NCBI GenBank assembly: GCA_016025055.1
Contig: CP065590.1
Span: forward strand, 4,856,727 to 4,920,726
DNA length: 64,000 nucleotides
Direction of reading: 5' to 3'
From: Chryseobacterium indologenes
Lineage (GTDB): Bacteria > Bacteroidota > Bacteroidia > Flavobacteriales > Weeksellaceae
How positions within the stretch are numbered: the first letter of the stretch is position 1; every line of letters starts with the position of its first letter. Shown here piece by piece: positions 1 through 64,000 of this stretch. Below the pieces are notes generated by a model, which was not told the origin of the DNA, searched no databases, and was given only the letters and a program-made list of their open reading frames with translations. The translations under genes were made by a program, and so were the position numbers.

Positions 1-1
1 T

Positions 2-1192
2 TTTATTTGTTATCCCCCGTTTTTCGGACATATCAGCCCTACATTAAGTGTTGGGGTAAGCCTTATTGCCCGTGGCCACGAAGTAAAATGGTTCGGGATC
101 ACTCCATTATCAGACGAACACATTCCGGAAGGAGGATCTTACTATTACCCTCATGAAGATCTTATCCCCTACCAGGACGAAATACAACGCATTCTAAAAA
201 GACAAGATGACGGACCTGCCTGTTCAGGTCCCGAAGTGATGAAACTAGCCCTTGAAGAAACTTATGTTCCCTTTGCCAAAATGATGATGCCGGGATTGAG
301 CCGGTTAACAGAAAGCTGGAAGCCCGATGTTATCGTCAATGACTGCATCACCTTCGGGGGCGCTTTATTTGCTCATAAACACAACATCCCTTGTGTAACG
401 ACGACTCCGGTACCACCGGATGTGATGGGAGATACGGAAAAAAGTGCTCCCAAGATCTGGGAATGGCAGCAGAACCTGATCAAAAACCTGCAAAAAGAAG
501 TAGGAATTGAGGATGACGGTATTTTCATTCATTCCCATAAGCTGAATATGGTATTTACTTCTCAGGCATTTGCCGGATTTGAGACTGTTCCTTCCCATAT
601 GAAATTTGTAGGTCCGGTAAAAGGACGTCCGAATCATGCTCCGTTTGAATGGGAGCGTTTGCACGCTGCTACCACTCCGAAGATCTTTGTATCGTTAGGA
701 ACATTACTGGTAGATATCCGAAAAGCATTCTTCGAGAAGGTAATTGCCGCTTTTGCAGACCAGCCGGTGACTGTGGTAGCTGCTACTCCACCGGATATTT
801 TTGAGGAATGGCCGGAAAACTTTATTGTCAACAGCTTTGTTCCTCAGTCTGAATTAATGCCTCATATGGATATGGTCATCTGCCATGGCGGCTTCAATAC
901 CGTTAACGATACGTTCCGCAACGGGCTGCCGATGCTGATTACCCCTATCGCTTATGACCACTTCCATATTGCCAAATTAATTGAGCAGGCAGGTTGTGGA
1001 ATCAGCATCCGTTACAAACGTCTTCGTGTAGAAGCGCTTCGTGAAACTGTTTTTGAATTATTGGAAAACCCTCAGTACAGAGCAGCTGCCAAAGAGGTTC
1101 AGAACACATTCCACACGGCGGGTGGTAATGATAAAGCGGTAGAATTATTAGAAAATTTTGTACAACAAGAATCCACATTAGTTTCGGTATAA
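2..1192 (+). CDS. GT-B glycosyltransferase, UGT/MGT-like (5' end outside the window)
   Basis: The frame is open from base 2, so the start lies upstream of the window. The N-terminal part reads GHISPTLSVGVSLIARGHEV, the first Rossmann segment of a GT-B transferase. The C-terminal half has the nucleotide-sugar site ICHGGFNTVNDTF...GLPMLITP, matching the UDP-glycosyltransferase HGG signature. The family moves a sugar from an NDP-sugar to a lipid or natural-product acceptor in the cytosol; the acceptor here cannot be read from the sequence. An internal ATG at 236 gives a shorter frame but would remove the N-terminal fold, so it is not the start. The next gene follows after 8 bp and is probably co-transcribed. 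Neighbouring acyltransferase-like genes suggest an acylated glycoside or glycolipid (inference). Confidence 0.85.
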   Translation, partial: FICYPPFFGHISPTLSVGVSLIARGHEVKWFGITPLSDEHIPEGGSYYYPHEDLIPYQDEIQRILKRQDDGPACSGPEVMKLALEETYVPFAKMMMPGLSRLTESWKPDVIVNDCITFGGALFAHKHNIPCVTTTPVPPDVMGDTEKSAPKIWEWQQNLIKNLQKEVGIEDDGIFIHSHKLNMVFTSQAFAGFETVPSHMKFVGPVKGRPNHAPFEWERLHAATTPKIFVSLGTLLVDIRKAFFEKVIAAFADQPVTVVAATPPDIFEEWPENFIVNSFVPQSELMPHMDMVICHGGFNTVNDTFRNGLPMLITPIAYDHFHIAKLIEQAGCGISIRYKRLRVEALRETVFELLENPQYRAAAKEVQNTFHTAGGNDKAVELLENFVQQESTLVSV

Positions 1193-1200
1193 GTTTATAT

Positions 1201-2472
1201 ATGAAAAGACGACTGTTATTTGGCGAACGCATGCTTTTGGGAGATGGCACAGAACCTTTTAATGCGGTGATCCCCTTCAGGCTGAGAGGTACCTTCAATT
1301 TGGAAGATATCAAGAGGGCTTTGGCCCGTATCCAACAGAAACACCCATGGCTCAGGGCACTTATTGCTCATGATGAAAAAAACGTTCCCTGGTTTGATGT
1401 ACCCGAATCCTCCATATCCATCCCTGTAAGAATCCTTGCCCGTCAACATGAAAATCAGTGGCAGGATGAGTCAAAAAGGGAATGGTGCACTCCATTTAAC
1501 TATGAAAAACTTCCTTTGATCCGTTTTGTATGGATCAAGGGGGAAGACGTTTCCGATATGCTGTTTGCGTTCCACCATTGTTTATGCGATGGTGGTTCTG
1601 CTATGGCTTTCCTGTATGAATTCCTGCAGGTATTAGACAATCCTTCTGCTGATATCGGCATTGAAAAACCTATTCTGGGTATTCAAGATGTGGTTCCGGC
1701 CAACATTCTCAACAGCAGGAGACAAAAACTGAAAGCCCGGTTTATCGGCCGCCTTGCCGCCACGGTGATCAAATACATTCCTGTGGGTAAAAAAGCCGTT
1801 GACAGGCAAAACGATTACCTGATGCACTGGAAATTCGATGAAAGGGAAAGCCAGGAAGTGATTGCTTACTGCAAATCCAATCAGATTACGGTTAATACCT
1901 TTTTATCCGTGGCGATCCTTCAGGCATTTAAAAAAGTAAAAGGTACCGCTGCTTTTAATAAAGTTTCGTGTCCTGTAGATATCCGCCGATTTGCCACCCA
2001 GATTAAGAATGATCATATTTTCGCTTTTGGGCTGATGATCGTTGTTTCTGCGAATGATAAAATCGGTTTCCTGGAAAATGTGCGTTCCATGCAGGAATCG
2101 GTAGAACGTAAAACCTCCAGACTTGATCCTTACACCACCATGATGGTGATGGAATCGGGACATGATGCACTGAACAGCTTTACGAGACTGCTAAAGAACG
2201 GAAAATCATCCAACGACTGTATGTTTTCCAATCTGGGGCGTATCCAGATACCGCATCAGTACAAAGAATTTACGGTGGATACCATCTTCAGTCCTTCTGT
2301 GATTGGTCCGCTGGGGAATACGACTACGCTTGTTGTTTCCACCTATCGTGGCGAGATGGATTTTTCCTTTGTCGGAAGTGAAGGTTACTTACCTCACGCT
2401 GAAGCATTGGCAATCCGCGATGAGATTATAAAAACGGTTCATCAGCAAATCGAAAATCTAGTGGTATCATGA
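1201..2472 (+). CDS. condensation-domain / acyltransferase-like protein (HHxxxDG)
   Basis: This 423-residue protein carries HHCLCDGG at residues 125-132. That is the HHxxxDG active-site motif of the chloramphenicol acetyltransferase / NRPS-condensation superfamily, which includes PapA-type acyltransferases and alcohol acetyltransferases; the second His is the general base in the family. The C-terminal part has NLGRI, typical of the second lobe. There are no carrier-protein or adenylation domains, so it is a stand-alone acyl transferase rather than an NRPS module. Its stop overlaps the next start (ATGA), and the next gene is a paralogue, which suggests two sequential or heterodimeric acylation steps on the product of the upstream glycosyltransferase (inference). 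Confidence 0.75.
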   Translation: MKRRLLFGERMLLGDGTEPFNAVIPFRLRGTFNLEDIKRALARIQQKHPWLRALIAHDEKNVPWFDVPESSISIPVRILARQHENQWQDESKREWCTPFNYEKLPLIRFVWIKGEDVSDMLFAFHHCLCDGGSAMAFLYEFLQVLDNPSADIGIEKPILGIQDVVPANILNSRRQKLKARFIGRLAATVIKYIPVGKKAVDRQNDYLMHWKFDERESQEVIAYCKSNQITVNTFLSVAILQAFKKVKGTAAFNKVSCPVDIRRFATQIKNDHIFAFGLMIVVSANDKIGFLENVRSMQESVERKTSRLDPYTTMMVMESGHDALNSFTRLLKNGKSSNDCMFSNLGRIQIPHQYKEFTVDTIFSPSVIGPLGNTTTLVVSTYRGEMDFSFVGSEGYLPHAEALAIRDEIIKTVHQQIENLVVS

Positions 2473-3721
2473 TGAAAAGAAGATTAATGATGGTGGAAAG
2501 AATCATGTATGTAGATTCTAAAACGCCTTTAAATGTTATATTTACAGCCCGCATTTCGGGACAGCTTCCGGAGGAAAATTTCAGGCTGGCATTAGATAAA
2601 ATTCAGCAGAAACATGCCTTACTAAGGGTATCTATTGATGAGAAAACCGGGCAATATCCTTTTTTATCGAACAACAGGACATCAGTTCCATCCCGGTCCG
2701 TATCACACAACGGGAAACGGAAAGTGACTGGCTGTATGAATCGGAAACGGAATGGTTCCGTTTGTTTGATGATGATAAAAAGCCTTTGGCCCGACTGGTA
2801 TGGGTTAAAGGGAAAGAAACTTCTGAAATCCTTTGGGTGATGCCGCACTGTATTTCGGACGGAACAACGGGTGTAACCCTGATGCGGGAACTTCTCCAGC
2901 TGCTGGATAATCCTGATGCTGAACTGCTTCCCTATGAACCGTTTGAATCGGCAGATGATTTTCTGCCTTCGGATTTTAATGCGCGTACCAGAAAATTCAA
3001 AGCCCGACTTTACCTGTTGTTTGCCCGTTTTTTCTTTATGCTGCAATCGAAAAGCAAAAAAAGAAACCTCGGGAAAAACTACGCCCTTCACCGCAAGCTG
3101 GATCCTCAAACTACCGCGCAGATTACCGAAAAATGTAAGGCCAACGGAATTTCCGTCCATGCCTTGCTGTGTGCTGCCTTTATGCAGGCCTTCCGTGATG
3201 TACAGGGTGAAAAAGCGAAAGGAAAAGTGATCAGCCCGGTAGATGTGCGCCACTTTATCCCTGAGATCAAGCAGGATCATTTGTTTGCGTTTGCGCCGAC
3301 TGTGGAATTGTCTATTAAGAAAGGAAATCACAGTGTGATGGACAACGCCAAAGAAATTAAGAAAGATCTTTTTGAAAAGATCAATAAAATGGAAGCCCGT
3401 GAGCTTCTATGGATGGGTGAACAGATGCACCCGATCGTAGAACGCATGATTTCCCTGTTGAAATCAAGTAACGGCGGACATGATGTGACTTTATCCAATA
3501 TGGGTAAAATCGATATCCGAGGCAACTATCAGCATTTTAAACTCGAGACGATTATCAGTCCCACAGTTGCATTCCCATGGCTGAACTCCAACACTCTTGT
3601 GACCAGCACTTACAACCGACAAATGGATTTCACCTTTATGTCCAATGAACACTTCCTTTCGAAAGAGGAAGCTATGAAAATAAAAGATAAAGCCCTTGAG
3701 CTCTTGACCACCTCTGTATGA
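2469..3721 (+). CDS. second condensation-domain / acyltransferase-like protein (frame broken by a 1-nt indel)
   Basis: This is a paralogue of the upstream protein. The first 65 residues (KRRLMMVERIMYVDS..., KIQQKHALLRVSI) lie in one frame. The rest, from SIPVRITQRE to the C terminus, lies in the next frame. The break coincides with a run of six T at 2660-2665; a seventh T restores 418 codons and aligns with the paralogue throughout. The active-site motif is PHCISDG, so the first His of HHxxxDG is replaced while the second, catalytic one is kept. NMGKI marks the second lobe. The last codons overlap the next gene (ATGA). The frameshift is probably an assembly error, since similar events occur across the window; true inactivation cannot be excluded. 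Confidence 0.7.
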
Positions 3722-4266
3722 AACTGAAATTTAAGCCGAAGCCGCCCAAAAAACTCAAGAAAACCACCCTCAGACGCTTTTTATTAAAGCGGATGATCTA
3801 CTATGTCCTTCCGAATGTATTCTTTAACTTTATTATTGCGTATGCCAGTTTTAAAGAATTGGGCTACACCCATTTTTTCTCAGGAGAACAAAACCTGGCT
3901 CGTCTTACTTTACCGATGGCCATCTTCCTTCCCGTTGTTCTCACCATTGACATTATCAAAAGAGTCACAGACGCGGCCGGACAAGGCGCCATCGAGTTCA
4001 CGGTAGATGAGCAGCTGAATATTAAAAAACTAATGACCAAGCTGAGTATTCTGCATGGTTTGATTACAGGATCTCTTGTTCTTTCTCTATTGTTTTTTGC
4101 TCAGTATAATTTCTCAAAGGAGTATAAACTGGATGCTACGGCAATGGCCGTGGTGGTCGGGATGCTGGCTGGGATTTTGTCTGTGGTGTTTGTGTATCTG
4201 CCGGTGTGGAGATTGAGGAGGTGGATGTGTAGGAGAGCAATTACAACTGTTTTAGATATTAACTAA
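3718..4266 (+). CDS. integral membrane protein, unknown function
   Basis: The 182-residue product starts with a very basic N terminus (KLKFKPKPPKKLKKTTLRR) followed by four hydrophobic stretches, near residues 27-45, 60-80, 108-130 and 143-165. It is therefore probably a four-helix inner-membrane protein with its N terminus inside. No enzymatic motif was recognised. It overlaps the preceding acyltransferase-like gene by 4 bp, so it belongs to the same operon and may anchor or export its product (inference). A strong hairpin follows the stop and closes the operon. Confidence 0.6.
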   Translation: MKLKFKPKPPKKLKKTTLRRFLLKRMIYYVLPNVFFNFIIAYASFKELGYTHFFSGEQNLARLTLPMAIFLPVVLTIDIIKRVTDAAGQGAIEFTVDEQLNIKKLMTKLSILHGLITGSLVLSLLFFAQYNFSKEYKLDATAMAVVVGMLAGILSVVFVYLPVWRLRRWMCRRAITTVLDIN

Positions 4267-4289
4267 TAACAATGTTCTATTATACCATA

Positions 4290-4321
4290 AAACCTGAGTG
4301 TTAAGCATTCAGGTTTTTGTT
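4290..4321 (+). terminator. intrinsic terminator of the glycosyltransferase/acyltransferase operon
   Basis: The arms AAACCTGAGTG and CATTCAGGTTT are separated by 5 nt and followed by a T-rich tract. Confidence 0.75.
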
Positions 4322-4424
4322 TTTATAATAATATCAATTTACGGGTTTCCGTATAAATTCCTGTACCATTTTTCATTTTTTTACACTTTAAATAAATGAA
4401 AAAATATAGAAATCCTAAATAATT

Positions 4425-6662
4425 ATGATTAATTCAATTACACTGAAAGCTATTGCTACTTATGATCCTTTAGATGGAGCTATAATTGATAATTTAAAGA
4501 GAGTAAATTTTTTATATGGAACTAATGGTTGCGGAAAAACAACCTTATCAAATTTTTTACAAGAGCCAGACAACACCAAATTTATTAATTGTAAAATTTC
4601 TTGGAGAGATAATCAAAAAATTAAAACTCTAGTATATAATAAAACTTTCCGAGAACACAATTTTGGAAAAGGTAAAATAAATGGAATATTTACTTTAGGA
4701 CAGGCAACTACTGATGAAATAAAAGTAATAGAAGAAAAAACAGAACAATTAAAAAAGCTAAAAGAAGACGGTACAAAAATATATGAAACTCTAAATAGTC
4801 AAACTGGAAAAAAAATAAAAATTGAAAAAGAATTCACTGATTATTGTTGGAAAAAAATATACAAGAAGTATGAAAGAAACTTCAAAGGAGCTTTTGTTGG
4901 CTCAATGAAGTCGGGAGAATTATTTAAGGAAAGAGTATTAAAAGAGTTTTCAAATAACAAAGCCAAGTTGGAAAATATAGAATTGTTAACGGAGAAAGCA
5001 AATACCATATTTGGAGACACTCCACAAACAATCCTACCAATAAAGAATTCTAACTATACTAATATTTTATCTATAGAAAACAACTCTATATGGACTAAAA
5101 TAATTGTAGGAAAAGCAAATGTTGATATTGCTGCACTAATTCAGAAGTTGAACATTAATGATTGGGTAAATGAAGGAAGAAATTATATACAAAAAGATGA
5201 ACAGTGTCCTTTTTGTCAACAACCAACAATTACAGAAACGTTTAAAATTCAATTAGAAAGTTTTTTCGATGACACTTATCTAAATGATTTAAAGAAAATA
5301 AAAGAGTTGAAACAAGAATATAATATCAATAATCAAAATATTATTAATGAATTAAATACTATTGAAATAGATCATAAAAATTTAAAAACCTCAAAACTAG
5401 ATATAAATAAATTTTCTGCATATCTCAAAACATTAATAAGCCAGAATACAACAAATAACGAGCTTTTAAATAATAAAATCAAAGAACCAAGTCGAAAAAT
5501 AGAACTTATTTCACTAAAAGAGCAATTAGATTTAATAAAAGAATTAATTGATAATGCAAATACCGAAATCCAAAAGCATAATAAAATTGTAGAAAATTAT
5601 AATTCTGAAAAAGATAATTTAATTCAAGAAATATGGAAATATTTGATTGAAGAATCTATAGATGATTTGATAAAATATAATTCAGACATTAATGGAATAG
5701 ATAAAGGTATACTGGCTCTACAAACAAAACTAGATTCCAAACTAGGTGAATACAACACATTAAAAAATGAAATTATTGATCTAAGTAAAAATGTTACTAG
5801 CATTAAACCCACAGTTGATGAAATAAATAGACTTTTAAAGGCTTATGGATTTTTAAATTTTAAAATTGTACCAGCAACTGAAGATGGCTTTTATCAAATA
5901 CAAAGAGAAAATGGTGAAATAGCAGAAACCACATTAAGCGAGGGTGAAATAACCTTTCTTACTTTTCTATATTACCTACAACTTGCCAAAGGTGGACATA
6001 ATGAAAATACAATCAATGATGAGCGTATTTTGGTAATCGATGATCCAATATCAAGCCTAGACAGCAACATTTTATTTGTAGTTAGCAGCTTAATTAAAGA
6101 AATATTAAAAGAAGTAAGGAATGGTATTGGAAATATAAAACAAGTTATTATTTTAACACATAATATTTACTTTCATAAGGAGGCATCATTTGAAGGAATT
6201 AATAGAGGCAAAGGAGAGAAAAATCAATATTACATCTTAAGAAAAATTAATTCTATCACTAAAGTTTATTCGTACTCAGATATAAACCCAATTACTTCAT
6301 CATATGAACTTTTATGGAATGAAATAAAGGATTATCAAAAAAATTCAGGTATTACCGTTCAAAATGCAATGAGAAGGGTTATAGAAAATTACTTTAGTAT
6401 TTTAGGGAATAAAAGAGATGAAACTCTATTGTCAAAATTTTTTAATCCCCAAGAAAAGGAAATTTTTAGATCGTTGTTAAGTTGGATTAATGAAGGATCA
6501 CATACTTTACCAGATGATTTATACGTTGAGCTACCTGATCAATCGATAGAAACATATTTGAAAGTATTTAAAGAAATATTTATTCATACACATAATATAG
6601 GGCATTATAATATGATGATGGGGGTTGAAGAGCAACAAGCAATATTGGTAGATAAGGATTAG
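4425..6662 (+). CDS. RloC/PrrC-like ATPase, candidate tRNA anticodon nuclease
   Basis: The 745-residue protein is an ABC/SMC-type (AAA_13) ATPase. It has a Walker A GTNGCGKT at residues 32-39, a long coiled-coil middle, a CPFC pair at 261-264 like an RloC zinc hook, an LSEGE signature at 504-508, Walker B/D-loop DDPISSLD from 539 and a switch His at 579. The C-terminal domain has R650-x3-E654 (MRRVIENYF) and a later His693 (NEGSHT). This resembles the Arg-Glu-His triad of the PrrC/RloC anticodon nucleases, which cut tRNA in phage-infected cells. It stands alone, with no hsd genes beside it, as RloC usually does. The gene is markedly AT-rich relative to the operon upstream, which suggests transfer. 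The nuclease assignment is inferred from motif order and needs alignment. Confidence 0.7.
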   Translation: MINSITLKAIATYDPLDGAIIDNLKRVNFLYGTNGCGKTTLSNFLQEPDNTKFINCKISWRDNQKIKTLVYNKTFREHNFGKGKINGIFTLGQATTDEIKVIEEKTEQLKKLKEDGTKIYETLNSQTGKKIKIEKEFTDYCWKKIYKKYERNFKGAFVGSMKSGELFKERVLKEFSNNKAKLENIELLTEKANTIFGDTPQTILPIKNSNYTNILSIENNSIWTKIIVGKANVDIAALIQKLNINDWVNEGRNYIQKDEQCPFCQQPTITETFKIQLESFFDDTYLNDLKKIKELKQEYNINNQNIINELNTIEIDHKNLKTSKLDINKFSAYLKTLISQNTTNNELLNNKIKEPSRKIELISLKEQLDLIKELIDNANTEIQKHNKIVENYNSEKDNLIQEIWKYLIEESIDDLIKYNSDINGIDKGILALQTKLDSKLGEYNTLKNEIIDLSKNVTSIKPTVDEINRLLKAYGFLNFKIVPATEDGFYQIQRENGEIAETTLSEGEITFLTFLYYLQLAKGGHNENTINDERILVIDDPISSLDSNILFVVSSLIKEILKEVRNGIGNIKQVIILTHNIYFHKEASFEGINRGKGEKNQYYILRKINSITKVYSYSDINPITSSYELLWNEIKDYQKNSGITVQNAMRRVIENYFSILGNKRDETLLSKFFNPQEKEIFRSLLSWINEGSHTLPDDLYVELPDQSIETYLKVFKEIFIHTHNIGHYNMMMGVEEQQAILVDKD

Positions 6663-6740
6663 ATTAACTTATTCTAAAAGAAACTTTACAAATAAAAATT
6701 AATTAGATAATATGTAGCATAATAATTAAATGACCTCCAA

Positions 6741-6779
6741 AAAAATAAGAGACTAACTTTTTTAGTCTCTTTATTTTTA
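6741..6779. terminator. bidirectional terminator between convergent genes
   Basis: The hairpin TAAGAGACTA / TAGTCTCTTTA has A and T runs on both sides. It lies between the RloC-like gene and the convergent XRE gene. Confidence 0.8.
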
Positions 6780-6787
6780 TAATGTAA

Positions 6788-7198
6788 TTATCCCTTCTCA
6801 ATCAACCTCTCCAGCCTCACCATCATCTCATCCTTCTCCTTCAGCATCCTTTCATAAAGAGCAATTTTCTCATCATGCAACTGAACTATTTTTTCAATAG
6901 GATGAAAATTAATTGTTCCATAATTGAATGAGTTACTGAAAGCGTGTTCCCCAAAAGTATTAGAAATAATATTCACCGCCTGCTCCTCATCAAAATTCCG
7001 AAACGCTTCCACCGGAATTTTCAATACTTCAGAAATTCTTTTCAGTAAAGGGTCTTCAATAATTTCTTTCTGTTCCAGCAGAGAAACTTTCTTCTGGTTC
7101 CAGTCGTCCCCAAGGTCAAGAGCCAATGCTTCCTGCTTGATGCCCAGCATTTCCCTGAATCGTTTTACATTGCGTCCCTGATGTATTTTATGTTCCAT
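6788..7198 (-). CDS. XRE-family helix-turn-helix regulator
   Basis: The N-terminal 60 residues contain a Cro/CI-type HTH (VKRFREMLGIKQEALALDLGDDWNQKKVSLLEQKE), so the 136-residue protein should bind DNA. Residues 95-135 (EKIVQLHDEKIALYERMLKEKDEMMVRLERLIEK) form a heptad-like coiled coil, probably for dimerisation. It converges on the RloC-like gene, separated by a shared terminator. It may regulate neighbouring conflict genes, but no operator was identified. Function beyond DNA binding is unknown. Confidence 0.8.
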   Translation of the reverse strand: MEHKIHQGRNVKRFREMLGIKQEALALDLGDDWNQKKVSLLEQKEIIEDPLLKRISEVLKIPVEAFRNFDEEQAVNIISNTFGEHAFSNSFNYGTINFHPIEKIVQLHDEKIALYERMLKEKDEMMVRLERLIEKG

Positions 7199-7448
7199 GA
7201 TAAATCAACATTTATGAGGTTTAAATATAGAAAAATATTTAGAAAAGTGATCTCTAAAAAACGGCATAATTAAGATTTATATTCCTTTTATTGCCTGCAT
7301 TCACGCTATCTTCTTCATTTTCCATTTTATATAATCTTTTTTTCACTAGAAACTCAAAAAAAACAAACCTCATCACCCAATTTTCACAATCTGCTTAATG
7401 CTCCCTAAAAAAGTGATAATGTTCTCATTTTTCAAATCTAATACTCAT

Positions 7449-7456
7449 TATATTTG
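7449..7456 (+). promoter_or_regulatory. possible Bacteroidetes -7 box (TAnnTTTG)
   Basis: TATATTTG lies 27 bp before the ATG at 7484 and fits the Bacteroidetes -7 consensus. No clear -33 TTG was found at the usual spacing, so this is tentative. Confidence 0.35.
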
Positions 7457-7483
7457 GAAATATCAACCAAAAAAACACATTTT

Positions 7484-7984
7484 ATGGCACTAGACAATTT
7501 AATCAGCCTAAGTTTTTCTAAAAGTGATTTAGAAATTATTGACAAGGCTATTCAGGACATCCAGACTGTCCTTGTAGGAAAAACCATCAACCTTACTCCA
7601 GACCAGAGACAACAGTACGGGAGAATTGCAGAGCAGAACAAGCTTTTCGTAAACAAAGCCAAAAGCTATATGGAGCAGTACGCACAGCATGTTCCGGGAT
7701 TTCTGGACAAAGCAGAATTCGACAGGGATTATATCGCCAGAGAGCAGGTAGAACAACGGTTACAACTATTAGATTCCATCACAGAGCAGCTGTCTGATAC
7801 CAAAGTATTATTAGATCATGACAACTACCACAATGCCATCAGTTTTTACAGAAATATCAGATTTCTTTCTGAAGAAAATGTTCCGGGAACCAATGTTGTC
7901 TATGAAGATATGAAACAGTTTTTTATAATTCCACAGCAACCTCAATCCCCTCCTCCACCAGCCTCTAATAATGATAATCCCTAA
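7484..7984 (+). CDS. hypothetical protein, helical, proline-rich tail
   Basis: The start is taken at the ATG giving MALDNLISLSFSKSDL; an upstream TTG in frame (7454) overlaps the candidate -7 box and is less likely. The 166-residue product has no signal peptide or membrane segment. It looks largely alpha-helical, with the sequence LTPDQRQQYGRIAEQNK in the middle and a short C-terminal tail rich in Pro and Gln (PQQPQSPPPPAS). I do not recognise a domain. It is followed by a strong terminator and seems to be monocistronic. Confidence 0.6.
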   Translation: MALDNLISLSFSKSDLEIIDKAIQDIQTVLVGKTINLTPDQRQQYGRIAEQNKLFVNKAKSYMEQYAQHVPGFLDKAEFDRDYIAREQVEQRLQLLDSITEQLSDTKVLLDHDNYHNAISFYRNIRFLSEENVPGTNVVYEDMKQFFIIPQQPQSPPPPASNNDNP

Positions 7985-8013
7985 GCATAATACTGAAATA
8001 ACAGTTATATTAC

Positions 8014-8038
8014 AAAGCACGTTTTCGCGTGCTTTTTT
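8014..8038 (+). terminator. intrinsic terminator
   Basis: The stem AAAGCACG / CGTGCTTT with a TTTTC... loop is followed by a T run. It lies 30 bp after the stop at 7984. Confidence 0.8.
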
Positions 8039-8050
8039 CATGAAATTCCC

Positions 8051-8160
8051 CCTATAGCCCATCCATAAGTCCATCTAAGTATTTGCACAAGGGCCTACAG
8101 CCACTTAAACAACGGTCTACAGCCCTTTCACAAGTCCCAACAGCCGGTTATGCAACCCGA
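8051..8160. repeat. degenerate 22-bp tandem repeats
   Basis: About five diverged units recur with a period of 21-22 bp. Three clear copies begin CTATAGCC (8052), CTACAGCC (8095) and CTACAGCC (8117); a weaker one is CAACAGCC (8138). Most units end with CAAG or CAAC. There are no unique spacers, so it is not a CRISPR. No reading frame is supported. See the finding on the structured region. Confidence 0.5.
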
Positions 8161-8280
8161 GATACCCCCCTTAGGTAAGGGGGTATCGCCACTTCCCCAA
8201 GGGGCTAAAGACTCTTCCAAAGTGCCTAGAGATGGGTATTGAAATACCTGGAGACCCTTTGGAAGGGGCTACGCCTCTTT
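8161..8280. other. intergenic region with nested hairpins
   Basis: There are three inverted repeats. GATACCCCC / GGGGGTATC spans 8161-8186, CTTCCCCAAGGGG lies just after it, and CTTCCAAAG / CTTTGGAAG spans about 8214-8265 enclosing GGTATTGAAATACC. No coding frame crosses the region. It could be a structured RNA, a cruciform or a decayed mobile repeat. Confidence 0.5.
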
Positions 8281-8365
8281 TAATAGCTGTTTTTTATCAG
8301 ATTTTACGCTTTCCCGTAATTATGAATTGATATTTTTTCTTATCATTGCCGTTATAACAATAACT

Positions 8366-10251
8366 ATGGGAGCAATAAATCTTAACAGAGTCTTTTCAGA
8401 AGGCTTTTTCAGAATACCGGACTACCAGAGAGGCTACTCCTGGAATGATAAACAGTTGAGTGAATTATGGGATGATATAGACGAAATTCAGGAAGAAAGG
8501 GGCGAACTTAAAAAACATTACACAGGAACCATCTTCCTCGAAAAAACAAAAGCCAATGATGCTGAAAAATGGATCAGCGATGATATCTTCTATGTGGTGG
8601 ACGGGCAACAAAGACTGACAACCTTGAGTATCCTTCTTTTTGTACTGATAGAATCTTCAGACAAAGGATATGCTGATAAAAGAAAGGAATTTTGGGTAGA
8701 ACAATTTCTGTATCAGGAGAACCAGTCGGGGAATAGTAAAGTGTATAAATTTGGTTATCAGGAATCTGATAAAAACTACAAATTCTTATATCAGAATATC
8801 TTTGAGGACAAGAATGAGCTATCAGACAGTTCGGTAATTAATCTGTATGCAAAAAACCTACTGGCTGCCAAAAATTTTTCCATGATAAAATTAAGAATCT
8901 TAGCTATGAAGAAAGAGATCTTATTTTCAGAAAAGTAACAGGTTCCTTATTGTTTGATATCAGAAAAATAGAAAAGGACCTGGATGTCCAGGCTGTTTTT
9001 GAAACCATGAATAACCGTGGAAAACCGTTGACCATTTTAGAAAGGTTAAAGAACAGACTCATCTATCTTAATGAAAAATTAACTCAACCCGATGAGGATA
9101 GAAATAAATTAAGAAAGGATATCAATACTGCCTGGGGAAAAATTTACGATGCTTTAGCTCAGGATTCAGAAAATTACCTGGACGAAGATGAGTTCTTATC
9201 AGGTCATTTATCTCTTTATCGGAGACCTAAGGATTCCGTTTTTTCCGAAAAGTCAGCTGAAGAAAAAGTTTTTCAGATGTTTTGTAATAAATCTGAAAAG
9301 TATGAACTAGATGAATCTGAAACTAAGGAAACAAAGGTTTCTCATAAAAAAATAAGTGATTATATTTTTAAGTTGTCTGACCTCGCTCCCATCTGGTATG
9401 AGATTCACAACTCTAAAGATCCTGTTATTCATAAAATATTGATTCTGAACAGAAGTAAAGAAATTAAAATCCTTCTGGCCACACTTCTTTATAAAGTTAA
9501 AGATCAAGTAGAGCTTTCTGATATTTTAAGTGATCTTGAAAAGCTGTTATTTAAAAATCGTATTCCCGGAATCTGGATCATGGATGAAAGAAATACGGCA
9601 AGCTGGGCAAGAAAGTTGTACAATGAAAACATCAGTTTTAATACCGTATTATCTGAGGTTCGGGCTGAGATGCAAAACTACCTTAACAGCGAAGTTGTCA
9701 ATCAGAACATCGTGAATTCATTTAAATCCTTATACACCTATGTCAAGGGAGCCAAAGGTTTTCACCGTTGGGGTTATCTGAAATATTTCCTTTTTGAATA
9801 TGAACATGAATTAAAAGTGAAATTTAAAGAGTCCAATGATAAGGTATTATTGTCTGATTATCATGAAACAACGATTGAACACGTCATTCCACAACATTAT
9901 TCTGATTACTGGCTGGAACCGGTTCAAGAAGTAAGTGACAGATTTGAAACCGAAGATGAAAAATATTTTGCGAAGAAAATCTTCCTTAATTCCCTTGGAA
10001 ATCTTACGATTCTGAAAAACGGTAAAAACGCTTCATTGGGGAATAGTTCATGGGACATTAAAAAGAATCGATTCAGTACGGGCTCATACAATGAAATTGA
10101 TATCAGTAGAAACATCAACTGGACAGAAAATGAAACCTACGCCCGTGGAATGGAATTACTCGCCTTTCTTGAGAAAAAAACTCCAGGATTGTCTTTATCA
10201 GACAGCGAAAAGCATGAAATACTGGTCTATGAAAAAAAGAGATTACTGTAA
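8366..10251 (+). CDS. DUF262/DUF1524 (GmrSD-like) protein (frame broken by a 1-nt indel)
   Basis: The N-terminal half has FRIPDYQRGYSWN and VVDGQQRLTT, the hallmark of DUF262, the ParB-like NTPase half of GmrS. The C-terminal half has TIEHVIPQ...LNSLGNLTIL, the His-Asn core of the DUF1524 HNH nuclease (GmrD). GmrSD is a type IV enzyme that cuts DNA with glucosylated hydroxymethylcytosine, so this is probably a modification-dependent anti-phage nuclease. The frame breaks at a run of five T (8875-8879); one more T gives 629 codons and reads LAAKNFFHDKIKNLSYEERD across the joint. The start is the ATG before GAINLNRVFSEG. It stands alone between unrelated genes. Confidence 0.8.
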
Positions 10252-10262
10252 TCTAAAAAAAC

Positions 10263-10304
10263 AAAAGCATCTTTTAGGAACTTCCGAAAGGTGCTTTTTC
10301 TTTG
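10263..10304 (+). terminator. probable intrinsic terminator
   Basis: AAAGCATCTTT pairs with AAAGGTGCTTT (one G-U or mismatch) and is followed by TTTCTTT. Confidence 0.55.
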
Positions 10305-10337
10305 CTTCCTATTCTTCTACAAGCCAAATAGTGAACA

Positions 10338-10745
10338 TTATTTCTTTGAACTTTTCCTTTGAGAGGCTGATCCAATAAGTTTTCTTACGTAGTTATCCAA
10401 TTCTTTTGATTCATAGAAACTTAAACAGTCGCAAAATATTATATTCTTATTACCAGATTCGAAATGTAGATTATTATCCCGAGAATAGTATTTTGATGTC
10501 TGGCTTGTAGTAAAATTATTAATTTTAGTAGTCAGTTCTTCATTTTCAAAAAAGTTACCATCTATTGCTATTTGAGTTGCAGAAGCATCTTTAAATTTAT
10601 TATAAAATGCAGAATCAATAGCAGAATAATTACCTACTAAGCAGTAATTAAAGGCTAATTTTTTCAAGTTAGTAACTTTATTTTGACTAAATACTCCGAT
10701 TGGAAGTATGAGTACCAATAATAGAAATTTTATTTTAATTCCCAT
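10338..10745 (-). CDS. putative periplasmic immunity protein for the Tae4-like amidase
   Basis: The 135-residue product begins with a signal peptide (MGIKIKFLLLVLILPIGVFS, cleaved before QNK), so it should act in the periplasm, where a peptidoglycan amidase would strike. A Cys pair (FCDC) lies in the C-terminal half and the tail is basic (SQRKSSKK). Its start overlaps the repaired 3' end of the amidase gene by 16 bp, the usual arrangement of an effector followed by its immunity gene. It does not show an obvious Tai4 motif, so the role is inferred from position and export. Confidence 0.55.
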   Translation of the reverse strand: MGIKIKFLLLVLILPIGVFSQNKVTNLKKLAFNYCLVGNYSAIDSAFYNKFKDASATQIAIDGNFFENEELTTKINNFTTSQTSKYYSRDNNLHFESGNKNIIFCDCLSFYESKELDNYVRKLIGSASQRKSSKK

Positions 10746-11493
10746 ATTCTTATTCTATTTGTTTGTATAAAATCTAGCTCACCCTTTCTGTTTATGGTTG
10801 GATAAAACATATGAAAATAATACTTTGAACTTGTAGAATCATCGTGTTCTGCACCACCAGGGTATATCAAATGTTGTTTATCCCATAACGTAAAATGACC
10901 TGAAGCATTGGTCCAGCCGGATACATCAAAAGTTATTATTCCTTTAGTATTATAAATTACAGACCACTCAGCTTGTGAAATCTTTTTTTATTATTCCACA
11001 TTTGTGTCCATTCTGATTGCGTAAGATTATTTTTCTTTCTCAAATTAACTGGCATTTCAAGCCTATCCAATTTTATATCAATTTCTGGTGTTCCTAAATG
11101 TTCAGCCAAATATGGAGCTAACTCGCGTACTCTATACCAATAGTTCAATTTATCATCTCCTATATGGACTCCACCTTCCCCTCCTTTCGATCTATATTTT
11201 GAATTATTGTACGGCAACTTAAATCCACTATAATTCAACCCCTTACTCATTCTAAATGCACAAGTGTTTTCCCAGCTATTTCTTGTTTTTGGATCATTAT
11301 AATAATTTATTAATTTATTACCTATGTCATTATATAATTTAACCACATTAATAGATGTATCTGGATAATTTTTAATCATATCTCTCCAGCTTGGTCTTAA
11401 AATCTGAACAGGTCTGGTCTGTTTATTTCCACTTGTAGCTATAAACCCCCTTCGTTGTTCAAGAAATATAGGCATAAAATTATTAATTCTCAT
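10730..11493 (-). CDS. Tae4-family peptidoglycan amidase effector (frame broken by a 1-nt indel)
   Basis: Residues NTCAFRMSKGLNYSG match the catalytic-Cys segment of Tae4 (T6SS amidase effector 4). Downstream, SGHFTLWDKQHL in a second frame supplies the catalytic His (GHxxLWD). The two halves are joined by adding one A to the seven-A run (plus-strand T run 10983-10989), giving 255 codons and reading WNNKKKISQAEWSV across the joint. Tae4 enzymes cleave the D-Glu to mDAP bond in Gram-negative peptidoglycan. The protein has no signal peptide, consistent with delivery by a type VI system. No T6SS structural gene is present in this window. A cognate exported protein follows. Confidence 0.75.
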
Positions 11494-11620
11494 ACTGATG
11501 TGTTTTTTTATATTATATCACTAAAGTTAGATAAAAATAAAATATCTCCGGTGTATGCTATAAAATATTTTAAAATTAAACACCAAATAGTATAATATGG
11601 CTCAACTTAAATAAAAAAAC

Positions 11621-11646
11621 CGGCCGCTGAGATTCCTCAGCGGCCG
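11621..11646 (-). terminator. terminator of the T9SS cargo gene
   Basis: The 10-bp stem CGGCCGCTGA / TCAGCGGCCG has a 6-nt loop. On the minus strand it is followed by a run of T. Confidence 0.85.
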
Positions 11647-11674
11647 CTTCTTGAAAATAGATATAATGAGTGTA

Positions 11675-12835
11675 TTAATCCCGGATGATCATTTTTTTGG
11701 AGTCTGTTTGTTTTCCGTTGACGGTCATTTTGTAGATATAGTTTCCGGAAGGAAGGTCATTTTTTGAAATACGTACCGATCCGTTTCCTTTTTCATAGAG
11801 GGAAATCGTTTTGACCAGCTGGCCAGACATGCTGTACACCTCCACAGAGGCTGCACGGGCATTTTCCGGCAGGTAATAACGGATGACCGTTTCATTTTTA
11901 GCAGGATTGGGAGTATTCTGAAACAATACCGGAATATCTGAAGTAGAGGTACTATTTCTGTTTAACAACAATTGCTTTAAGTCTTCTACAGTTTCTTCAA
12001 GGCTTTTAACACGGTCTTTCAGTTCTTCTATGGTTTCTTCACTATGAGCTGTTCTGCTTAACGGGGTACTGGAAACCATTACGTTTCCGTCATTATCTAC
12101 CACCAAACCGCGTCCGCTTCCTGTGGGTAACCCCTGGTGCCTTACCGTACCTACGGTATGAAAATTCGCGGTAGGAGTTATCGTACGGATTCCTACACTC
12201 TGATCTTTGATCAGCATGGTGGACGTTGCAGACATCCCCAACATAATAGATTGCGGAATAGCATTGGTTAATTTCGCGCTGCCGGTTCCTGCTCCGATCA
12301 CGAATGAACGGTTTCCTGTGGCAATCAGATCAATTCCAAAACCTCCGGAATACACATCAGCCAGGTCAATTCCTACTCCGAGCGCAAATTGATTGTGATT
12401 TCTAATGGTATTCTTCCATCCCAATGCCACAGATTTTCCTGCGCCATTTACTACCGTATTCGCCTGCCCCGCGATAATGTTGGCCCCTCCGCCATTGCTC
12501 AGATCATTTTCCCATCCGCTGACCAATGAGCTGTTGGCCTGTGCACCAAGAATATTGGATATTCCAATGACAATGCTTCCTTTTGTTTTGGCCACATTAG
12601 AATTATTGGTGGTTTCAACAATAAAGGAACCTGCTTCGTTGAGAATGGCCTGTCCCGGATTGGAGGATGCTCCGTTTACCCTTAGATAAAGGGGGCGCGG
12701 ATCCACCGTTCCTACATAATTGACCGGGGCTATGCCCGAGTTTCCGTTAATATTCCATTGCTGGGCTCCCAGAGCCCCGGAAAGGGAAAGTATCACTACG
12801 ATACCTGCCCTCATAAGGTAAAATTGAGTTTTCAT
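11675..12835 (-). CDS. T9SS type A sorting-domain-containing exported protein
   Basis: This 386-residue protein has an N-terminal signal peptide (VVILSLSGALGAQQ). The middle is a low-complexity Gly/Asn-rich beta region, followed by a short coiled coil (TIEELKDRVKSLEETVEDLK). The C-terminal domain (VLFQNTPNPAKNETVIRYYLPE... SGNYIYKMTVNGKQTDSKKMIIRD) is the type A signal recognised by the type IX secretion system. The product should be exported to the outer surface and have this domain removed. Its ligand or activity cannot be told. It is monocistronic with a strong terminator downstream. Confidence 0.85.
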   Translation of the reverse strand: MKTQFYLMRAGIVVILSLSGALGAQQWNINGNSGIAPVNYVGTVDPRPLYLRVNGASSNPGQAILNEAGSFIVETTNNSNVAKTKGSIVIGISNILGAQANSSLVSGWENDLSNGGGANIIAGQANTVVNGAGKSVALGWKNTIRNHNQFALGVGIDLADVYSGGFGIDLIATGNRSFVIGAGTGSAKLTNAIPQSIMLGMSATSTMLIKDQSVGIRTITPTANFHTVGTVRHQGLPTGSGRGLVVDNDGNVMVSSTPLSRTAHSEETIEELKDRVKSLEETVEDLKQLLLNRNSTSTSDIPVLFQNTPNPAKNETVIRYYLPENARAASVEVYSMSGQLVKTISLYEKGNGSVRISKNDLPSGNYIYKMTVNGKQTDSKKMIIRD

Positions 12836-13048
12836 ACTATTTTGGATGTAAATTGGTTACGTTGTTTTTATTTTTCACTAATATAGGAAATAACACAACA
12901 CAAAACCTATTTATATTATTGATTTTTAAATACTTTCAATGAATTAAATTAAAATTATACGCCATTCATAATACTTTAACACTTAGTATGGAGTGTCCTC
13001 AGATAAATTTTTGTTCTTTTGCAAAAGTTTTAATTTATTAAGTAAGCC

Positions 13049-14182
13049 ATGTCGAAGTTTGATGAAATCCGGTATTTCTATGATCATGAAGTGAATGAAA
13101 AGCTGGGAAGTGTAGCCCGCGATCCCATGATGAAGGCACTGATGAATTTCACCTTTCCGGATACGGATGAACAGATCTGGCTGGAACAGTTTAAAAACAT
13201 CCATTCGATCAGTGATTTCCAACATCAGGTCATTGCCCATACCGTCCGTCAGATTCTTGCTAAAAGTTCTGATGGTTTGACGACTTCCGGTTTTGAAAAA
13301 TTAGATAAAAATACTCCGTACTTATTCATTTCGAATCACAGGGATATTGTTCTGGATACTTCATTGCTTAATCTGGTGTTGCTGGAAAAAGGTCTTATCA
13401 TGACCGCCTCTGCCATCGGTGATAACCTGGTCCGCAAAAGCTTCCTGAATATACTGGCAAAACTGAACCGTAACTTTTTAGTACAAAGAGGCCTTCCGAT
13501 CCGCGAGCAGCTTACCAGTTCGCAGACCATGTCCGAATATATCGAGCAGCAACTGCATCACGAAAAGAGTTCTGTATGGATTGCCCAGCGTGAAGGTCGT
13601 GCTAAAGACGGTAACGATTCAACGCAACAGGGTGTCTTAAAAATGCTCGCTATGGCCGCCGGAGATCAGACGATTACTGATTATTTTAAAACGTTAAGGA
13701 TCGTTCCTGTTTCCATCTCTTATGAATATGACCCGACAGATTCTTTAAAAATGCCACAGCTTCTCGCTCAACACCGGGAAGAGCAATATGTAAAAGGTAA
13801 AAATGAAGATTTCACCACCATGCTGAGCGGAATTTTGGGACAAAAGAAAAGAATACACCTGCATGCCGGTCATGTTCTCGATACCGAGTTAGATGAAATT
13901 GCCGCTACAATTGATAATAAAAACAAACAGCTGCAGGCAATAGCGCAGGTGATTGACCGTTCGATCATTGAGAATTACAAACTCTGGCCTACCAAATATA
14001 TTGCATACGATCTGCTTCACCATACCGATACCTACGCTTCAGAATATACAGAACAGGAAAAGCAATTGTTTATCCGAAGATTGGAAATGCGTATTGACCC
14101 TTCTGATCCTGTTTCTAAGGAATTTTTCCTGACGATGTATGCCAATCCTCTGATCAATAAAATAAAAGCTCAGAATATCTGA
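13049..14182 (+). CDS. 1-acyl-glycerol-3-phosphate / glycerol-3-phosphate acyltransferase-like protein
   Basis: The 377-residue protein has ISNHRDIVLDTS, the N/H-x4-D acyltransferase motif I of the PlsC/PlsB superfamily. Further on come NFLVQRGLPIREQ and VWIAQREGRAKDG, matching motifs II and III (the latter resembling EGTRS). It would transfer an acyl chain to a glycerophosphate-like acceptor at the cytoplasmic membrane, feeding phospholipid synthesis. There is no membrane helix, so it is probably peripheral. The gene stands alone. The exact substrate is not determined. Confidence 0.75.
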   Translation: MSKFDEIRYFYDHEVNEKLGSVARDPMMKALMNFTFPDTDEQIWLEQFKNIHSISDFQHQVIAHTVRQILAKSSDGLTTSGFEKLDKNTPYLFISNHRDIVLDTSLLNLVLLEKGLIMTASAIGDNLVRKSFLNILAKLNRNFLVQRGLPIREQLTSSQTMSEYIEQQLHHEKSSVWIAQREGRAKDGNDSTQQGVLKMLAMAAGDQTITDYFKTLRIVPVSISYEYDPTDSLKMPQLLAQHREEQYVKGKNEDFTTMLSGILGQKKRIHLHAGHVLDTELDEIAATIDNKNKQLQAIAQVIDRSIIENYKLWPTKYIAYDLLHHTDTYASEYTEQEKQLFIRRLEMRIDPSDPVSKEFFLTMYANPLINKIKAQNI

Positions 14183-14575
14183 TTTTCTGATCGAAAACTT
14201 TACAATAAAATATCCTTTAAAGCTATCAATACACGAATAAAAAATATTCGTGTATTCGTGGCAAAATAAATTCTACCTTCATAACAAGCGTAGTCTCAAG
14301 AAGGAATCTATGATTTTTAAACGTAAGTATTCAAAACTTTTGTGACTTTTTTGGGGAAAATTTTCATCCAAGATCCCACAGATTCACACAGGTTTTAATG
14401 CATGCATAAAAAAATTCGTGTATGGATGCCGAAAAATGAATCATTTCCCTTTATTACGAAAAGAGTACACCTTTTACGGGTTTCCGTAATTTTTCTCTGT
14501 CAGTTGTTTGTAGTTTCGGACATTATAAAACATAGTGTTTTGACCAACTTTCATTCTAAAAACAACTGACCTATT
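14183..14575. other. intergenic, non-coding, AT-rich with a palindromic segment
   Basis: No supported gene. An inverted repeat CACGAATA / TATTCGTG lies at about 14232-14253. Scattered fragments resembling GATCCCACAGATTCACACAGG follow. It presumably holds the promoter of the downstream three-gene operon, but no clear consensus was found. Confidence 0.4.
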
Positions 14576-15604
14576 ATGAATAAAAAAATAACCCCTGCAG
14601 ATCTCTTTCTGGGAATTCTTGCATTACTTCTCATCAGCGTAAGCTTTTATCAGACATGGCTCGGGCTTCAGCAGATTTTTGGCCCTGCATCATTCGTCAT
14701 TGCTTTAGTTCTTTCATTACTCCTTCTGTTTCTTTGCTGGATGCTTAGAAATGCCAAGCTGGAAGGTAGACCTACCGGAAGTCTGGTAGGAATTTATATT
14801 TTCATTGCTTCTTTTTGCTTCATTGCCAATTTTAACGCTCTGTATACAAGGTTTATGAGAACAGATATTTATACCGATGAACTCAGAGACATCAATAAAA
14901 ATTTTACAACACTGGAAAATGATGTGGAATCCAAATTAAGCTATAAATACAACAAAGTAACCACCCAAAATATTGAGATTAAAAAGAAGCAGCTCATGGA
15001 ACAAATCAAAGACCCAGGCAACAAAGGAATCGGAACCCGTGCTCAGTCTTTGATCAGAGACATTGAGAAAATGACCGGTCAGAAAGTGGATTTGCTGACT
15101 CCGGTAGGTAATGATTATGAAGATTTATCAGAAAGAATGGGACGCCAGATCGATAATATGATCTCTGATTTGTCTCCCGAAGAAAGAGCGTTAAAAACCG
15201 ATATCAACAATGCATCTCTGAAATGGAATAAAAATATCCAGGATCTTCTTTTACTATCCAAGAAAGAAAAAGATGAAATGTCCCAGGGTCTGATTGATGA
15301 ATCATTAGCAGACTATAACAAGCTGGGGAGCAGAGCACAGACCGTTTTAGGAAATGAAAAACTTCATTTTGAGCCTGTAGTATCACAGACCCAACAGGTC
15401 GGGAAAATAGGTTTTGCTTTCGAACATGCCATCAAGAACTTCGGAATGTATCAATTTGTAGTGCTTGCAGGCTGCATCTTACTCGATTTTGTGATTGTCA
15501 TTATCATATTATTGGTCACCACTCCGGGAGGATACAACAGAAATAGCGGAGGCAGTGTATTCAGCAATAAAAGAAGCGGTAAAACTATAATTCCCAACAA
15601 CTAA
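14576..15604 (+). CDS. membrane protein of a three-gene GTPase system
   Basis: The 342-residue protein has three N-terminal transmembrane helices (about residues 10-30, 38-58 and 68-90). A helical soluble domain of about 200 residues follows, then a fourth helix near 290-312 (FVVLAGCILLDFVIVIIILLV) and a Ser/Gly/Arg-rich tail. No catalytic motif was recognised. It is followed after 3 bp by a P-loop GTPase gene and then by a coiled-coil tail-anchored gene. It probably provides the membrane platform or effector of the set (inference). I cannot assign it to a named family. Confidence 0.6.
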   Translation: MNKKITPADLFLGILALLLISVSFYQTWLGLQQIFGPASFVIALVLSLLLLFLCWMLRNAKLEGRPTGSLVGIYIFIASFCFIANFNALYTRFMRTDIYTDELRDINKNFTTLENDVESKLSYKYNKVTTQNIEIKKKQLMEQIKDPGNKGIGTRAQSLIRDIEKMTGQKVDLLTPVGNDYEDLSERMGRQIDNMISDLSPEERALKTDINNASLKWNKNIQDLLLLSKKEKDEMSQGLIDESLADYNKLGSRAQTVLGNEKLHFEPVVSQTQQVGKIGFAFEHAIKNFGMYQFVVLAGCILLDFVIVIIILLVTTPGGYNRNSGGSVFSNKRSGKTIIPNN

Positions 15605-15607
15605 ACC

Positions 15608-16540
15608 ATGGAAACTCAAGATCATTTAAAACCTCTGTCTTTTGACACCGAAACTGAAGAAGTATTAAAACCTCTTTCATTTGAATTTAAAAAAGATACT
15701 CCTGAGGATTTTGTCCCTATCGCAAAGACCATTTCCAACGATATAAAAAACAAAGAAAGCAATTTTGTTTTCTTCTTTGGAACAGCAGAATCAGGGAAAT
15801 CGGTGATTCTTTCTTCGATGCTGTATTACCTCAGATCTTATGCAGGTGTTTTAAGGCCTAAACTAGGAACCCCAAATTCAAAAGAAGCTAATGTACTCCT
15901 CTCCGATTTTTTTGAGAATATACGTCAGGGGATCCTCCCCAACAGAACAACAAGAGATCAGGTAACCCGTCTGGATCTGGTTTTTGAACCCAATAATAAG
16001 TCTAAAAAGGTGGTACCGATTGACCTGACTTTTTTGGAAACTTCCGGTGAAAATCATAATGATATCCGACGAGGAGGTAGCTATCACAGCAGTATAGAAT
16101 CGTTTCTGAATGCCAATATTCCGCTTACTTTTATCATCGTTACAAGTTATGAATCTGCTTATAAAGATGATTCTCTGATTAATGAATTCCTCGATGAACT
16201 GGAAAGAAAAGGGAAAAATCTAAAATCCGTCAATGCGATACTGGTTGTTTCAAAATGGGATAAATCGGGAAGAATGGATGTGGAAAGTGCTGAAGAACTC
16301 GACAACTTTATCTCAGAGCGACTTCCCATGACCTCACAGCGGATTGATACCTACGGATTGAGCAAAACCTACTATACCATCGGAAGCCTTCAGAATGCCA
16401 CCGGTCAGGAAAAAATTGACTTACTCAATCTCTCTACAGCAGAAGTCTTATCGAAATGGCTGTACAGAAGCATTATAGGATACGATCTGGACTATGAAGG
16501 AACATTTTGGGAACGTTTAAAATTTAGTTTTACAAGTTAA
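15608..16540 (+). CDS. P-loop GTPase (TRAFAC-type)
   Basis: Residues 50-62 (FFFGTAESGKSVI) are a Walker A. LTFLETSGENH corresponds to the G3 region, with ETSGE in place of DxxGE. ILVVSKWDKSG is a G4 motif of the (N/S)KxD class, giving guanine specificity. The set of motifs marks a TRAFAC-class GTPase rather than an ABC or AAA ATPase. It has no membrane helix, so it would act on the cytosolic face with its two membrane-anchored partners. Its stop overlaps the next start (TAATG). Related GTPases occur in bacterial conflict systems; a role here in defence or envelope sensing is inference. Confidence 0.7.
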   Translation: METQDHLKPLSFDTETEEVLKPLSFEFKKDTPEDFVPIAKTISNDIKNKESNFVFFFGTAESGKSVILSSMLYYLRSYAGVLRPKLGTPNSKEANVLLSDFFENIRQGILPNRTTRDQVTRLDLVFEPNNKSKKVVPIDLTFLETSGENHNDIRRGGSYHSSIESFLNANIPLTFIIVTSYESAYKDDSLINEFLDELERKGKNLKSVNAILVVSKWDKSGRMDVESAEELDNFISERLPMTSQRIDTYGLSKTYYTIGSLQNATGQEKIDLLNLSTAEVLSKWLYRSIIGYDLDYEGTFWERLKFSFTS

Positions 16541-17771
16541 TGAACACTACTTATTTTTTCTCTGCATTTGGCACTTTTGGAAACCCGCACGGTTTCAGAC
16601 AATCCTTTTTTTGGGTGGAAATAAAGCTATTGCGACAGAGATCCGGACTTATGATTTAAAAACAGATGCTATTAAGCTCTTTCCTCAAAGCAGTATTTAT
16701 TCAATACGAAAAGATATTGCCGGTGGATGTAATCTGATCTCTTATTCGGTCTACAAATTTGCAAAAGAACAGAATTCAGACAGAGGAGGAACATTTGTGG
16801 GTTCAAGTCTCCTTTTTATTGAGAAAACAGCTCCGGAAACTATTGTAATCAATACGCTGAATGATTTCCAACATCATCTTGAAAAAAACAATCTCGCAGA
16901 GGGTGTGATTACCGTCAATCATTCAGATAATTTTTTGATCAGAAAACCTAAAGATTTTGATAAAATAGGATTTCATATAAAAGAAACTGAGGACCTCAAT
17001 TTCAGCCATTCAACTCAAAATTACCTGGTAGTTTATTGTGAAACAGATGCTGTAAAACTACAGCCCTTTTTTAAGAAAGCTATAGAGCTGTTGAATGTAT
17101 ATGATACCATCTATTTCACTCAAAGCCATGAAATAGCAGAATTTGTAAAACAAAAAGGAATTTTTAAAATTGTTGATGCATCCGGTTTTTATAAAGAAAT
17201 TGAAAAGTTTCATGAAGAAAAACTTCAGGAAGTTCAAAACTCTGTTGCTGAGCTTGAAAGAGAAAAAGAGCGCTTAATCCATGAAAAAAAAGAAATTTTA
17301 ACAAGTCTTACAAGACAGATTGAGCATAATGAGAGGAAACATAAGGAAAATGAGCTTAAAATAAAAGAATCCAGAAACGGACTTGAGGTCATCAGCAAAG
17401 AATACGATCAATATTCTGTACAAATTGAAGACATGATAAAAACACTTAAGATTGACGGCAAAGTAGAAGCTGCCAAAAAAAAGCATCATGAACATAAAAA
17501 AGTTTTTACCAATGGTATTAATCAATATAATAATATAGATTCTTTATATTCAGTATCTTCCTCAGATTTAAAAACTGCAACGACAGGGGAAAGCAGACCT
17601 ATGGGAAGTCTTGTTGAATTTAACTCGGGACATCGCAGAAGTGAAGAGAAAGAATTCAGATTGGATGTTTTTAAGGTTGCAACACTCCTATTATCCTTGG
17701 TATTGATTGGGATTGTAATTTTCTGCTTTATATATCTGGATTTAGAAAAAAAATGGGACTTTGGTATATAA
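16540..17771 (+). CDS. GTPase-associated, coiled-coil, tail-anchored protein (frame broken by a 1-nt indel)
   Basis: The natural start is the ATG overlapping the stop of the GTPase gene, giving MNTTYFFSAFGTFGNPHGF. The frame breaks at a seven-T run (16606-16612). An eighth T yields 411 codons and reads RQSFFLGGNKAIATEIRTYD. The N-terminal domain (to about residue 220) includes DRGGTFVGSSLLFI, reminiscent of the N-terminal domain of GTPase-associated proteins (GAP1-type). Residues about 225-330 are a charged coiled coil. A single helix near the C terminus (VATLLLSLVLIGIVIFCFIYL) anchors it in the membrane. The GAP1 comparison is tentative and needs a profile search. Confidence 0.6.
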
Positions 17772-17857
17772 AAAGAAGCATAAGAAAGAACTATATTTAA
17801 GCATGAGATCTCTACAGTCTTATTTATATCCTTACAGGATGAAAGTAGTCCCCTGAA

Positions 17858-18988
17858 TTATAAATCAGTCCTTTTTTTCAACATCAGGAGTTTAGATTTA
17901 ATTTTTGAGGAAGGCTTTTCGATAACAAATCTGAAAAATATACCACCTGCTATACATAGCAACAGGCACAGGAGAATGCATATGTTATCCGACGTTTCCA
18001 TATTGAAATACTCAAGTACAGTTTGAGTCATATGAATAATACCTTTATGCGAAAGATACATCGCATACGACAATGCAGCTAATTGTCCCGTTACATACGA
18101 TTTTGACCTGGATAAAAAAGATGATTTTGAAATGGCAGCCAATACTATAATCCCATAACTTACGGCAACAGCAGTAAAACCAAATATGGATGCAGCTTCC
18201 GAAGCCTGATCATTACAAATCCAAAATGAAATCCCCAGCGACACCATCCCTATAACGAACAATAAATTGCCATAGGTATTGACCAGTTTTCTCAGTACTA
18301 ATGAATATTGCATCAGATAACCGATCAAAACTCCTATTGCCAAACCATCGAGTCTCGTATGGGTAGAATAATATATTTTCATATACCACAAACGCCAGAA
18401 TTCCATAGAGCCTTTTTCAAGACCGGTAATATGGGTGTTCCAAATAATAAATCTGGATATGATGGAAAAGGCAATAACTGCCATGATTAAAATTCCGGGA
18501 TACTTACACCAGCGTGTGGAGAGCACAACCAAAAGCAATAAGGGCAAAAAAAGATAAAACTGCTCCTCAATGCATAGGGACCACGCATGAGAAAATGTTC
18601 CTTTGCTGATGACATCCAGACCATAATTCTGAGTAAAGGTCAGAAATTTCCATAATGGCGGCAAGGCTTCCCTTTCCCGGAAAAAGGGTGAGGAAAAGTA
18701 TAACAAAAGCGTCAAAAGATAAGGAGGAACAATTCTGAAAAACCGTTTAATATAAAATGTTTTCAAACATATCGTATTTCTGTTCTCCATCTCTTTCAAC
18801 AACTGGCTTGAAATCAGGAATCCGCTTAACACAAAAAAGAGGTCAACGCCCGTCCAGCCAAACTTTCCGATGCTGTCTATCCAGCCGGGATGCTTAAATG
18901 CCCGGTAATGATATAATAAAACCAATATAATGGCCATCGAACGCAGGTGGTCCAGCCCGTGAAATCTTTGAGAATATTCTGTTGTCAT
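17858..18988 (-). CDS. acyltransferase-3 family membrane protein (OafA/NodX type)
   Basis: The 376-residue polytopic protein begins RFHGLDHLRSMAIILVLLYHY and has GVDLFFVLSGFLIS, RFFRIVPPYLL and SLCIEEQFYLFLPL, the standard landmarks of acyltransferase family 3. About ten hydrophobic segments follow. These enzymes O-acylate surface polysaccharides or other extracytoplasmic sugars using cytosolic acyl donors. The gene stands alone and convergently follows the GTPase operon. The acceptor is unknown; O-antigen or capsule modification is the usual role. Confidence 0.85.
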   Translation of the reverse strand: MTTEYSQRFHGLDHLRSMAIILVLLYHYRAFKHPGWIDSIGKFGWTGVDLFFVLSGFLISSQLLKEMENRNTICLKTFYIKRFFRIVPPYLLTLLLYFSSPFFREREALPPLWKFLTFTQNYGLDVISKGTFSHAWSLCIEEQFYLFLPLLLLVVLSTRWCKYPGILIMAVIAFSIISRFIIWNTHITGLEKGSMEFWRLWYMKIYYSTHTRLDGLAIGVLIGYLMQYSLVLRKLVNTYGNLLFVIGMVSLGISFWICNDQASEAASIFGFTAVAVSYGIIVLAAISKSSFLSRSKSYVTGQLAALSYAMYLSHKGIIHMTQTVLEYFNMETSDNICILLCLLLCIAGGIFFRFVIEKPSSKIKSKLLMLKKRTDL

Positions 18989-19173
18989 ATTTTTTCTGCA
19001 AATCTTGTTAAATTCCCAGTGCTGTTACAACTTAGTATCCGGAAAGCAGCCGTTTGAGTGTAAACAGCTCAAGGAACTGTCTACAGGCTAATTACTGTAG
19101 TTCACCCCTATTTGGGGGGCATTTGCATTCCCTCACCCGATTATCGCTGAAGTTTTTTATATTTTTGAATATC

Positions 19174-20235
19174 ATGAAAAGAAAAGCAGAACCTCATATC
19201 AGACAGCATATCTATTTCCAGCTATTCTTCTGGACTGCTTTATTTTTGTTTGGAACGGCAAAAACATATGGGGAATATGATGCGGGATTTTTTAAAGAAT
19301 CTGTTATCTACAACTTCTGCCACTGGATTTTCCAGATTATAGGAGCCAACTTTATCTATTATGTTTTGATTCATCGTTTTTTTGACAGAAAAAAATATAT
19401 TGGGTTCCTGCTGGGGCTGTTCGTCAGCATTTATAGTATTTCCGTGATCAACAGGCTTTTTATTGTATATGCAGCTGAACCGCTTTTCATCAGTGAGACT
19501 AAAGACAGTATCATCAGTATTTTTACCGATATCAGGTACCTGCTTTTTCATTATTCTTTTCCTATTGTAAGCGGATCTTTTATTTTCATTTCCATCATGT
19601 TTGTCATCAGATATAAAGAGGAAAAAGAAAATACGGCCAAGCTTCAGAAAGAAAAATCAGAGCTGGAACTGCAATCTCTTAAGTCTCAGCTTCATCCTCA
19701 TTTTCTGTTTAATACCCTGAATAATATTTATTCCCTATCGGTAAGTAATTCCGACAAAACTTCCCGGTCTATAAGCCAGCTTTCTGACATTTTAGATTAT
19801 ATTTTACACAAAGGACAGCAGAAGTGGGTTTCTATAGCTGAAGAATTAGCTGTTATTGATGATTATATAGCCCTGGAAAGCCTTCGGTATAGGGATGAAA
19901 GATTAAAAGTAAACAAAAAGATCATTTTACATTCTTCCACTCTCATTCCACCATTATTATACCTTACCCTGGTTGAAAATGCCTTCAAACACGGAGCCGG
20001 TAAAAACGCAGGCCATACGGAAATACATATTGAAGCAGAAACGGATCAAAAGCAATCTGTCTTCAGAATTACCAATACCTACAACAGCACTCAGCCAAAT
20101 AATGAAAAAGGAATAGGATTACAAAATGTAAAAAAGCAACTGCAACATCACTACCGTGAAAATTTTTCCTACAAGATCTCACGGGAAAACAATATTTTTA
20201 CGATTGAAATCATTACCCCTTCCACCTATGATTAA
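19174..20235 (+). CDS. LytS-type sensor histidine kinase
   Basis: The start is the ATG giving MKRKAEPHIRQHIYFQLFFW. Four transmembrane helices fill the N-terminal 150 residues with no large periplasmic domain. A short coiled coil leads to SQLHPHFLFNTLNNIYSLS, the His_kinase (LytS/YehU) phosphoacceptor box, followed by an HATPase_c domain with LVENAFKHGAGK and GIGLQNVKKQL. It should autophosphorylate in response to an envelope signal and pass the phosphate to the LytTR regulator whose gene overlaps its 3' end by 8 bp. Confidence 0.88.
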   Translation: MKRKAEPHIRQHIYFQLFFWTALFLFGTAKTYGEYDAGFFKESVIYNFCHWIFQIIGANFIYYVLIHRFFDRKKYIGFLLGLFVSIYSISVINRLFIVYAAEPLFISETKDSIISIFTDIRYLLFHYSFPIVSGSFIFISIMFVIRYKEEKENTAKLQKEKSELELQSLKSQLHPHFLFNTLNNIYSLSVSNSDKTSRSISQLSDILDYILHKGQQKWVSIAEELAVIDDYIALESLRYRDERLKVNKKIILHSSTLIPPLLYLTLVENAFKHGAGKNAGHTEIHIEAETDQKQSVFRITNTYNSTQPNNEKGIGLQNVKKQLQHHYRENFSYKISRENNIFTIEIITPSTYD

Positions 20236-20923
20236 TTGTCTCATTGTAGATGACGAGCCTCTGGCGGCTGACCTATTGGAGAATCATATCTCCAAAATAA
20301 ACCATTTAAAACTGGCCGGAAAAGCTGAAAATGCGATGGATGCCTATGCAATACTCCAGAACCAGGCGATCGACCTGATGTTCCTCGATATTCATATGCC
20401 AGATTTAAACGGAATTGATTTTTTAAAATCATTATCCCGGAAACCGAAAACCATATTTACAACCGCGTACCGTGATTTTGCGGTTGAAGGTTTTGAACTG
20501 GAAGCGGTAGATTATCTCCTGAAACCAATTACTTTTGAACGTTTTTTTAAAGCAGTGGAACGTGTACTGAGAAATACAACCCATCCGTCGGAAAGTTTTA
20601 TCATCATCAGAACCGAGGGAATGCAGCGAAAGGTTTCTCTTGCAGAAATTGTTTATATCGAAAGCCAGGGTAATGATATTAAGTTAACTTTATCGGGAGG
20701 AGAGCATTTCATTTCAAAGAGTAAAATCGCTGATCTGGAGTCTGCATTATCTTCCAAAGGTTTTATCAGAATTCACAGATCTTTTATCATCAATACTCAA
20801 TATGTTACCGCCTTTACTAGTCATGAAATCCATCTCGGCATTCATCATATTCCTGTGGGAAGAAGTTATAAGCAGGAGGCTGAAACATTCACCTCCGCTA
20901 TTTCGAAAAACAGAGTATTGTAA
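20228..20923 (+). CDS. LytTR-family response regulator
   Basis: The start is the ATG overlapping the kinase gene (MINCLIVDDEPLAADLL). The receiver domain has the DDE acidic pair, phosphoacceptor Asp in LMFLDIHMPDLNG, TTAYRD and the Lys in YLLKPI. The C-terminal LytTR DNA-binding domain spans about residues 125-230 (EIVYIESQGNDIKLTL, IRIHRSFIIN, VPVGRSYK-like end). It forms a two-component pair with the upstream kinase. The targets are unknown. Confidence 0.9.
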   Translation: MINCLIVDDEPLAADLLENHISKINHLKLAGKAENAMDAYAILQNQAIDLMFLDIHMPDLNGIDFLKSLSRKPKTIFTTAYRDFAVEGFELEAVDYLLKPITFERFFKAVERVLRNTTHPSESFIIIRTEGMQRKVSLAEIVYIESQGNDIKLTLSGGEHFISKSKIADLESALSSKGFIRIHRSFIINTQYVTAFTSHEIHLGIHHIPVGRSYKQEAETFTSAISKNRVL

Positions 20924-21206
20924 ATTTTTTTTGAATTTTCTAAATTAAACCTTATAATATTTTAATTTTTAAGACATTACATCATACTTCTCTGTTCAGA
21001 AAAATATTTTGCTTAAAAAGCTTAGTATTTATGAAAATTAATAAACAGGTGATTTACATTCTATTGTCTGTTTAACGGAGGTCTTATCGTCGGCAAGTCA
21101 TTTCTTACCAATATTAAAAAAAAGTATTACTTTTGTTTAAACGAATGAAATTGCTTTTGGGCTTTTTTATGAGTGTACCAATTTATAAAACATTAAAATT
21201 CATTCC

Positions 21207-21761
21207 ATGAGAAAGATAATTCTACTTCTTACATGTATGTTCGGTATTTCTGTTTTCTCACAGATTAAAGTGTTGAAAAATGAAAGTCTGGTTGAAATTG
21301 GTAAAGATAATTCCGTAGGTTTATACAAAAAAGAAGATAAATATACCGTCAATTATCAGGATCTGAACACCAGTAATCTGAATACCATCAGAGCTTTTTC
21401 GTTTCAAAACCTGAATGGAGATGTAGCCGGTTTGTACAAACTTATTTTAGAAGGCTTTGTATCGCTTCCCGGTGAAAATGTTATTTTAGAACTTCCTAAT
21501 GATATTATCGAACTTCATTATGAGAGAAACTATGGCCAGCCAACCGTACAGTTTATCCAATACATCAATAAAAACCGAAAGTATGTAGGTAAATCACAGT
21601 TTCTGACACAAAAGCAAGTGGAAAAAATCTTTGGCAGAACCAATGGGAAGTATGCCATGTATGATAAACCTGCTGCTGCCCACAACTCCGGTAAAGGTGT
21701 TAATACCGCTTCTACCTCAGCTCCGGCATCCGGCGGAGGCAGCAAAAAATCAAGAAAATAA
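21207..21761 (+). CDS. exported hypothetical protein
   Basis: The 184-residue protein starts with a signal peptide (MRKIILLLTCMFGISVFSQ). The mature part has a mixed alpha/beta look, with VNYQDLNTSNLNTIRAFSFQNL and KSQFLTQKQVEKIFGR. The C terminus is low complexity, rich in Ala, Ser and Gly and ending in basic residues (SGGGSKKSRK). I recognise no domain. It is monocistronic with a terminator after the stop, and periplasmic or outer-membrane location is likely. Confidence 0.65.
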   Translation: MRKIILLLTCMFGISVFSQIKVLKNESLVEIGKDNSVGLYKKEDKYTVNYQDLNTSNLNTIRAFSFQNLNGDVAGLYKLILEGFVSLPGENVILELPNDIIELHYERNYGQPTVQFIQYINKNRKYVGKSQFLTQKQVEKIFGRTNGKYAMYDKPAAAHNSGKGVNTASTSAPASGGGSKKSRK

Positions 21762-21781
21762 TTATAATTTATAAATATTGT

Positions 21782-21810
21782 AAAACTCATTCTACGGGAT
21801 GAGTTTTTTT
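21782..21810 (+). terminator. intrinsic terminator
   Basis: The arms AAAACTCAT / ATGAGTTTT are followed by a T run, 20 bp after the stop at 21761. Confidence 0.8.
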
Positions 21811-21841
21811 ATTTTATTTTTGCAAAAAGACAGTAAACATT

Positions 21842-22546
21842 ATGCCGCTTCAGATCATCAATTTGACCAAAAAATTCGGAGAGCAAACCGCCCTTAACAA
21901 TATCAATATTTCGATTGACAAAAATGAAATCATCGGCTTGCTGGGCCCGAACGGTGCCGGAAAATCAACGTTGATGAAATCTATTGTCGGGGCACTGAAA
22001 ATTGATCAGGGCGAAATTGTATTTAACGGGATGAATATTTCCGACCATGAGATTGAAAGCAAGAAAAAAATAGGCTTCCTTCCGGAAAACAATCCGCTTT
22101 ATCTGGAAATGTATGTGAAGGAGTATCTTCACTTTGTCGCCAATATCCACAAAATCCCTGAATCAAGAGTTGACGAAGTGATCGAATTGGTAGGAATTAG
22201 TCCTGAAAAGTCTAAGAAAATCTCCCAACTTTCGAAAGGTTATAAACAGCGTGTAGGACTGGCCCAAGCCATCATCCATCAGCCCGATCTACTGATCCTG
22301 GATGAACCCACCAACGGATTGGATCCGAACCAAATTATAGAAATCCGAAATGTGGTAAAAGAGATCGGACAACAAAAGACCGTTTTGCTTTCCACTCATA
22401 TTATGCAGGAGGTAGAAGCATTATGCTCAAGAGTGATTCTTATTCACCAGGGGAATATCCTTCAGGACTGCCCTATCGATGAATTTAAGGGAAGGTTTGG
22501 TAGCCTGGAAGAAGCTTTTGCCGATTATACTGCAGTTTCAAAGTAA
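21842..22546 (+). CDS. ABC transporter ATP-binding protein, GldA-like
   Basis: The 234-residue ATPase has Walker A GPNGAGKST, signature LSKGYKQRVGLAQA and Walker B LLILDEPTNGLDPNQ, with a switch His in LLSTHIMQEVEALC. FLPENNPLYLEMYVKEYL closely resembles the Q-loop region of GldA, the ATPase linked to gliding motility in flavobacteria. It is shorter than the typical GldA of about 300 residues, so it may instead be the ATPase of a related ABC-2 exporter. No permease gene is adjacent. Confidence 0.7.
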   Translation: MPLQIINLTKKFGEQTALNNINISIDKNEIIGLLGPNGAGKSTLMKSIVGALKIDQGEIVFNGMNISDHEIESKKKIGFLPENNPLYLEMYVKEYLHFVANIHKIPESRVDEVIELVGISPEKSKKISQLSKGYKQRVGLAQAIIHQPDLLILDEPTNGLDPNQIIEIRNVVKEIGQQKTVLLSTHIMQEVEALCSRVILIHQGNILQDCPIDEFKGRFGSLEEAFADYTAVSK

Positions 22547-22825
22547 AACAACTTCTTTAAAAAATATTTTCTTTTAATTTTTTAAACCACACAAAAGTTT
22601 TTTGAACACTTAAGTTTTTTAAGTGACAAACTTTATGGTTAAAAAGTGCACAGAAGGCTTGAAATCTCTGATTTTCTTACAGTAAACTTACTTATGAAGA
22701 AGTCTAAGTGAACTGCAATGTTATAAAAATCTGAGCAATCTGTAAAATCTGCGGGAAAAAACAAACCATCTACAATGGCTTCATATTTGATGGAATCTAA
22801 ACTGTTAACCAATAACCAACATCAT

Positions 22826-23266
22826 ATGATAAAGCATCTTTTATTAGGAGCTTTTTGTTTAGCTCAGTTTTCTTTTACCTATGCTAAAGAGACTCCGAAT
22901 GATTCAAAACTGCACAGCACATTCTCTTATTCTGCTTCCCAGCAAGCACCTAAGACTGTCATTATTAAAACGAAGAAGTTTAAAATAAGAATTGACAAAC
23001 AGCCCAATGGTAAATACCTGTATCAGTCATGGAATGCCAATGCAAAAATCACGGCAAAACCAAGTATGATCATCAGTGACGGCGAACTGGTTCCTGACGG
23101 TACAGGAGGTAATTATTATATCCAGTTTAATAACGACGGTTATACTTATCAGGTTTGGAGAAATTATCTTACAGATTCTGCTAAAAAAGCCCCGTACACT
23201 CTGGTCGTCAATAACCAGAATGATCAGGAAGTTGTACGCCAGGACGGAATTGTGGTGAAAAACTAG
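22826..23266 (+). CDS. exported hypothetical protein
   Basis: The start is the ATG giving MIKHLLLGAFCLAQFSFTYA, a signal peptide with cleavage before KETP; an upstream in-frame start would bury it. The mature domain of about 125 residues contains TKKFKIRIDKQPNGKYLYQSWNANAKI and GGNYYIQFNNDGYTYQVWRNYL, suggesting a small all-beta domain. I recognise no family. It is followed by a terminator shared with the convergent patatin gene. Confidence 0.6.
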   Translation: MIKHLLLGAFCLAQFSFTYAKETPNDSKLHSTFSYSASQQAPKTVIIKTKKFKIRIDKQPNGKYLYQSWNANAKITAKPSMIISDGELVPDGTGGNYYIQFNNDGYTYQVWRNYLTDSAKKAPYTLVVNNQNDQEVVRQDGIVVKN

Positions 23267-23283
23267 TACTAGTTATAAAAAGT

Positions 23284-23312
23284 AAAATCCTGTATTCATA
23301 CAGGATTTTTTT
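23284..23312. terminator. bidirectional terminator
   Basis: The stem AAAATCCTGTA / TACAGGATTTT carries flanking A and T runs. It lies between the convergent exported protein and patatin genes. Confidence 0.8.
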
Positions 23313-24111
23313 ATGTTCCGGATGGTTTCAATTCGGTGATGAAATTGCTGGTCTCATAGCTCTCCTTTGCGGCTTCATACCCGATATTAAAAATCTCTTC
23401 CAGCCTGCCCTTGCGGCGTTCAAAAGCCCCATATCCCGATAATTTCTGGGAAGAAATAAACCAGTCACAATACTCAAATTTTATTTTTTCAATTCTGTAA
23501 GACAACAGGTCGTAAGAGCGGGAAACAATCGCTTTGATTGAATTCAGATCTTCAATTTTGGCTTCAGTAGGTGGTGAAACAAATACTCCGATAAGTTTAT
23601 CACAGTCATTACGGATAATATCCGCCGGAAAATTGTTCAGAACACCTCCGTCACAATACATCTGTTCCTCTATAAAATATGGGGTTGTAATGCCCGGAAT
23701 AGAGCATGATGCAATAATGGCATCGACAATTTCAAAGTCTTTGTCAAAAATTTTCTGCGTCCCGGAAACTAATTCTGTAGCTACGATTTTAACTTCAATA
23801 TCCAGATCTCCCAGCTTCATTTCATGAAAAATTGGCTTAAGATAATTTCTGAAAATAATTGAAGATACCAATCCCGGCTGATTAAAAGTAAAATGCTTCC
23901 AGTTGAAAAAGTAAACAGAATTAAAAAATTCCAGAATCTCTTCCGGTGTTTTACCAACCGCATGCAGGCAGCCAACAATAGATCCGGCACTACAGCACGA
24001 AAGAATATCTATTTTGATATTTTTCTCTTTTAAGAATTTTAATACCCCCGCATGAGCGATGCCTTTGGTACCGCCGCCTGATAAAACAAGTCCTACTTTC
24101 TCAAAATTCAT
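23311..24111 (-). CDS. patatin-like phospholipase (RssA type)
   Basis: The start is the second ATG, giving MNFEKVGLVLSGGGTKGIAHAGVL with the GGGxKG oxyanion loop. The nucleophile elbow reads SCCSAGSIVG: the Ser is present, but the first Gly of GxSxG is Cys. The catalytic Asp lies in MYCDGGVLNNFP. The Ser-Asp dyad hydrolyses acyl esters of phospholipids. Its 267 residues fit the RssA-like bacterial group. It has no signal peptide and is probably cytosolic. The physiological substrate is unknown. Confidence 0.8.
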   Translation of the reverse strand: MNFEKVGLVLSGGGTKGIAHAGVLKFLKEKNIKIDILSCCSAGSIVGCLHAVGKTPEEILEFFNSVYFFNWKHFTFNQPGLVSSIIFRNYLKPIFHEMKLGDLDIEVKIVATELVSGTQKIFDKDFEIVDAIIASCSIPGITTPYFIEEQMYCDGGVLNNFPADIIRNDCDKLIGVFVSPPTEAKIEDLNSIKAIVSRSYDLLSYRIEKIKFEYCDWFISSQKLSGYGAFERRKGRLEEIFNIGYEAAKESYETSNFITELKPSGT

Positions 24112-24329
24112 TGAATAAATGTATGAAAACATAGGGAGATAATGAGATTAATTTTTATAAATATTTGGATTTTAAGCTTATTTTAACAAAACGAAACGGT
24201 GATTTGTGTAAAAATTCAATCTTAAAACAATAATTAGTTTATTTATTTAATTTATACTGATGATATATGATCTATTTTTGAACTTATGTCTATAAGCGTA
24301 GTTTAAGTCCGATGAACTGTAAATAACTA

Positions 24330-24356
24330 AAAAAGCTCAGATTTCTCTGAGCTTTT
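24330..24356. terminator. terminator downstream of lpdA
   Basis: AAAAGCTCAGA / TCTGAGCTTTT is flanked by A and T runs and lies 28 bp beyond the lpdA stop. Confidence 0.75.
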
Positions 24357-24382
24357 GTATGTAATATCTGTATGTATTCAGA

Positions 24383-25772
24383 TTAAATGTGGATTACTTC
24401 ACCGTAAGCAGCCGCAGCAGCTTCCATAATCGCTTCAGAAACGGTTGGGTGTGGGTGAATTGATTTAATGATTTCGTGACCTGTAGTTTCAAGTTTTCTT
24501 GCTACTACGGCTTCAGCTACCATATCTGTTACTCCTTCACCAATCATGTGGCATCCTAACCACTCACCGTATTTAGCATCGAAGATTACTTTGATGAATC
24601 CGTCTGTATTTCCGTTTGCCGTTGCTTTACCACTTGCAGAAAGAGGGAATTTACCAACTTTGATTTCATATCCTTTCTCTTTAGCCTGCTTTTCCGTAAG
24701 GCCTACAGAAGCTACCTCAGGGTGGCAGTATGTACATCCAGGGATATTGCCATAGTCGATTTTCTCAACATGCATTCCTTTAATTTTTTCAACACAAGTG
24801 ATTCCTTCAGCAGAAGCCACGTGAGCCAGAGCCTGAGTCGGGATAAGATCACCAATTGCATAGTAACCCGGTACTGAAGTTTCGTACCATTCGTTGACCA
24901 ATACTCTTCCTTTATCCGTCTGGATTCCTACTTCTTCTAAACCGATGTTTTCGATGTTGGCAGCAATACCTACAGCAGATAATAAGATATCCGCTTCCAG
25001 GGTAATGTTTCCGTTAGCAGTTTTTACGTTAGCTTTTACGCCTTCTCCACTTGTGTCAACGCTTTCTACAGAAGCGTTTGTCATGATTTCGATTCCTGAT
25101 TTTTTTCAGAGATTTCTCTAAGTGTTTAGAGATTTCTTCATCTTCCACAGGAACGATGTTTGGCATAAATTCTACGATCGTTACTTTGGTACCCATTGTG
25201 TTATAGAAATCAGCAAATTCTACCCCGATAGCACCAGAACCTACAACGATCATAGATTTCGGTTGCTCAGGAAGAGATAATGCCTGTCTGTATCCGATTA
25301 CTTTTTTACCATCCTGTGGTAAGTTTGGTAATTCTCTTGAGCGGGCTCCTGTTGCGATAATAATATGGTTACCTGCATATTCGGTTACTTTACCGTCTTT
25401 ATCAGTTACAGAAACTTTTTTTCCTTTTTGTACAGTTGCAGTACCAAGAATTACGTCGATCTTATTCTTTTTCATTAAGAATTCGATTCCTTTGCTCATT
25501 TTGCTGGCTACGCCACGGCTTCTCTGGATCACATTAGGAAACTCAAAGCTCGCCTCCACTTTATTCAAACCATAATCTTCAGCATGGTTGATATAATGAA
25601 AAACCTGAGCAGATTTCAACAAAGCTTTGGTTGGAATACATCCCCAGTTCAGGCAGATTCCTCCTAAGTTTTCTTTTTCGATAATTGCGGTTTTGAAACC
25701 CAATTGTGCTGCTCTGATCGCAGTTACATATCCACCAGGACCACTTCCAATGACAATAATATCGTAATTCAT
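24383..25772 (-). CDS. lpdA: dihydrolipoyl dehydrogenase (frame broken by a 1-nt indel)
   Basis: This is the E3 flavoenzyme of the 2-oxoacid dehydrogenase complexes and the glycine cleavage system; it reoxidises dihydrolipoamide with NAD+. The N terminus has the FAD-binding GSGPGGYVTAIRAAQLG and the redox-active disulfide GGICLNWGCIPTKAL. VGSGAIGVEFADFYNTMG is the NAD site, and the C-terminal HPHPTVSEAIMEA carries the catalytic His-Glu. The frame breaks at a run of seven A (plus-strand T run 25100-25106); removing one base gives 463 codons and reads EKSLKKSGIEIMTNASVESVD. A broken E3 would be very costly to an aerobe, so an assembly error is the best explanation. Confidence 0.92.
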
Positions 25773-25881
25773 TACTTTAAAAATTTTTATGCGAATTTAA
25801 GGAAAAATATTGGATGTTCTGCATTTCTGAAAACGGAGGTAAAAATGCATCAACAGGCTTAATTTATTCAATTATAAACAA

Positions 25882-25910
25882 GAAAGAGAATGCAAAACGC
25901 ATTCTCTTTC
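25882..25910. terminator. strong inverted repeat, likely bidirectional terminator
   Basis: The perfect 12-bp stem GAAAGAGAATGC / GCATTCTCTTTC has a 5-nt loop. It lies between lpdA's promoter side and the small exported protein gene. Confidence 0.6.
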
Positions 25911-25998
25911 AATAAATTTTATTTTACTTTAAAAAAACATCAAAATTAAAAAGACAGAAATAAGTATTTAAGATTTTATGAATAATAAGAAATTCCTG

Positions 25999-26262
25999 TT
26001 ATCTCGCTTCACGAAGCAATCGTTTTTCCATCTCAAATCTTTTATTCAAAGCCTTCATCTGATCTCTTTTCATCTGTTTGGTTGCAAGCGGATGGTTCAG
26101 AATAAGCTTTTTCTCTGTATTGTACTTTTTTGTGAGTTCCTGCATTTTTATATTAACCATTTCACTTTTTGAAGGATGTGGTGGTGCAGGAGGTCGTTTC
26201 TGGGCAGAAACATTCATGGATAAACCTAATACTACTAGTGTTGAAATTAAAATCTTTTTCAT
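25999..26262 (-). CDS. small exported hypothetical protein
   Basis: The 87-residue protein has a clear signal peptide (MKKILISTLVVLGLSMNVSAQ), a proline-rich linker (KRPPAPPHPSKSE) and a charged helical domain (MQELTKKYNTEKKLILNH...MKRDQMKALNKRFEMEKRLL). This architecture resembles small periplasmic Spy/CpxP-like or metal-responsive proteins, but no LTxxQ motif is present. Function is unknown. It is a single gene with AT-rich flanks. Confidence 0.6.
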   Translation of the reverse strand: MKKILISTLVVLGLSMNVSAQKRPPAPPHPSKSEMVNIKMQELTKKYNTEKKLILNHPLATKQMKRDQMKALNKRFEMEKRLLREAR

Positions 26263-26515
26263 AATATTTTATTTTAAAATGAAATTCAATCAACAGATAT
26301 ATATTGATTAAAAACATTCTGGTTTTGTAGTGATTCTACATATATCATACCAACATTTAAGAAAAGAATTAAGATTTAACACGATCACCATCTCGCTCAT
26401 ACAATATAACCCACTGTTTGATAAACCATTGTGAATTTAAATAATTTAATTGATCGGGGCCTAGCAATATTTATCTTCTGTTTTTTTAATTTTATAAGAG
26501 CCTAATTAAAAATTT

Positions 26516-26902
26516 ATGAAAACACCAGCAAAAAAAGATACGCTGACAAGGGATAAGCTTTGGCTGCAGGAACCTGAAGACCACGACTTTCCTGCCGCAC
26601 AGGATTATCTTGAACTTCTTTTCGACCCCGAAGAGGCAAAAGCAATCGTGGAACGGCTTAAAAAAGCTACCACCATTACCAAAAAGTCTAAAGACATTCT
26701 TAGGGCCAGCAAGCTGGATCTACTTCCGGAAACCAATATCCATGTTAAAGAAAATCTTAAAAAAGTGGAAAAAAGCAAAAAGCTTTCCCCTATTTTACTG
26801 GTAAGAGGTCAACAGGAATTAATTATTGCTGATGGTTATCACCGGTTATGCTGCAGCTACTATCTTACAGAAGATCTTGAAGTTCCATGCAGGTTAGTAT
26901 AA
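26516..26902 (+). CDS. ParB/Srx-like domain protein
   Basis: The 128-residue cytosolic protein ends with LSPILLVRGQQELIIADGYHRLCCSYYL, which resembles the ParB/Srx nuclease fold core (xxxDGxHR). Lysine-rich helices precede it. It has no HTH and no ParA neighbour, so it is not a partition system. Orphan proteins of this size occur in Bacteroidetes without assigned roles. Nothing about the neighbours clarifies its job. Confidence 0.6.
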   Translation: MKTPAKKDTLTRDKLWLQEPEDHDFPAAQDYLELLFDPEEAKAIVERLKKATTITKKSKDILRASKLDLLPETNIHVKENLKKVEKSKKLSPILLVRGQQELIIADGYHRLCCSYYLTEDLEVPCRLV

Positions 26903-26994
26903 AAAAAGGAAAAAAATAAAATCACCACACAATGAATTAAATCACATTATTAAAAAATACGCAAATAAAATCCTTTCAAAGACCCTGTTTTTAC

Positions 26995-27002
26995 TAATTT
27001 TG
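26995..27002 (+). promoter_or_regulatory. possible -7 box for the 27027 gene
   Basis: TAATTTTG matches TAnnTTTG, 24 bp before the ATG. A weak -33 (TTTC) lies 17 bp upstream of it. Confidence 0.4.
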
Positions 27003-27026
27003 CAAAAAAATTATTGAAAATAAGAT

Positions 27027-27914
27027 ATGATGAGAAAAAGTATTTTGATTTTTCTATTGGGAAGCCTTTTTATTAACGCACAGGTTGGTATCAATACAAG
27101 AACTCCTAACAGTACTTTAGCAGTGAACGGATCCATGGGAGCTGATTATAAGCAGATAACAGCAGCCAGCTACACACTTACTGCCACAGACCATTATGTG
27201 ACCTATAACGGAACGACCAATACGACATTTACTCTTCCAGCAGTGGGGAGCGGAGCCTCAAGTTTTACGGGAAGAATCTATAAGATCAAAAATATTTCAA
27301 CGTCTGCTATAACAATTCAGGCATCCGGTGGAAATACATTGAGAATAGACAATACACCGGTTTCTTCATTTGTAATTCCTACAGGAGCTTACGCGGAAGT
27401 GGTGAACAACAGTAATACTTCCGGGGGTACCTGGGATCTTTCATTTACGGTACTTCCAAAACCAAGCAATGTTGAAATCTATGGTGTTCAGTTATCAATT
27501 CCTCCGCACGGAGCAGGTAGTCCGGGGGTTAACGACTGGTCAAACCATACCAATACTTCTTACGATTCCGGAACAGGAACGGATGCCTGGTGGATCATCA
27601 GCAAATCATCTACGGCCAATGCACATACTGCATCATACTCCAATACAAGCAGAATGACTATTGTCTACGAATATCAGGGACCACCTTTCAATGTAAGCAA
27701 TATGTATCCGATTCTTACAGCCGGAAATAACTCAAGTTATCCCGATGTATTTACCGCATCATTTGTGAGCCTTGCGAATAACGGAACTTCGGGAAAAACA
27801 AGGCTTACCGTATCTGTAGGGCGTATAGATTTTATTGGTGCAAACGGTTCCAACAACAGTAACTGGACAGGAACATTCTTATTAAATCTTCTGCTTGCCA
27901 GAAAGGTCTATTAA
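27027..27914 (+). CDS. exported paralogous protein, copy 1 (VGINT...AVNGS)
   Basis: The 295-residue protein has a signal peptide ending LFINAQ and a mature start VGINTRTPNSTLAVNGS. This opening is common to exported Bacteroidetes proteins with phage-tail-fibre-like beta repeats. The rest is Ser/Thr/Gly/Asn-rich beta sequence, including FTLPAVGSGASSFTGRIYKIKN and a C-terminal SNNSNWTGTFLLNLLLARK. There is no T9SS sorting domain. A close paralogue follows 171 bp downstream. The function is unknown; a surface or extracellular role is likely. Confidence 0.7.
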   Translation: MMRKSILIFLLGSLFINAQVGINTRTPNSTLAVNGSMGADYKQITAASYTLTATDHYVTYNGTTNTTFTLPAVGSGASSFTGRIYKIKNISTSAITIQASGGNTLRIDNTPVSSFVIPTGAYAEVVNNSNTSGGTWDLSFTVLPKPSNVEIYGVQLSIPPHGAGSPGVNDWSNHTNTSYDSGTGTDAWWIISKSSTANAHTASYSNTSRMTIVYEYQGPPFNVSNMYPILTAGNNSSYPDVFTASFVSLANNGTSGKTRLTVSVGRIDFIGANGSNNSNWTGTFLLNLLLARKVY

Positions 27915-27935
27915 TGATCACAAAAAGAATAAAAG

Positions 27936-27960
27936 AACAGATACCCATCTGTTTTTTTAT
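27936..27960 (+). terminator. intrinsic terminator
   Basis: AACAGAT / ATCTGTT is followed by a seven-T run, just after the stop at 27914. Confidence 0.75.
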
Positions 27961-28085
27961 TTTACATTCAAATATTAAACTCACATAAAAGTGATTTAAT
28001 AAATATTATTATAAAAATTACATTAAATTAATGCATATAAGTTATTTTTTAATAATTTTACGCAACATAAATTAAAAATATTATT

Positions 28086-28967
28086 ATGAAAAAATACTAT
28101 TCAATTGTCTTGCTTTGGGGATTGTCATTGGGAGCACAGGTAGGTATTAACACTCCTATCCCAAATAGTACATTAGCGGTGAACGGATCCTTAGGAGCCA
28201 ATTATAAGCAAGTAACCACAAACACTTACAGTATATTGGCAAATGACCACTACCTGACCTATAGTGGAACAGGTGACGCAACTTTTACGCTTCCTGTTAT
28301 CGGAACCGGTACAGCCAGCTATACAGGTAGAATTTATAAGATTAAAAACATCTCGACTTCCAACATTACCCTCCAGGCGTCCAGTGGTAATACTTTAAGA
28401 ATCGACAATACTCCGGTTTCCTCTTTTGTGATTCCGTTAGGTGCTTATGCTGAAGTGGTTAATAACAGTAACGCAACCGGTGGAACCTGGGATTTATCGT
28501 TTACGGTCCTTCCCAAACCAAGCAATGTGGAAATTTACGGGTCACAGCTATCTATTCCGCCTCATGGAAATGGAAGTCCGGGAGTTGCAGACTGGACTAA
28601 TCATACCAATACTTCGTACGATACGGGAACCGGAACAGATATCTGGTGGGTCATCAGTAAGTCATCTACAACCTATGCTCACACGGCCAGTTATTCTAAT
28701 GCGAGCAGAATGACTATAATCTATGAATATCAGGGAACGCCCTTCAACGTAAATAATATGTACCCTATTCTTACTGCGGGAAATAATTCAAGTTTTCCCG
28801 ATGTATTTACCGCATCATTTGTAAGTCTTGCCAATAATGGAACGGCAGGAAGAACCAGACTTACCGTTTCTGTTTCAAGAATTGATTTTATAGGAACTAA
28901 CGGAAGCAATAACAGTAACTGGACAGGAACATTTTTACTGAATCTTTTATTGGCCAGAAAGTACTAA
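28086..28967 (+). CDS. exported paralogous protein, copy 2
   Basis: The 293-residue protein aligns end to end with copy 1, with long identical blocks (for example SGNTLRIDNTPVSSFVIP and YPILTAGNNSS). It has its own signal peptide (ending LSLGAQ), terminators on both sides and an AT-rich upstream region. The pair arose by a local tandem duplication and has diverged mainly in the N-terminal third. Each copy seems to be transcribed separately. The function is unknown. Confidence 0.7.
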   Translation: MKKYYSIVLLWGLSLGAQVGINTPIPNSTLAVNGSLGANYKQVTTNTYSILANDHYLTYSGTGDATFTLPVIGTGTASYTGRIYKIKNISTSNITLQASSGNTLRIDNTPVSSFVIPLGAYAEVVNNSNATGGTWDLSFTVLPKPSNVEIYGSQLSIPPHGNGSPGVADWTNHTNTSYDTGTGTDIWWVISKSSTTYAHTASYSNASRMTIIYEYQGTPFNVNNMYPILTAGNNSSFPDVFTASFVSLANNGTAGRTRLTVSVSRIDFIGTNGSNNSNWTGTFLLNLLLARKY

Positions 28968-28991
28968 AGATTTAATCACCTATTTTTTTTT

Positions 28992-29024
28992 AAAAGAGCA
29001 GGAATTCATTCTGCTCTTTTTTGT
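28992..29024. terminator. intrinsic terminator, probably shared
   Basis: AAAAGAGCAG / CTGCTCTTTT is followed by T; it lies between convergent genes ending at 28967 and 29030. Confidence 0.75.
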
Positions 29025-29029
29025 ATATT

Positions 29030-30487
29030 TTATTTTTTTATCTGGACGGCGAGTGCATACTTTAGTTTTGATCTTTCTTCGGGAAGCCTGATTTTGATGG
29101 TATTTCCATTCCTGCTCCACTGAACTTTTGACGGAAGTCCCAGAACGGTCACTGATTGAGGATGAAAGGATTCAGGTACTTTAAAGGTCAATGTCCCGGG
29201 AGCCGTGTAGTCCGATTGCTCATTAAGGTGAAATACGTTGATGATATTTCCATCTTTAGACCGGGTATAATAAAAATCACCATCATGGTATGGCTGTACA
29301 GCTCTTGTTGAGAAAACCGCTGACTCGTTATTTTTCATCCAGCCTGCAATTTCTTCTAATCTTTCATACACTGTGGCATCATAATCACCATTCGGGCCGG
29401 GTGCAATATTCATCAGGTAATTTCCTCCTCTCGAAATAATTTTAACCAATGTTTCAATAATTTTCTGGGATGATTTATAATGATCGTTGGGAACATAGGA
29501 AAAAGAGTCTCCCATGGTCATACAGCTTTCCCAGGGTATTGACATAGCCTGTTCGGGAATTGCCTGTTCGGGGGTAACGTAATTTTCCCACTTTCCGGAA
29601 ACGGTACGGTCTACTACGATAATCCCCGGCTGGTTGTTCCGAACCATCGTTCCCACTTTATCCATATCAATATCCTGCTCCAGCTGTATTGCTCGTTGCC
29701 ATTCTATTTTAGGATCAATTGTGTAAAAGGGCCGTACCCAGCCTCCATCCAGCCATAGGATATCTATTTTCCCATAACCGGAGGTTATTTCATTGAGCTG
29801 ATTGAAAGTAAACTGCTTGAAATTGGCCCATTTTTCAGGATATTTCTTGGGATCATAATTGACATTTCTGTCTTTGGGAGGAAAATATGACCACCAATAA
29901 TCATCGGAATGCCAATCGGGTTTAGAAAAGTATGCTCCGATTTTAAAACCGTCCTTCCTGAATGTATTGAAAATCTCTTTGGTAACGTCTGCTTTCGGAT
30001 TTTTTGAAAAAGGTGTTTGGGGTGAAGTAATTTTATAGTCTGACTGCCGGGTATCAAACATCGCAAATCCATCATGATGTTTTGTGGTAAAGACAACATA
30101 TTTCATTCCTGCATTTTTTGTTGCTTTTGCCCATTTTTCAGGATCAAACTTTACGGGATTGAAGGTTGTCCTAAGGTTTTCATAATTTTTCACATATTCA
30201 TTGTATGATTTCCCATGTTCAGGTTTTCTCTGCGTCCAGGATTCATCTTCTGGGCATAAGCTCCAGCTTTCAACAACGCCCCACTGACTATAGGTTCCCC
30301 AATGCATAAATAAACCAAATTTCAAATCCTGCCATTGCTCCAAATTCTGAATAACCATCGGATCTGTAGGTTTCACATAGCCTGCAGAAACATTGTGAGT
30401 TTGTGCAAACAGTCCGGAACTGATGCAAATGGAGAATATTATAGTTTGGGCTTTTTGTCTTAGAGGCATGGTGGAATAATTTTCCAC
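29030..30487 (-). CDS. alpha-L-fucosidase, GH29
   Basis: The protein has a signal peptide (TIIFSICISSGLFAQ); a second ATG at 30469 would shorten the N terminus and could be the real start. GH29 landmarks are FGLFMHWGTYSQWGVVESW, KYVVFTTKHHDGFAMFDTRQSDY and the nucleophile region DILWLDGGW, with the Asp as catalytic base/nucleophile. The C-terminal beta domain (residues about 390-485) is typical. It should remove terminal fucose from glycans in the periplasm or outside the cell. No T9SS domain or polysaccharide-utilisation (SusC/D) genes are adjacent. Confidence 0.9.
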   Translation of the reverse strand: MENYSTMPLRQKAQTIIFSICISSGLFAQTHNVSAGYVKPTDPMVIQNLEQWQDLKFGLFMHWGTYSQWGVVESWSLCPEDESWTQRKPEHGKSYNEYVKNYENLRTTFNPVKFDPEKWAKATKNAGMKYVVFTTKHHDGFAMFDTRQSDYKITSPQTPFSKNPKADVTKEIFNTFRKDGFKIGAYFSKPDWHSDDYWWSYFPPKDRNVNYDPKKYPEKWANFKQFTFNQLNEITSGYGKIDILWLDGGWVRPFYTIDPKIEWQRAIQLEQDIDMDKVGTMVRNNQPGIIVVDRTVSGKWENYVTPEQAIPEQAMSIPWESCMTMGDSFSYVPNDHYKSSQKIIETLVKIISRGGNYLMNIAPGPNGDYDATVYERLEEIAGWMKNNESAVFSTRAVQPYHDGDFYYTRSKDGNIINVFHLNEQSDYTAPGTLTFKVPESFHPQSVTVLGLPSKVQWSRNGNTIKIRLPEERSKLKYALAVQIKK

Positions 30488-30519
30488 TAATTTAATTATC
30501 CTTATTCAATTGACCAATC

Positions 30520-31419
30520 TTAGCTTGTGAACAGTTTAAGAACTGCTATATCGAAGGTTTCATACGAAAATTGAAATCCGCTTTCAAGCAATTTCCCGGG
30601 AAATACATTGCGGCTTTTTAATAATAATTCAGTTTCTGTACCCATCAAGACGGATGCTATTTCCAGCTGCCAGACAGGAGTATTCAGTGCTATTGGCGCA
30701 TTAACCTGTTTTCTTAGTTTCCTCATCATAGCTTCATTGGATATGGGATCCGGAGCGGTAACATTTATTGCCCCTGTAAGATCCTGATGACTGATCACCC
30801 ATTCTACTGCCCTGCAAAAATCATCAATATGAATCCAGCTTACCATTTGATTTCCGCTTCCCTGTTTTCCACCTAATCCTAATTTGGTAATCATCTTTAA
30901 TTTTGGAAAAGCACCTCCATTATTTCCTAAAACAATGGAAGTTCTGAGGGCTACTTTTCTTACTTCTTCATTTTTAGTTGTAAAAAATTCTTTCTCCCAG
31001 CTTTTACAGATATTCATCGAAAAATCATCTCCTATCATCCCGTTTTCCTCGGTATTCAAATGCTTTTCTGAATGTACATAGATGGTAGCAGAACTGGCAT
31101 TCATCCAAATTTTAGGCTTTTGGGAACAGCTATCGATGGCTTCCTGTAATACTTTTGTACTTTCAATTCTTGAGGAGTAAATTTCCTGCTTATTTTTTTC
31201 ATTATACCTGCAATCCACAGATTTCCCTGTAAGATTAATCAATACATCAGCATTTTCTAAGATATTTTGCCATTCCCCTACTGTTTTTGCATTCCAATAG
31301 ATTTCGTTTTCACGACGGGGTTTTCGGGTAAGGATATAGACCCGGTTTCCTTTTTCTGTAAAATATTTTTCTAAATTTTCACCTAGAAATCCGGTACCTC
31401 CGGCTATGATTATTTTCAT
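30520..31419 (-). CDS. TIGR01777 family epimerase (YfcH-like)
   Basis: The 299-residue protein is an extended short-chain dehydrogenase with IIIAGGTGFLGENL at the N terminus (Rossmann, NAD(P) binding) and a TIGR01777-type DUF1731 tail with FPGKLLESGFQFSYE. INLTGKSVDCRYNEKNKQEI is characteristic of the family. The reaction is not known for this family. It is the last gene of the GbsR-led operon, 71 bp after the DUF2071 gene. Confidence 0.85.
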   Translation of the reverse strand: MKIIIAGGTGFLGENLEKYFTEKGNRVYILTRKPRRENEIYWNAKTVGEWQNILENADVLINLTGKSVDCRYNEKNKQEIYSSRIESTKVLQEAIDSCSQKPKIWMNASSATIYVHSEKHLNTEENGMIGDDFSMNICKSWEKEFFTTKNEEVRKVALRTSIVLGNNGGAFPKLKMITKLGLGGKQGSGNQMVSWIHIDDFCRAVEWVISHQDLTGAINVTAPDPISNEAMMRKLRKQVNAPIALNTPVWQLEIASVLMGTETELLLKSRNVFPGKLLESGFQFSYETFDIAVLKLFTS

Positions 31420-31490
31420 TATCTGAGTATTTAAAGTTTGTTGTACAATTAGGAATGTTTTATATCAAATACTATTACCAACAGCATTAT

Positions 31491-32194
31491 TCAACTTATA
31501 TATTTTTTTGTTCGAACTGCAATTTCAGAACCTTCTGCCAACATTACTGAAATGGGTTGCCGTTGGTTAAGGGTCTCAAAATCCCGGCCGTAAATTTTTC
31601 CAAAATCGATATCCAGCCGATGCTCTTTAACGGGATAGCAGCTCCATTGCGGATGACAGACTTCATATTGAGAAGTTGAGTTTTCTTTTTTGGTAAAGCC
31701 CCAATAATGTTCTGTAATAAATTCAAATTCGGAATCGATTTCCATCTGTTGTGCCTTATTTTCTGCTACAATTTCAATTGAATGCCAGCTTTTATCTTTC
31801 CAGGAGTATTGAATCAGTAATTCATCACCTTTTTCGTGAATTCTATTTTTCATAGGCATGGTGTGATAATTTTCTTTGTATACTGAATTGGCTACAAAGC
31901 TTAAAGCCGGCTTAGGAACTATTTCTTTAATAAAAACGACACCTCTTTTCCATACTCCATTTTCTTTTTCTTTACGTAAAACCTCAGATTTACTTCTTCA
32001 AAATTCCGGTGAAAAGGAATGGGAAGACCTAGCAACCTAGTGTTTAGAAACATAAACCCAACCAGACTGACATAGCATTTTCCTTTATAGAAATCTAATT
32101 CTGTCCCTGCGGGCAAATATTTCATTACAATGTGCGGATCAATTTCGTAATTTATGATAGCTAATTTTCGCCATTCGGCTTTTAAAAAATTCAT
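31491..32194 (-). CDS. DUF2071 (YqjF-like) protein (frame broken by a 1-nt indel)
   Basis: The N-terminal part reads FLKAEWRKLAIINYEIDP and LPAGTELDFYKGKCYVSLVGF; the C-terminal part reads CHPQWSCYPVKEHRLDIDFGKIYG. Together they match DUF2071, a family related to acetoacetate decarboxylase but of unknown reaction. The frame breaks at a five-A run (plus-strand 31965-31969). One additional base gives 235 codons and reads KENGVWKRGVVFIKEIVPKP. The gene is part of the operon running from the GbsR regulator to TIGR01777. Confidence 0.75.
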
Positions 32195-32251
32195 AACGGT
32201 GTTTTTTGTATGTTTTGATGGTATTTTTTTAAAATTTTCATAACATTCACT

Positions 32252-32734
32252 TTATCCCAGCTTAGTCAACACTTGATGGTTCGTTATTTTTTCTGCTGTG
32301 ATTTTTATTACCTCGTTTCTCTCGACAAGAAATCTTTTGAGATATCGGGTAAGGAAAAAGGTATTGAATAGTTTTCCTATTATTCCAAGCGGGGATTCAA
32401 ATTCAAAAATGTCGATCATTAAAGTTTTATCTTTTATTACTTTAAAAATATGCTGGTGGTGAAGGGATTTAAAAGCTCCTTTCTGCATTACATCGGTAAA
32501 GTGGGAGGGTTTTTCCATACTGATGATTTGGGTTGTAAGGTTTTGATATATTCCTAAATGCTTTGCCCTCCAGGTTACCGTCTCCCCTTTTTCAATGAAC
32601 CCGGAAGTACGGCCTGCAATTGCTTTTTCATGAGTTCCGGAGGTGGATTTCTGGTGCAGATCAATGCTTCTTGCCAAATCAAAAACAGTTTCCACATCAG
32701 CATGAATGAGGGTTTCTAAATAGATTCTTGACAT
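32252..32734 (-). CDS. SRPBCC family protein
   Basis: The 160-residue protein begins RIYLETLIHADVETVFDLARSIDLH, the typical first strand and helix of the START/SRPBCC (polyketide cyclase-like) fold. It has ITMETKPxHFTDV-like strands and a C-terminal helix (FLTRYLKRFLVERNEVIK). The fold binds hydrophobic ligands in a deep cavity. It starts 2 bp after the DCC/DUF393 gene in the same operon and probably handles a hydrophobic intermediate (inference). Confidence 0.8.
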   Translation of the reverse strand: MSRIYLETLIHADVETVFDLARSIDLHQKSTSGTHEKAIAGRTSGFIEKGETVTWRAKHLGIYQNLTTQIISMEKPSHFTDVMQKGAFKSLHHQHIFKVIKDKTLMIDIFEFESPLGIIGKLFNTFFLTRYLKRFLVERNEVIKITAEKITNHQVLTKLG

Positions 32735-32736
32735 GT

Positions 32737-33567
32737 TTAACTCAGTTTTATGTTACTTATTATCATTATAATCATTACCACGAGCGCTGTAAGTCTGAAC
32801 ATCATCCATGAAATGGTAGGAAGGTAATTTAATTTTAAAATCTTACCTCTTCTGATATGTTCCAAGAACATCACAAAAACTACAATTCCGAAGTACATCG
32901 AATAGAATACAGGAGAAAAACCGGTGAATAAAGCAGGAATCAGCAGAAATGTTCCGAGTAAAGAAACCGTCATCATATTTCCCAGATAATCCCAGAGTTT
33001 CTCTTTCAGATAAGTTTTCAGGAAAAGGGTCTGCCAAAGGATCTGGCCAAGACAAACGGATAGCTCTCTTCCAAAATTCTGTTCCAAGCCCAGTCCTAAT
33101 TTTACAGAGAATATGCTTAAAATATATGCCGAGAAAAAAACGACAAAGGCAATATAAGCTATTCTGTATTTCAGATTAAAATCAGGAATGCAAGATTCTT
33201 CAGTATATTCTTTGGGAGAAGGAATAATCTGCTTTCGGTTGTAGGAAACAAAAGAATATAATCTTTTGAAAAACCAGTACAAAGGTGGCACCCGGGCTAT
33301 TTTTGCCAATGTGGGGAATGAATTCCCAATGATCAGCAGAAGGCTGTCTAATCCGTATACGACTTTATTGTGATCATGATCGATCAGGGCAATTTCATTT
33401 TTGGCGCGGTCAAAGTCTATGAGATTTTTATTTCCGACCGATATTTCTGTAAAAGCTTCCCTGCCCTTTTCATCAAGCATTCCGTACTGGGTAAAGCCCT
33501 TGGAATACAGGTTACAAATCGGACATTCATTGTCGTAGATTAATGTATGGTTATTGAGCGTTTTCAT
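32737..33567 (-). CDS. DCC/DUF393 family protein with membrane domain
   Basis: The N-terminal third has LIYDNECPICNLYSKGF, the DxxCxxC-type thioredoxin-like core of the DCC (DUF393) family. The C-terminal half carries five or six hydrophobic helices (residues about 140-275), with a short basic loop GRGKILKLN. The protein is therefore membrane-bound with a thiol-disulfide-like domain. It probably acts in an envelope redox or lipid process. It lies between two small membrane genes and the SRPBCC gene. Confidence 0.75.
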   Translation of the reverse strand: MKTLNNHTLIYDNECPICNLYSKGFTQYGMLDEKGREAFTEISVGNKNLIDFDRAKNEIALIDHDHNKVVYGLDSLLLIIGNSFPTLAKIARVPPLYWFFKRLYSFVSYNRKQIIPSPKEYTEESCIPDFNLKYRIAYIAFVVFFSAYILSIFSVKLGLGLEQNFGRELSVCLGQILWQTLFLKTYLKEKLWDYLGNMMTVSLLGTFLLIPALFTGFSPVFYSMYFGIVVFVMFLEHIRRGKILKLNYLPTISWMMFRLTALVVMIIMIISNIKLS

Positions 33568-33646
33568 TGTATTTTTATTTTAAAGATTAAGAAAATCTCC
33601 TCTTGTTCTCTTGTTTTGTGCCCGGAAAGTGAAATACATCCAGATC

Positions 33647-33918
33647 TTAAATATCAAAGTTTTCATATTTGATTTTTATGTCTTTGTTTAACGCATGTTT
33701 ACGGCCTTTCAAAAACAGCATCAGATTCAAAAGCATCATCAGGCCGAGATAAATAGAAAATCCACCAATCTTTTTGCTTAAAGCAACCACCAGCCTTTCT
33801 GTAGTTTCAATCTGAAAAAATTCAATTATACATAGATTTTGAACAGAGAATTGGTTGCCATGGCAATGTCTTGTTTCTGATGAAAGATATCAATCATAAA
33901 TGCTTTTGTAGTTGTCAT
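33647..33918 (-). CDS. small membrane protein (frame broken by a 1-nt indel)
   Basis: No uninterrupted ORF covers this stretch. The 5' part reads MTTTKAFMIDIFHQKQDIAMATNSLFK. The 3' part, in another frame, reads IEFFQIETTERLVVALSKKIGGFSIYLGLMMLLNLMLFLKGRKHALNKD and then ends at TAA. Adding one base in the AAAA run (plus-strand 33837-33840) gives 91 codons. The central hydrophobic helix (GGFSIYLGLMMLLNLMLFL) suggests a small single-pass protein. It lies between a membrane gene and the DCC gene in the operon. Unrecognised family. Confidence 0.5.
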
Positions 33919-33925
33919 CGTAGTA

Positions 33926-34270
33926 TTATTTTAAGGTTAATTTCTTTCTCAAAAAATAGAGGGTAAAAATATTTACATAGTGGAGTGTACAAAGGATCAT
34001 CACAATACTTCCGATGCGGATTGCCAGTGTTGTAATGGCTTCTTCTATGGTATTGATTTTATCCCATACCCTAAGACTAGCAGCGATATACCCCAAGTTG
34101 AACAGATAGTAGCATCCTAAAAGTATCCTGTTGATTGTAAGACAAAGGCTTTCATCGTGAAGCAAATATTTCAGATAGGTTTTTCCGGCATGATAACATC
34201 TCCTTCCCACATCAATCGTGATGTATGAGCTGATCAAAAGAAAAAGCAGATATGAAACAATATTAAACAT
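33926..34270 (-). CDS. small integral membrane protein
   Basis: The 114-residue product has three or four hydrophobic helices (YLLFLLISSYITIDVG; LLGCYYLFNLGYIAASLRVW; IGSIVMILCTLHYVNIFTLYFL). No motif points to a function. It is the first gene after the GbsR regulator, with a near-perfect copy of the operator palindrome immediately upstream, so its transcription is probably GbsR-controlled. Confidence 0.65.
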   Translation of the reverse strand: MFNIVSYLLFLLISSYITIDVGRRCYHAGKTYLKYLLHDESLCLTINRILLGCYYLFNLGYIAASLRVWDKINTIEEAITTLAIRIGSIVMILCTLHYVNIFTLYFLRKKLTLK

Positions 34271-34284
34271 TTTATAAATATTAT

Positions 34285-34306
34285 ATTTTCAATAATTTTT
34301 GAAAAT
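34285..34306 (-). promoter_or_regulatory. second GbsR-type operator copy
   Basis: ATTTTCAATAA / TTTTTGAAAAT forms a 22-bp near-palindrome with one mismatch pair. It matches the perfect palindrome upstream of the regulator and lies just before the 34270 gene, so it is probably a regulator binding site. Confidence 0.6.
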
Positions 34307-34317
34307 TAAATTGAAAT

Positions 34318-34341
34318 AAAAAAGGATTTTCATCCTTTTTC
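34318..34341 (-). terminator. terminator or attenuator after the GbsR gene
   Basis: AAAAAGGAT / ATCCTTTTT lies at the 3' end of the regulator gene and before the operator copy and the next gene. Confidence 0.6.
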
Positions 34342-34844
34342 TATTTCAACAAGTTGGTAATTTTCCCAACCAGCCAATGATCGTCACTTTTAATCGCCAG
34401 ATCCATAATATTATTGATCTTCCCGGTTACCGAGCTAAAATCTTCCATTAACTTGATGAATTCTTTTGCTCCCTCAGAGTCTTTGTCTTCAATATTTTTT
34501 AATTCTTCTAAAAAGGTAATAACGGGTTCTATTTCTCTTTTTCTGCGTTCCTTGGTGATTTGTTTGAAAAGATACCAGACATCTTTTTCCGCCACGAAAT
34601 ATTCTTTCCGGTCTCCTTTGATAAATTCTTTTCTTACGATTCCCCAGTCGATCAAAGCCCGGAGATTCATATTGGCATTTCCTCTTGAAATTTCCAGCTG
34701 CTCCATGACCTCATCCGTAGAAAGCGGTTTTTCACTTGCCAAAAGCAAAGCATGTACCTGCGCCATTGTACGATTGATGCCCCAATTGGTAGCAAACGTT
34801 CCCCAGGTCTGAATGTATTTTTCTTTAGCTTCTGAAAGTTGCAT
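34341..34844 (-). CDS. GbsR/MarR-family transcriptional regulator
   Basis: The 167-residue protein has WGTFATNWGINRTMAQVHALLLAS at the start and a winged HTH LSTDEVMEQLEISRGNANMNLRALIDWGIVRKEFI, the hallmarks of GbsR-like MarR repressors. A helical dimerisation tail completes it. A 24-bp perfect palindrome overlaps its own promoter, so it is probably autoregulated. A second operator precedes the following gene, linking it to the DCC-SRPBCC-DUF2071-TIGR01777 operon. The inducer is unknown. Confidence 0.85.
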   Translation of the reverse strand: MQLSEAKEKYIQTWGTFATNWGINRTMAQVHALLLASEKPLSTDEVMEQLEISRGNANMNLRALIDWGIVRKEFIKGDRKEYFVAEKDVWYLFKQITKERRKREIEPVITFLEELKNIEDKDSEGAKEFIKLMEDFSSVTGKINNIMDLAIKSDDHWLVGKITNLLK

Positions 34845-34870
34845 TATATTTCGTTTTTAAATTTCTAATA

Positions 34871-34900
34871 CAAATATAATTATATTTTTTGAATTTTCAA
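34871..34900 (-). promoter_or_regulatory. consensus Bacteroidetes promoter of the GbsR gene
   Basis: Read on the minus strand, TTG (34900-34898) is followed by 19 bp and then TATATTTG (34878-34871), an exact TTG-N19-TAnnTTTG promoter 27 bp before the ATG. Confidence 0.75.
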
Positions 34901-34915
34901 TAATTATTGAAAATT
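34892..34915. promoter_or_regulatory. perfect 24-bp palindromic operator
   Basis: The central core is TTTTCAATAATTATTGAAAA. It includes the -33 element of the GbsR gene, so binding there would block RNA polymerase. It recurs, imperfectly, before the next gene of the operon. Confidence 0.7.
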
Positions 34916-35387
34916 AATTTTCAAACAAGACCTGCCGCCTCGTAAATTTCTGTTTTTTATTGTAGTGGCTGTCCTACATAAAAACAAAACATTCCTTTCC
35001 TGAGAAATAACTCCAAAATTAACTTAAGAGGGAATTATTGAATTTTCATGTTCATATTTGCTTCTAATACTCATTATTTTAACAGCTTATTTATTCTTCT
35101 TATGCTATTTATTCACTTTTTTAGTAAAAAAGATTAGTAAAAAGCAAAAATAAGCAAAACGGTTAAAACCTTTGCTATACAAGGCTTTATAAAAACAGTA
35201 GTCTTAGTTAGGAAGTCGGTGTCTGATAGGTTTTGGGCTTAAAATGACAAGGTTAAGTTACTAATTCGTTACCGATTGATAAAGGTAACTACATAGTTTA
35301 ACTGATTATATTTCAGCTTTTTGCACCCATTTCTACATTCCCTTGTAACTCAATGTAATTTAATTTTAAACGTTAAACATTTGAGTT
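34916..35387. other. left junction zone of the ICE (non-coding)
   Basis: Roughly 470 bp without a supported gene separate the GbsR regulator from the integrase. The left end of the element should fall here. The AT-rich stretch from about 35040 carries short direct repeats such as AAAAAG/TAGTAAAAA. A partial CTnDOT-like core (CCTTTGC, about 35168) is present, but no attL can be called from one end alone. Confidence 0.4.
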
Positions 35388-36638
35388 ATGGAACAGACAA
35401 AAAAATCGACGTTCAAACTGCTTTTCTATTTGAAAAAGAACGAACTGAAAAAGAACGGTAATGCCCCGATTATGGCACGTATTACCATTGACGGAACCCC
35501 TAAAACTTTCGGAACAAAGTTAGAAATAAACCCCAATAACTGGGATTTAAAACACGGACGAGTACAGGGCAAAAGTGCGCAGGCACTAAGCATCAATAAA
35601 AAACTGGATAACATACGTGGGCGTATCGACAAGATTTATGAAGATATGCTGAAGCACGAGGGCTTTGTGACCGCCCAAAAAGTAAAGCTGTCGTTTTTAG
35701 GTGTGGGTGTAATGGATGATGCAATACTTAAAGTATTCAACGACCAAAATGAGGATTTTAAAAAATTGGTTGAAAAGGAAGAACGCTCACAAAGCACCTA
35801 CAACAAGTATATCACAGTTTACAATCATCTTACCACGTTTATAAAGGAACGATATCATCGTGATGATATGGCTTTTCGGGAATTGACTGGCGATTTTATC
35901 CGGGAGTTTGATTTTTACCTCCGGTACGATTTACAGTCTTCGCATAATACGGTTTGGGTGTACACGATGCCTGTATTAGCCCTTGTGGAACTGGCTATTA
36001 AAAAGGGCTTGATACGTGATAATCCGTTTCAGGATTATGAAATTAATATGGAAGAAACCGACCGGGGTTATATCCTGAAAGAAGATGTTGAAAAGCTGAT
36101 GATGTGCGTACCGTCGCACCCACGGTATGAACTGGTAAAAGACCTGTTTATTTTCAGTTGCTTTACAGGGCTTGCTTATGCGGATATTAAGAAACTGACA
36201 AGGAACAACATTCAATCATTCTTTGACGGTCATCAGTGGATTATCAGCAGGAGAAAGAAATCAGATATTGCTTCCAATGTTCGGTTAATGGAAATCCCTA
36301 AACGTATCATTGAGAAATATCAGGGTACGACAAGGAATGATTTTATCTTTCCGGTTCCGACCAATGCAACCTGCAATACGCACATAGGTAAACTGGTTGA
36401 AAAGGCAGAAATCATTACGGAGCAAAAAGTAACCTTTCACACGGCAAGGCATACTTTCGGAACAATGTTTTTGACCGAGGGCGTACCACTTGAAAGCCTT
36501 AGCAAAATGATGGGGCATAAAAACATTTCCACCACACAGATTTATGCTAAAATCACAAGCCAAAAAATCAGTAAGGATATGGATTTAGTTACCCCTAAAT
36601 TCAAGGCAATGGAAGAAGCGTTTATGATGGCAATCTAA
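35388..36638 (+). CDS. tyrosine recombinase (integrase) of the ICE
   Basis: The 416-residue protein has an N-terminal arm-binding domain (FKLLFYLKKNELKKNGNAPIMARI), a core-binding domain and a C-terminal catalytic domain. Catalytic residues seen are HTARH (His351, Arg354), the GHKN histidine and Tyr386 (TTQIYAKI). The first catalytic Arg is replaced by Ala263 in TGLAYAD; IntDOT-type integrases are also known to lack it. The enzyme would integrate and excise the element. It lies next to the chromosome-element boundary, as expected. Confidence 0.9.
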   Translation: MEQTKKSTFKLLFYLKKNELKKNGNAPIMARITIDGTPKTFGTKLEINPNNWDLKHGRVQGKSAQALSINKKLDNIRGRIDKIYEDMLKHEGFVTAQKVKLSFLGVGVMDDAILKVFNDQNEDFKKLVEKEERSQSTYNKYITVYNHLTTFIKERYHRDDMAFRELTGDFIREFDFYLRYDLQSSHNTVWVYTMPVLALVELAIKKGLIRDNPFQDYEINMEETDRGYILKEDVEKLMMCVPSHPRYELVKDLFIFSCFTGLAYADIKKLTRNNIQSFFDGHQWIISRRKKSDIASNVRLMEIPKRIIEKYQGTTRNDFIFPVPTNATCNTHIGKLVEKAEIITEQKVTFHTARHTFGTMFLTEGVPLESLSKMMGHKNISTTQIYAKITSQKISKDMDLVTPKFKAMEEAFMMAI

Positions 36639-36661
36639 TCAGCTTTTATCTAATCACAATG

Positions 36662-36690
36662 AGCAGAACTTAACGGTTCTGCTTTTTTTA
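36662..36690 (+). terminator. terminator after the integrase
   Basis: AGCAGAAC / GTTCTGCT with a 6-nt loop and a long T run. Confidence 0.85.
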
Positions 36691-37213
36691 TGCCTGTACA
36701 TTTTGTGTAGGTAAAGCACATTACTTTCCTCTACGAAATCCAACGCTGTAAAGAGCTTATTACCTACTTCCGAAATAGAAAATTGAAAAACGAAATCCCA
36801 ATCTAACGCTCCCTGCTATTCCGTTTTTCAAATCTCTATTACAGGCTATCGTAGCCTGGTCATTAATGCCATAAAATTTAGAACAGAAAATTTCCACAAT
36901 CAACCGGTAAAAAGGCAGCTAAGTTATAGCGGGCAGCCACCCCACACGCCCAACCAAAAGACTACGGCATAATGGCAAGGCAAAATGCTGGCTTCGCCGA
37001 GTTGCTATGTGTTGCCTTGCCACCCTCCGGGACTTATTCCGTTTCCTTTCGGTTTTACGCTGTTGCCCGCTTGGATTATCTGCTTTCTTTTTTCCGGTTT
37101 TTCTTTTGGAAAAATTTATGCGAAGCGAAGCGGAGCAAACCACAACGGGAAGCGGGAAACGAGAAAAGCGAGTGAGTAAATAACATTTTTTCAAACATCA
37201 AAATTTTAGCATT
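36691..37213. other. ICE non-coding leader region
   Basis: About 520 bp without a supported gene. Small ORFs on both strands overlap each other and show no recognisable domain. A local inverted repeat (GCTATCGTAGC) occurs near 36846, and the 3' part is purine-rich with repeated GAAGC/GCGAAGC words. It probably holds the promoter of the DUF932 gene and replication or transfer signals. Confidence 0.4.
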
Positions 37214-38287
37214 ATGGCACACAACATCAATTTCAACGAGCAAACAGGACGTCATTCATTCTTTAGCGTCCAACAAAAAGCGTGGCACGGTTTGGGGCAA
37301 ATCGTAGAGCAGTACCCAACAAGCGAGGAAGCAATCGTACACGCAGGTTTAGATTACGAGGTTATCAAATCCCCACTGTTTACACAGGGCAGAACGATGA
37401 ACATAGGCGACAGCGGAGAACTAATTGAAGCTAATGACATTTTAGTACCTAACAGTTTCGCAACACTCCGCACAGACACTAATAGACCGTTAGGCGTAGT
37501 AGGCAAAGACTACCATATCGTACAAAACCGTGAGGCGTTCAATTTCTTTGATGCTATTGTAGGCGGAGGCGAGGGAATATTGTACGAAACCGCAGGAGCA
37601 TTGGGCAACGGGGAACGCATTTTTATCACTGCCAAGCTGCCCGACTATATCCGAGTAGGTAACGGCGACGACGTAACAGAAAAGTACATTTTTTTAACCA
37701 CAAGCCACGACGGTAGCGGAAGTATTACCGCAGCATTTACCCCTATCCGTATCGTATGCCAAAACACCCTTAACGCTTCATTGCGGAGTATGACCAACGT
37801 AGTGCGTATCAAACACACGTCAGGAGCAAAACAACGCCTTGAAAACGCTCACAAGGTTATGGGACTTGCCAACACCCTAAGCACACAGTTAGAGAACATT
37901 TTTAATGACTGGGCTAAAGTAAGGGTAACAGACCGAGAAGTAAGAAAGCTAATCCAGTTGGCACTTTGCCCGAACAAAGAAACGTTTAACCTGCTCAAAA
38001 AAGGTGCGGAAGATGAAGTTTCCACCGTGTTCAAAAACACCGTAGATGATGCCTTTGAATACGCTATGATAAGCGACACCCAACAAATGGCAACTACCAA
38101 AGGCACATTATTCGGGACTTACAATGCCGTTACAGGTTACTTTCAGAATGTACGCAATTACAGGGATGGCGAAGCCAAACTACAATCCATTGTAATGGGC
38201 GGTACAGCACAGCTAAAGACACAAAAAGCCTTTGAACTGTGTACAGACTTTGCCTATTCAGGAGCAGAGATTTTCAACTTCAATTAA
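37214..38287 (+). CDS. DUF932 phage/plasmid-like protein (TIGR03299)
   Basis: The 357-residue protein opens HNINFNEQTGRHSFFSVQQKAWHGLGQIV and continues with PLGVVGKDYHIVQNREAFNFFDAIVGG, a perfect fit to DUF932/TIGR03299. The family is common on plasmids, phages and Bacteroidetes ICEs; it has no proven activity. It leads a + strand operon of small accessory genes (38339-39897). Its GC content is like that of the tra genes. Confidence 0.85.
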   Translation: MAHNINFNEQTGRHSFFSVQQKAWHGLGQIVEQYPTSEEAIVHAGLDYEVIKSPLFTQGRTMNIGDSGELIEANDILVPNSFATLRTDTNRPLGVVGKDYHIVQNREAFNFFDAIVGGGEGILYETAGALGNGERIFITAKLPDYIRVGNGDDVTEKYIFLTTSHDGSGSITAAFTPIRIVCQNTLNASLRSMTNVVRIKHTSGAKQRLENAHKVMGLANTLSTQLENIFNDWAKVRVTDREVRKLIQLALCPNKETFNLLKKGAEDEVSTVFKNTVDDAFEYAMISDTQQMATTKGTLFGTYNAVTGYFQNVRNYRDGEAKLQSIVMGGTAQLKTQKAFELCTDFAYSGAEIFNFN

Positions 38288-38338
38288 TCATCAAAGGCGA
38301 CTGCCTGCAAAGGTGGTCGCCTACTAAAAATAAAAGAT

Positions 38339-38746
38339 ATGAAAGCATTAGATAAAATGGACAACCTCGATAAAGCGGGCTTGTTGTGCAAACTTTTTCC
38401 CGCAGAACTGGAGAACCTGCAAAACGCTATAAAAACGCAATGCGACTACTTTCTGCAAAATGAAACAGCATTCCGTGAGGGTTGGTATCAAAAGGGATTT
38501 TTCACCGCTGAATTTTGGTACAGGCTTGTGCAGAATGCACAAAAAGGAACAGCCCAAAATGAACCTCTTTGGAAACGCCCGAACTGGTTTACAGACCATT
38601 TTTTTGACGGACACAATTCAATTTTCGCTATTCACTGCCTGATTGAATATACAGATGATGCACAATGCGACCCGCAATTAAAACAGGCGATACACCTGCT
38701 TTTCGGGAGCGACAAATTTTTACAGATAACCTTAAACGATAAATAA
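38339..38746 (+). CDS. ICE accessory hypothetical protein
   Basis: The 135-residue protein has KMDNLDKAGLLCKLFPAELENLQNAIKTQCDYFLQ at its start and PNWFTDHFFDGHNSIFAIHCLIEYTDDA later. It looks cytosolic and helical, without catalytic motifs. It follows the DUF932 gene and precedes an Api92-like gene by 2 bp, so it is co-transcribed. Similar proteins are ICE-associated; the function is unknown. Confidence 0.65.
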   Translation: MKALDKMDNLDKAGLLCKLFPAELENLQNAIKTQCDYFLQNETAFREGWYQKGFFTAEFWYRLVQNAQKGTAQNEPLWKRPNWFTDHFFDGHNSIFAIHCLIEYTDDAQCDPQLKQAIHLLFGSDKFLQITLNDK

Positions 38747-38748
38747 TT

Positions 38749-39243
38749 ATGGCTAATTGGTGCAACAACTGGGTTATTTTTGAGGGAACACCCGAAGCAA
38801 TCGAACAGATAACACAGCTATTCAAATCAATGGCTGAACAGGAACATAAAGACGACTGCGGGCAATTACCCGATTTCGTACAGGACACGCACGGAGATTA
38901 TTTCTACAATATCAGTCAGGATAATGAAAGTGCGGGCGTGTTTCAGTATGAAACAAAATGGTCGCCAAACACGGAAGCGGTAAAGCAGATAGCCGAACAT
39001 TTCAAAGTGAATTTCACACAGGACTATGAGGAATTAGGATGCTTAGTATATGGTCAGGCAATATTTGAAAACGGCATACTAAACGACACCTGCTTAGATA
39101 GCCAGGACTTTGACAGTTACGAATTAGACGAGGAAACAGATACCTACCATTTTGAGGGCAAGGAGTACGACAGCGAATGGGAAATACTCGACACCCTATT
39201 AGAACGTAAAATCGAAAATCAGTTAAACACCACTAAAATTTAG
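38749..39243 (+). CDS. Api92-like ferredoxin-fold protein (DUF1281-type)
   Basis: The 164-residue protein begins MANWCNNWVIFEGTPEAIEQITQLF, the opening signature of the Api92-like family of phage and ICE proteins. It is acidic, with SAGVFQYETKWSPNTEAVKQIAEHF in the middle. The catalytic function is not known. It is co-transcribed with the flanking accessory genes and precedes a 146-codon gene by 4 bp. Confidence 0.65.
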   Translation: MANWCNNWVIFEGTPEAIEQITQLFKSMAEQEHKDDCGQLPDFVQDTHGDYFYNISQDNESAGVFQYETKWSPNTEAVKQIAEHFKVNFTQDYEELGCLVYGQAIFENGILNDTCLDSQDFDSYELDEETDTYHFEGKEYDSEWEILDTLLERKIENQLNTTKI

Positions 39244-39247
39244 AACG

Positions 39248-39684
39248 ATGAAACTATCAGATAAGGCGACAGCACATATTTTGGTTAAAGCCAATACTAA
39301 CAGCGAATGGGATAATTGCGGGTTTGCAATTATCCACCTATCCGAAGAATGGAAAAAGAACAGGAAAAACGGCTTGCACTGGTTAAGCCGTTAGAGGGCA
39401 ATTCTTATTTCTGCTCAATGAACTACTATGATACGGCAGTAGATTTTTACAGTACAGGCGAAGACGATAACCCGAACATTGAAGAAATGCTAAACGGTAA
39501 GGAATGGGTATTCGTGGAGCTTGACGAGCAAGAGCAGGAAACGTTTACCGTTCCTGAAAACCGACTGGATTGTTTCAGGCTTGTATTGCGGGCAAACGGT
39601 ACAGGCTACTATACAGCATACGGAAAGCATACGAGCGAAGAATTTTGGACGGAAGAGTTTTCATTAATCAAGTTAATTGCTTAA
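39248..39684 (+). CDS. ICE accessory protein (frame broken by a 1-nt indel)
   Basis: The start ATG gives MKLSDKATAHILVKANTNSEW; this frame stops after 48 codons. The other frame continues with KEQEKRLALVKPLEGNSYFCS and ends KLIA. A five-A run at 39353-39357, extended by one A, joins them into 146 codons. No domain is recognised; the product looks like an acidic soluble accessory protein. Adjacent genes are typical of Bacteroidetes ICEs. Confidence 0.55.
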
Positions 39685-39702
39685 TCAGAAAAATTCAGCA
39701 CA

Positions 39703-39897
39703 ATGAAAATCAGAGATAAAAACGGAAATTGGATTGAAGTTACTGACCTTAAAAAAGGTATTTGGCAAACTGGGTGGTACAAAGAATATCAGCATAACCC
39801 ACCCGTTGAAAGCGATAAGGAAAGACAGGCATATTGGGCAGATATACACGAGAAATTATTAGCTTTAAAAGTAGGGTTAAATAACCCGAAAAATTAA
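39703..39897 (+). CDS. small ICE accessory protein
   Basis: The 64-residue protein has MKIRDKNGNWIEVTDLKKGIWQTGWYKEYQ and no membrane segment. It is the last gene of the accessory operon, 18 bp after its neighbour, and is followed by a strong terminator. Role unknown. Confidence 0.55.
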   Translation: MKIRDKNGNWIEVTDLKKGIWQTGWYKEYQHNPPVESDKERQAYWADIHEKLLALKVGLNNPKN

Positions 39898-39901
39898 CAA
39901 A

Positions 39902-39927
39902 CCGCCTGACCCGAAAAGTCAGGCGGC
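39902..39927 (+). terminator. terminator of the accessory operon
   Basis: A perfect 9-bp stem CCGCCTGAC / GTCAGGCGG with a 7-nt loop. Confidence 0.75.
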
Positions 39928-40247
39928 AAAAGACAGATCCTTCCGATGGTCGGAACAGTCTTTTTGCATTGAATAGGTGTAACCCCTTTGTCAAAATGCA
40001 ACCGCTCTGCACTTTCCCCATTTTACATTTTATCAAAATAGGTTACGATATTATTGTGTGGGATATTCAGTATCCCATTATTTGTTTTGTAATGACTTCT
40101 TTTCTTTCCACACAGCAACCAAAGAAAAGAAGCAAAAGAACGTCGCTTGGTTAATTTTGTCTTTTGTTTTTTTTGTAAGCTATCAAACAATTTCTAATTG
40201 ATTAAATTTGAAATTTGTCAACAATTACAAATCGCTAAATCAAAGTA
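39928..40247. other. intergenic region without a supported gene
   Basis: About 320 bp. Small ORFs on either strand have no recognisable domain. Base composition falls sharply in GC towards the gene at 40248, marking the edge of an AT-rich cargo segment. Confidence 0.4.
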
Positions 40248-41240
40248 ATGATAGAAACTGAAATTTCAATAACAGTAAACAGAAAGCCTGATATTAATTT
40301 AATAGAACAAAAAATTATCGAAAACAAATTTCAATTTCCAATTTACATACGAGAATATGAATTTAGTTATCAAATAAATTTCACGAGCGATTATGAAGAA
40401 TGGGAATTGGATACAGCAATTCTCAATAGTTTCCCAGGATATGAATTTACTAAAAACCTTGAAAAAGGGCGAAAAGAAATAAGAATTCAAATAATGAGAT
40501 ACCAGTCTGAATTATCGACTGATGGTTGGGGAAGACAGATTGAAAATCCATTAAATGAAACGAAATATCTTGTAAAAACCTCAGCAAGCAAACCTGAAAA
40601 ATTCAGCCCTAAAATCAAAGTTTTATTTGAAGACAAAGAGGAATATTACTTTATTAATATTGTGGATGGCATTAACAAAACCACCGATGAAAAAGGTTTT
40701 TTGTTGTTAGATGACTTCAAAACAAAAAATGAGGATGGCAATGCTGAAATTTTAAAAGATAAACTTTACAAATCTCCTCAAGAGGCTTTCCAATGGGGAT
40801 TTTACAAAATATCTGATGTTGTAGAAAACGATTTTAACATATATCTTGAAAACAAAAAGAAAGAAATCAGAGAAATTCAAAAGCTACCTCGAAAAATCAT
40901 CCGTGATTTTATAAATGCTTGTAATAGCTCCGATGAAAGTAATATTCTGAAACATCTTGACGAACAAATAATTTTTGAGAAACGTAAGAATTGGAAAACC
41001 ATTTTTGAAGTCGAAGGAATTTCAAAATTCAAAGAATACCTTAGTTCTTCCGAACAAGAATTATGCGGCAAGGATTTTAAAATTAGGTCATCTTGGAATT
41101 TTAATTTGCCCAATGTCACTATTGGTGTAAAATATTTTCCTTCTTCAGTTGACAAAGGAAGTAAGTTCAATCTTAAATATGAACAAATGACAATTACATT
41201 AGATAATAATAAGATTGTCGGTATTATATATGAAATTTAA
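40248..41240 (+). CDS. hypothetical ICE cargo protein
   Basis: The 330-residue protein has no signal peptide or membrane helix. The first third is a small beta domain; the last 120 residues (RDFINACNSSDESNILKHLDEQIIFEKRKNW... NVTIGVKYF) resemble an NTF2/SnoaL-like fold, but this is only visual. It is much more AT-rich than the flanking accessory genes, which points to recent acquisition as cargo. I do not recognise a family. Confidence 0.55.
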   Translation: MIETEISITVNRKPDINLIEQKIIENKFQFPIYIREYEFSYQINFTSDYEEWELDTAILNSFPGYEFTKNLEKGRKEIRIQIMRYQSELSTDGWGRQIENPLNETKYLVKTSASKPEKFSPKIKVLFEDKEEYYFINIVDGINKTTDEKGFLLLDDFKTKNEDGNAEILKDKLYKSPQEAFQWGFYKISDVVENDFNIYLENKKKEIREIQKLPRKIIRDFINACNSSDESNILKHLDEQIIFEKRKNWKTIFEVEGISKFKEYLSSSEQELCGKDFKIRSSWNFNLPNVTIGVKYFPSSVDKGSKFNLKYEQMTITLDNNKIVGIIYEI

Positions 41241-41285
41241 TAAAATTTATCATTGAAATTCGGATACGAAAATGATTGCTAATAG

Positions 41286-41675
41286 TTACTTGGTCGCTAC
41301 TTCAATGGCTTTTCTAAAATCATCTGCATCGCTGCCAATAAGCAGATAACCTGCAAAACCAATCTCTAAAAGAGATTTTACTGTTTTTTCTGTATCAATA
41401 TCGCTATGGGCAATCAACTTAATGGTTGGATATTGCGTTCTTAATTTTTGAAGCTGCTCAAGCACATTCTTGTTGTAAAAATCAAGGTCTATAATACAAA
41501 CTTTGGGAAGCTCTTTTAATGCTGATAATTGAGATAATCCGTCTTCAATGTTTTCCGAACGAAATAATACTTCAAGCCCTGAAGCAACGAGGTTATCACA
41601 GGTCAAATCCAAAATCGGACTGTTATCATTGATAAAGGCAAGAGTAATTCTTTGTTGTGCTGTACCAGTTTCCAT
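41286..41675 (-). CDS. stand-alone receiver-domain protein
   Basis: Starting at METGTAQQRITLAFINDNSP, the 129-residue product is a REC-like domain only. The phosphoacceptor Asp is in VCIIDLDFYNKN, followed by KLIAHSDIDTEKTVKSLLEIG. The usual N-terminal acidic pair is reduced to a single Asp (IND), and the conserved Lys of KP is not obvious. No output domain is present. It may be a degenerate or pseudo-receiver working in ICE regulation. A longer upstream in-frame start exists but is less plausible. Confidence 0.7.
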   Translation of the reverse strand: METGTAQQRITLAFINDNSPILDLTCDNLVASGLEVLFRSENIEDGLSQLSALKELPKVCIIDLDFYNKNVLEQLQKLRTQYPTIKLIAHSDIDTEKTVKSLLEIGFAGYLLIGSDADDFRKAIEVATK

Positions 41676-41742
41676 ATCATACCTTTTTTGTGTTGATGTA
41701 GCCCCGCACAAAAAAGAAGGCGCAGGCAAACTACACTTACCG

Positions 41743-41851
41743 ACATTGAGGCACTGGTATACCCGACAACGAATAAGCGAGCGCCCACGCCTATGACGTG
41801 AGCGTTCCTACTTATCTGTCCCGTTGTCTTAAAAATTACCAGTTTTCAATG
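41743..41851. repeat. long imperfect inverted repeat
   Basis: The two arms (about 41743-41789 and 41797-41851) share CATTGA, CTGGTA, GACAACG, ATAAG and CG(C/T)CCACG/CGTGAGCG in mirror order around a 7-nt loop. The hairpin lies just upstream of the receiver gene and could act as an attenuator or protein-binding element. Confidence 0.6.
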
Positions 41852-41947
41852 TGGGACTTAAAGCAAAAACACTTTAAGTATTTTCTATATTTTCGATAAC
41901 AAAGATACTGAACTCTTTCCTTTTTGATAGCATATAATACAAAAAGG

Positions 41948-42247
41948 TTACGGTAAAACTGCTTTATGTGAAATATAATTCTGTTCCAGTATTGTCAGAA
42001 TATCGCTTTCCTTGTAAATAATCTTACCGCCTATTTGTATATACGGCAGGATATTATCATCACGATATTGCTGTAAAGTCCGTTTGCTGATATGGAGCAA
42101 CTTACACACATCTTCGCCCGAAAGGTATATTTCGCCGTTCATTACAGGGCGGTAGTTTTTCAATATGCTTTCGATACGGTTTCTTAGTTGCGTTATCATT
42201 TCCTGATGGACAATGATTTCTTCATTGTCATTCGTGAATAAATCCAT
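41948..42247 (-). CDS. excisionase-like HTH protein, copy 1
   Basis: The 99-residue protein carries a MerR/Xis-type winged helix (LSGEDVCKLLHISKRTLQQYRDDNILPYIQIGGKIIYKESDILTILE). It belongs to the helix-turn-helix proteins found near Bacteroidetes ICE regulatory regions. Its 5' end overlaps the 3' end of the paralogue by 20 bp, so both are on one transcript. It may control excision or tra expression. Confidence 0.8.
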   Translation of the reverse strand: MDLFTNDNEEIIVHQEMITQLRNRIESILKNYRPVMNGEIYLSGEDVCKLLHISKRTLQQYRDDNILPYIQIGGKIIYKESDILTILEQNYISHKAVLP

Positions 42248-42539
42248 TTTCGGTAGTATTGTACGGCTGTCCGGCTTCGAGCAAAGCCTGCACGTCCGAG
42301 CGTTTATAATAATTCTTACGGTTTAGTCGGGAATAGGGCAATAAGCCTTTGTCCTTGTAGGTCTGCAAAGTCCGTTTGGTTATGTTCATCATCAAACATA
42401 CTTCTTGGTTATCGAGCCACTTCTCTTCTTTGAAAATAGGCGTGTATTTTCTCGTGGCATTTTCGGTCAGTTCCAAAAGTTCCCGTAGCCCATTATTCAT
42501 TCCGTCCAATGCGGACTTTTGTATTGCGATAACTTCCAT
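42228..42539 (-). CDS. excisionase-like HTH protein, copy 2
   Basis: The 103-residue protein is a diverged paralogue of its downstream neighbour, with LDNQEVCLMMNITKRTLQTYKDKGLLPYSRLNRKNYYKRSDVQALLE. The N-terminal 40 residues are helical. The two proteins could form a heterodimer or act on different sites. It is the first gene of the two-gene HTH operon. Confidence 0.8.
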   Translation of the reverse strand: MEVIAIQKSALDGMNNGLRELLELTENATRKYTPIFKEEKWLDNQEVCLMMNITKRTLQTYKDKGLLPYSRLNRKNYYKRSDVQALLEAGQPYNTTENGFIHE

Positions 42540-42657
42540 AATCTGCTCATTTTTTCTGTGGAAGTCGAATTTATAAAGGCTTGTAGTAGTGATAGGGAAT
42601 GTTGCAGGGTTTGGCTTTGAGAGGTAGTGTTTGGCGGTTTACTTTTGCCATAAACAA

Positions 42658-42690
42658 AAAATCGGATAACCTTTTGGGTTATCCGATTTT
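42658..42690. terminator. bidirectional terminator
   Basis: The perfect 14-bp stem AAAATCGGATAACC / GGTTATCCGATTTT has a 5-nt loop. It lies just past the stop of the AAA_13-like gene. Confidence 0.85.
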
Positions 42691-42712
42691 ACTACTATTT
42701 GGAAATACTTAT

Positions 42713-45303
42713 TTAATTGTATGTCGCTTGGAATGTCCGTAATTTAGTTTTAAAGCCATTTTTCCAATTAGAATAATCTGTAACATCCTGGTCAATTTCT
42801 GTTTTAGTTGGTAATAGCGGAATTGTTGAAGTCCCTCCATCGTGTTCCGTCACGGAATATTTTCCGAATAAATTTAAAAGAAAGTCAACGTCTGTTTGCT
42901 CTGTGACGATATAGCTTGATAAATTACCCTTTTTTAAATGAATGTTTTTAGAAAACCGCTCGTAAGTTTTATTGGATAAAACTTCCTCAACAGAGCGTTC
43001 CAACAACATCCTAAATCTTTTTCTTGCAGAATCAAGTTTGGTTTCTCGTCCGTGTGCATCAGTTAATGCAAGAGCATCGTGCTCGGATAATATTCTTCGG
43101 ATAGAATCAACTCTTTCTTGTACATTTTTAGCTAAATATGGAATTTCATCTGTAACAATACCACTTACCCCATTGTATTTGTCAATTCCTATTATCGCGC
43201 AATCCACTGACGTGATTGCTTTATGTGTATCTATAAGCAGGCGTAAAAATGATAAATCGTGAGTAAATACAACTATCTGTCGGTTTTGGGAAAGTTGAAC
43301 AATTTTATCTGAAATTTTATCTCTATAATCCATATCTAATGACGTAACAGGGTCATCAAATATGATTGTGTTCAGACGATTGTCTATCGTGCATTCAGCT
43401 AAAAAATTAGACAAGGCAATAAGTTTTTGCTCACCTTCACTTAGAATTGAATTGATTGAATCATTGATACCGTTCAAACCGCATTTTTGAAATGTATTTC
43501 CTTGACTGGTTCTCGTTTTTGAAATCAAAACTTTACTTGCCAAATCACGATTAAAGAAATTAAGATGTGAAATAAACTCTTGGTGTTGCAAACTCACAGC
43601 TTGATTTTCCATTAACTCGCCAATTTTTCGTGAGATTGCAGTAGTCGTAAGTTGCGATTGACAATGACTTATCCAAGATTTGTATTTGTATTCATCGAAA
43701 TATCGAAGAATTGTCGTCTTGTTGTTAAACAAAAATTCTTTAGCAGTTAGCTCACTAAGTTCAGCAACTAAAGCATTTCTATTTTGTACAAGTTGGGTGT
43801 TTTGTGCAATTTGAGAATCAATGTTCGGAATTATATTTGTTATCTCTGGGGTCAGAGATTGTAAATTGATGTTCAATTCACCACCATTTTGTAAAAATGA
43901 GATGATTGAATTTCTGAATGTGGAAACAGAATCAGAAAATTGAGTATAGTTCGTTCTGAAATCTGGTATAAACTGTTCTAATTCTGTCAGGTTTTCAATA
44001 GGCGGGATAACTAATGAATTGTATAAGTTATGTTTTTGTTGGATTGTAAGGTTAATTGCGTTTAATTGCGTTGAAACGTCATTCAAAACGAATTGATTGA
44101 ATGTCGTCAATCTTTGTTGCGCTGCTTCATCAAGTTCCTGTTGGCACAACACGCATTTTTCCAATGAAATTAAAGAGGGAAAAGTTTGACCGTCTGACAG
44201 ATTTGAACTATGAGCATAATTTTTTGCTGCTTCCCACAATGTTCGCCAAGGATTTGTACCAAACCCTTCCAACGAGTTTATATTTTGTAGTTCTGTAGTA
44301 GCAATTTGATACGCTTCGTTTACGCTTTCAAAAGTGGTTCTGTTTGCCCTTACTTCGTTTATTTTTTGTTCGTTGAATAACGATTCTATTTGTTGTAATT
44401 GTTGAATATAGTTACTGATTCGACCTTTTTGACTGTTTAAATTCGTAATATTTTGCTGGGGGTTTTGTGCTGTTATTAAGTTTGTAAGTTCTTGCTTTCT
44501 ATCAATGTTTGTTTGAGTAAATTGGATATATGAATCAACGTTAGCTCGCTGTAAATTTTCTATCGTTCCATACCATTGTCCTGTGGAGGATTGAAGTAAA
44601 TTTTGTGGCAACTCTGGTTTTTGTGTAATGTATGAGGCAACAGACAAACTAAATGCTTGCGAAATACTTCCAAAAGTTGAAACCAGCTTTTCTAAAACAT
44701 CAATTCCAACAGGTTTATATTCTGTAGGATTTTCATTATTGATGTAAATATCTCCACAATCATTGTCAAAAAGAAAAATTGAATTAAGGATAGGGTTACT
44801 CGGACTATTTTCTGTCCAAGAAAAACTAATGTTTGAACCATTGTTTTCTACAACAAAATCAACTTGTTGTTGATTAGAGGATGGATTGAAAACATTCTTT
44901 TTAGTGTAACGCTTGGATTTCGGCTCCAACAAAGCTTTCTCAAAATACGTGAGTAGCTTGATTTCCCCGAACCATTTCCGCCATAAACTACTGTCAAACC
45001 CGTATTGGAAAATTGTAAACCTCCTTGATTGTGTAAGGCACAAATATTAATCGGGTTGTTTAGGCTAATTAGTTTGGGATAACTTCCAATTGTCGCAGTT
45101 GTTGTTGGAATGTGAGTGCTGTCAAGCGGAATAGGGTTTAAAGCTATTGTATTGTCGCCGCATTCTTTTTTCACTAATTGAACAAGTTCATCAATATCGT
45201 TTTGTGTAAGTGTTGTTGATGTAACAAGTCTTCGTAAAGCATCTTGGACAAACGCTTGTCTGCCACCTTGTGACCAGTTTAAAATATCCTGATATATAGA
45301 CAT
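42713..45303 (-). CDS. AAA_13/RloC-like ATPase on the ICE (frame broken by a 1-nt indel)
   Basis: The N-terminal part has Walker A VVYGGNGSGKSSYSRIL. It carries on in a second frame from KNVFNPSSNQQQ. Adding one A to the five-A run (plus-strand T run 44898-44902) yields 864 codons. The middle is a long coiled coil with a CVLC pair (zinc-hook-like). SEGEQKLIALSNFLAEC and IIFDDPVTSLDMDYR are the signature and Walker B, and VVFTHDLSFL the switch. The C terminus has RMLLERSVEEVL and a later EHDGGTS, loosely like the R-x3-E...H nuclease residues. It is AT-rich cargo, probably a toxin-type defence ATPase. Confidence 0.7.
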
Positions 45304-45384
45304 TATTTATATATTTAATTTATGTTGCGTCCCATATTACAGATAGTACATTTATTAACCTGCAAAAATAGTTAAATCACAAAT

Positions 45385-45678
45385 TTAATTATGCTTTGTT
45401 ATTGGGCTTGGCTGTTCATTTTTTACTTCCTCTTGTTGTTGTTTTTCCTTTTTCTCACGGTAGTAAACCCACAGCGATAACAGCCCGAAAATAATCAGTG
45501 CGTAAGCTATCCATTTACCAACCCTTCCAATCAATTTAATGAAAACCGAACTTTCATAAGATGAGAAACCCTCTGCTCCCATAGGGCTGCGCCTGTAAAA
45601 CTTTCTCCGGTTAATCCAGTAACGAAGTCCCAAGCCTGCAACCAAAAATATGATACCTATAACCAATGATGCGACCAT
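45385..45678 (-). CDS. small two-helix membrane protein of the tra cluster
   Basis: The 97-residue protein has two hydrophobic helices (LVIGIIFLVAGLGLRYW and WIAYALIIFGLLSLWVYY) and a Lys/Glu-rich cytosolic tail. It is the last gene of the tra operon, after traQ. No motif suggests a function; similar small membrane proteins are common in this position in Bacteroidetes ICEs. Confidence 0.6.
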   Translation of the reverse strand: MVASLVIGIIFLVAGLGLRYWINRRKFYRRSPMGAEGFSSYESSVFIKLIGRVGKWIAYALIIFGLLSLWVYYREKKEKQQQEEVKNEQPSPITKHN

Positions 45679-45756
45679 AACAAAAACACTTTATTTCCAC
45701 TGTCTGAATTTACGAAAAATATTTGTTTCACCCTGTAAACGACGTGTACATAATGC

Positions 45757-45792
45757 GAAAACGGCTTACCAATCAGATAAGCCGTTTTTATG
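45757..45792. terminator. terminator next to traQ
   Basis: GAAAACGGCTTA / TAAGCCGTTTTT, with T runs for the minus strand, lies just beyond the traQ stop. Confidence 0.65.
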
Positions 45793-45808
45793 AAACGACA
45801 TACTACTT

Positions 45809-46258
45809 TTAATCGCTGCTGTTAAACTGAAAAGTTATCTGCTTTTCATTCCCGAAGCTATCCGAAATCCAAACGTCAAAGGACTGCGATACGGCAGATG
45901 CTGAAGTGTAATACAACCTGAATTGTTCAGTTGGTAACAAATACAAATCGTTCGGCAGATACGGCAATTCATCATAATACCGAAGTGTGCCTTGTCCGTC
46001 AAACTGGAAATAGCGGAGATAGTATTGCGTATTGCTGTAATTACCGCTCCGCTGTATGGTTATGCGTATTTCCACTGTCTGCCCATTGGCAACATCTTTA
46101 GGCACTGGCATTACATTGACCTCGAAAGGAAAATTGTTCTGTATTTCGAGTTCATCATCTTTGCTACAAGATACCAACGTAACCGAAGCTGTGAGGATTG
46201 TCAGGAATACATATAATGGCAGTAATCCTATTCTGAATTTATTGAATATTGCTATCAT
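45809..46258 (-). CDS. traQ: conjugative transposon protein TraQ (DUF3872)
   Basis: The 149-residue protein has a lipoprotein-type signal ending at VSCSKDD, so it should be lipid-anchored in the envelope. The mature domain (EIQNNFPFEVNVMPVPKDVANGQTVEIRITI) is an Ig-like DUF3872 domain. It follows traO in the order found in CTnDOT-type elements. It contributes to the transfer apparatus, with an unknown exact role. Confidence 0.8.
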   Translation of the reverse strand: MIAIFNKFRIGLLPLYVFLTILTASVTLVSCSKDDELEIQNNFPFEVNVMPVPKDVANGQTVEIRITIQRSGNYSNTQYYLRYFQFDGQGTLRYYDELPYLPNDLYLLPTEQFRLYYTSASAVSQSFDVWISDSFGNEKQITFQFNSSD

Positions 46259-46269
46259 TGTTTTACGTT

Positions 46270-46830
46270 TTAAAAGTTAAACTTTAATCCCACACCTGCG
46301 GATGGACGGAACTGTTCCAGATCCGTCCCCCACAAAACTTTTGTACGCCCTTGTAGGACTAATACAAAACGGTCGGACAGGTAGGTTTCAAAAATGAGGC
46401 GACCGCCTGCTCCGTAGATAAAATTATCTTCGCTCAATATTTTCGCACCGTCGTACAGCATCGCTTCGCCCCGGTTGATGGCTTCGTAACCGACCACGCC
46501 CGTTACGGCGAAATTCAGCGTAATGTTCTTACGGGCATCTCCCAACAAAAAGAAGCTGTAACCGCCCTCTGTGGAATAGGTTTCCTGCGGTATGCGCAGG
46601 TCTTTGTAATCGTGGTACTGGTGGGTATATTCCAACGCCCAAAGCTGGTAATTACCATTTTTACCGTTTATGGTCATTGCTGCGCTGATGTAGTAATCAT
46701 TGCCAATCTTATCATTGGACAATACACCTGCACTTATTTCCAATCCCTTCTGCTTCGGCAGCATCCTTTGTGCCTGTGCAGCCGTGATGCCTATCAGGAC
46801 AAACAGCACGGTATAGATACACTTTTTCAT
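46270..46830 (-). CDS. traO: conjugative transposon protein TraO
   Basis: The 186-residue protein has a signal peptide (ending TAAQAQR) and beta-strand-rich sequence ending FRPSAGVGLKFNF, typical of a C-terminal outer-membrane beta-barrel strand. It corresponds to TraO of CTnDOT-type systems and probably forms part of the outer-membrane side of the mating channel. It lies 20 bp after traN. Confidence 0.85.
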   Translation of the reverse strand: MKKCIYTVLFVLIGITAAQAQRMLPKQKGLEISAGVLSNDKIGNDYYISAAMTINGKNGNYQLWALEYTHQYHDYKDLRIPQETYSTEGGYSFFLLGDARKNITLNFAVTGVVGYEAINRGEAMLYDGAKILSEDNFIYGAGGRLIFETYLSDRFVLVLQGRTKVLWGTDLEQFRPSAGVGLKFNF

Positions 46831-46850
46831 ATTCTTGCTTTAAAGGGTTA

Positions 46851-47750
46851 TTAAAATTTTAGGTGCATATCGTCAATCAAACGGGCTTTGATTAGGTCGG
46901 AATTTTCGACCTGCAATGTTTGATGCCTGCCGCCGTTTTTCTCGAAAATCTCAATCAGCAACACCTTATCATCGGCAATGGTAAACTGGTCTAACAGGAA
47001 AACATTTTGTTCGGTCGATTTTCCGGCAATACCGTCCAATGGCTTGTAAGTTCTTAAAGGCGTTAAAGGGCGTTCCTGGACTACGGTGCGTTTGGCTACC
47101 TTTTTATCCACGACTTTGAAATTGATAAAATCAATCTCGAAAGGCACATTGGTACGGTTTCTCAATTCCGTATGGAAATAGTATTTGCCGTTGTGTATGT
47201 AAATCCCTTTCAGGATAAACTGAATGCCGAAACTTTTAGCCCCGATATGCTTTACAATGCGCTTGTCTTTCTTGTAAATGGTTTCCAGTAACAAGCCTGC
47301 CAGTGAGGGCGAATTGTTGCCCAGTTCCTCGAAAAGCACGTCGTTACCGTTGGCTTTATCCACCGCTTTTTGCATTGTGAGCAGGTCGTAGCTCAATGCC
47401 TCCGGGTAGGAGCTGTAATACACGTTGAAGCTGTAAAAACGCCCGTCATTCGTGATAACGGAGAAATTCGTTTCAGGCTCAAAGTCCCTTACTGATGCTT
47501 TTACACGCAAAACGTTTTCGGCATCTTCGGCTTTCCCCGCAATCAGGTATTCGCTGCCCAAATCCACGTAACGAATGGCGGTCGGGAAAATTAGGTGCGA
47601 CGTTTTATCGTAGGTAACTTCCATACGGTACGGTTCTATCTTGCCCAATGCAAGCGGTGTTTTTGCAGTTGCACTATCCTGTGCATAAGTTGTTACGGCA
47701 AAGCCGAGTATCAGAGCAATAGCCCAAAAGGTTTTTAAATGATTTTTCAT
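46851..47750 (-). CDS. traN: conjugative transposon protein TraN
   Basis: The 299-residue protein has a signal peptide (ALILGFAVTTYAQ) and matches TraN, with DKTSHLIFPTAIRYVDLGSEYLIAGKAEDAENVLRVKA as the VirB9-like core strand region. It is probably the periplasmic or outer-membrane core component that pairs with TraM (VirB10-like). It lies between traM and traO. Confidence 0.88.
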   Translation of the reverse strand: MKNHLKTFWAIALILGFAVTTYAQDSATAKTPLALGKIEPYRMEVTYDKTSHLIFPTAIRYVDLGSEYLIAGKAEDAENVLRVKASVRDFEPETNFSVITNDGRFYSFNVYYSSYPEALSYDLLTMQKAVDKANGNDVLFEELGNNSPSLAGLLLETIYKKDKRIVKHIGAKSFGIQFILKGIYIHNGKYYFHTELRNRTNVPFEIDFINFKVVDKKVAKRTVVQERPLTPLRTYKPLDGIAGKSTEQNVFLLDQFTIADDKVLLIEIFEKNGGRHQTLQVENSDLIKARLIDDMHLKF

Positions 47751-47774
47751 TGTTTTATTTATTTGAGTTCAACA

Positions 47775-49115
47775 TTATTTTTTAGATACAAGGAAGACCT
47801 GATAGCCTGCTTTCAGCGTAACCTTTGGCGTTCTTACTTTCTTGGCGAAATAGCCCGAAATACCCTGTACCACGCCACGGCTAAGGTCAGCCGCCACCTG
47901 CTGTCCGGCATTCTGCGTGAGCATTACGCTTGTTCCTCCGGTCTGGCTCATATTGCCCGCCATTTCAGTAAGGGCATTCATTTCCGGCGAATACGGAACG
48001 TACAAACCTTGTTGCCCGTCCAAATCGTAAATGGTAATATCTACCGGGATGATGTTGCCCTCCAGTTCTACGGAGGTAACTTTTAATTGCAACCTGCCAT
48101 TCTGAAATTTTGCATTAGCCGTTACAATCGTTCCTTTGGGGATGGTACGCTGCGGAGTTTTAGCAGGCTCTAACAGGCGTAAACGCACACCTGTTTCGCC
48201 AACTACCGTTTGGGCTTCGTGTACACAGGCTTTGATGCTGTTTTTAGGCTGTACCGCCTGTTCAATTGAACCTGCGGTATAAAACCCACGGTTTTTTGTT
48301 TGGCTCCAATCGGCTGCAAAGGCACTGTCCGACGGTTCACGGTACAAGGCTGATACAATGTTCTTTCTTGTTGGTGTGAACGATACAAATTGCTCTTTTT
48401 GGTTAGCACCCGCAGCCCCAGTAGTTGCACCATTGGCAGGAGCAGCATTTCCGGTATTGGCATTTTGCGGAAGATACTTTGCTGCCATTTCATAGGATTT
48501 CTCCATTAATTTGAGTTGGTCGTCAACGGTGGCCACAGGTGGCACATCTTTTTCCGACAACTTTGCTTTTAGTTCGTCCACTTGCTTACGCAATTCCATT
48601 GTTTCCGAATTGTTGTCCTGATAAAATGAACCCAACGTGCTTTGTGCATTACGGTAACTGTTCAATACAGAATTTCCGTTTCGTCCCGATTTTCTGCCAC
48701 CACCCCCAAAGCCGTTGCTTTCTTCATCTTCTTCAGGTAAACTTTCTTCATTGTCAGCAGATGCAGTATCTTCAGTATTCCAATAATCAGAAAGCGTGGT
48801 CAGTGCATTGCGCTTTTCCTGCTCTTTGCGTTCGAGCATTTCCTGCTCATACGCCTTGCTTTTATCATCGGGCATCCCTGCTCCGGTAGCCTGCGGTACA
48901 GCATCATTCAGCCCGATATTTTCAACTGCCTTTTTATCTTTAGACGGTTTAAATATGAGGTACATACAGCCGAGAAATACCACGCCCATCAAAAGGAAAA
49001 TGATTGGCTTTTTGAGCTTATCCTTATTGCTCTTTTTATTATCCGGCAGATTTGATGCTCCGTTTTGGTCTTCTCCCTCAACGAGAAAGCTGACCCTTTT
49101 TTCATTTTCTTTCAT
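47775..49115 (-). CDS. traM: conjugative transposon protein TraM (VirB10-like)
   Basis: The 446-residue protein has a cytosolic N terminus, one membrane helix (KKPIIFLLMGVVFLGCMYLIF), a long low-complexity region with an Ala/Gly/Asn stretch and a coiled segment, and a C-terminal domain (SIKACVHEAQTVVGETGVRLRLLEP... GTIVTANAKFQNGRLQLKVTS). This fits the VirB10-like core protein that spans the envelope. The gene overlaps traL by 14 bp. Confidence 0.88.
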   Translation of the reverse strand: MKENEKRVSFLVEGEDQNGASNLPDNKKSNKDKLKKPIIFLLMGVVFLGCMYLIFKPSKDKKAVENIGLNDAVPQATGAGMPDDKSKAYEQEMLERKEQEKRNALTTLSDYWNTEDTASADNEESLPEEDEESNGFGGGGRKSGRNGNSVLNSYRNAQSTLGSFYQDNNSETMELRKQVDELKAKLSEKDVPPVATVDDQLKLMEKSYEMAAKYLPQNANTGNAAPANGATTGAAGANQKEQFVSFTPTRKNIVSALYREPSDSAFAADWSQTKNRGFYTAGSIEQAVQPKNSIKACVHEAQTVVGETGVRLRLLEPAKTPQRTIPKGTIVTANAKFQNGRLQLKVTSVELEGNIIPVDITIYDLDGQQGLYVPYSPEMNALTEMAGNMSQTGGTSVMLTQNAGQQVAADLSRGVVQGISGYFAKKVRTPKVTLKAGYQVFLVSKK

Positions 49116-49386
49116 AAATCTGATTTTTTAAAATTGTTGATACACTATCCTGCAACCTTGCAGGGTTTTTACTTTTAAGGACAGGGTTTTCGATATGCTC
49201 TATGACCATACCGTTACCGGACTTTGAGGTATCGTACATCACTTTGCCAATGACCGCTACGGTAAGCAGCAGATAACCCACAAAGAAGTACAGCGTATAT
49301 TGGTGCTGTTTGCGCAAGGGCAACGCCCGCCAACGTTCGTCCAGCTTGTCAAAGTACCTGTCCATATTTGCTCTTAATTTTTTCAT
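49102..49386 (-). CDS. traL: conjugative transposon protein TraL (DUF3989)
   Basis: The 94-residue protein has DRYFDKLDERWRALPLRKQHQYTLYFFVGYLLLTVAVIG with one transmembrane helix, the DUF3989/TraL layout. It is a small inner-membrane component of the mating machinery. It lies between a 142-residue accessory gene and traM, overlapping traM. Confidence 0.82.
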   Translation of the reverse strand: MKKLRANMDRYFDKLDERWRALPLRKQHQYTLYFFVGYLLLTVAVIGKVMYDTSKSGNGMVIEHIENPVLKSKNPARLQDSVSTILKNQIYERK

Positions 49387-49404
49387 AGCCTTACTATTTC
49401 TGTG

Positions 49405-49833
49405 TTACAGCTTGAAACGCTTAGGACTTTTACCCGCCTGTTGCTTCGGCGCATCGTTAACCAGTGCGACCGCTTCCGTTAATTTGGGTGCGGACATTAC
49501 GGACAGGTTTGCCAGTTCCGATTTTTTGAGTAATTGCCCAAAGCCGTCTTTCTTCGCTACCTCCATACGGCTCAATGAGAATTTGCCATTCAGGTACTTT
49601 ACCCACATACTGCATTCTACACGGGGCTTGTCATCGCCCGACCATTGCAGGTAGCCTGTCAGCAGTAAGTCCTGCTTAGGCAAAGTATCTGCCCCTTTTT
49701 GGCAGCTTTCGAGGTATTCGCTGATACTGTCTTTCAGCTTTCCGGCATACGAACCCTGCGTATGGAAATACCCATTATATCCTTTATCGGTAAGGATTTT
49801 TGCGAACGTGCTTAAATCTGATAATGCTTCCAT
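49405..49833 (-). CDS. tra-cluster hypothetical protein between traK and traL
   Basis: The 142-residue soluble protein contains LTDKGYNGYFHTQGSYAGKLKDSISEYLES and LLTGYLQWSGDDKPRVECSMWVKYL. No signal peptide or helix is seen. Its place within the transfer operon suggests a role in conjugation or its regulation. It is not one of the classical CTnDOT Tra letters I can recognise. Confidence 0.6.
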   Translation of the reverse strand: MEALSDLSTFAKILTDKGYNGYFHTQGSYAGKLKDSISEYLESCQKGADTLPKQDLLLTGYLQWSGDDKPRVECSMWVKYLNGKFSLSRMEVAKKDGFGQLLKKSELANLSVMSAPKLTEAVALVNDAPKQQAGKSPKRFKL

Positions 49834-49845
49834 AAGATTGTTTTT

Positions 49846-50469
49846 TTAGCGTTCGATAACCTCTATATCCTTATTTTCCACGACTGCAAATTTTTCAATA
49901 TTGAAGCCCTGCGGATTGTTGTCGGAACGAACGGAGTTGACGAGATAGCAGGAAGTAATCAAGTTGCGCCTGGTTACGTTGCTTGACCGGATAATGAACT
50001 GTTTGGCATAGGTACGCACTGCATACGGGTAGTTGTCGAAGTTGCACACGACACTATCCACCTCTATGCGTTGCTGTACGTTCCCCGAAATGATACGGCT
50101 GTAATAACCCTTTTCCGACAAGTCTTTGTAGTAATCAAAAGCACTTTTATCGGCAAGGTTGAACGCACGTTTCATATTGCTTTCAATAGCGTTCTTGTCG
50201 GGTGCAAGCGTAAAGAACAGTTCGTGAAATCTCCTGACGTGTTCCCTTGCTTCAACCGGGCGGTTGATGCTCGCATCCTGCGACAAGGCAAGCATCAGGG
50301 ATTTGCCGTTATCCAGTACATAGATTTTTTGGCGTTGTTCTTCTGCAAAGCGGTAGGAACGCCATACGGCGTAACCTACCACGCTAATGCAGAGAACCGC
50401 AAACACAATGGCATATAATCTTATCTGCCTAAAGCTGTTTTCGATATTTCTTAGCGTTTTAAATTCCAT
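49846..50469 (-). CDS. traK: conjugative transposon protein TraK (VirB8-like)
   Basis: The 207-residue protein starts MEFKTLRNIENSFRQIRLYAIVFAVLCISVVGYAVW, an N-in single-helix anchor, followed by a periplasmic NTF2-like domain (LDNGKSLMLALSQDASINRPVEAREHVRRFHELFF). This is TraK, thought to be VirB8-like. It lies between traJ and the accessory gene. Confidence 0.88.
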   Translation of the reverse strand: MEFKTLRNIENSFRQIRLYAIVFAVLCISVVGYAVWRSYRFAEEQRQKIYVLDNGKSLMLALSQDASINRPVEAREHVRRFHELFFTLAPDKNAIESNMKRAFNLADKSAFDYYKDLSEKGYYSRIISGNVQQRIEVDSVVCNFDNYPYAVRTYAKQFIIRSSNVTRRNLITSCYLVNSVRSDNNPQGFNIEKFAVVENKDIEVIER

Positions 50470-50488
50470 TTTTTAGAATGATTAATGA

Positions 50489-51484
50489 TTATTTATTCAT
50501 CAGTTTACCGCCGATGTTTCCAACTGTTGAGCCTGCGCCTGCTCCGGCGATGTTTCCGGCTTTCATTGCTGTGGAGTTTACATTGCGGGTAAAGTTTCCT
50601 GCGCCTCCGGCTTGGATTACCCAACCTGTTACTGTCGGGATAGTAAAGTACCCGATGATGCCGATAATCATAAAAATGATGTACACGGTATTGCTCGTAT
50701 CAGGTATATAGGTGGGGTCGGCAAGCATTGCTATATCCCTTTCTAAAATGAGGGATTGTATTCTTGCCAACATTGAGCTGAACAAGTCCGAAACGGGAAG
50801 CCACAGGTAAACGCTGACGTACCTCGTGAGCCATTGCGTGAGCGTGGACTGAAAGCCATCCCATACGGAAATAGCAAAGGCTATTGGTCCGAGTATAGAG
50901 AGGACTATCAAGAAAAACGTTCGTATGGTATCAATGACCAAAGCTGCCGCCTGAAATAGTATTTCCAGTAGATTGCGAAACCAATCCTTTATGGCTTTCT
51001 CTATCTTGTAGGCTTGCCTGTCCATATACATACCCGCCATTGTGCCAATGTCGGAGGGCGACCAACCAAGTTCGTCCAGTTTCTTATCAAACTCTTCGTC
51101 TGATACCATATAGGCGGTTTCGGGGTTCCTTACCATTGCCTCGTATTCCAACTTGTCTTTCTGCTGTTGCAGCTTGTTCAGGTCAAGCACCTGGTCTTCG
51201 AGTATTTGGTGGGTTCCTATCACCACCGGGCTTAGTACCGCATTGATGGTTCCCAATACGATGGTCGGGAAGAACATAATACAAAGCCCCAAAGCGAACG
51301 GGCGCAGCAAAGGGAACATATCAATAGGTTCGGCACGGCTTAAAGCCTGCCAAACCTTTAATGCCACATAGAACAATGCTCCCAATCCCGCCAAACCTTT
51401 AGCGATTGCCGCCATATCGCCTGCAAGCGGCATCATATCATCATAAAGCGACCGCAGGAGTTCGTGAAGATTATCCCATTCCAT
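50489..51484 (-). CDS. traJ: conjugative transposon protein TraJ (VirB6-like)
   Basis: The 331-residue polytopic protein has about six hydrophobic helices, with TIRTFFLIVLSILGPIAFAISVWDGF near the middle and a C-terminal Gly/Ala-rich stretch (AGNIAGAGAGSTVGNIGGKL). It matches TraJ, a VirB6-like inner-membrane channel component. Its start is 4 bp after the traI stop. Confidence 0.88.
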   Translation of the reverse strand: MEWDNLHELLRSLYDDMMPLAGDMAAIAKGLAGLGALFYVALKVWQALSRAEPIDMFPLLRPFALGLCIMFFPTIVLGTINAVLSPVVIGTHQILEDQVLDLNKLQQQKDKLEYEAMVRNPETAYMVSDEEFDKKLDELGWSPSDIGTMAGMYMDRQAYKIEKAIKDWFRNLLEILFQAAALVIDTIRTFFLIVLSILGPIAFAISVWDGFQSTLTQWLTRYVSVYLWLPVSDLFSSMLARIQSLILERDIAMLADPTYIPDTSNTVYIIFMIIGIIGYFTIPTVTGWVIQAGGAGNFTRNVNSTAMKAGNIAGAGAGSTVGNIGGKLMNK

Positions 51485-51487
51485 AGT

Positions 51488-52120
51488 TTACCAGTATTTT
51501 TGGTTAGCAGTTCCGTAGAGTTCAAGCACTCTTTGGGCATCGTTTTTCTTTTTCGCTCTTAGGTAGCTTACAGAAATGTTCTTGTTGGTGTAGTAGCGTA
51601 CAAGACTGTGGTAATCCTTAACCTCTTTGTACACACGGTCAATCACATCCATACGCTCTTTGTCATTCAGCGAAAGGCTTGATGAGGTTATAATCTGCTT
51701 CAATTCTTTCAGCAGTTCGGTACTTTCATTGAGCAGAGCCGAATAACCGTTGCCGATAGCGGTCAGTTCCTGCGGTGTGAAATTTGGATCGTTCATCATC
51801 TTACCGAAATTTTGCACATACATTTCGGAAACATCGCCCACCAACAAAACCGTTTGCTGCACCTTGCGGGCATCTTTCACAAGGTTGTTGATGGCTTTCA
51901 GCTTGTCGTAGTATTCCTTGCCCTGGTCATACACTTTTTTCACTTCGTTAAAGTTTTTTATCACGTTACTCACGGTGGAAGAAGTCTGCACGATTTCGTT
52001 TGCAGAGTTGATAATGCCCGAAGCCAAATTAGCGGGGTCGGTTACAACCCACTGGGCTTTTGCTGACGGTGCTACGGCAAGCATAAGTGCCGTACACACC
52101 AGATACAATACTTTTTTCAT
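51488..52120 (-). CDS. traI: conjugative transposon protein TraI (DUF4141)
   Basis: The 210-residue protein has a signal peptide (MKKVLYLVCTALMLAVAPSAKA) and WVVTDPANLASGIINSANEIVQTSSTVSNVIKNFNEVKKVYDQGKEYYDKL, the DUF4141 (TraI) signature resembling VirB5. It is probably periplasmic, tied to pilus or channel assembly. It lies between traG and traJ. Confidence 0.85.
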   Translation of the reverse strand: MKKVLYLVCTALMLAVAPSAKAQWVVTDPANLASGIINSANEIVQTSSTVSNVIKNFNEVKKVYDQGKEYYDKLKAINNLVKDARKVQQTVLLVGDVSEMYVQNFGKMMNDPNFTPQELTAIGNGYSALLNESTELLKELKQIITSSSLSLNDKERMDVIDRVYKEVKDYHSLVRYYTNKNISVSYLRAKKKNDAQRVLELYGTANQKYW

Positions 52121-52148
52121 TGTTTCTGAATTTTTAAATTGTTAATGA

Positions 52149-54653
52149 CTATTGATTTGAATTGTCCCGCCTTTGCATTGCGATATGCTTAATGGCGAGT
52201 TCCACATTGCCGTCCAGTTCAGCAGCAAGCTGCATCACTTCCATTTTCTCAGTTTCTTCGGTCGTGTAAGCGAGGTATTCCTCCAAACTAACTTCGGTGG
52301 CATAGACTGCCGAGTGCGTACCACCTAAGCCAATCCAAACCTCTTTGTAAAGGCGGCTTGCATCGTTGTTCATATTGATGGAAAGTACCTGCCCTTTCTC
52401 TTTGTCAGTAAGCCCCAACATCGCCTGTATGTCATCAAACTTGTTCATATACTTGCGTTGGTCAAGCAGGATTTTGCAGTCGGAGTTGTTGATGATACTT
52501 TCTTTCACAATGGGCGACTGGATAATATCATCGACCTCTTGCGTTACGACAATCGCTTCGCCGAAAAATTTGCGGACGGTTTTAAACAGATACTTGATGT
52601 ATTCCGCCATTCCCTCTTTGGCAATCGCTTTCCAGGCTTCTTCAATCAGGATGAGCTTGCGAATACCTTTCAATCGGCGCATCTTGTTGATGAACACCTC
52701 CATAATGATAATCGTGACTATGGGAAAGAGGATTTTGTGGTCTTTAATCGCATCAATTTCAAACACGATAAAGCGTTTGGAAAGCAGGTCTAACTGCTTG
52801 TTTGAGTTCAGCAGGTAATCGTATTCGCCACCCTTGTAATAGGGTTCGAGTACGTTCAGGAAATTGGCAATGTCAAAGTCTTTCTCCCTTACCTGCTTTT
52901 CCTCCAATACCTTGCGGTAATCGCCCTTTACATACTCATAAAAACCGTTGAATGAGGGATAAACATCTTGGTGCTTGATACGCTCGATATAACCGCTTAC
53001 CGCATTGGAAAGGGCAACTTCTTCAGAACGGGTTGGTGGTTCATCATCACGTTTCCATAAAGTCAGTATCAAAGTCTTGATACTTTCCCTTTTCTCAATA
53101 TCAAAGACGCCGTCATCAGTATAGAAAGGATTAAAGGCAATCGGGTTGTCTTCGGTGTAAGTGAAGTAAACACCGTCTTCGCCTTTGGTCTTTCCTTTGA
53201 TGAGTTCGCATAAGCCCTGATAAGAGTTACCCGTATCTACCAACAGCACGTGTGCGCCCTGCTCGTAATACTGCCGTACCATATGGTTTGTGAAGAACGA
53301 TTTACCACTGCCTGATGGCCCTAATATGAACTTGTTCCGGTTCGTGATGATACCCCGCTTCATAGGCAGGTCGGAAATATCCAGATGGATAGGTTTTCCG
53401 GTCAGGCGGTCAGCCATCTTGATACCGAACGGCGAGGGCGAATTGTGGTAGTTGGTTTCTTCCGTAAAGAAGCACAGCGCAGGCTCAATGAACGTGTAAA
53501 AACTTTCTTCGCTCGGAAAGTCGCCTGCATTGCCCGGCATTCCTGCCCAGTACAAGGTAGCCACATCCGCAGTGTTGTGCCGGGGTTTACACTCCATCAG
53601 TGCCAACGCACTACCGCAATCGTTCTTTAGCTGTTTGAGTTCCGAAAGGTCTTCCGACCACGCCATAATGTTGAAGTGCGCACGTATAGAAGACAGCCCG
53701 AAGCTGTGCGCTTCGTTCAGGTACTTTTCTATCCACTCTTTGTTGATTTGGTTGGCACGGCTGTACCTTGCCAGTGAGTGCATATTACGGGCAGATTTCT
53801 CAAACTTTTGCAGGTTGTCTTCACTGTTATCCAAAAACAAATACTGGTTGTAGATGTGGTTGCAGCTCAACAGCAAACCCACGGGTGCGGCGAATGACAA
53901 ACGGCAGTCGCTACGGTCGGTGGATAGCTTTTCAAAACGGGTATCTGCCGATACGGTTCCGGGCAGGTCGTCTGTGTCTGACAAGATGTGCAGGCTTAAC
54001 CTTTTGTTGCCAATGCGTACTTCTTCGTTTCCAAGTGCGATGTCCTGCATTGGTGTTCCGGCTCCCCTCGATAGCGTGAGGTACTGCTCCAGTAATCCCT
54101 GTGTATCTTCCGTACCGATGATTTCATCTTCGGTCAGGCATTTCAGGCTTACAAAACCGCTATCGTTCACGATACGCTCAAATTGGGCGACCGCCTCCAT
54201 AAAGCGATGTATCGTTTCCTTGTTCCTGATTTCCTTTGGTATCAGTGTGCCTTTGCAAAGCGAACTGAAGTTGCTTTGCATCCGCATTCTTTCCTTAGTG
54301 GTCTTCGTCAAGAACAGGTAACAATAATGGTTCAGGAACGGTCGCTCGTTGAAATGGCGTTGATAAGACTTTGATAAAAAACTTTGGTCTTCTATTGACA
54401 GATCGGGCGCATAGCTTTCCTTGATGTACCAATCCTGTTTGTGAATGACCGTAAAATCAGGCAGGGTTTTAATCGCTTTGTGCCAGGCGGAATGTATGGC
54501 TTCGTATTCCGCAGAAGCGACTGTGAACAGTTCCGGCAGGCGCACTTCAAAGCAGGCGGTAATGTCCGCATCTTTGGATAAGATGCAGTTGTTCTCTACT
54601 GCCAGCAACGGAAATTTGTTTTCCAGTGTGGTGGTCTTTGCTACATTTCTCAT
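52149..54653 (-). CDS. traG: TraG family conjugative transposon ATPase (VirB4-like)
   Basis: The 834-residue protein has a Walker A FILGPSGSGKSFFTNHMV around residue 444 and Walker B LILIEEAWKAIAKEGMAEYIKYLFKT followed by VTQEVDDI, marking a VirB4/TraC ATPase. Its large N-terminal domain is about 430 residues. It powers assembly of the mating apparatus on the cytosolic membrane face. Its start overlaps the end of traF by 4 bp. Several antisense ORFs over it are coding shadows. Confidence 0.93.
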   Translation of the reverse strand: MRNVAKTTTLENKFPLLAVENNCILSKDADITACFEVRLPELFTVASAEYEAIHSAWHKAIKTLPDFTVIHKQDWYIKESYAPDLSIEDQSFLSKSYQRHFNERPFLNHYCYLFLTKTTKERMRMQSNFSSLCKGTLIPKEIRNKETIHRFMEAVAQFERIVNDSGFVSLKCLTEDEIIGTEDTQGLLEQYLTLSRGAGTPMQDIALGNEEVRIGNKRLSLHILSDTDDLPGTVSADTRFEKLSTDRSDCRLSFAAPVGLLLSCNHIYNQYLFLDNSEDNLQKFEKSARNMHSLARYSRANQINKEWIEKYLNEAHSFGLSSIRAHFNIMAWSEDLSELKQLKNDCGSALALMECKPRHNTADVATLYWAGMPGNAGDFPSEESFYTFIEPALCFFTEETNYHNSPSPFGIKMADRLTGKPIHLDISDLPMKRGIITNRNKFILGPSGSGKSFFTNHMVRQYYEQGAHVLLVDTGNSYQGLCELIKGKTKGEDGVYFTYTEDNPIAFNPFYTDDGVFDIEKRESIKTLILTLWKRDDEPPTRSEEVALSNAVSGYIERIKHQDVYPSFNGFYEYVKGDYRKVLEEKQVREKDFDIANFLNVLEPYYKGGEYDYLLNSNKQLDLLSKRFIVFEIDAIKDHKILFPIVTIIIMEVFINKMRRLKGIRKLILIEEAWKAIAKEGMAEYIKYLFKTVRKFFGEAIVVTQEVDDIIQSPIVKESIINNSDCKILLDQRKYMNKFDDIQAMLGLTDKEKGQVLSINMNNDASRLYKEVWIGLGGTHSAVYATEVSLEEYLAYTTEETEKMEVMQLAAELDGNVELAIKHIAMQRRDNSNQ

Positions 54654-54979
54654 ACGGCATTCTGTTTAGGTGTGAATTTTAAATAGCGGTGTACAGGCTT
54701 GCGGCAGATGATGTAGCGGGGATGCCTTTTATTGCCTGCAATTTTCATCAGCCCGTGTTCGCCGTACTTCCTGTTCAGCGAAAAGGTCTGCCATACGATG
54801 AGCGAAGCACAGCCTGCTCCGAGGAACAGGCAGATGTAAGAGTTTACGCCTGCCATATACAGTATCATCACGAGGATAAGCGTACCGAGCAGCCCGCCTG
54901 CGAAAATGAACAGGTATTGTGCTTTCAGCCCTTTAAATTCCACCGTCCTGCCGATGCCTTTGTTGATATTGTAATTCAT
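54650..54979 (-). CDS. traF: conjugative transposon protein TraF (DUF4133)
   Basis: The start is the ATG giving MNYNINKGIGRTVEFKGLKAQY; an upstream in-frame codon would extend across the intergenic DNA. The 109-residue protein has two central hydrophobic helices and a basic tail (RHPRYIICRKPVHRYLKF). It is TraF/DUF4133, a VirB3-like membrane protein. It starts 11 bp after the traE stop and overlaps traG by 4 bp. Confidence 0.85.
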   Translation of the reverse strand: MNYNINKGIGRTVEFKGLKAQYLFIFAGGLLGTLILVMILYMAGVNSYICLFLGAGCASLIVWQTFSLNRKYGEHGLMKIAGNKRHPRYIICRKPVHRYLKFTPKQNAV

Positions 54980-54990
54980 AAGGCAAAGGA

Positions 54991-55296
54991 TTAAAGGAAG
55001 AATGAACGCAGGATAGTAGCGGCAACAATCAGGAAGATACACGCACCGAACCACGAAGCTGCGGTCTTACTCGTGTCGGGGTCGCCGGAACTGAATTTGT
55101 TGTACACCTTAACGCCCCCGATTAACCCGACGACTGCACCGATGGCGTAGATTAACTGCGTTGCGGGGTCGAAATAACTTGTTACCATTTGGGTAGCCTC
55201 GTTGATACCTGCCGAGCCGTTTCCCTGTGCGAACGCACCAATTCCTGACAGCATTGCCACGGCTGCCAGTAAAACTTTTTTTCTCTGTTTTTCCAT
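54991..55296 (-). CDS. traE: conjugative transposon protein TraE (DUF4134)
   Basis: The 101-residue protein has an N-terminal signal/helix (VLLAAVAMLSGIGAFAQ) and a second and third helix (LIYAIGAVVGLIGGVKVY; WFGACIFLIVAATILRSFFL), the DUF4134 layout of a VirB2-like pilin. It is the first gene downstream of the defence block, on the opposite strand to the block, and starts the traE-traQ operon. A second frame over it is a shadow. Confidence 0.85.
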   Translation of the reverse strand: MEKQRKKVLLAAVAMLSGIGAFAQGNGSAGINEATQMVTSYFDPATQLIYAIGAVVGLIGGVKVYNKFSSGDPDTSKTAASWFGACIFLIVAATILRSFFL

Positions 55297-55442
55297 AATT
55301 GAAACACATTAATTTGTTACTGTTTATCCCGCACCTTGCGAGCTTTCGGGACAAATGTCTTGTGGAAAAAGAGGCGTTATGAGAAAGTGGCAGTCAAAGG
55401 AAGTGTTTGGCTGTGAGTGGCTTTGCAACAAGCATTTGAGCA

Positions 55443-55472
55443 TAAAAAAAAGCCAAACTTTTTACGGTTTGA
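55443..55472 (-). terminator. possible minus-strand terminator upstream of traE
   Basis: On the minus strand CAAAC / GTTTG pair around GTAAAAA-type loop sequence, followed by a run of T. The stem is short. If it works, it would stop readthrough from traD into traE. Confidence 0.4.
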
Positions 55473-55577
55473 GGTTACGTTTCAATAATAACTATTATGG
55501 ATTTTGCACTTTTATTCTATAGAAGCGGTTATCTGTCACTCAAAACGAGCCAAAATCCAAAGTTTATAGCTGAAAGC

Positions 55578-55608
55578 TTTCGCAAACGAAACCAAATTAG
55601 TAGATTTG
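55578..55608 (+). promoter_or_regulatory. promoter and operator of the controller gene
   Basis: TAGATTTG (55601-55608) is a TAnnTTTG -7 box 31 bp before the ATG at 55640. A -33-like TTTC lies 19 bp before it inside the palindrome TTTCG-CAAA-CGAAA (55578-55591), a likely operator for the XRE protein. Confidence 0.55.
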
Positions 55609-55639
55609 CCAAAAGTGTCAAGAAATAAATTTCAAGATT

Positions 55640-55966
55640 ATGAAAGAAACATTTGGCGAATATATTCACAAGCTAAGATTAGATAATGGTTTAACATTAA
55701 CTAAACTTGCGGCTGCATTAGACATAGACCAATCTACCTTATCAAAAATTGAAAACGGTAAAAGAAATGTACCTGCTGAAATAATACCGAAACTTTCAGC
55801 ATTTTTCAGTCTTGACTTAAAAAAATTAGAACACGAGTATCTAAGCGAAAGAATTGCAGAATTAATTTATCCGGAGGAGGAAACTCAAAAGCTATTTTTA
55901 GCTGCTGAGGAGAAAGCAAAATATATGAGAATTAAAAACCAACATCAAAGTACACTCAAGTTTTAA
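55640..55966 (+). CDS. controller-type XRE regulator of the RM block
   Basis: The 108-residue protein has a full HTH (LRLDNGLTLTKLAAALDIDQSTLSKIENGKRNVPAEIIPKLSAFF). It precedes the C5 methyltransferase by 2 bp. Small XRE (C) proteins often set timing in restriction-modification systems by binding their own promoter; a palindrome overlaps this one. It heads the six-gene block. Confidence 0.8.
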   Translation: MKETFGEYIHKLRLDNGLTLTKLAAALDIDQSTLSKIENGKRNVPAEIIPKLSAFFSLDLKKLEHEYLSERIAELIYPEEETQKLFLAAEEKAKYMRIKNQHQSTLKF

Positions 55967-55968
55967 TT

Positions 55969-57024
55969 ATGGTAGGAGCATCATTATTTTCAAGTGCAGG
56001 CATAGCAGAAACTTACTTTGAAGAAGTAGGAATTAATATTATCGCTGCTAACGAATTGGTTCAGGAAAGAGCTGACCTATATCAGGCATTGTATCCAAAT
56101 TCTAAAATGATTGCAGGTAGCATTTTAGACGATAAGATTTTTAAAACACTCGTAGAAAGTACCCCTGAAAAATTAGACTTTCTAATTGCTTCACCACCTT
56201 GTCAAGGAATGAGTGTTGCAGGAAAAAATCGGAATATTGAGCAAATGCTTAAAGATGAAAGGAATTATCTTGTTTTTAAAATAATTGATTTCATTAAATT
56301 AAAATCTCCCGATTTTGTACTGATAGAAAATGTACCAACATTTTTTAAGATGGTTTTGCCATACCAAAATCAACATTTAAAAGTAATAGAGATTTTAAAT
56401 CTATTATTCGGCAAAGAATACAAAATTGAAGCTAATGTGTATGATGCTTCTGAATATGGTGTTGCTCAAAGACGGACAAGAGCAATCATAAAATTGTACC
56501 GAAAAGACAAAAAATGGGGACAACCTATAAAGTCTGAAAAGCAAATAACAGTCGAAGAAAAGATTGGTTTTTTACCAAGTATTGAGGCAGGAGAACAGTC
56601 AAAAATAAAATGGCATTTTGCCCGAAAACATTCGGATAATCACGTACTGTGGATGAAGCATACCCCAACAGGAAAAACCGCTTTTGAAAATGAAGAATAC
56701 TTTCCTATAAAATCTAATGGAGAAAAAATAAAAAGTTACAATACCACATACCGACGAATTAAATGGGATGAACCCGCTCCCACCATTACAATGCGAAATG
56801 ATGCAATCAGTTCACAATTGAATGTGCATCCAGGAAGAAAATTAAAAAACGGAACTTATTCTGATGCAAGAGTTTTAACACCTTTGGAGTTAATGTTGTT
56901 GTCCTCTCTTCCACAAAATTGGAATATCCCGGATAATACACCTGAATTACTTATTAGAAAATGTATTGGAGAATGTATTCCGCCTTTGTTAATTAAAAAT
57001 ATTGTTGCTCAAATAAATCAATAA
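55969..57024 (+). CDS. DNA cytosine-5 methyltransferase
   Basis: The 351-residue enzyme has motif I SLFSSAGIAETYFEEVG, motif IV SPPCQGMSVAGK (catalytic Cys), motif VI LIENVPTF, motif VIII QRRTRAI, motif IX APTITMRND and motif X ECIPPLLIKN. It would place 5-methylcytosine on one strand of the recognition sequence, protecting it against the adjacent endonuclease. It is transcribed with the controller and the endonuclease. Confidence 0.92.
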   Translation: MVGASLFSSAGIAETYFEEVGINIIAANELVQERADLYQALYPNSKMIAGSILDDKIFKTLVESTPEKLDFLIASPPCQGMSVAGKNRNIEQMLKDERNYLVFKIIDFIKLKSPDFVLIENVPTFFKMVLPYQNQHLKVIEILNLLFGKEYKIEANVYDASEYGVAQRRTRAIIKLYRKDKKWGQPIKSEKQITVEEKIGFLPSIEAGEQSKIKWHFARKHSDNHVLWMKHTPTGKTAFENEEYFPIKSNGEKIKSYNTTYRRIKWDEPAPTITMRNDAISSQLNVHPGRKLKNGTYSDARVLTPLELMLLSSLPQNWNIPDNTPELLIRKCIGECIPPLLIKNIVAQINQ

Positions 57025-57025
57025 T

Positions 57026-58473
57026 ATGACTTTACGAATTGATAGTAAGAAATGGATTTTATACAGACATACAAGAGATTTTGAAAAACTTTGTGTTGTT
57101 GCTGAATTTTTGAAGTCATACACCAAGACAGGAATTTCAAAAGATGAGAAAGCGCAATTAAATTCAAAGTTACGTGAGTTAGGTTTGTATAGCGAAAGAA
57201 ATCCTGAATTACCGCTTGATGCGATAAACCATAAAATCAATCAGCTTTCATATTATATGTTTGGCTACCAAGCCAAGGTTGATGGGCAAGACCGTTTTTT
57301 ATTTAGTCCGCTTGGAAACTTATTTTTGAAAAACGTTGGGGATAAAGAGAAAATAGCCAAAATATTTCTTACAATGCTTTGGGCTGTACAATATCCCCAT
57401 CCACATAGCGGAACGGATAGCGAATTTCAGCTTTATCCATTTCGTTTGATTTATAAATTGCTTTCAGAACCAAAACTATCTAACAAACTTTATGCTTTTG
57501 AGGTTGCGTACGTTGTTGTGTTTCTCAAAGAAGCTACTCAAAAAACATATGATGTCTTAATAAATGAATTATTAGCATTAAGAAAGTTTTCAGATGAAGA
57601 AATTGCTCAAAAATTTCAAGAAGACAGACACGCTTATGTGAACTCTGCTTATGAATGGGATTATTACGTTTCAAGTCTGTTTGAAAGTGCAGGTGTATTG
57701 AACAAACGAGAGGGAATTGTTATAACCAAACTACAACACGGAACAACCAATACTTTTAGGAAAATAACAAGAAACGAGGTTGCAATTCCTGAAAATTTAA
57801 AACAGTTAGTTCAGCAATTAGAAAATGAATATTCTTTTTTAGCAAAGCCTCTGTTGCTTAACGACCCTGAACGTTTGAAAATTGATGTTATTAAGGAAAT
57901 TTACAGTTTTTACCCTAAGACACTTTTAGTTGAAATTGGCGAAGTAGCTGATGATATAAAATTTGAATTGCTTAATCTTCCGAAAATTATAGAACAATAC
58001 GCAAACAATAACGAAGGAGCGGAAGCATATCTTTTGAAGATGCTTTGACAGATGGTTTCAATATGTTCTACAATATAGAAGCCGAAAAAGTAGGCGGAGC
58101 AGGAAACACTGATTTGGAATGCCTGTATATTCCTAAAAAGAAAAAATTCGCCGTTGATGCCAAGTCGACCAAAAACAAACTTTCGGGTGTAAATGCTGGA
58201 AGATTAGAAGGGCACCGAGAAAAAATTGGGGGAGCTTACACAATTGTAGTTACGCCAAGATATGTTCCAGCGGTACTTCAAGATATTCGCACAAGTCCGA
58301 TTGTAATTATTCGGGCAAACACTTTTTCGGAATATTTATACAACTGTATTGATAATGACGTGAGAGAAATTGACTACGAAGATTTTGATAATATCATCGT
58401 CAATAATCTTGGAAAAGACATCAGTAAAAACATTTCGGACCTGACTATTTCAAGGTTTGCAGCAAAAAATTAA
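57026..58473 (+). CDS. type II restriction endonuclease, AlwI-like (frame broken by a 1-nt indel)
   Basis: The 3' part, in a second frame, reads DALTDGFNMFYNIEAEKVGGAGNTDLECLYIPKKKKFAVDAKST, a PD-(D/E)xK-type site (D...DAK). The two frames are joined by one more T in the TTTT run 58032-58035, giving 483 codons and reading AYLFEDALTDGF. The N-terminal half is a helical specificity-like domain. It resembles AlwI-family enzymes by eye. Two neighbouring methyltransferases support an asymmetric recognition site. The family call is tentative. Confidence 0.7.
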
Positions 58474-58481
58474 AACTTACG

Positions 58482-59243
58482 ATGATTACAATTACGAGAG
58501 AAAATAATATGGAATTAATGGCAAGATATCCAGACAACTATTTTGACCTTGCCATAGTCGACCCACCTTATGGGATTTTAAACAAAACAAAAAGAGGTGG
58601 CGACTACAAATTTAATATGGATGAGTACAGTCAATGGGATGTAAAACCCAATGATGATTACTTTAATGAGTTACTTCGGGTTTCAAAAAATCAGATTATT
58701 TGGGGAGGAAACTATTTCGGACAACTTTGGCTAAAAAGCGAATACAACAAAGGGTTTATTATTTGGGATAAAAACCAACCCGAAACATTGAATAATTTTT
58801 CAATGGCAGAAATGGCTTGGTCATCATTAGACAAGCCTTCAAAAATTTTCAGATTTAGTGTAAGAAAAAATAGAAATAAAATCCACCCAACACAAAAACC
58901 AGTAGAGCTTTACGAATGGCTTTTGAAAATGTATGCTAATCAAGGAGATAAAATCTTAGATACTCATTTGGGAAGTGGAACAATTGCAATTGCGTGTTAT
59001 AATGCAGGATTGAGTTTGACAGCTTGCGAAATTAGCGAAACCTACTATTTAAAAGCATTAGATAAGATAAAGGAAGTCATTCCCGAAAGTGCAATCCATA
59101 CGAATGATTTAGATGCTTTTTCTTTGACATTTCCTGAGCAAACTAAATCTAAAAACGGATTATATAAACAATATCAAGAACAGGTAGAACAATTGAGATT
59201 ATTTAAAGAAGAACGAGCAAAGTACTATGCAGGTGTGAGATAG
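58482..59243 (+). CDS. DNA adenine-type (N6/N4) methyltransferase, beta class
   Basis: The 253-residue enzyme has DPPYG near residue 30 and an FxGxG-like THLGSGT near residue 165, with KNRNKIHPTQKPVELYEWLLKMY in between. DPPY before FxGxG places it in the beta class; DPPY favours adenine N6. It would modify the other strand of the RM system's site. It starts 8 bp after the endonuclease stop and precedes kwaA by 30 bp. Confidence 0.88.
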   Translation: MITITRENNMELMARYPDNYFDLAIVDPPYGILNKTKRGGDYKFNMDEYSQWDVKPNDDYFNELLRVSKNQIIWGGNYFGQLWLKSEYNKGFIIWDKNQPETLNNFSMAEMAWSSLDKPSKIFRFSVRKNRNKIHPTQKPVELYEWLLKMYANQGDKILDTHLGSGTIAIACYNAGLSLTACEISETYYLKALDKIKEVIPESAIHTNDLDAFSLTFPEQTKSKNGLYKQYQEQVEQLRLFKEERAKYYAGVR

Positions 59244-59273
59244 TTCCCATATAGGCATCTCCAAAATAATGTA

Positions 59274-59863
59274 ATGAAAAAGTAAAACTAAATAATATCG
59301 CAATTTTTGTGTTGTTCATTACATCATATATTCCGTTGTTTGGATTATTGATTTTGCGACAAGTCAAGCAAAATATTGATTATTTGAATTTTGGAGGTTT
59401 TAGTCAAGAAAGTGTATTTCTGGCTTTAGCAAAATTTGGGTTAAGCGTTTTTCTTTTTCTTACTGCAATATTCGGTTATATAGGGCTGAAATTTTTATTG
59501 ATAAATTTAGATATAAAAAAATCAAATGGAGAGCTTGTAAAAGTCGTTGAAGTAGAAAACAAGAATAGTGAAAGCATCAGTTACATCTCAACTTACATTG
59601 TTCCCTTCATCTTCCAAGACACAAATAACTTATTTGACATTACGTCGATTTTCATTGTCTTGATAATCATATTTTTCATTTATACAAAATCAAATATGAT
59701 TGTAATAAATCCAATATTGAGTATTACTCATACCCTTTACCAAATTGATTACAACAAGAAGAGCCAAACAAAAAAAGCTCTTTTGATAACAAAAGATGAA
59801 GATTTGGAAAGCGGGCAAGAAATAAAAATAAACTTAATTACGAAAAATATTTATTATGGATAA
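59274..59863 (+). CDS. kwaA: Kiwa anti-phage protein KwaA (frame broken by a 1-nt indel)
   Basis: Extending the frame upstream through a five-A run (59277-59281) with one additional A gives MKKVKLNNIAIFVLFITSYIPLFGLLIL and 197 codons. The protein has four hydrophobic helices, including YISTYIVPFIFQ and ITSIFIVLIIIFFIY, with a basic cytosolic C-terminal tail. This matches the KwaA membrane component, thought to sense phage at the membrane and work with KwaB. It overlaps kwaB by 8 bp. The assignment rests on topology plus the partner gene. Confidence 0.75.
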
Positions 59864-60875
59864 ATCCATTTTGGTCGATATAATTGGTCAGGCAAGTGCG
59901 GAAAACTTAAAGATGTATTTTGTCACTCGTATTCTCAAAGAAGGAATGAAAGCTAACGCACGTGTTTTGGAAAAGTTTGACTTTAAAGTTTATCAGATAG
60001 AGATTACGGATGAAGTAAGAAACTATCTTTATGAACTTTCATTGAAACAGTTCAAAAAAATTCAGGATAATGAAGATTTAAACTTTTTCGATTATGATGT
60101 CATAGCTGACGAAACAGAACATCTGTTTACTTATCAAATGCAGAATAAAGTTGGCTCTTTTTCAGACGTTGTTTATAACCAATTAAACCAAAGCCCACCG
60201 AAAATCACAGATTTAAACGATATACTCCAAGATGAAACTCTTTGGGCATATTGTGTCGAGTTTGAAATTGACAGTAATAAATCTTTTTATACATTTAGAA
60301 AAATATCCCCCGGAAAAGTAGGAGTGGAAAAGGAAAAAGACGGAGAAAAGAAAAGCTTAGGCAGTCAGATAAGGACTTTTTTTGACACCAATACCAATAC
60401 ACTTTCATTGCTAAAAAGCGATACTGTTTATTTAGACAAACAAATAGATTGTATCTTTTATGAAGAAACTTTTTACGTATTGAAGAAATTTTACTTTGAG
60501 CAACTTGTCGGATTACAAGAAGAATATAAGAAGAGAGCGGAAGACGTAGCAACATCAATATCTAAACATCAGTGTTTTGGAGATATTAAGCTTCTAACTG
60601 ATAAAATAGAAACAAAAGCTTCTATTCATAAAAAGTTGATGAAGTTGGAAAAATTAGGAAATCTAAATTCTTTAACTTCTAAAAACATAAAAAAGTTGGA
60701 AACATTGGGTAAAAAGAAAAAAGCACCGATAAACTTAAAAGATGGTAAAATCCAATTTGAAACGGAAGAAGATATAGATAATGTGGTCAAACTATTATGT
60801 GACTATTTCAAAACTGGAGATTATTCAGGTAAGCCCTACGGAACATACGCAGGTAAGTTACAAGTGACGGAATAA
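59856..60875 (+). CDS. kwaB: Kiwa anti-phage protein KwaB (DUF4868)
   Basis: The 339-residue protein contains AYCVEFEIDSNKSFYTFRKISPGK, FDTNTNTLSLLKSDTVYLDKQIDCIFYEETFYVLKKFYFEQLVGLQEEY, a good match to the DUF4868 domain of KwaB. It is soluble. In the known system KwaB binds DNA and acts with the membrane protein KwaA to block phage late transcription and replication. It is the last gene of the block and ends 78 bp from traD, which lies on the other strand. Confidence 0.82.
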   Translation: MDKSILVDIIGQASAENLKMYFVTRILKEGMKANARVLEKFDFKVYQIEITDEVRNYLYELSLKQFKKIQDNEDLNFFDYDVIADETEHLFTYQMQNKVGSFSDVVYNQLNQSPPKITDLNDILQDETLWAYCVEFEIDSNKSFYTFRKISPGKVGVEKEKDGEKKSLGSQIRTFFDTNTNTLSLLKSDTVYLDKQIDCIFYEETFYVLKKFYFEQLVGLQEEYKKRAEDVATSISKHQCFGDIKLLTDKIETKASIHKKLMKLEKLGNLNSLTSKNIKKLETLGKKKKAPINLKDGKIQFETEEDIDNVVKLLCDYFKTGDYSGKPYGTYAGKLQVTE

Positions 60876-60952
60876 TGTTGTCATTTCTCACAAGAGGCAT
60901 AATAAGATAATGTCACACTAATACGCAGTTATACTCCTAAAAAAAGGGAATT

Positions 60953-61588
60953 CTATACAAACTCCCCAATGTCAAAATCACCCAAATCACTTTTCCGCAA
61001 GGTGGAAGAACCGTCGTCGCTTTCAGATGAAAGTGTGCTATCCAAAAGCTCGGCAATTTTTCGGGAAGCACCCTCAATGGAATTTTCCAGTAAGCTGAAT
61101 AATTCGGTTCCCTGTAATTTCTGAACTATGGCTACCGCTGTTTCCTTTTGAGCCTGTTCCAAATTCTCTTTTTGGAGCAATGCCCCTACGGAGCTTAGTT
61201 CGTCGTAGGTAACCCCTTGGGCAAAACCGTTATCGCCACCGGATATTCCGTACCTGTTCCATTCTTCTTCCTCTTCCTCCAAATCAGGCATATTGCTGAA
61301 AACTTCGTCCAGTTCTTCCTGCGGAATTTGAATGCTGACGTTTTCGTTTTCGTCGTATTCAATGTCTAAATTATCAGGGTTTATCTCCTGTTCCGTTATT
61401 TGGCTTTCATTGGCAGTGTTTGGCACTGAAAGGCTTCTTACTGGCTTGGGTTGCCCCATAATATCGGGCAGGTTCGGGTTAACTTTTTCCTGTTTGGACT
61501 TTTGCTCCGACCTTTTATGAATGACAATCTTATCCTGCAAAAGCAGGACAATGACTATCAGCAGGCAAATCACAATTACTATTTCCAT
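60953..61588 (-). CDS. traD: conjugative transposon protein TraD
   Basis: The 211-residue protein has one N-terminal helix (VIVICLLIVIVLLL) and a long acidic cytosolic domain with EEEEEEWNRYGISGG and a helical C terminus. It corresponds to TraD of CTnDOT-type elements, in the order traA-traB-traD. In most such elements traE follows; here the RM/Kiwa block intervenes. The gene ends 78 bp from kwaB. Confidence 0.75.
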   Translation of the reverse strand: MEIVIVICLLIVIVLLLQDKIVIHKRSEQKSKQEKVNPNLPDIMGQPKPVRSLSVPNTANESQITEQEINPDNLDIEYDENENVSIQIPQEELDEVFSNMPDLEEEEEEWNRYGISGGDNGFAQGVTYDELSSVGALLQKENLEQAQKETAVAIVQKLQGTELFSLLENSIEGASRKIAELLDSTLSSESDDGSSTLRKSDLGDFDIGEFV

Positions 61589-61599
61589 AATCAGATGCT

Positions 61600-62049
61600 T
61601 TAAAAAATGGGTTTAAACTTTTCGTTGAAATCATCGGTAATGGCTTTTTCAAAAATTTCAAAATGATGTTCCAGTATGTTATCAAGATAGGCATACAGGG
61701 GTATGGCATCTTTACCAATGACCTGTACAATACGGGATAGCCGTTCGTGGTATTCCTGTCGGATGTAAATGCTTTTATCACCCCGCTTCGTCATTGAGTG
61801 GGTTTTCAAAAAATGTTCGCCGTAGCTTCCGTCAAGGCTTTTATTGGTGCGGTTCCTTTCCCGTGGTACTGGTTTGCTTTGTGATAGTTCTTCCTGCTGC
61901 ACCTCGTCTTTTACCGCTTCCTTCACCTGCTCTTCGGCAGGTTCGGACGGTAACTGCAAGCCGTCCTTTTTAACGCCGTCCACCATCAGGTTCATCATCA
62001 TTTCCTCGTTAATGTCCGGCGTGACTTTTCTTTTATTGTCTTTTTCCAT
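61600..62049 (-). CDS. traB: conjugative transposon protein TraB (DUF3408)
   Basis: The 149-residue protein has an acidic first half and a second half SIYIRQEYHERLSRIVQVIGKDAIPLYAYLDNILEHHFE, the DUF3408 ribbon-helix-helix-like domain. It lies 4 bp after the ParA-type TraA gene and is likely to work with it in a partition-like or transfer-regulating role. Another frame over its 3' end is a shadow. Confidence 0.8.
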   Translation of the reverse strand: MEKDNKRKVTPDINEEMMMNLMVDGVKKDGLQLPSEPAEEQVKEAVKDEVQQEELSQSKPVPRERNRTNKSLDGSYGEHFLKTHSMTKRGDKSIYIRQEYHERLSRIVQVIGKDAIPLYAYLDNILEHHFEIFEKAITDDFNEKFKPIF

Positions 62050-62053
62050 AGCA

Positions 62054-62821
62054 CTACAATTGAATGATGTTTAAAAATTCACTGATGAACAGGTCTAACT
62101 GGCAGGCTTTCATCAAACGCTCATCGGGAGGCATTACCGTAGAACGGAAAACCGTTTTGCTGTCCGCTTCGCTTTCCTTGCGAAAACGGGTGCTGTTCTT
62201 GATTTGGCTTTGCATCAGGCTTAACCCTAGTTGCCCGATAAGCTGATTGTACACGTCATATAAGGGTGTGCTTTCCCTGCCGTCCACTTGGTTCCAAAAC
62301 AGGTTAATGCTTTGTATGGAAGTTTCGCCTTTTTTCATAATCACGTCCTGTAAAAGCTGCGTGAAGATGAGCGTACTTTCCATTACCACACGGTCTGCCG
62401 TGATAGGCGTAAAAATGTGGTGCATACCTGCCAACGCTTTCAGGATGCCGGGCGTGTTCACGGTTCCGGGCAGGTCGAAGAACAGCACATCAAGCGGAAC
62501 AGGGGAAGTGTTTACAAATTCGTGCGCCGCATCGAGTACGCTATCCGCTTTGTGCTGCATAATGGGATAGGCTTTTTTATTGATGGTGGTAAACTGCTTA
62601 TATGCCAGTTTTTTCAACGCCTCATTTTCCATTACCATTGCCAAATCACGGGTTTTCATTTTCATCAGGCTGTGCTGCGGAAAATCCGCATCAAAAACGG
62701 CTACGTTGTAGCCCAACCGATAGTGCATCGTACTGGCGACAAGCGTGGTAAATGTGCTTTTGCCAACACCGCCTTTTTGAGAAGAAAAAGCGACAAACAG
62801 AGGTTTCTTTCTTGTGTCCAT
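62054..62821 (-). CDS. traA: TraA, ParA-family ATPase
   Basis: The 255-residue protein has AFSSQKGGVGKSTFTTLVAS, the deviant Walker A of ParA/MinD ATPases, with FDADFPQHS and FFDLPGTVNTPGIL as the other nucleotide-site motifs. It is the first gene of the tra operon. It probably assists DNA positioning or transfer. It starts 760 bp from mobA, divergently, across the oriT-like region. Confidence 0.88.
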   Translation of the reverse strand: MDTRKKPLFVAFSSQKGGVGKSTFTTLVASTMHYRLGYNVAVFDADFPQHSLMKMKTRDLAMVMENEALKKLAYKQFTTINKKAYPIMQHKADSVLDAAHEFVNTSPVPLDVLFFDLPGTVNTPGILKALAGMHHIFTPITADRVVMESTLIFTQLLQDVIMKKGETSIQSINLFWNQVDGRESTPLYDVYNQLIGQLGLSLMQSQIKNSTRFRKESEADSKTVFRSTVMPPDERLMKACQLDLFISEFLNIIQL

Positions 62822-62855
62822 ATTTTTAAAATTTAAAGTTTACATCTTACTGTTT

Positions 62856-63210
62856 TCAGTCTTGCAGGCTTTCAGCCGTGCAGTCCTGATTTCGTGCTGT
62901 CTTTCTTGCAGGATAGCTATCAGGCTTGCCTGCGGGAATTGCTGATTGCCTGCTTTCCTGCTGTACAGCAGCAATGCTTTCATTCAGGCATCCTATCAGG
63001 CGTGATTGCGTTCTTGCATTCGTTCCGTCCGTCATTATATCCATCACGCAGGCTTGATTGTCTGATAGCAGGCTGTCACGCTTTCCGTCATTCCTGCGCT
63101 CTTGCATTCCTGCAATCTTGCAGGCAGGATAACCTGCCATCTTGAATGTATGCCGTCTGCTCGTCCTGAAGCACGGGCTGCCTGCCTGCCTGTCAACATT
63201 CAGGGGCAAA
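62856..63210. repeat. CAGGC/CCTGC-rich repetitive segment
   Basis: Words such as GCAGG, CAGGC, CCTGC and TTGCAGG recur roughly every 10-25 bp in both orientations, for example at the start (CTTGCAGGC), centre (CACGCAGGC) and end (TGCCTGCCTGCCTGTC). The spacing is irregular, so it is not a simple tandem or CRISPR array. Confidence 0.55.
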
Positions 63211-63373
63211 GAACTCATCAAATTCAATCGGTTGTATAGCGGTGGCAGTGTTTGGCGTTCAGAGGCAGCATTTGGCACTGTGTCACAGTGCAACGCTATC
63301 GTAAACAGGGCTTTACTTTGTATTGTACTTTTTATTAACGGATTTATGCAAAAGTCTTTTGACATATCAGGGG

Positions 63374-63410
63374 GTAACGGGAACGGCAACAAGCCGTTTT
63401 TCCCTGTTAC
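63374..63410. promoter_or_regulatory. hairpin in the candidate oriT region
   Basis: GTAAC-GGG-AACGGC pairs with GCCGTT-CCC-GTTAC, with small bulges and an AACAA loop. Confidence 0.55.
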
Positions 63411-63455
63411 ATTCAATCCGTCCCGCAGGGCGGATTTTTGTGTTCACCGGAACAC

Positions 63456-63511
63456 GGCAAGTTGTGTTTTGAGCATCTCGGAATGATTTCCGATGCTCAA
63501 AACAACTTGCC
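63456..63511. promoter_or_regulatory. candidate oriT inverted repeat upstream of mobA
   Basis: GGCAAGTTGT...TTTGAGCATC...GGAA mirrors TTCC...GATGCTCAAA...ACAACTTGCC around a short loop, with two 2-nt bulges. It lies 66 bp before mobA, as expected of a relaxase-binding or nick region. Confidence 0.5.
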
Positions 63512-63577
63512 CTTTGCAGGGGGCAGAAAACACCTTCCGAAGTCAGGGTTTTGTATGGATTTTAAAATGGATTAGTG

Positions 63578-64000
63578 ATGAACGATAACAACAAAAAACA
63601 ATTGAAAAAGACCGGACGCCGCCCCAAAGAAGACCCGGCGACAATCCGCTATACGATTTCCTTTAACGAGCAGGAACACGCCCGATTTCTTGCCCTTTTT
63701 GATAAATCAGGTATGCAGGTAAAGGCGCATTTTATAACGTCCTGCATCTTTGACAAGACCATAAAGACCATTCAGATTGACAAGGGAACGGTTGATTTTT
63801 ATATGCGGCTGACCTCTTTTCACAGCCAGTTCCGTTCCATCGGCGTGAACTATAATCAGATTGTAAAGCTATTGTACCGTCATTTTTCGGAGAAAAAAGC
63901 CGCAGCGTTCCTGTACAAACTGGAAAAACAGACGGCTGAAATGGCGATGCTATGCCAAAAAATTATCCAAATAAGCGAGGAATTTGAAGCCAAATACCTG
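63578..64000 (+). CDS. mobA: mobilisation protein MobA, N-terminal part (cut by the window end)
   Basis: The 141-codon open frame runs off the window end. KKTGRRPKEDPATIRYTISFNEQEHARFLALFDKSGM and FHSQFRSIGVNYNQIVKLL resemble the ribbon-helix-helix relaxosome accessory protein MobA of Bacteroidetes ICEs (not the relaxase itself, which is usually the next gene). It would bind oriT and help the relaxase nick the DNA. It lies just downstream of the candidate oriT hairpins. Confidence 0.75.
   Translation, partial: MNDNNKKQLKKTGRRPKEDPATIRYTISFNEQEHARFLALFDKSGMQVKAHFITSCIFDKTIKTIQIDKGTVDFYMRLTSFHSQFRSIGVNYNQIVKLLYRHFSEKKAAAFLYKLEKQTAEMAMLCQKIIQISEEFEAKYL

Follow-up and report, generated by a model that had tools for sequence, protein, structure and literature searches.

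How does a block of defence genes come to lie inside the transfer region of an ICE? In the window, by which we mean the whole 64,000-nucleotide stretch of Chryseobacterium indologenes DNA that was analysed and whose end is also the end of the contig, a plus-strand block at 55640–60875 lies between traD and traE, both on the minus strand, and the ORF calls agree with a preliminary description of the locus on this arrangement. The block has a GC content of 0.324, compared with 0.456 and 0.447 in the flanking tra genes, which bears out the earlier view of an AT-rich defence cassette acquired later in the tra region. Our reading, to which we assign a probability of roughly 0.85, is that a Bacteroidota ICE family has a conserved cargo slot and that the block is what this slot currently holds, with contents swapped by homologous recombination and terminators shielding traE. 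The kinds of genes previously named in the block were recovered by profile matches; their number, given as six, was not, since the endonuclease reads as two of seven ORFs:

55640..55966 (+), HTH controller-type regulator (Pfam HTH_3, 4.9e-13; PADLOC HTH_VI and Control_protein)
55969..57024 (+), C5-cytosine DNA methyltransferase with PPCQ and ENV motifs (Pfam PF00145, 6.3e-57)
57026..58048 (+), restriction endonuclease, 5' part (PADLOC PDLC03533, positions 4–336 of 473)
58045..58473 (+), restriction endonuclease, 3' part, with what we read as a PD-(D/E)xK-like stretch (PADLOC PDLC03533, positions 342–466 of 473)
58482..59243 (+), N6-adenine-type DNA methyltransferase, the type being assumed from its DPPY motif (Pfam N6_N4_Mtase, 1.1e-17)
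59309..59863 (+), kwaA, with hydrophobic segments (PADLOC, 1.7e-60; below the NCBIfam cut-off)
59856..60875 (+), kwaB (Pfam KwaB, 5e-20; PADLOC KwaB, 6.7e-120; below the NCBIfam cut-off)

PADLOC profiles matched all seven ORFs and Pfam matched four (HTH, C5 methyltransferase, N6/N4 methyltransferase and KwaB), with neither endonuclease ORF nor KwaA among them. The NCBIfam cut-off was passed by the C5 methyltransferase alone; KwaA (86.7 of 100 bits) and KwaB (43.1 of 200 bits) fell under their equivalog cut-offs, which points to a divergent Kiwa branch. Methyltransferase and endonuclease genes are adjacent, as in type II R-M, with an intact endonuclease only in relatives, and kwaA (membrane) adjoins kwaB (DUF4868), as in the Kiwa gene pair. 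Judged by these genes, the block is two joined modules, a predicted type II R-M system and a predicted Kiwa system. Sequence searches found no solved relative of KwaB or of the endonuclease. A plasmid collection queried with the block and its flanks gave a sole match (129 bp, 70%), to a methyltransferase gene, and Rfam gave a single match over the slot, under its gathering score.

Together the two endonuclease ORFs span a single 473-aa PADLOC model from end to end, the gene is unbroken in relatives (482 aa), and the frame is lost near the end of the 5' ORF, where a short homopolymer run differs in length by one base. KwaA is also shorter, with 184 aa in the window and 196 aa in four relatives, a difference of 12 aa. 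Both observations would fit a cassette that is decaying in this strain, its endonuclease and KwaA frames being broken so that methylation and a Kiwa of perhaps reduced function would remain; such decay is compatible with the slot explanation, but we consider it doubtful. The breaks are one-base homopolymer-length changes, and comparison with a related copy (L002) revealed two more of the same kind in traI and one between kwaB and traD; a mercuric-reductase-type ORF is likewise split in a different ICE from this assembly, and assembly completeness is 97.24%, compared with 99–100% for most listed genomes of the genus. This pattern suits sequencing error, and the endonuclease split is probably of that origin.

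The case for a cargo slot comes from a survey of 104 ICE copies with a traD–traE interval, window included. The gap ranged from 189 to 9631 bp and held 48 different contents, so that many elements have variable DNA flanked by conserved core genes, as expected of a hotspot. An ORF of at least 150 aa was present in 98 of the 104 intervals, giving 47 non-empty contents, and absent from 6. The empty sites whose search had been proposed earlier were found as near-empty gaps in L139 (207 bp), L040 (209 bp), L066 (189 bp) and L070 (236 bp). Among 80 named loci, the traD–traE distance exceeded 600 bp in 63 of the 67 having both genes (median 3453 bp), and no other traA–traQ junction was as variable, the others being near constant. 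Named records with related elements include Chryseobacterium, Flavobacterium, Sphingobacterium, Pedobacter and Chitinophagaceae. Of 320 family genomes, 5 contained the complete block, always in the traD–traE slot; its 5.2 kb thus occupies this position in four genomes besides the one analysed here, and misassembly was rejected because their junctions are the same. The R-M part alone was matched in G113 and G003, and the Kiwa part alone in G206 and G160. The outcome named beforehand as refuting the earlier reading, that most related ICEs would carry the block at this site, did not occur (5 of 104 intervals).

Slot contents include Gabija, Avs, pAgo, Hachiman, SIR2-HerA, IetAS, Shedu and R-M, and mercury and metal genes are also among them. 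PADLOC, whose models include generic ones, matched 38 of 60 cargo ORFs from other intervals at 1e-10; these ORFs were hand-picked rather than randomly drawn, an initial 50 for being large or representative and a final 10 from contents still unmatched, and one (in L029) belongs to an interval where no traD was detected. When matches were extended over ORF clusters and the window's block was added, a PADLOC-matching family was present in 34 of 48 contents and 54 of 104 intervals, and other cargo in 12 contents and 19 intervals, three of these with only a partial defence match. Two of 10 control ORFs were matched, one of them a methyltransferase like the block's; the controls were 10 of 12 picked chromosomal ORFs from loci originally fetched for short block matches and are thus biased toward hits. 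The defence function of such cargo is put forward as a prediction from family membership.

The edges of the slot and the features beside them are as follows:

60953..61588 (−), traD, left edge of the slot (ORF with relatives; named from gene order and the preliminary description)
60946..60967 (−), T1, terminator-like hairpin spanning the stop codon of traD, with a run of T after it (folding z-scores)
55438..55471 (−), T2 remnant, a weak terminator copy (folding energy)
55297..55421 (−), conserved ~125-bp module ahead of traE that forms the right edge of the slot (common to relatives)
55349..55359 (−), promoter-like motif A..TTTG (traE leader comparison)
55328..55343 (−), traE leader hairpin (covariation)
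54991..55296 (−), traE, DUF4134 (Pfam, 5.9e-40)
55272..61653, near-identical tract shared with L116, L118 and L119, with few scattered differences (alignment)

At the left edge, traD itself had no Pfam match. The folding z-score of T1 averaged −3.33 across 91 unique traD ends (68% below −2), compared with 0.04 and −0.23 in controls. A general terminator scan of 55200–61100 gave 2 sites versus 3.0 in shuffles, so the window's single T1 copy taken alone is within chance. Aligning 78 unique traD ends yielded no consensus hairpin, since they are divergent past the stop codon, and single-sequence z-scores were used for T1 instead. At the right edge, the ~125-bp module is common to ICEs with unrelated cargo and to cargo-free ICEs. 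Its A..TTTG motif, which we take to resemble the Bacteroidota −7 element, lies 45–75 nt upstream of traE in 102 of 104 unique leaders by raw count; a sigma-70 scan of the window region gave 28 sites versus 24.9 in shuffles. All five pairs of the leader hairpin showed changes on both sides (73 unique sequences), with 35 both-side-changed cells versus 9.2 in shuffles and none of 300 shuffles reaching 35, although kinship among the sequences inflates this count as it does the association counts below. The cargo is thus bounded by edges that spare the core genes, the traD stop and T1 on the left and the ~125-bp module before traE on the right. Beyond 150 bp from traE, similarity remained somewhat higher than in shuffles, including where cargo is opposed, so the sharpness of the right edge varies by copy and is lower in distant ones.

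How cargo is exchanged between elements is suggested by the tract shared with L116, L118 and L119. Relative to these copies, traD has 0–2 differences in 636 positions and the traE leader 0 in 129; traE has 7–28 in 306, traC 46–48 in 450, and genes outside the tract are ~2–11% different. Near identity from traD to the traE leader between differing outer flanks points to homologous exchange, and the content of the slot thus appears to be exchanged between elements by recombination, as in a hotspot. L124 has a traE identical to that of the window and different cargo. Insertion of cassettes straight into the traD–traE gap by a site-specific recombinase or a transposon would explain the reuse of the edges, and several short GCCA-type repeats are visible by eye in the traE leader. 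We nevertheless regard it as improbable: no recombinase or transposase family was found among the block ORFs (Pfam, PADLOC and NCBIfam), near identity with relatives continues through traD, and the target duplication whose search had been proposed earlier did not appear in one exact-match test of the junctions, the longest match being an 8-nt A-rich run that 56% of shuffles reached.

The block does sit within the tra genes, as previously described, but the uninterrupted operon that it was supposed to have split is not what relatives have, only the 6 intervals above being free of a large ORF; a reading confined to one insertion is too narrow for a site with so many contents. Nor does the block seem to have forced a promoter on traE–traQ: since cargo-free copies and copies with unrelated cargo have the same traE leader, traA–D and traE–Q already look like separate transcription units. 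That one late insertion broke a continuous traA–traQ operon, after which traE gained a new promoter, is very unlikely, since the AT-rich block opposed to the tra direction and the CTnDOT-like loci with traD and traE 155–222 bp apart are outweighed by a leader motif and hairpin common to such varied copies and by the 47 non-empty contents.

In the slot, cargo direction was associated with a terminator on the tra strand before traE. With a window of 105–340 nt upstream of traE and a −10 kcal limit, widened from a stricter test, the terminator was found in 28 of 33 copies with cargo directed toward traE, in none of 65 with cargo directed away and in none of 104 shuffled segments; the stricter test (140–165 nt) gave 25 of 35 co-directional and 1 of 64 opposed copies. 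Co-directional cases mostly share one gene family (cluster 0); with one copy per content and cluster-0-only copies removed, the terminator remained in 4 of 7 co-directional contents versus 0 of 40 opposed (p 2e-4), the three without it being L014, L024 and L151. It was also missing from two of the six copies without a large ORF, L066 and L070. Several ICEs, some cargo-free and some with co-directional cargo, have a T2 terminator ahead of the traE leader; in the window its weak copy folds at −3.3 kcal, compared with −11.7 in L139 and −13.6 in L040.

In the proposed mechanism, the slot would lie between two transfer transcription units, traA–traD closed by the T1 hairpin at the traD stop and traE–traQ driven from its own promoter-like leader. 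Cargo modules, mostly anti-phage systems, would be exchanged between related ICEs via homologous recombination, with crossovers in traC/traD on one side and at the 5' end of traE on the other; modules could stack in the slot, and terminators would block cargo transcription from entering traE. The sequences themselves show the slot with its edges and changing content, the tract common to relatives and the link of terminator to cargo orientation; promoter activity, termination, defence function and recombination as the vehicle are inferences from them. A broader version, which we regard as evenly balanced, is that these ICEs have evolved a socket for immune systems that is insulated at the level of transcription, in which a traD-end hairpin, a bay with exchangeable content, a terminator dependent on orientation and a T4SS promoter of its own with a conserved 5' stem-loop allow immune genes to be swapped among ICE backbones and across genera with regulated transfer undisturbed.

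The slot looks exchangeable rather than a one-off break in the transfer genes, because related elements hold other defence or metal-resistance genes in the same gap. One conserved gap could thus anchor a catalogue of the mobile immune repertoire of a large Bacteroidota group, and any gene located between traD and traE would be a candidate for a role in defence or stress, even one without a known family. Two questions become testable: how a conjugative element could swap cargo inside its transfer region without harm to transfer, and whether terminator position tracks cargo direction.

Among known systems, CTnDOT/ERL conjugative transposons have the same tra gene order as the window, as the preliminary description had recognized. 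The window combines this order with a DUF4134 TraE and a DUF4133 TraF, which we take as defining a CTnDOT-type ICE, and was not filed with the SXT/R391 family. Class-level loci with a traG 70–73% identical to that of the window appear to be CTnDOT-like; the short traD–traE distance given above, with cargo absent between, was seen in four of the seven with a detected traD, at a traD identity of just 25–36%. The block resembles type II R-M with a controller in its co-directional run of HTH controller, C5 and N6-type methyltransferases and endonuclease, and differs in the endonuclease split in this assembly; it resembles Kiwa (KwaAB; PMC12904381) in that kwaA adjoins kwaB and KwaA has hydrophobic segments. 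ICERanRCAD0133-1 of Riemerella anatipestifer bears an N6 methylase, and its tra genes are listed in two clusters, traABD and traEFGGIJKMNOQ, with the division falling where it does in the window; no mention of a hotspot or of traD–traE content was found in the accessible parts of its description (PMC6491836). Likewise, a traD–traE cargo slot was not found described in the literature searched, including PMC6915712, PMC8102008 and PMC11658703, a partial coverage that does not establish its absence from print. SXT/R391 ICEs are an unrelated family with five sites (HS1–HS5), in contrast to one dominant site here, and the link between terminator and orientation was not found in the parts of their published hotspot descriptions covered. 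These hotspots are nevertheless a precedent: they too are intergenic sites among core genes with constant edges and variable content (HS2 inserts begin after the stop codon of traA, and their other end lies 79 bp upstream of s054), carry many R-M and DNA-modification genes, and undergo homologous recombination between ICEs (PMC2791158, PMC12409358).

ORF calls with Pfam, PADLOC and NCBIfam matches bore out the proposed plus-strand restriction-modification (R-M) and Kiwa block between minus-strand traD and traE in the window, which is the final 64 kb of a single 4.92-Mb contig.

54991–55296, minus strand, traE (DUF4134)
55640–60875, plus strand, block between traD and traE
60953–61588, minus strand, traD

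The block genes, assigned from Pfam, PADLOC, NCBIfam and motifs, encode an HTH regulator, a C5 methyltransferase, an endonuclease, an N6-type methyltransferase, KwaA and KwaB, and the claimed difference in composition was confirmed (GC 0.324 vs 0.456 and 0.447 in the flanking tra genes). The endonuclease, intact in relatives (482 aa), is present in the window as two ORFs that jointly match a single PADLOC model. Comparison with the related ICE locus L002, with traC (diverged) and a repeat region near 48.4 kb set aside, revealed one-base homopolymer-length differences in the endonuclease, in traI (twice), just ahead of the KwaA start and in the kwaB–traD gap; the block has 5236 bases in the window vs 5238 in four other genomes. 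A mercuric-reductase-type ORF (550 aa) is split in L112, from the same assembly, and whole in L078, L132 and L147. Unbroken copies are present in four relatives, and the frame breaks in the window are probably sequencing errors.

The preliminary description read the junction as a single insertion; the block does lie there, but this reading is too narrow, since 104 traD–traE intervals held 48 contents. We fetched the best 80 named loci of 591 confirmed in a TraG search. From TraG places listed across 320 family genomes we added 40, for the most part the nearest ones still missing from the set. traE was found in 119 and both genes in 103 of these 120 loci, which with the window make up the 104 intervals; near-identical copies are among them, and 91 (L139 left out) have a unique sequence over the first 330 bp upstream of traE. 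Intervals ranged from 189 to 9631 bp, and clustering of ORFs of at least 150 aa gave the 144 clusters that define the contents. Six intervals had no such ORF, 25 had cluster 0 as their only large-ORF family, 54 contained one or more families with a PADLOC match, and other cargo was present in 19. Cluster 0 (L004:4918-5718 and relatives), a small tra-strand family, may be the gene that by default closes the traA–D unit; the single member scanned had no Pfam match. The window's genome has at least two further traG copies (3 of 10 candidates scored) with slot contents different from the block: L112 (3617186–3630000) carries cluster 6 and 7 ORFs, mercury-type judging by the scanned cluster members, plus a cluster-0 gene, and L113 a cluster-0 gene of 512 aa.

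Among named loci, traD–traE exceeded 600 bp in 63 of 67, and the remaining junctions (n = 64–79) were shorter than 600 bp, with the exceptions of traE–traF (4/79), traG–traI (1/79) and traK–traM, where the query list skipped genes in between. traE–traF is a second, rarer variable junction; its gaps of 764–801 bp (L048, L057, L072, L073) have room for one extra gene. The traG–traI gap, in L041, measures 2513 bp.

Sixty cargo ORFs, hand-picked from intervals other than the window's, were scanned with PADLOC at 1e-10, and 38 matched (7, 8, 5, 9, 6 and 3 per batch of 10); 2 of 10 chromosomal control ORFs matched, from loci biased toward the block.

Slot cargo matched by PADLOC, with system names given for the gene codes.
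L017, L032, L059: Gabija (best models differ)
L005: Avs3
L061: Avs2
L014: pAgo with partner
L023: SIR2-pAgo
L019: Hachiman
L004: SIR2-HerA
L003: IetAS and PDC-S51
L011: type I R-M parts and PtuA-like ATPase
L035: OloAB
L039: MkoC-like
L059: Shedu
L053: PDC-S02
L033: PDC-M62
L006: PDC-M68B
L051: TmtA-like protein
L017: type IIG R-M
L041, L031, L122, L149: weaker or partial matches

Non-defence cargo included mercury-type genes, a cation-efflux gene paired with a TonB receptor, an RND pump accompanied by a P-type ATPase, and a sensor kinase. The slot ORFs scanned in L042, L049, L054, L064, L134 and L151 gave no PADLOC match, and these occupants may represent undescribed systems or else metal or stress cargo. 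The L042 slot holds an NA37-type protein and two unknowns.

The slot has recognizable edges. On the right, ~125 bp upstream of traE is common to cargo-free ICEs and ICEs with unrelated cargo: copies whose cargo reads away from traE, compared with cargo-free L139, showed mean identities of 0.63–0.87 per bin up to 130 bp (shuffled 0.49–0.59), then 0.57 (shuffled 0.61) and 0.52 (shuffled 0.54) in the two bins that follow, and values slightly above shuffles still further out. An A..TTTG motif was present in 102 of 104 unique leaders, and an added upstream element, by a permissive pattern, in 79 of those 102, both being raw counts. The traE leader hairpin had both-side changes at 5/5 pairs (35 cells vs 9.2 shuffled; 0/300 shuffles reached 35), counts that are inflated by relatedness. 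The left edge has a hairpin across the traD stop, with a mean z of −3.33 in 91 unique sequences (68% below −2; control stretches 0.04 and −0.23). Cargo-free L139 and L040 carry a terminator (T2) ~153 nt upstream of traE. At 105–340 nt upstream, a terminator was found in 28/33 copies with the nearest cargo directed toward traE vs 0/65 with it directed away, in 4/6 copies without a large ORF and in 0/104 shuffled segments; when each content was counted once and copies holding only cluster 0 were dropped, the link was 4/7 vs 0/40. L014, L024 and L151 had none in this region; the terminators of L011 (at 133 nt) and L143 (at 132 nt) are unrelated in sequence. A weak T2 persists in the window (−3.3 kcal), and a generic scan of its region did not exceed shuffles.

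The entire block was found in 5 of the 320 family genomes (the window's own, G054, G059, G261 and G292), in three genera and always in the traD–traE slot. Partial matches covered the R-M part (G113, G003) or the Kiwa part (G206, G160), which places the seam after the N6 methyltransferase and before KwaA; these four genomes may carry a strongly diverged other half alongside. The block is nearly identical to that of L116, L118 and L119, as are traD (0–2 differences in 636) and the leader (0 in 129); traE differs at 7–28 of 306 positions, traC at 46–48 of 450, and the traG start at 36 of 561 and 40 and 46 of 601. The right-hand differences start at position 55270 or 55271; those on the left are dense from 61654. 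The main divergence of L002 from the window lies in traC (50 in 450), and L124 has an identical traE with unlike cargo. A near-identical slot with diverged flanks is the pattern that homologous recombination across the slot would leave. No recombinase family was matched among the block ORFs by Pfam, PADLOC or NCBIfam, and the target duplication suggested as a check was not found at the block junctions. Judged from sequence, the left flank (traC, traA) reads as a mosaic. Identity of traA to relatives runs from about 50% up to 99% (window 61600–62821, traC and traA), and is just 53–55% in L005, L007, L008 and L009 despite traG at 97–98%.

A class-wide draw of 395 genomes gave TraG matches at 1e-150 in 20, and 20 loci were fetched; traD was detectable in 7 of these loci, the other 13 being not scorable. 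In L159–L162, which we infer to be CTnDOT-like Bacteroidales elements, traD–traE spans 155–222 bp (traG 70–73% identity, traD merely 25–36%); it spans 279 bp in L153 and 3.6 and 4.5 kb in L152 and L154.

The available text on a Riemerella ICE gives traABD and traEFG... as separate clusters, with no comment there on the gap between them, and the portions of the literature searched yielded no account of a traD–traE slot, which is apparently undescribed so far. The slot is real, and as a defence slot it belongs to a general kind already known. Excerpts on SXT/R391 ICEs describe five intergenic hotspots with fixed edges, holding many R-M and DNA-modification genes, and recombination between ICEs (PMC2791158, PMC12409358). 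On that description the hotspots are of the same general kind as the traD–traE slot, SXT/R391 having five such sites.
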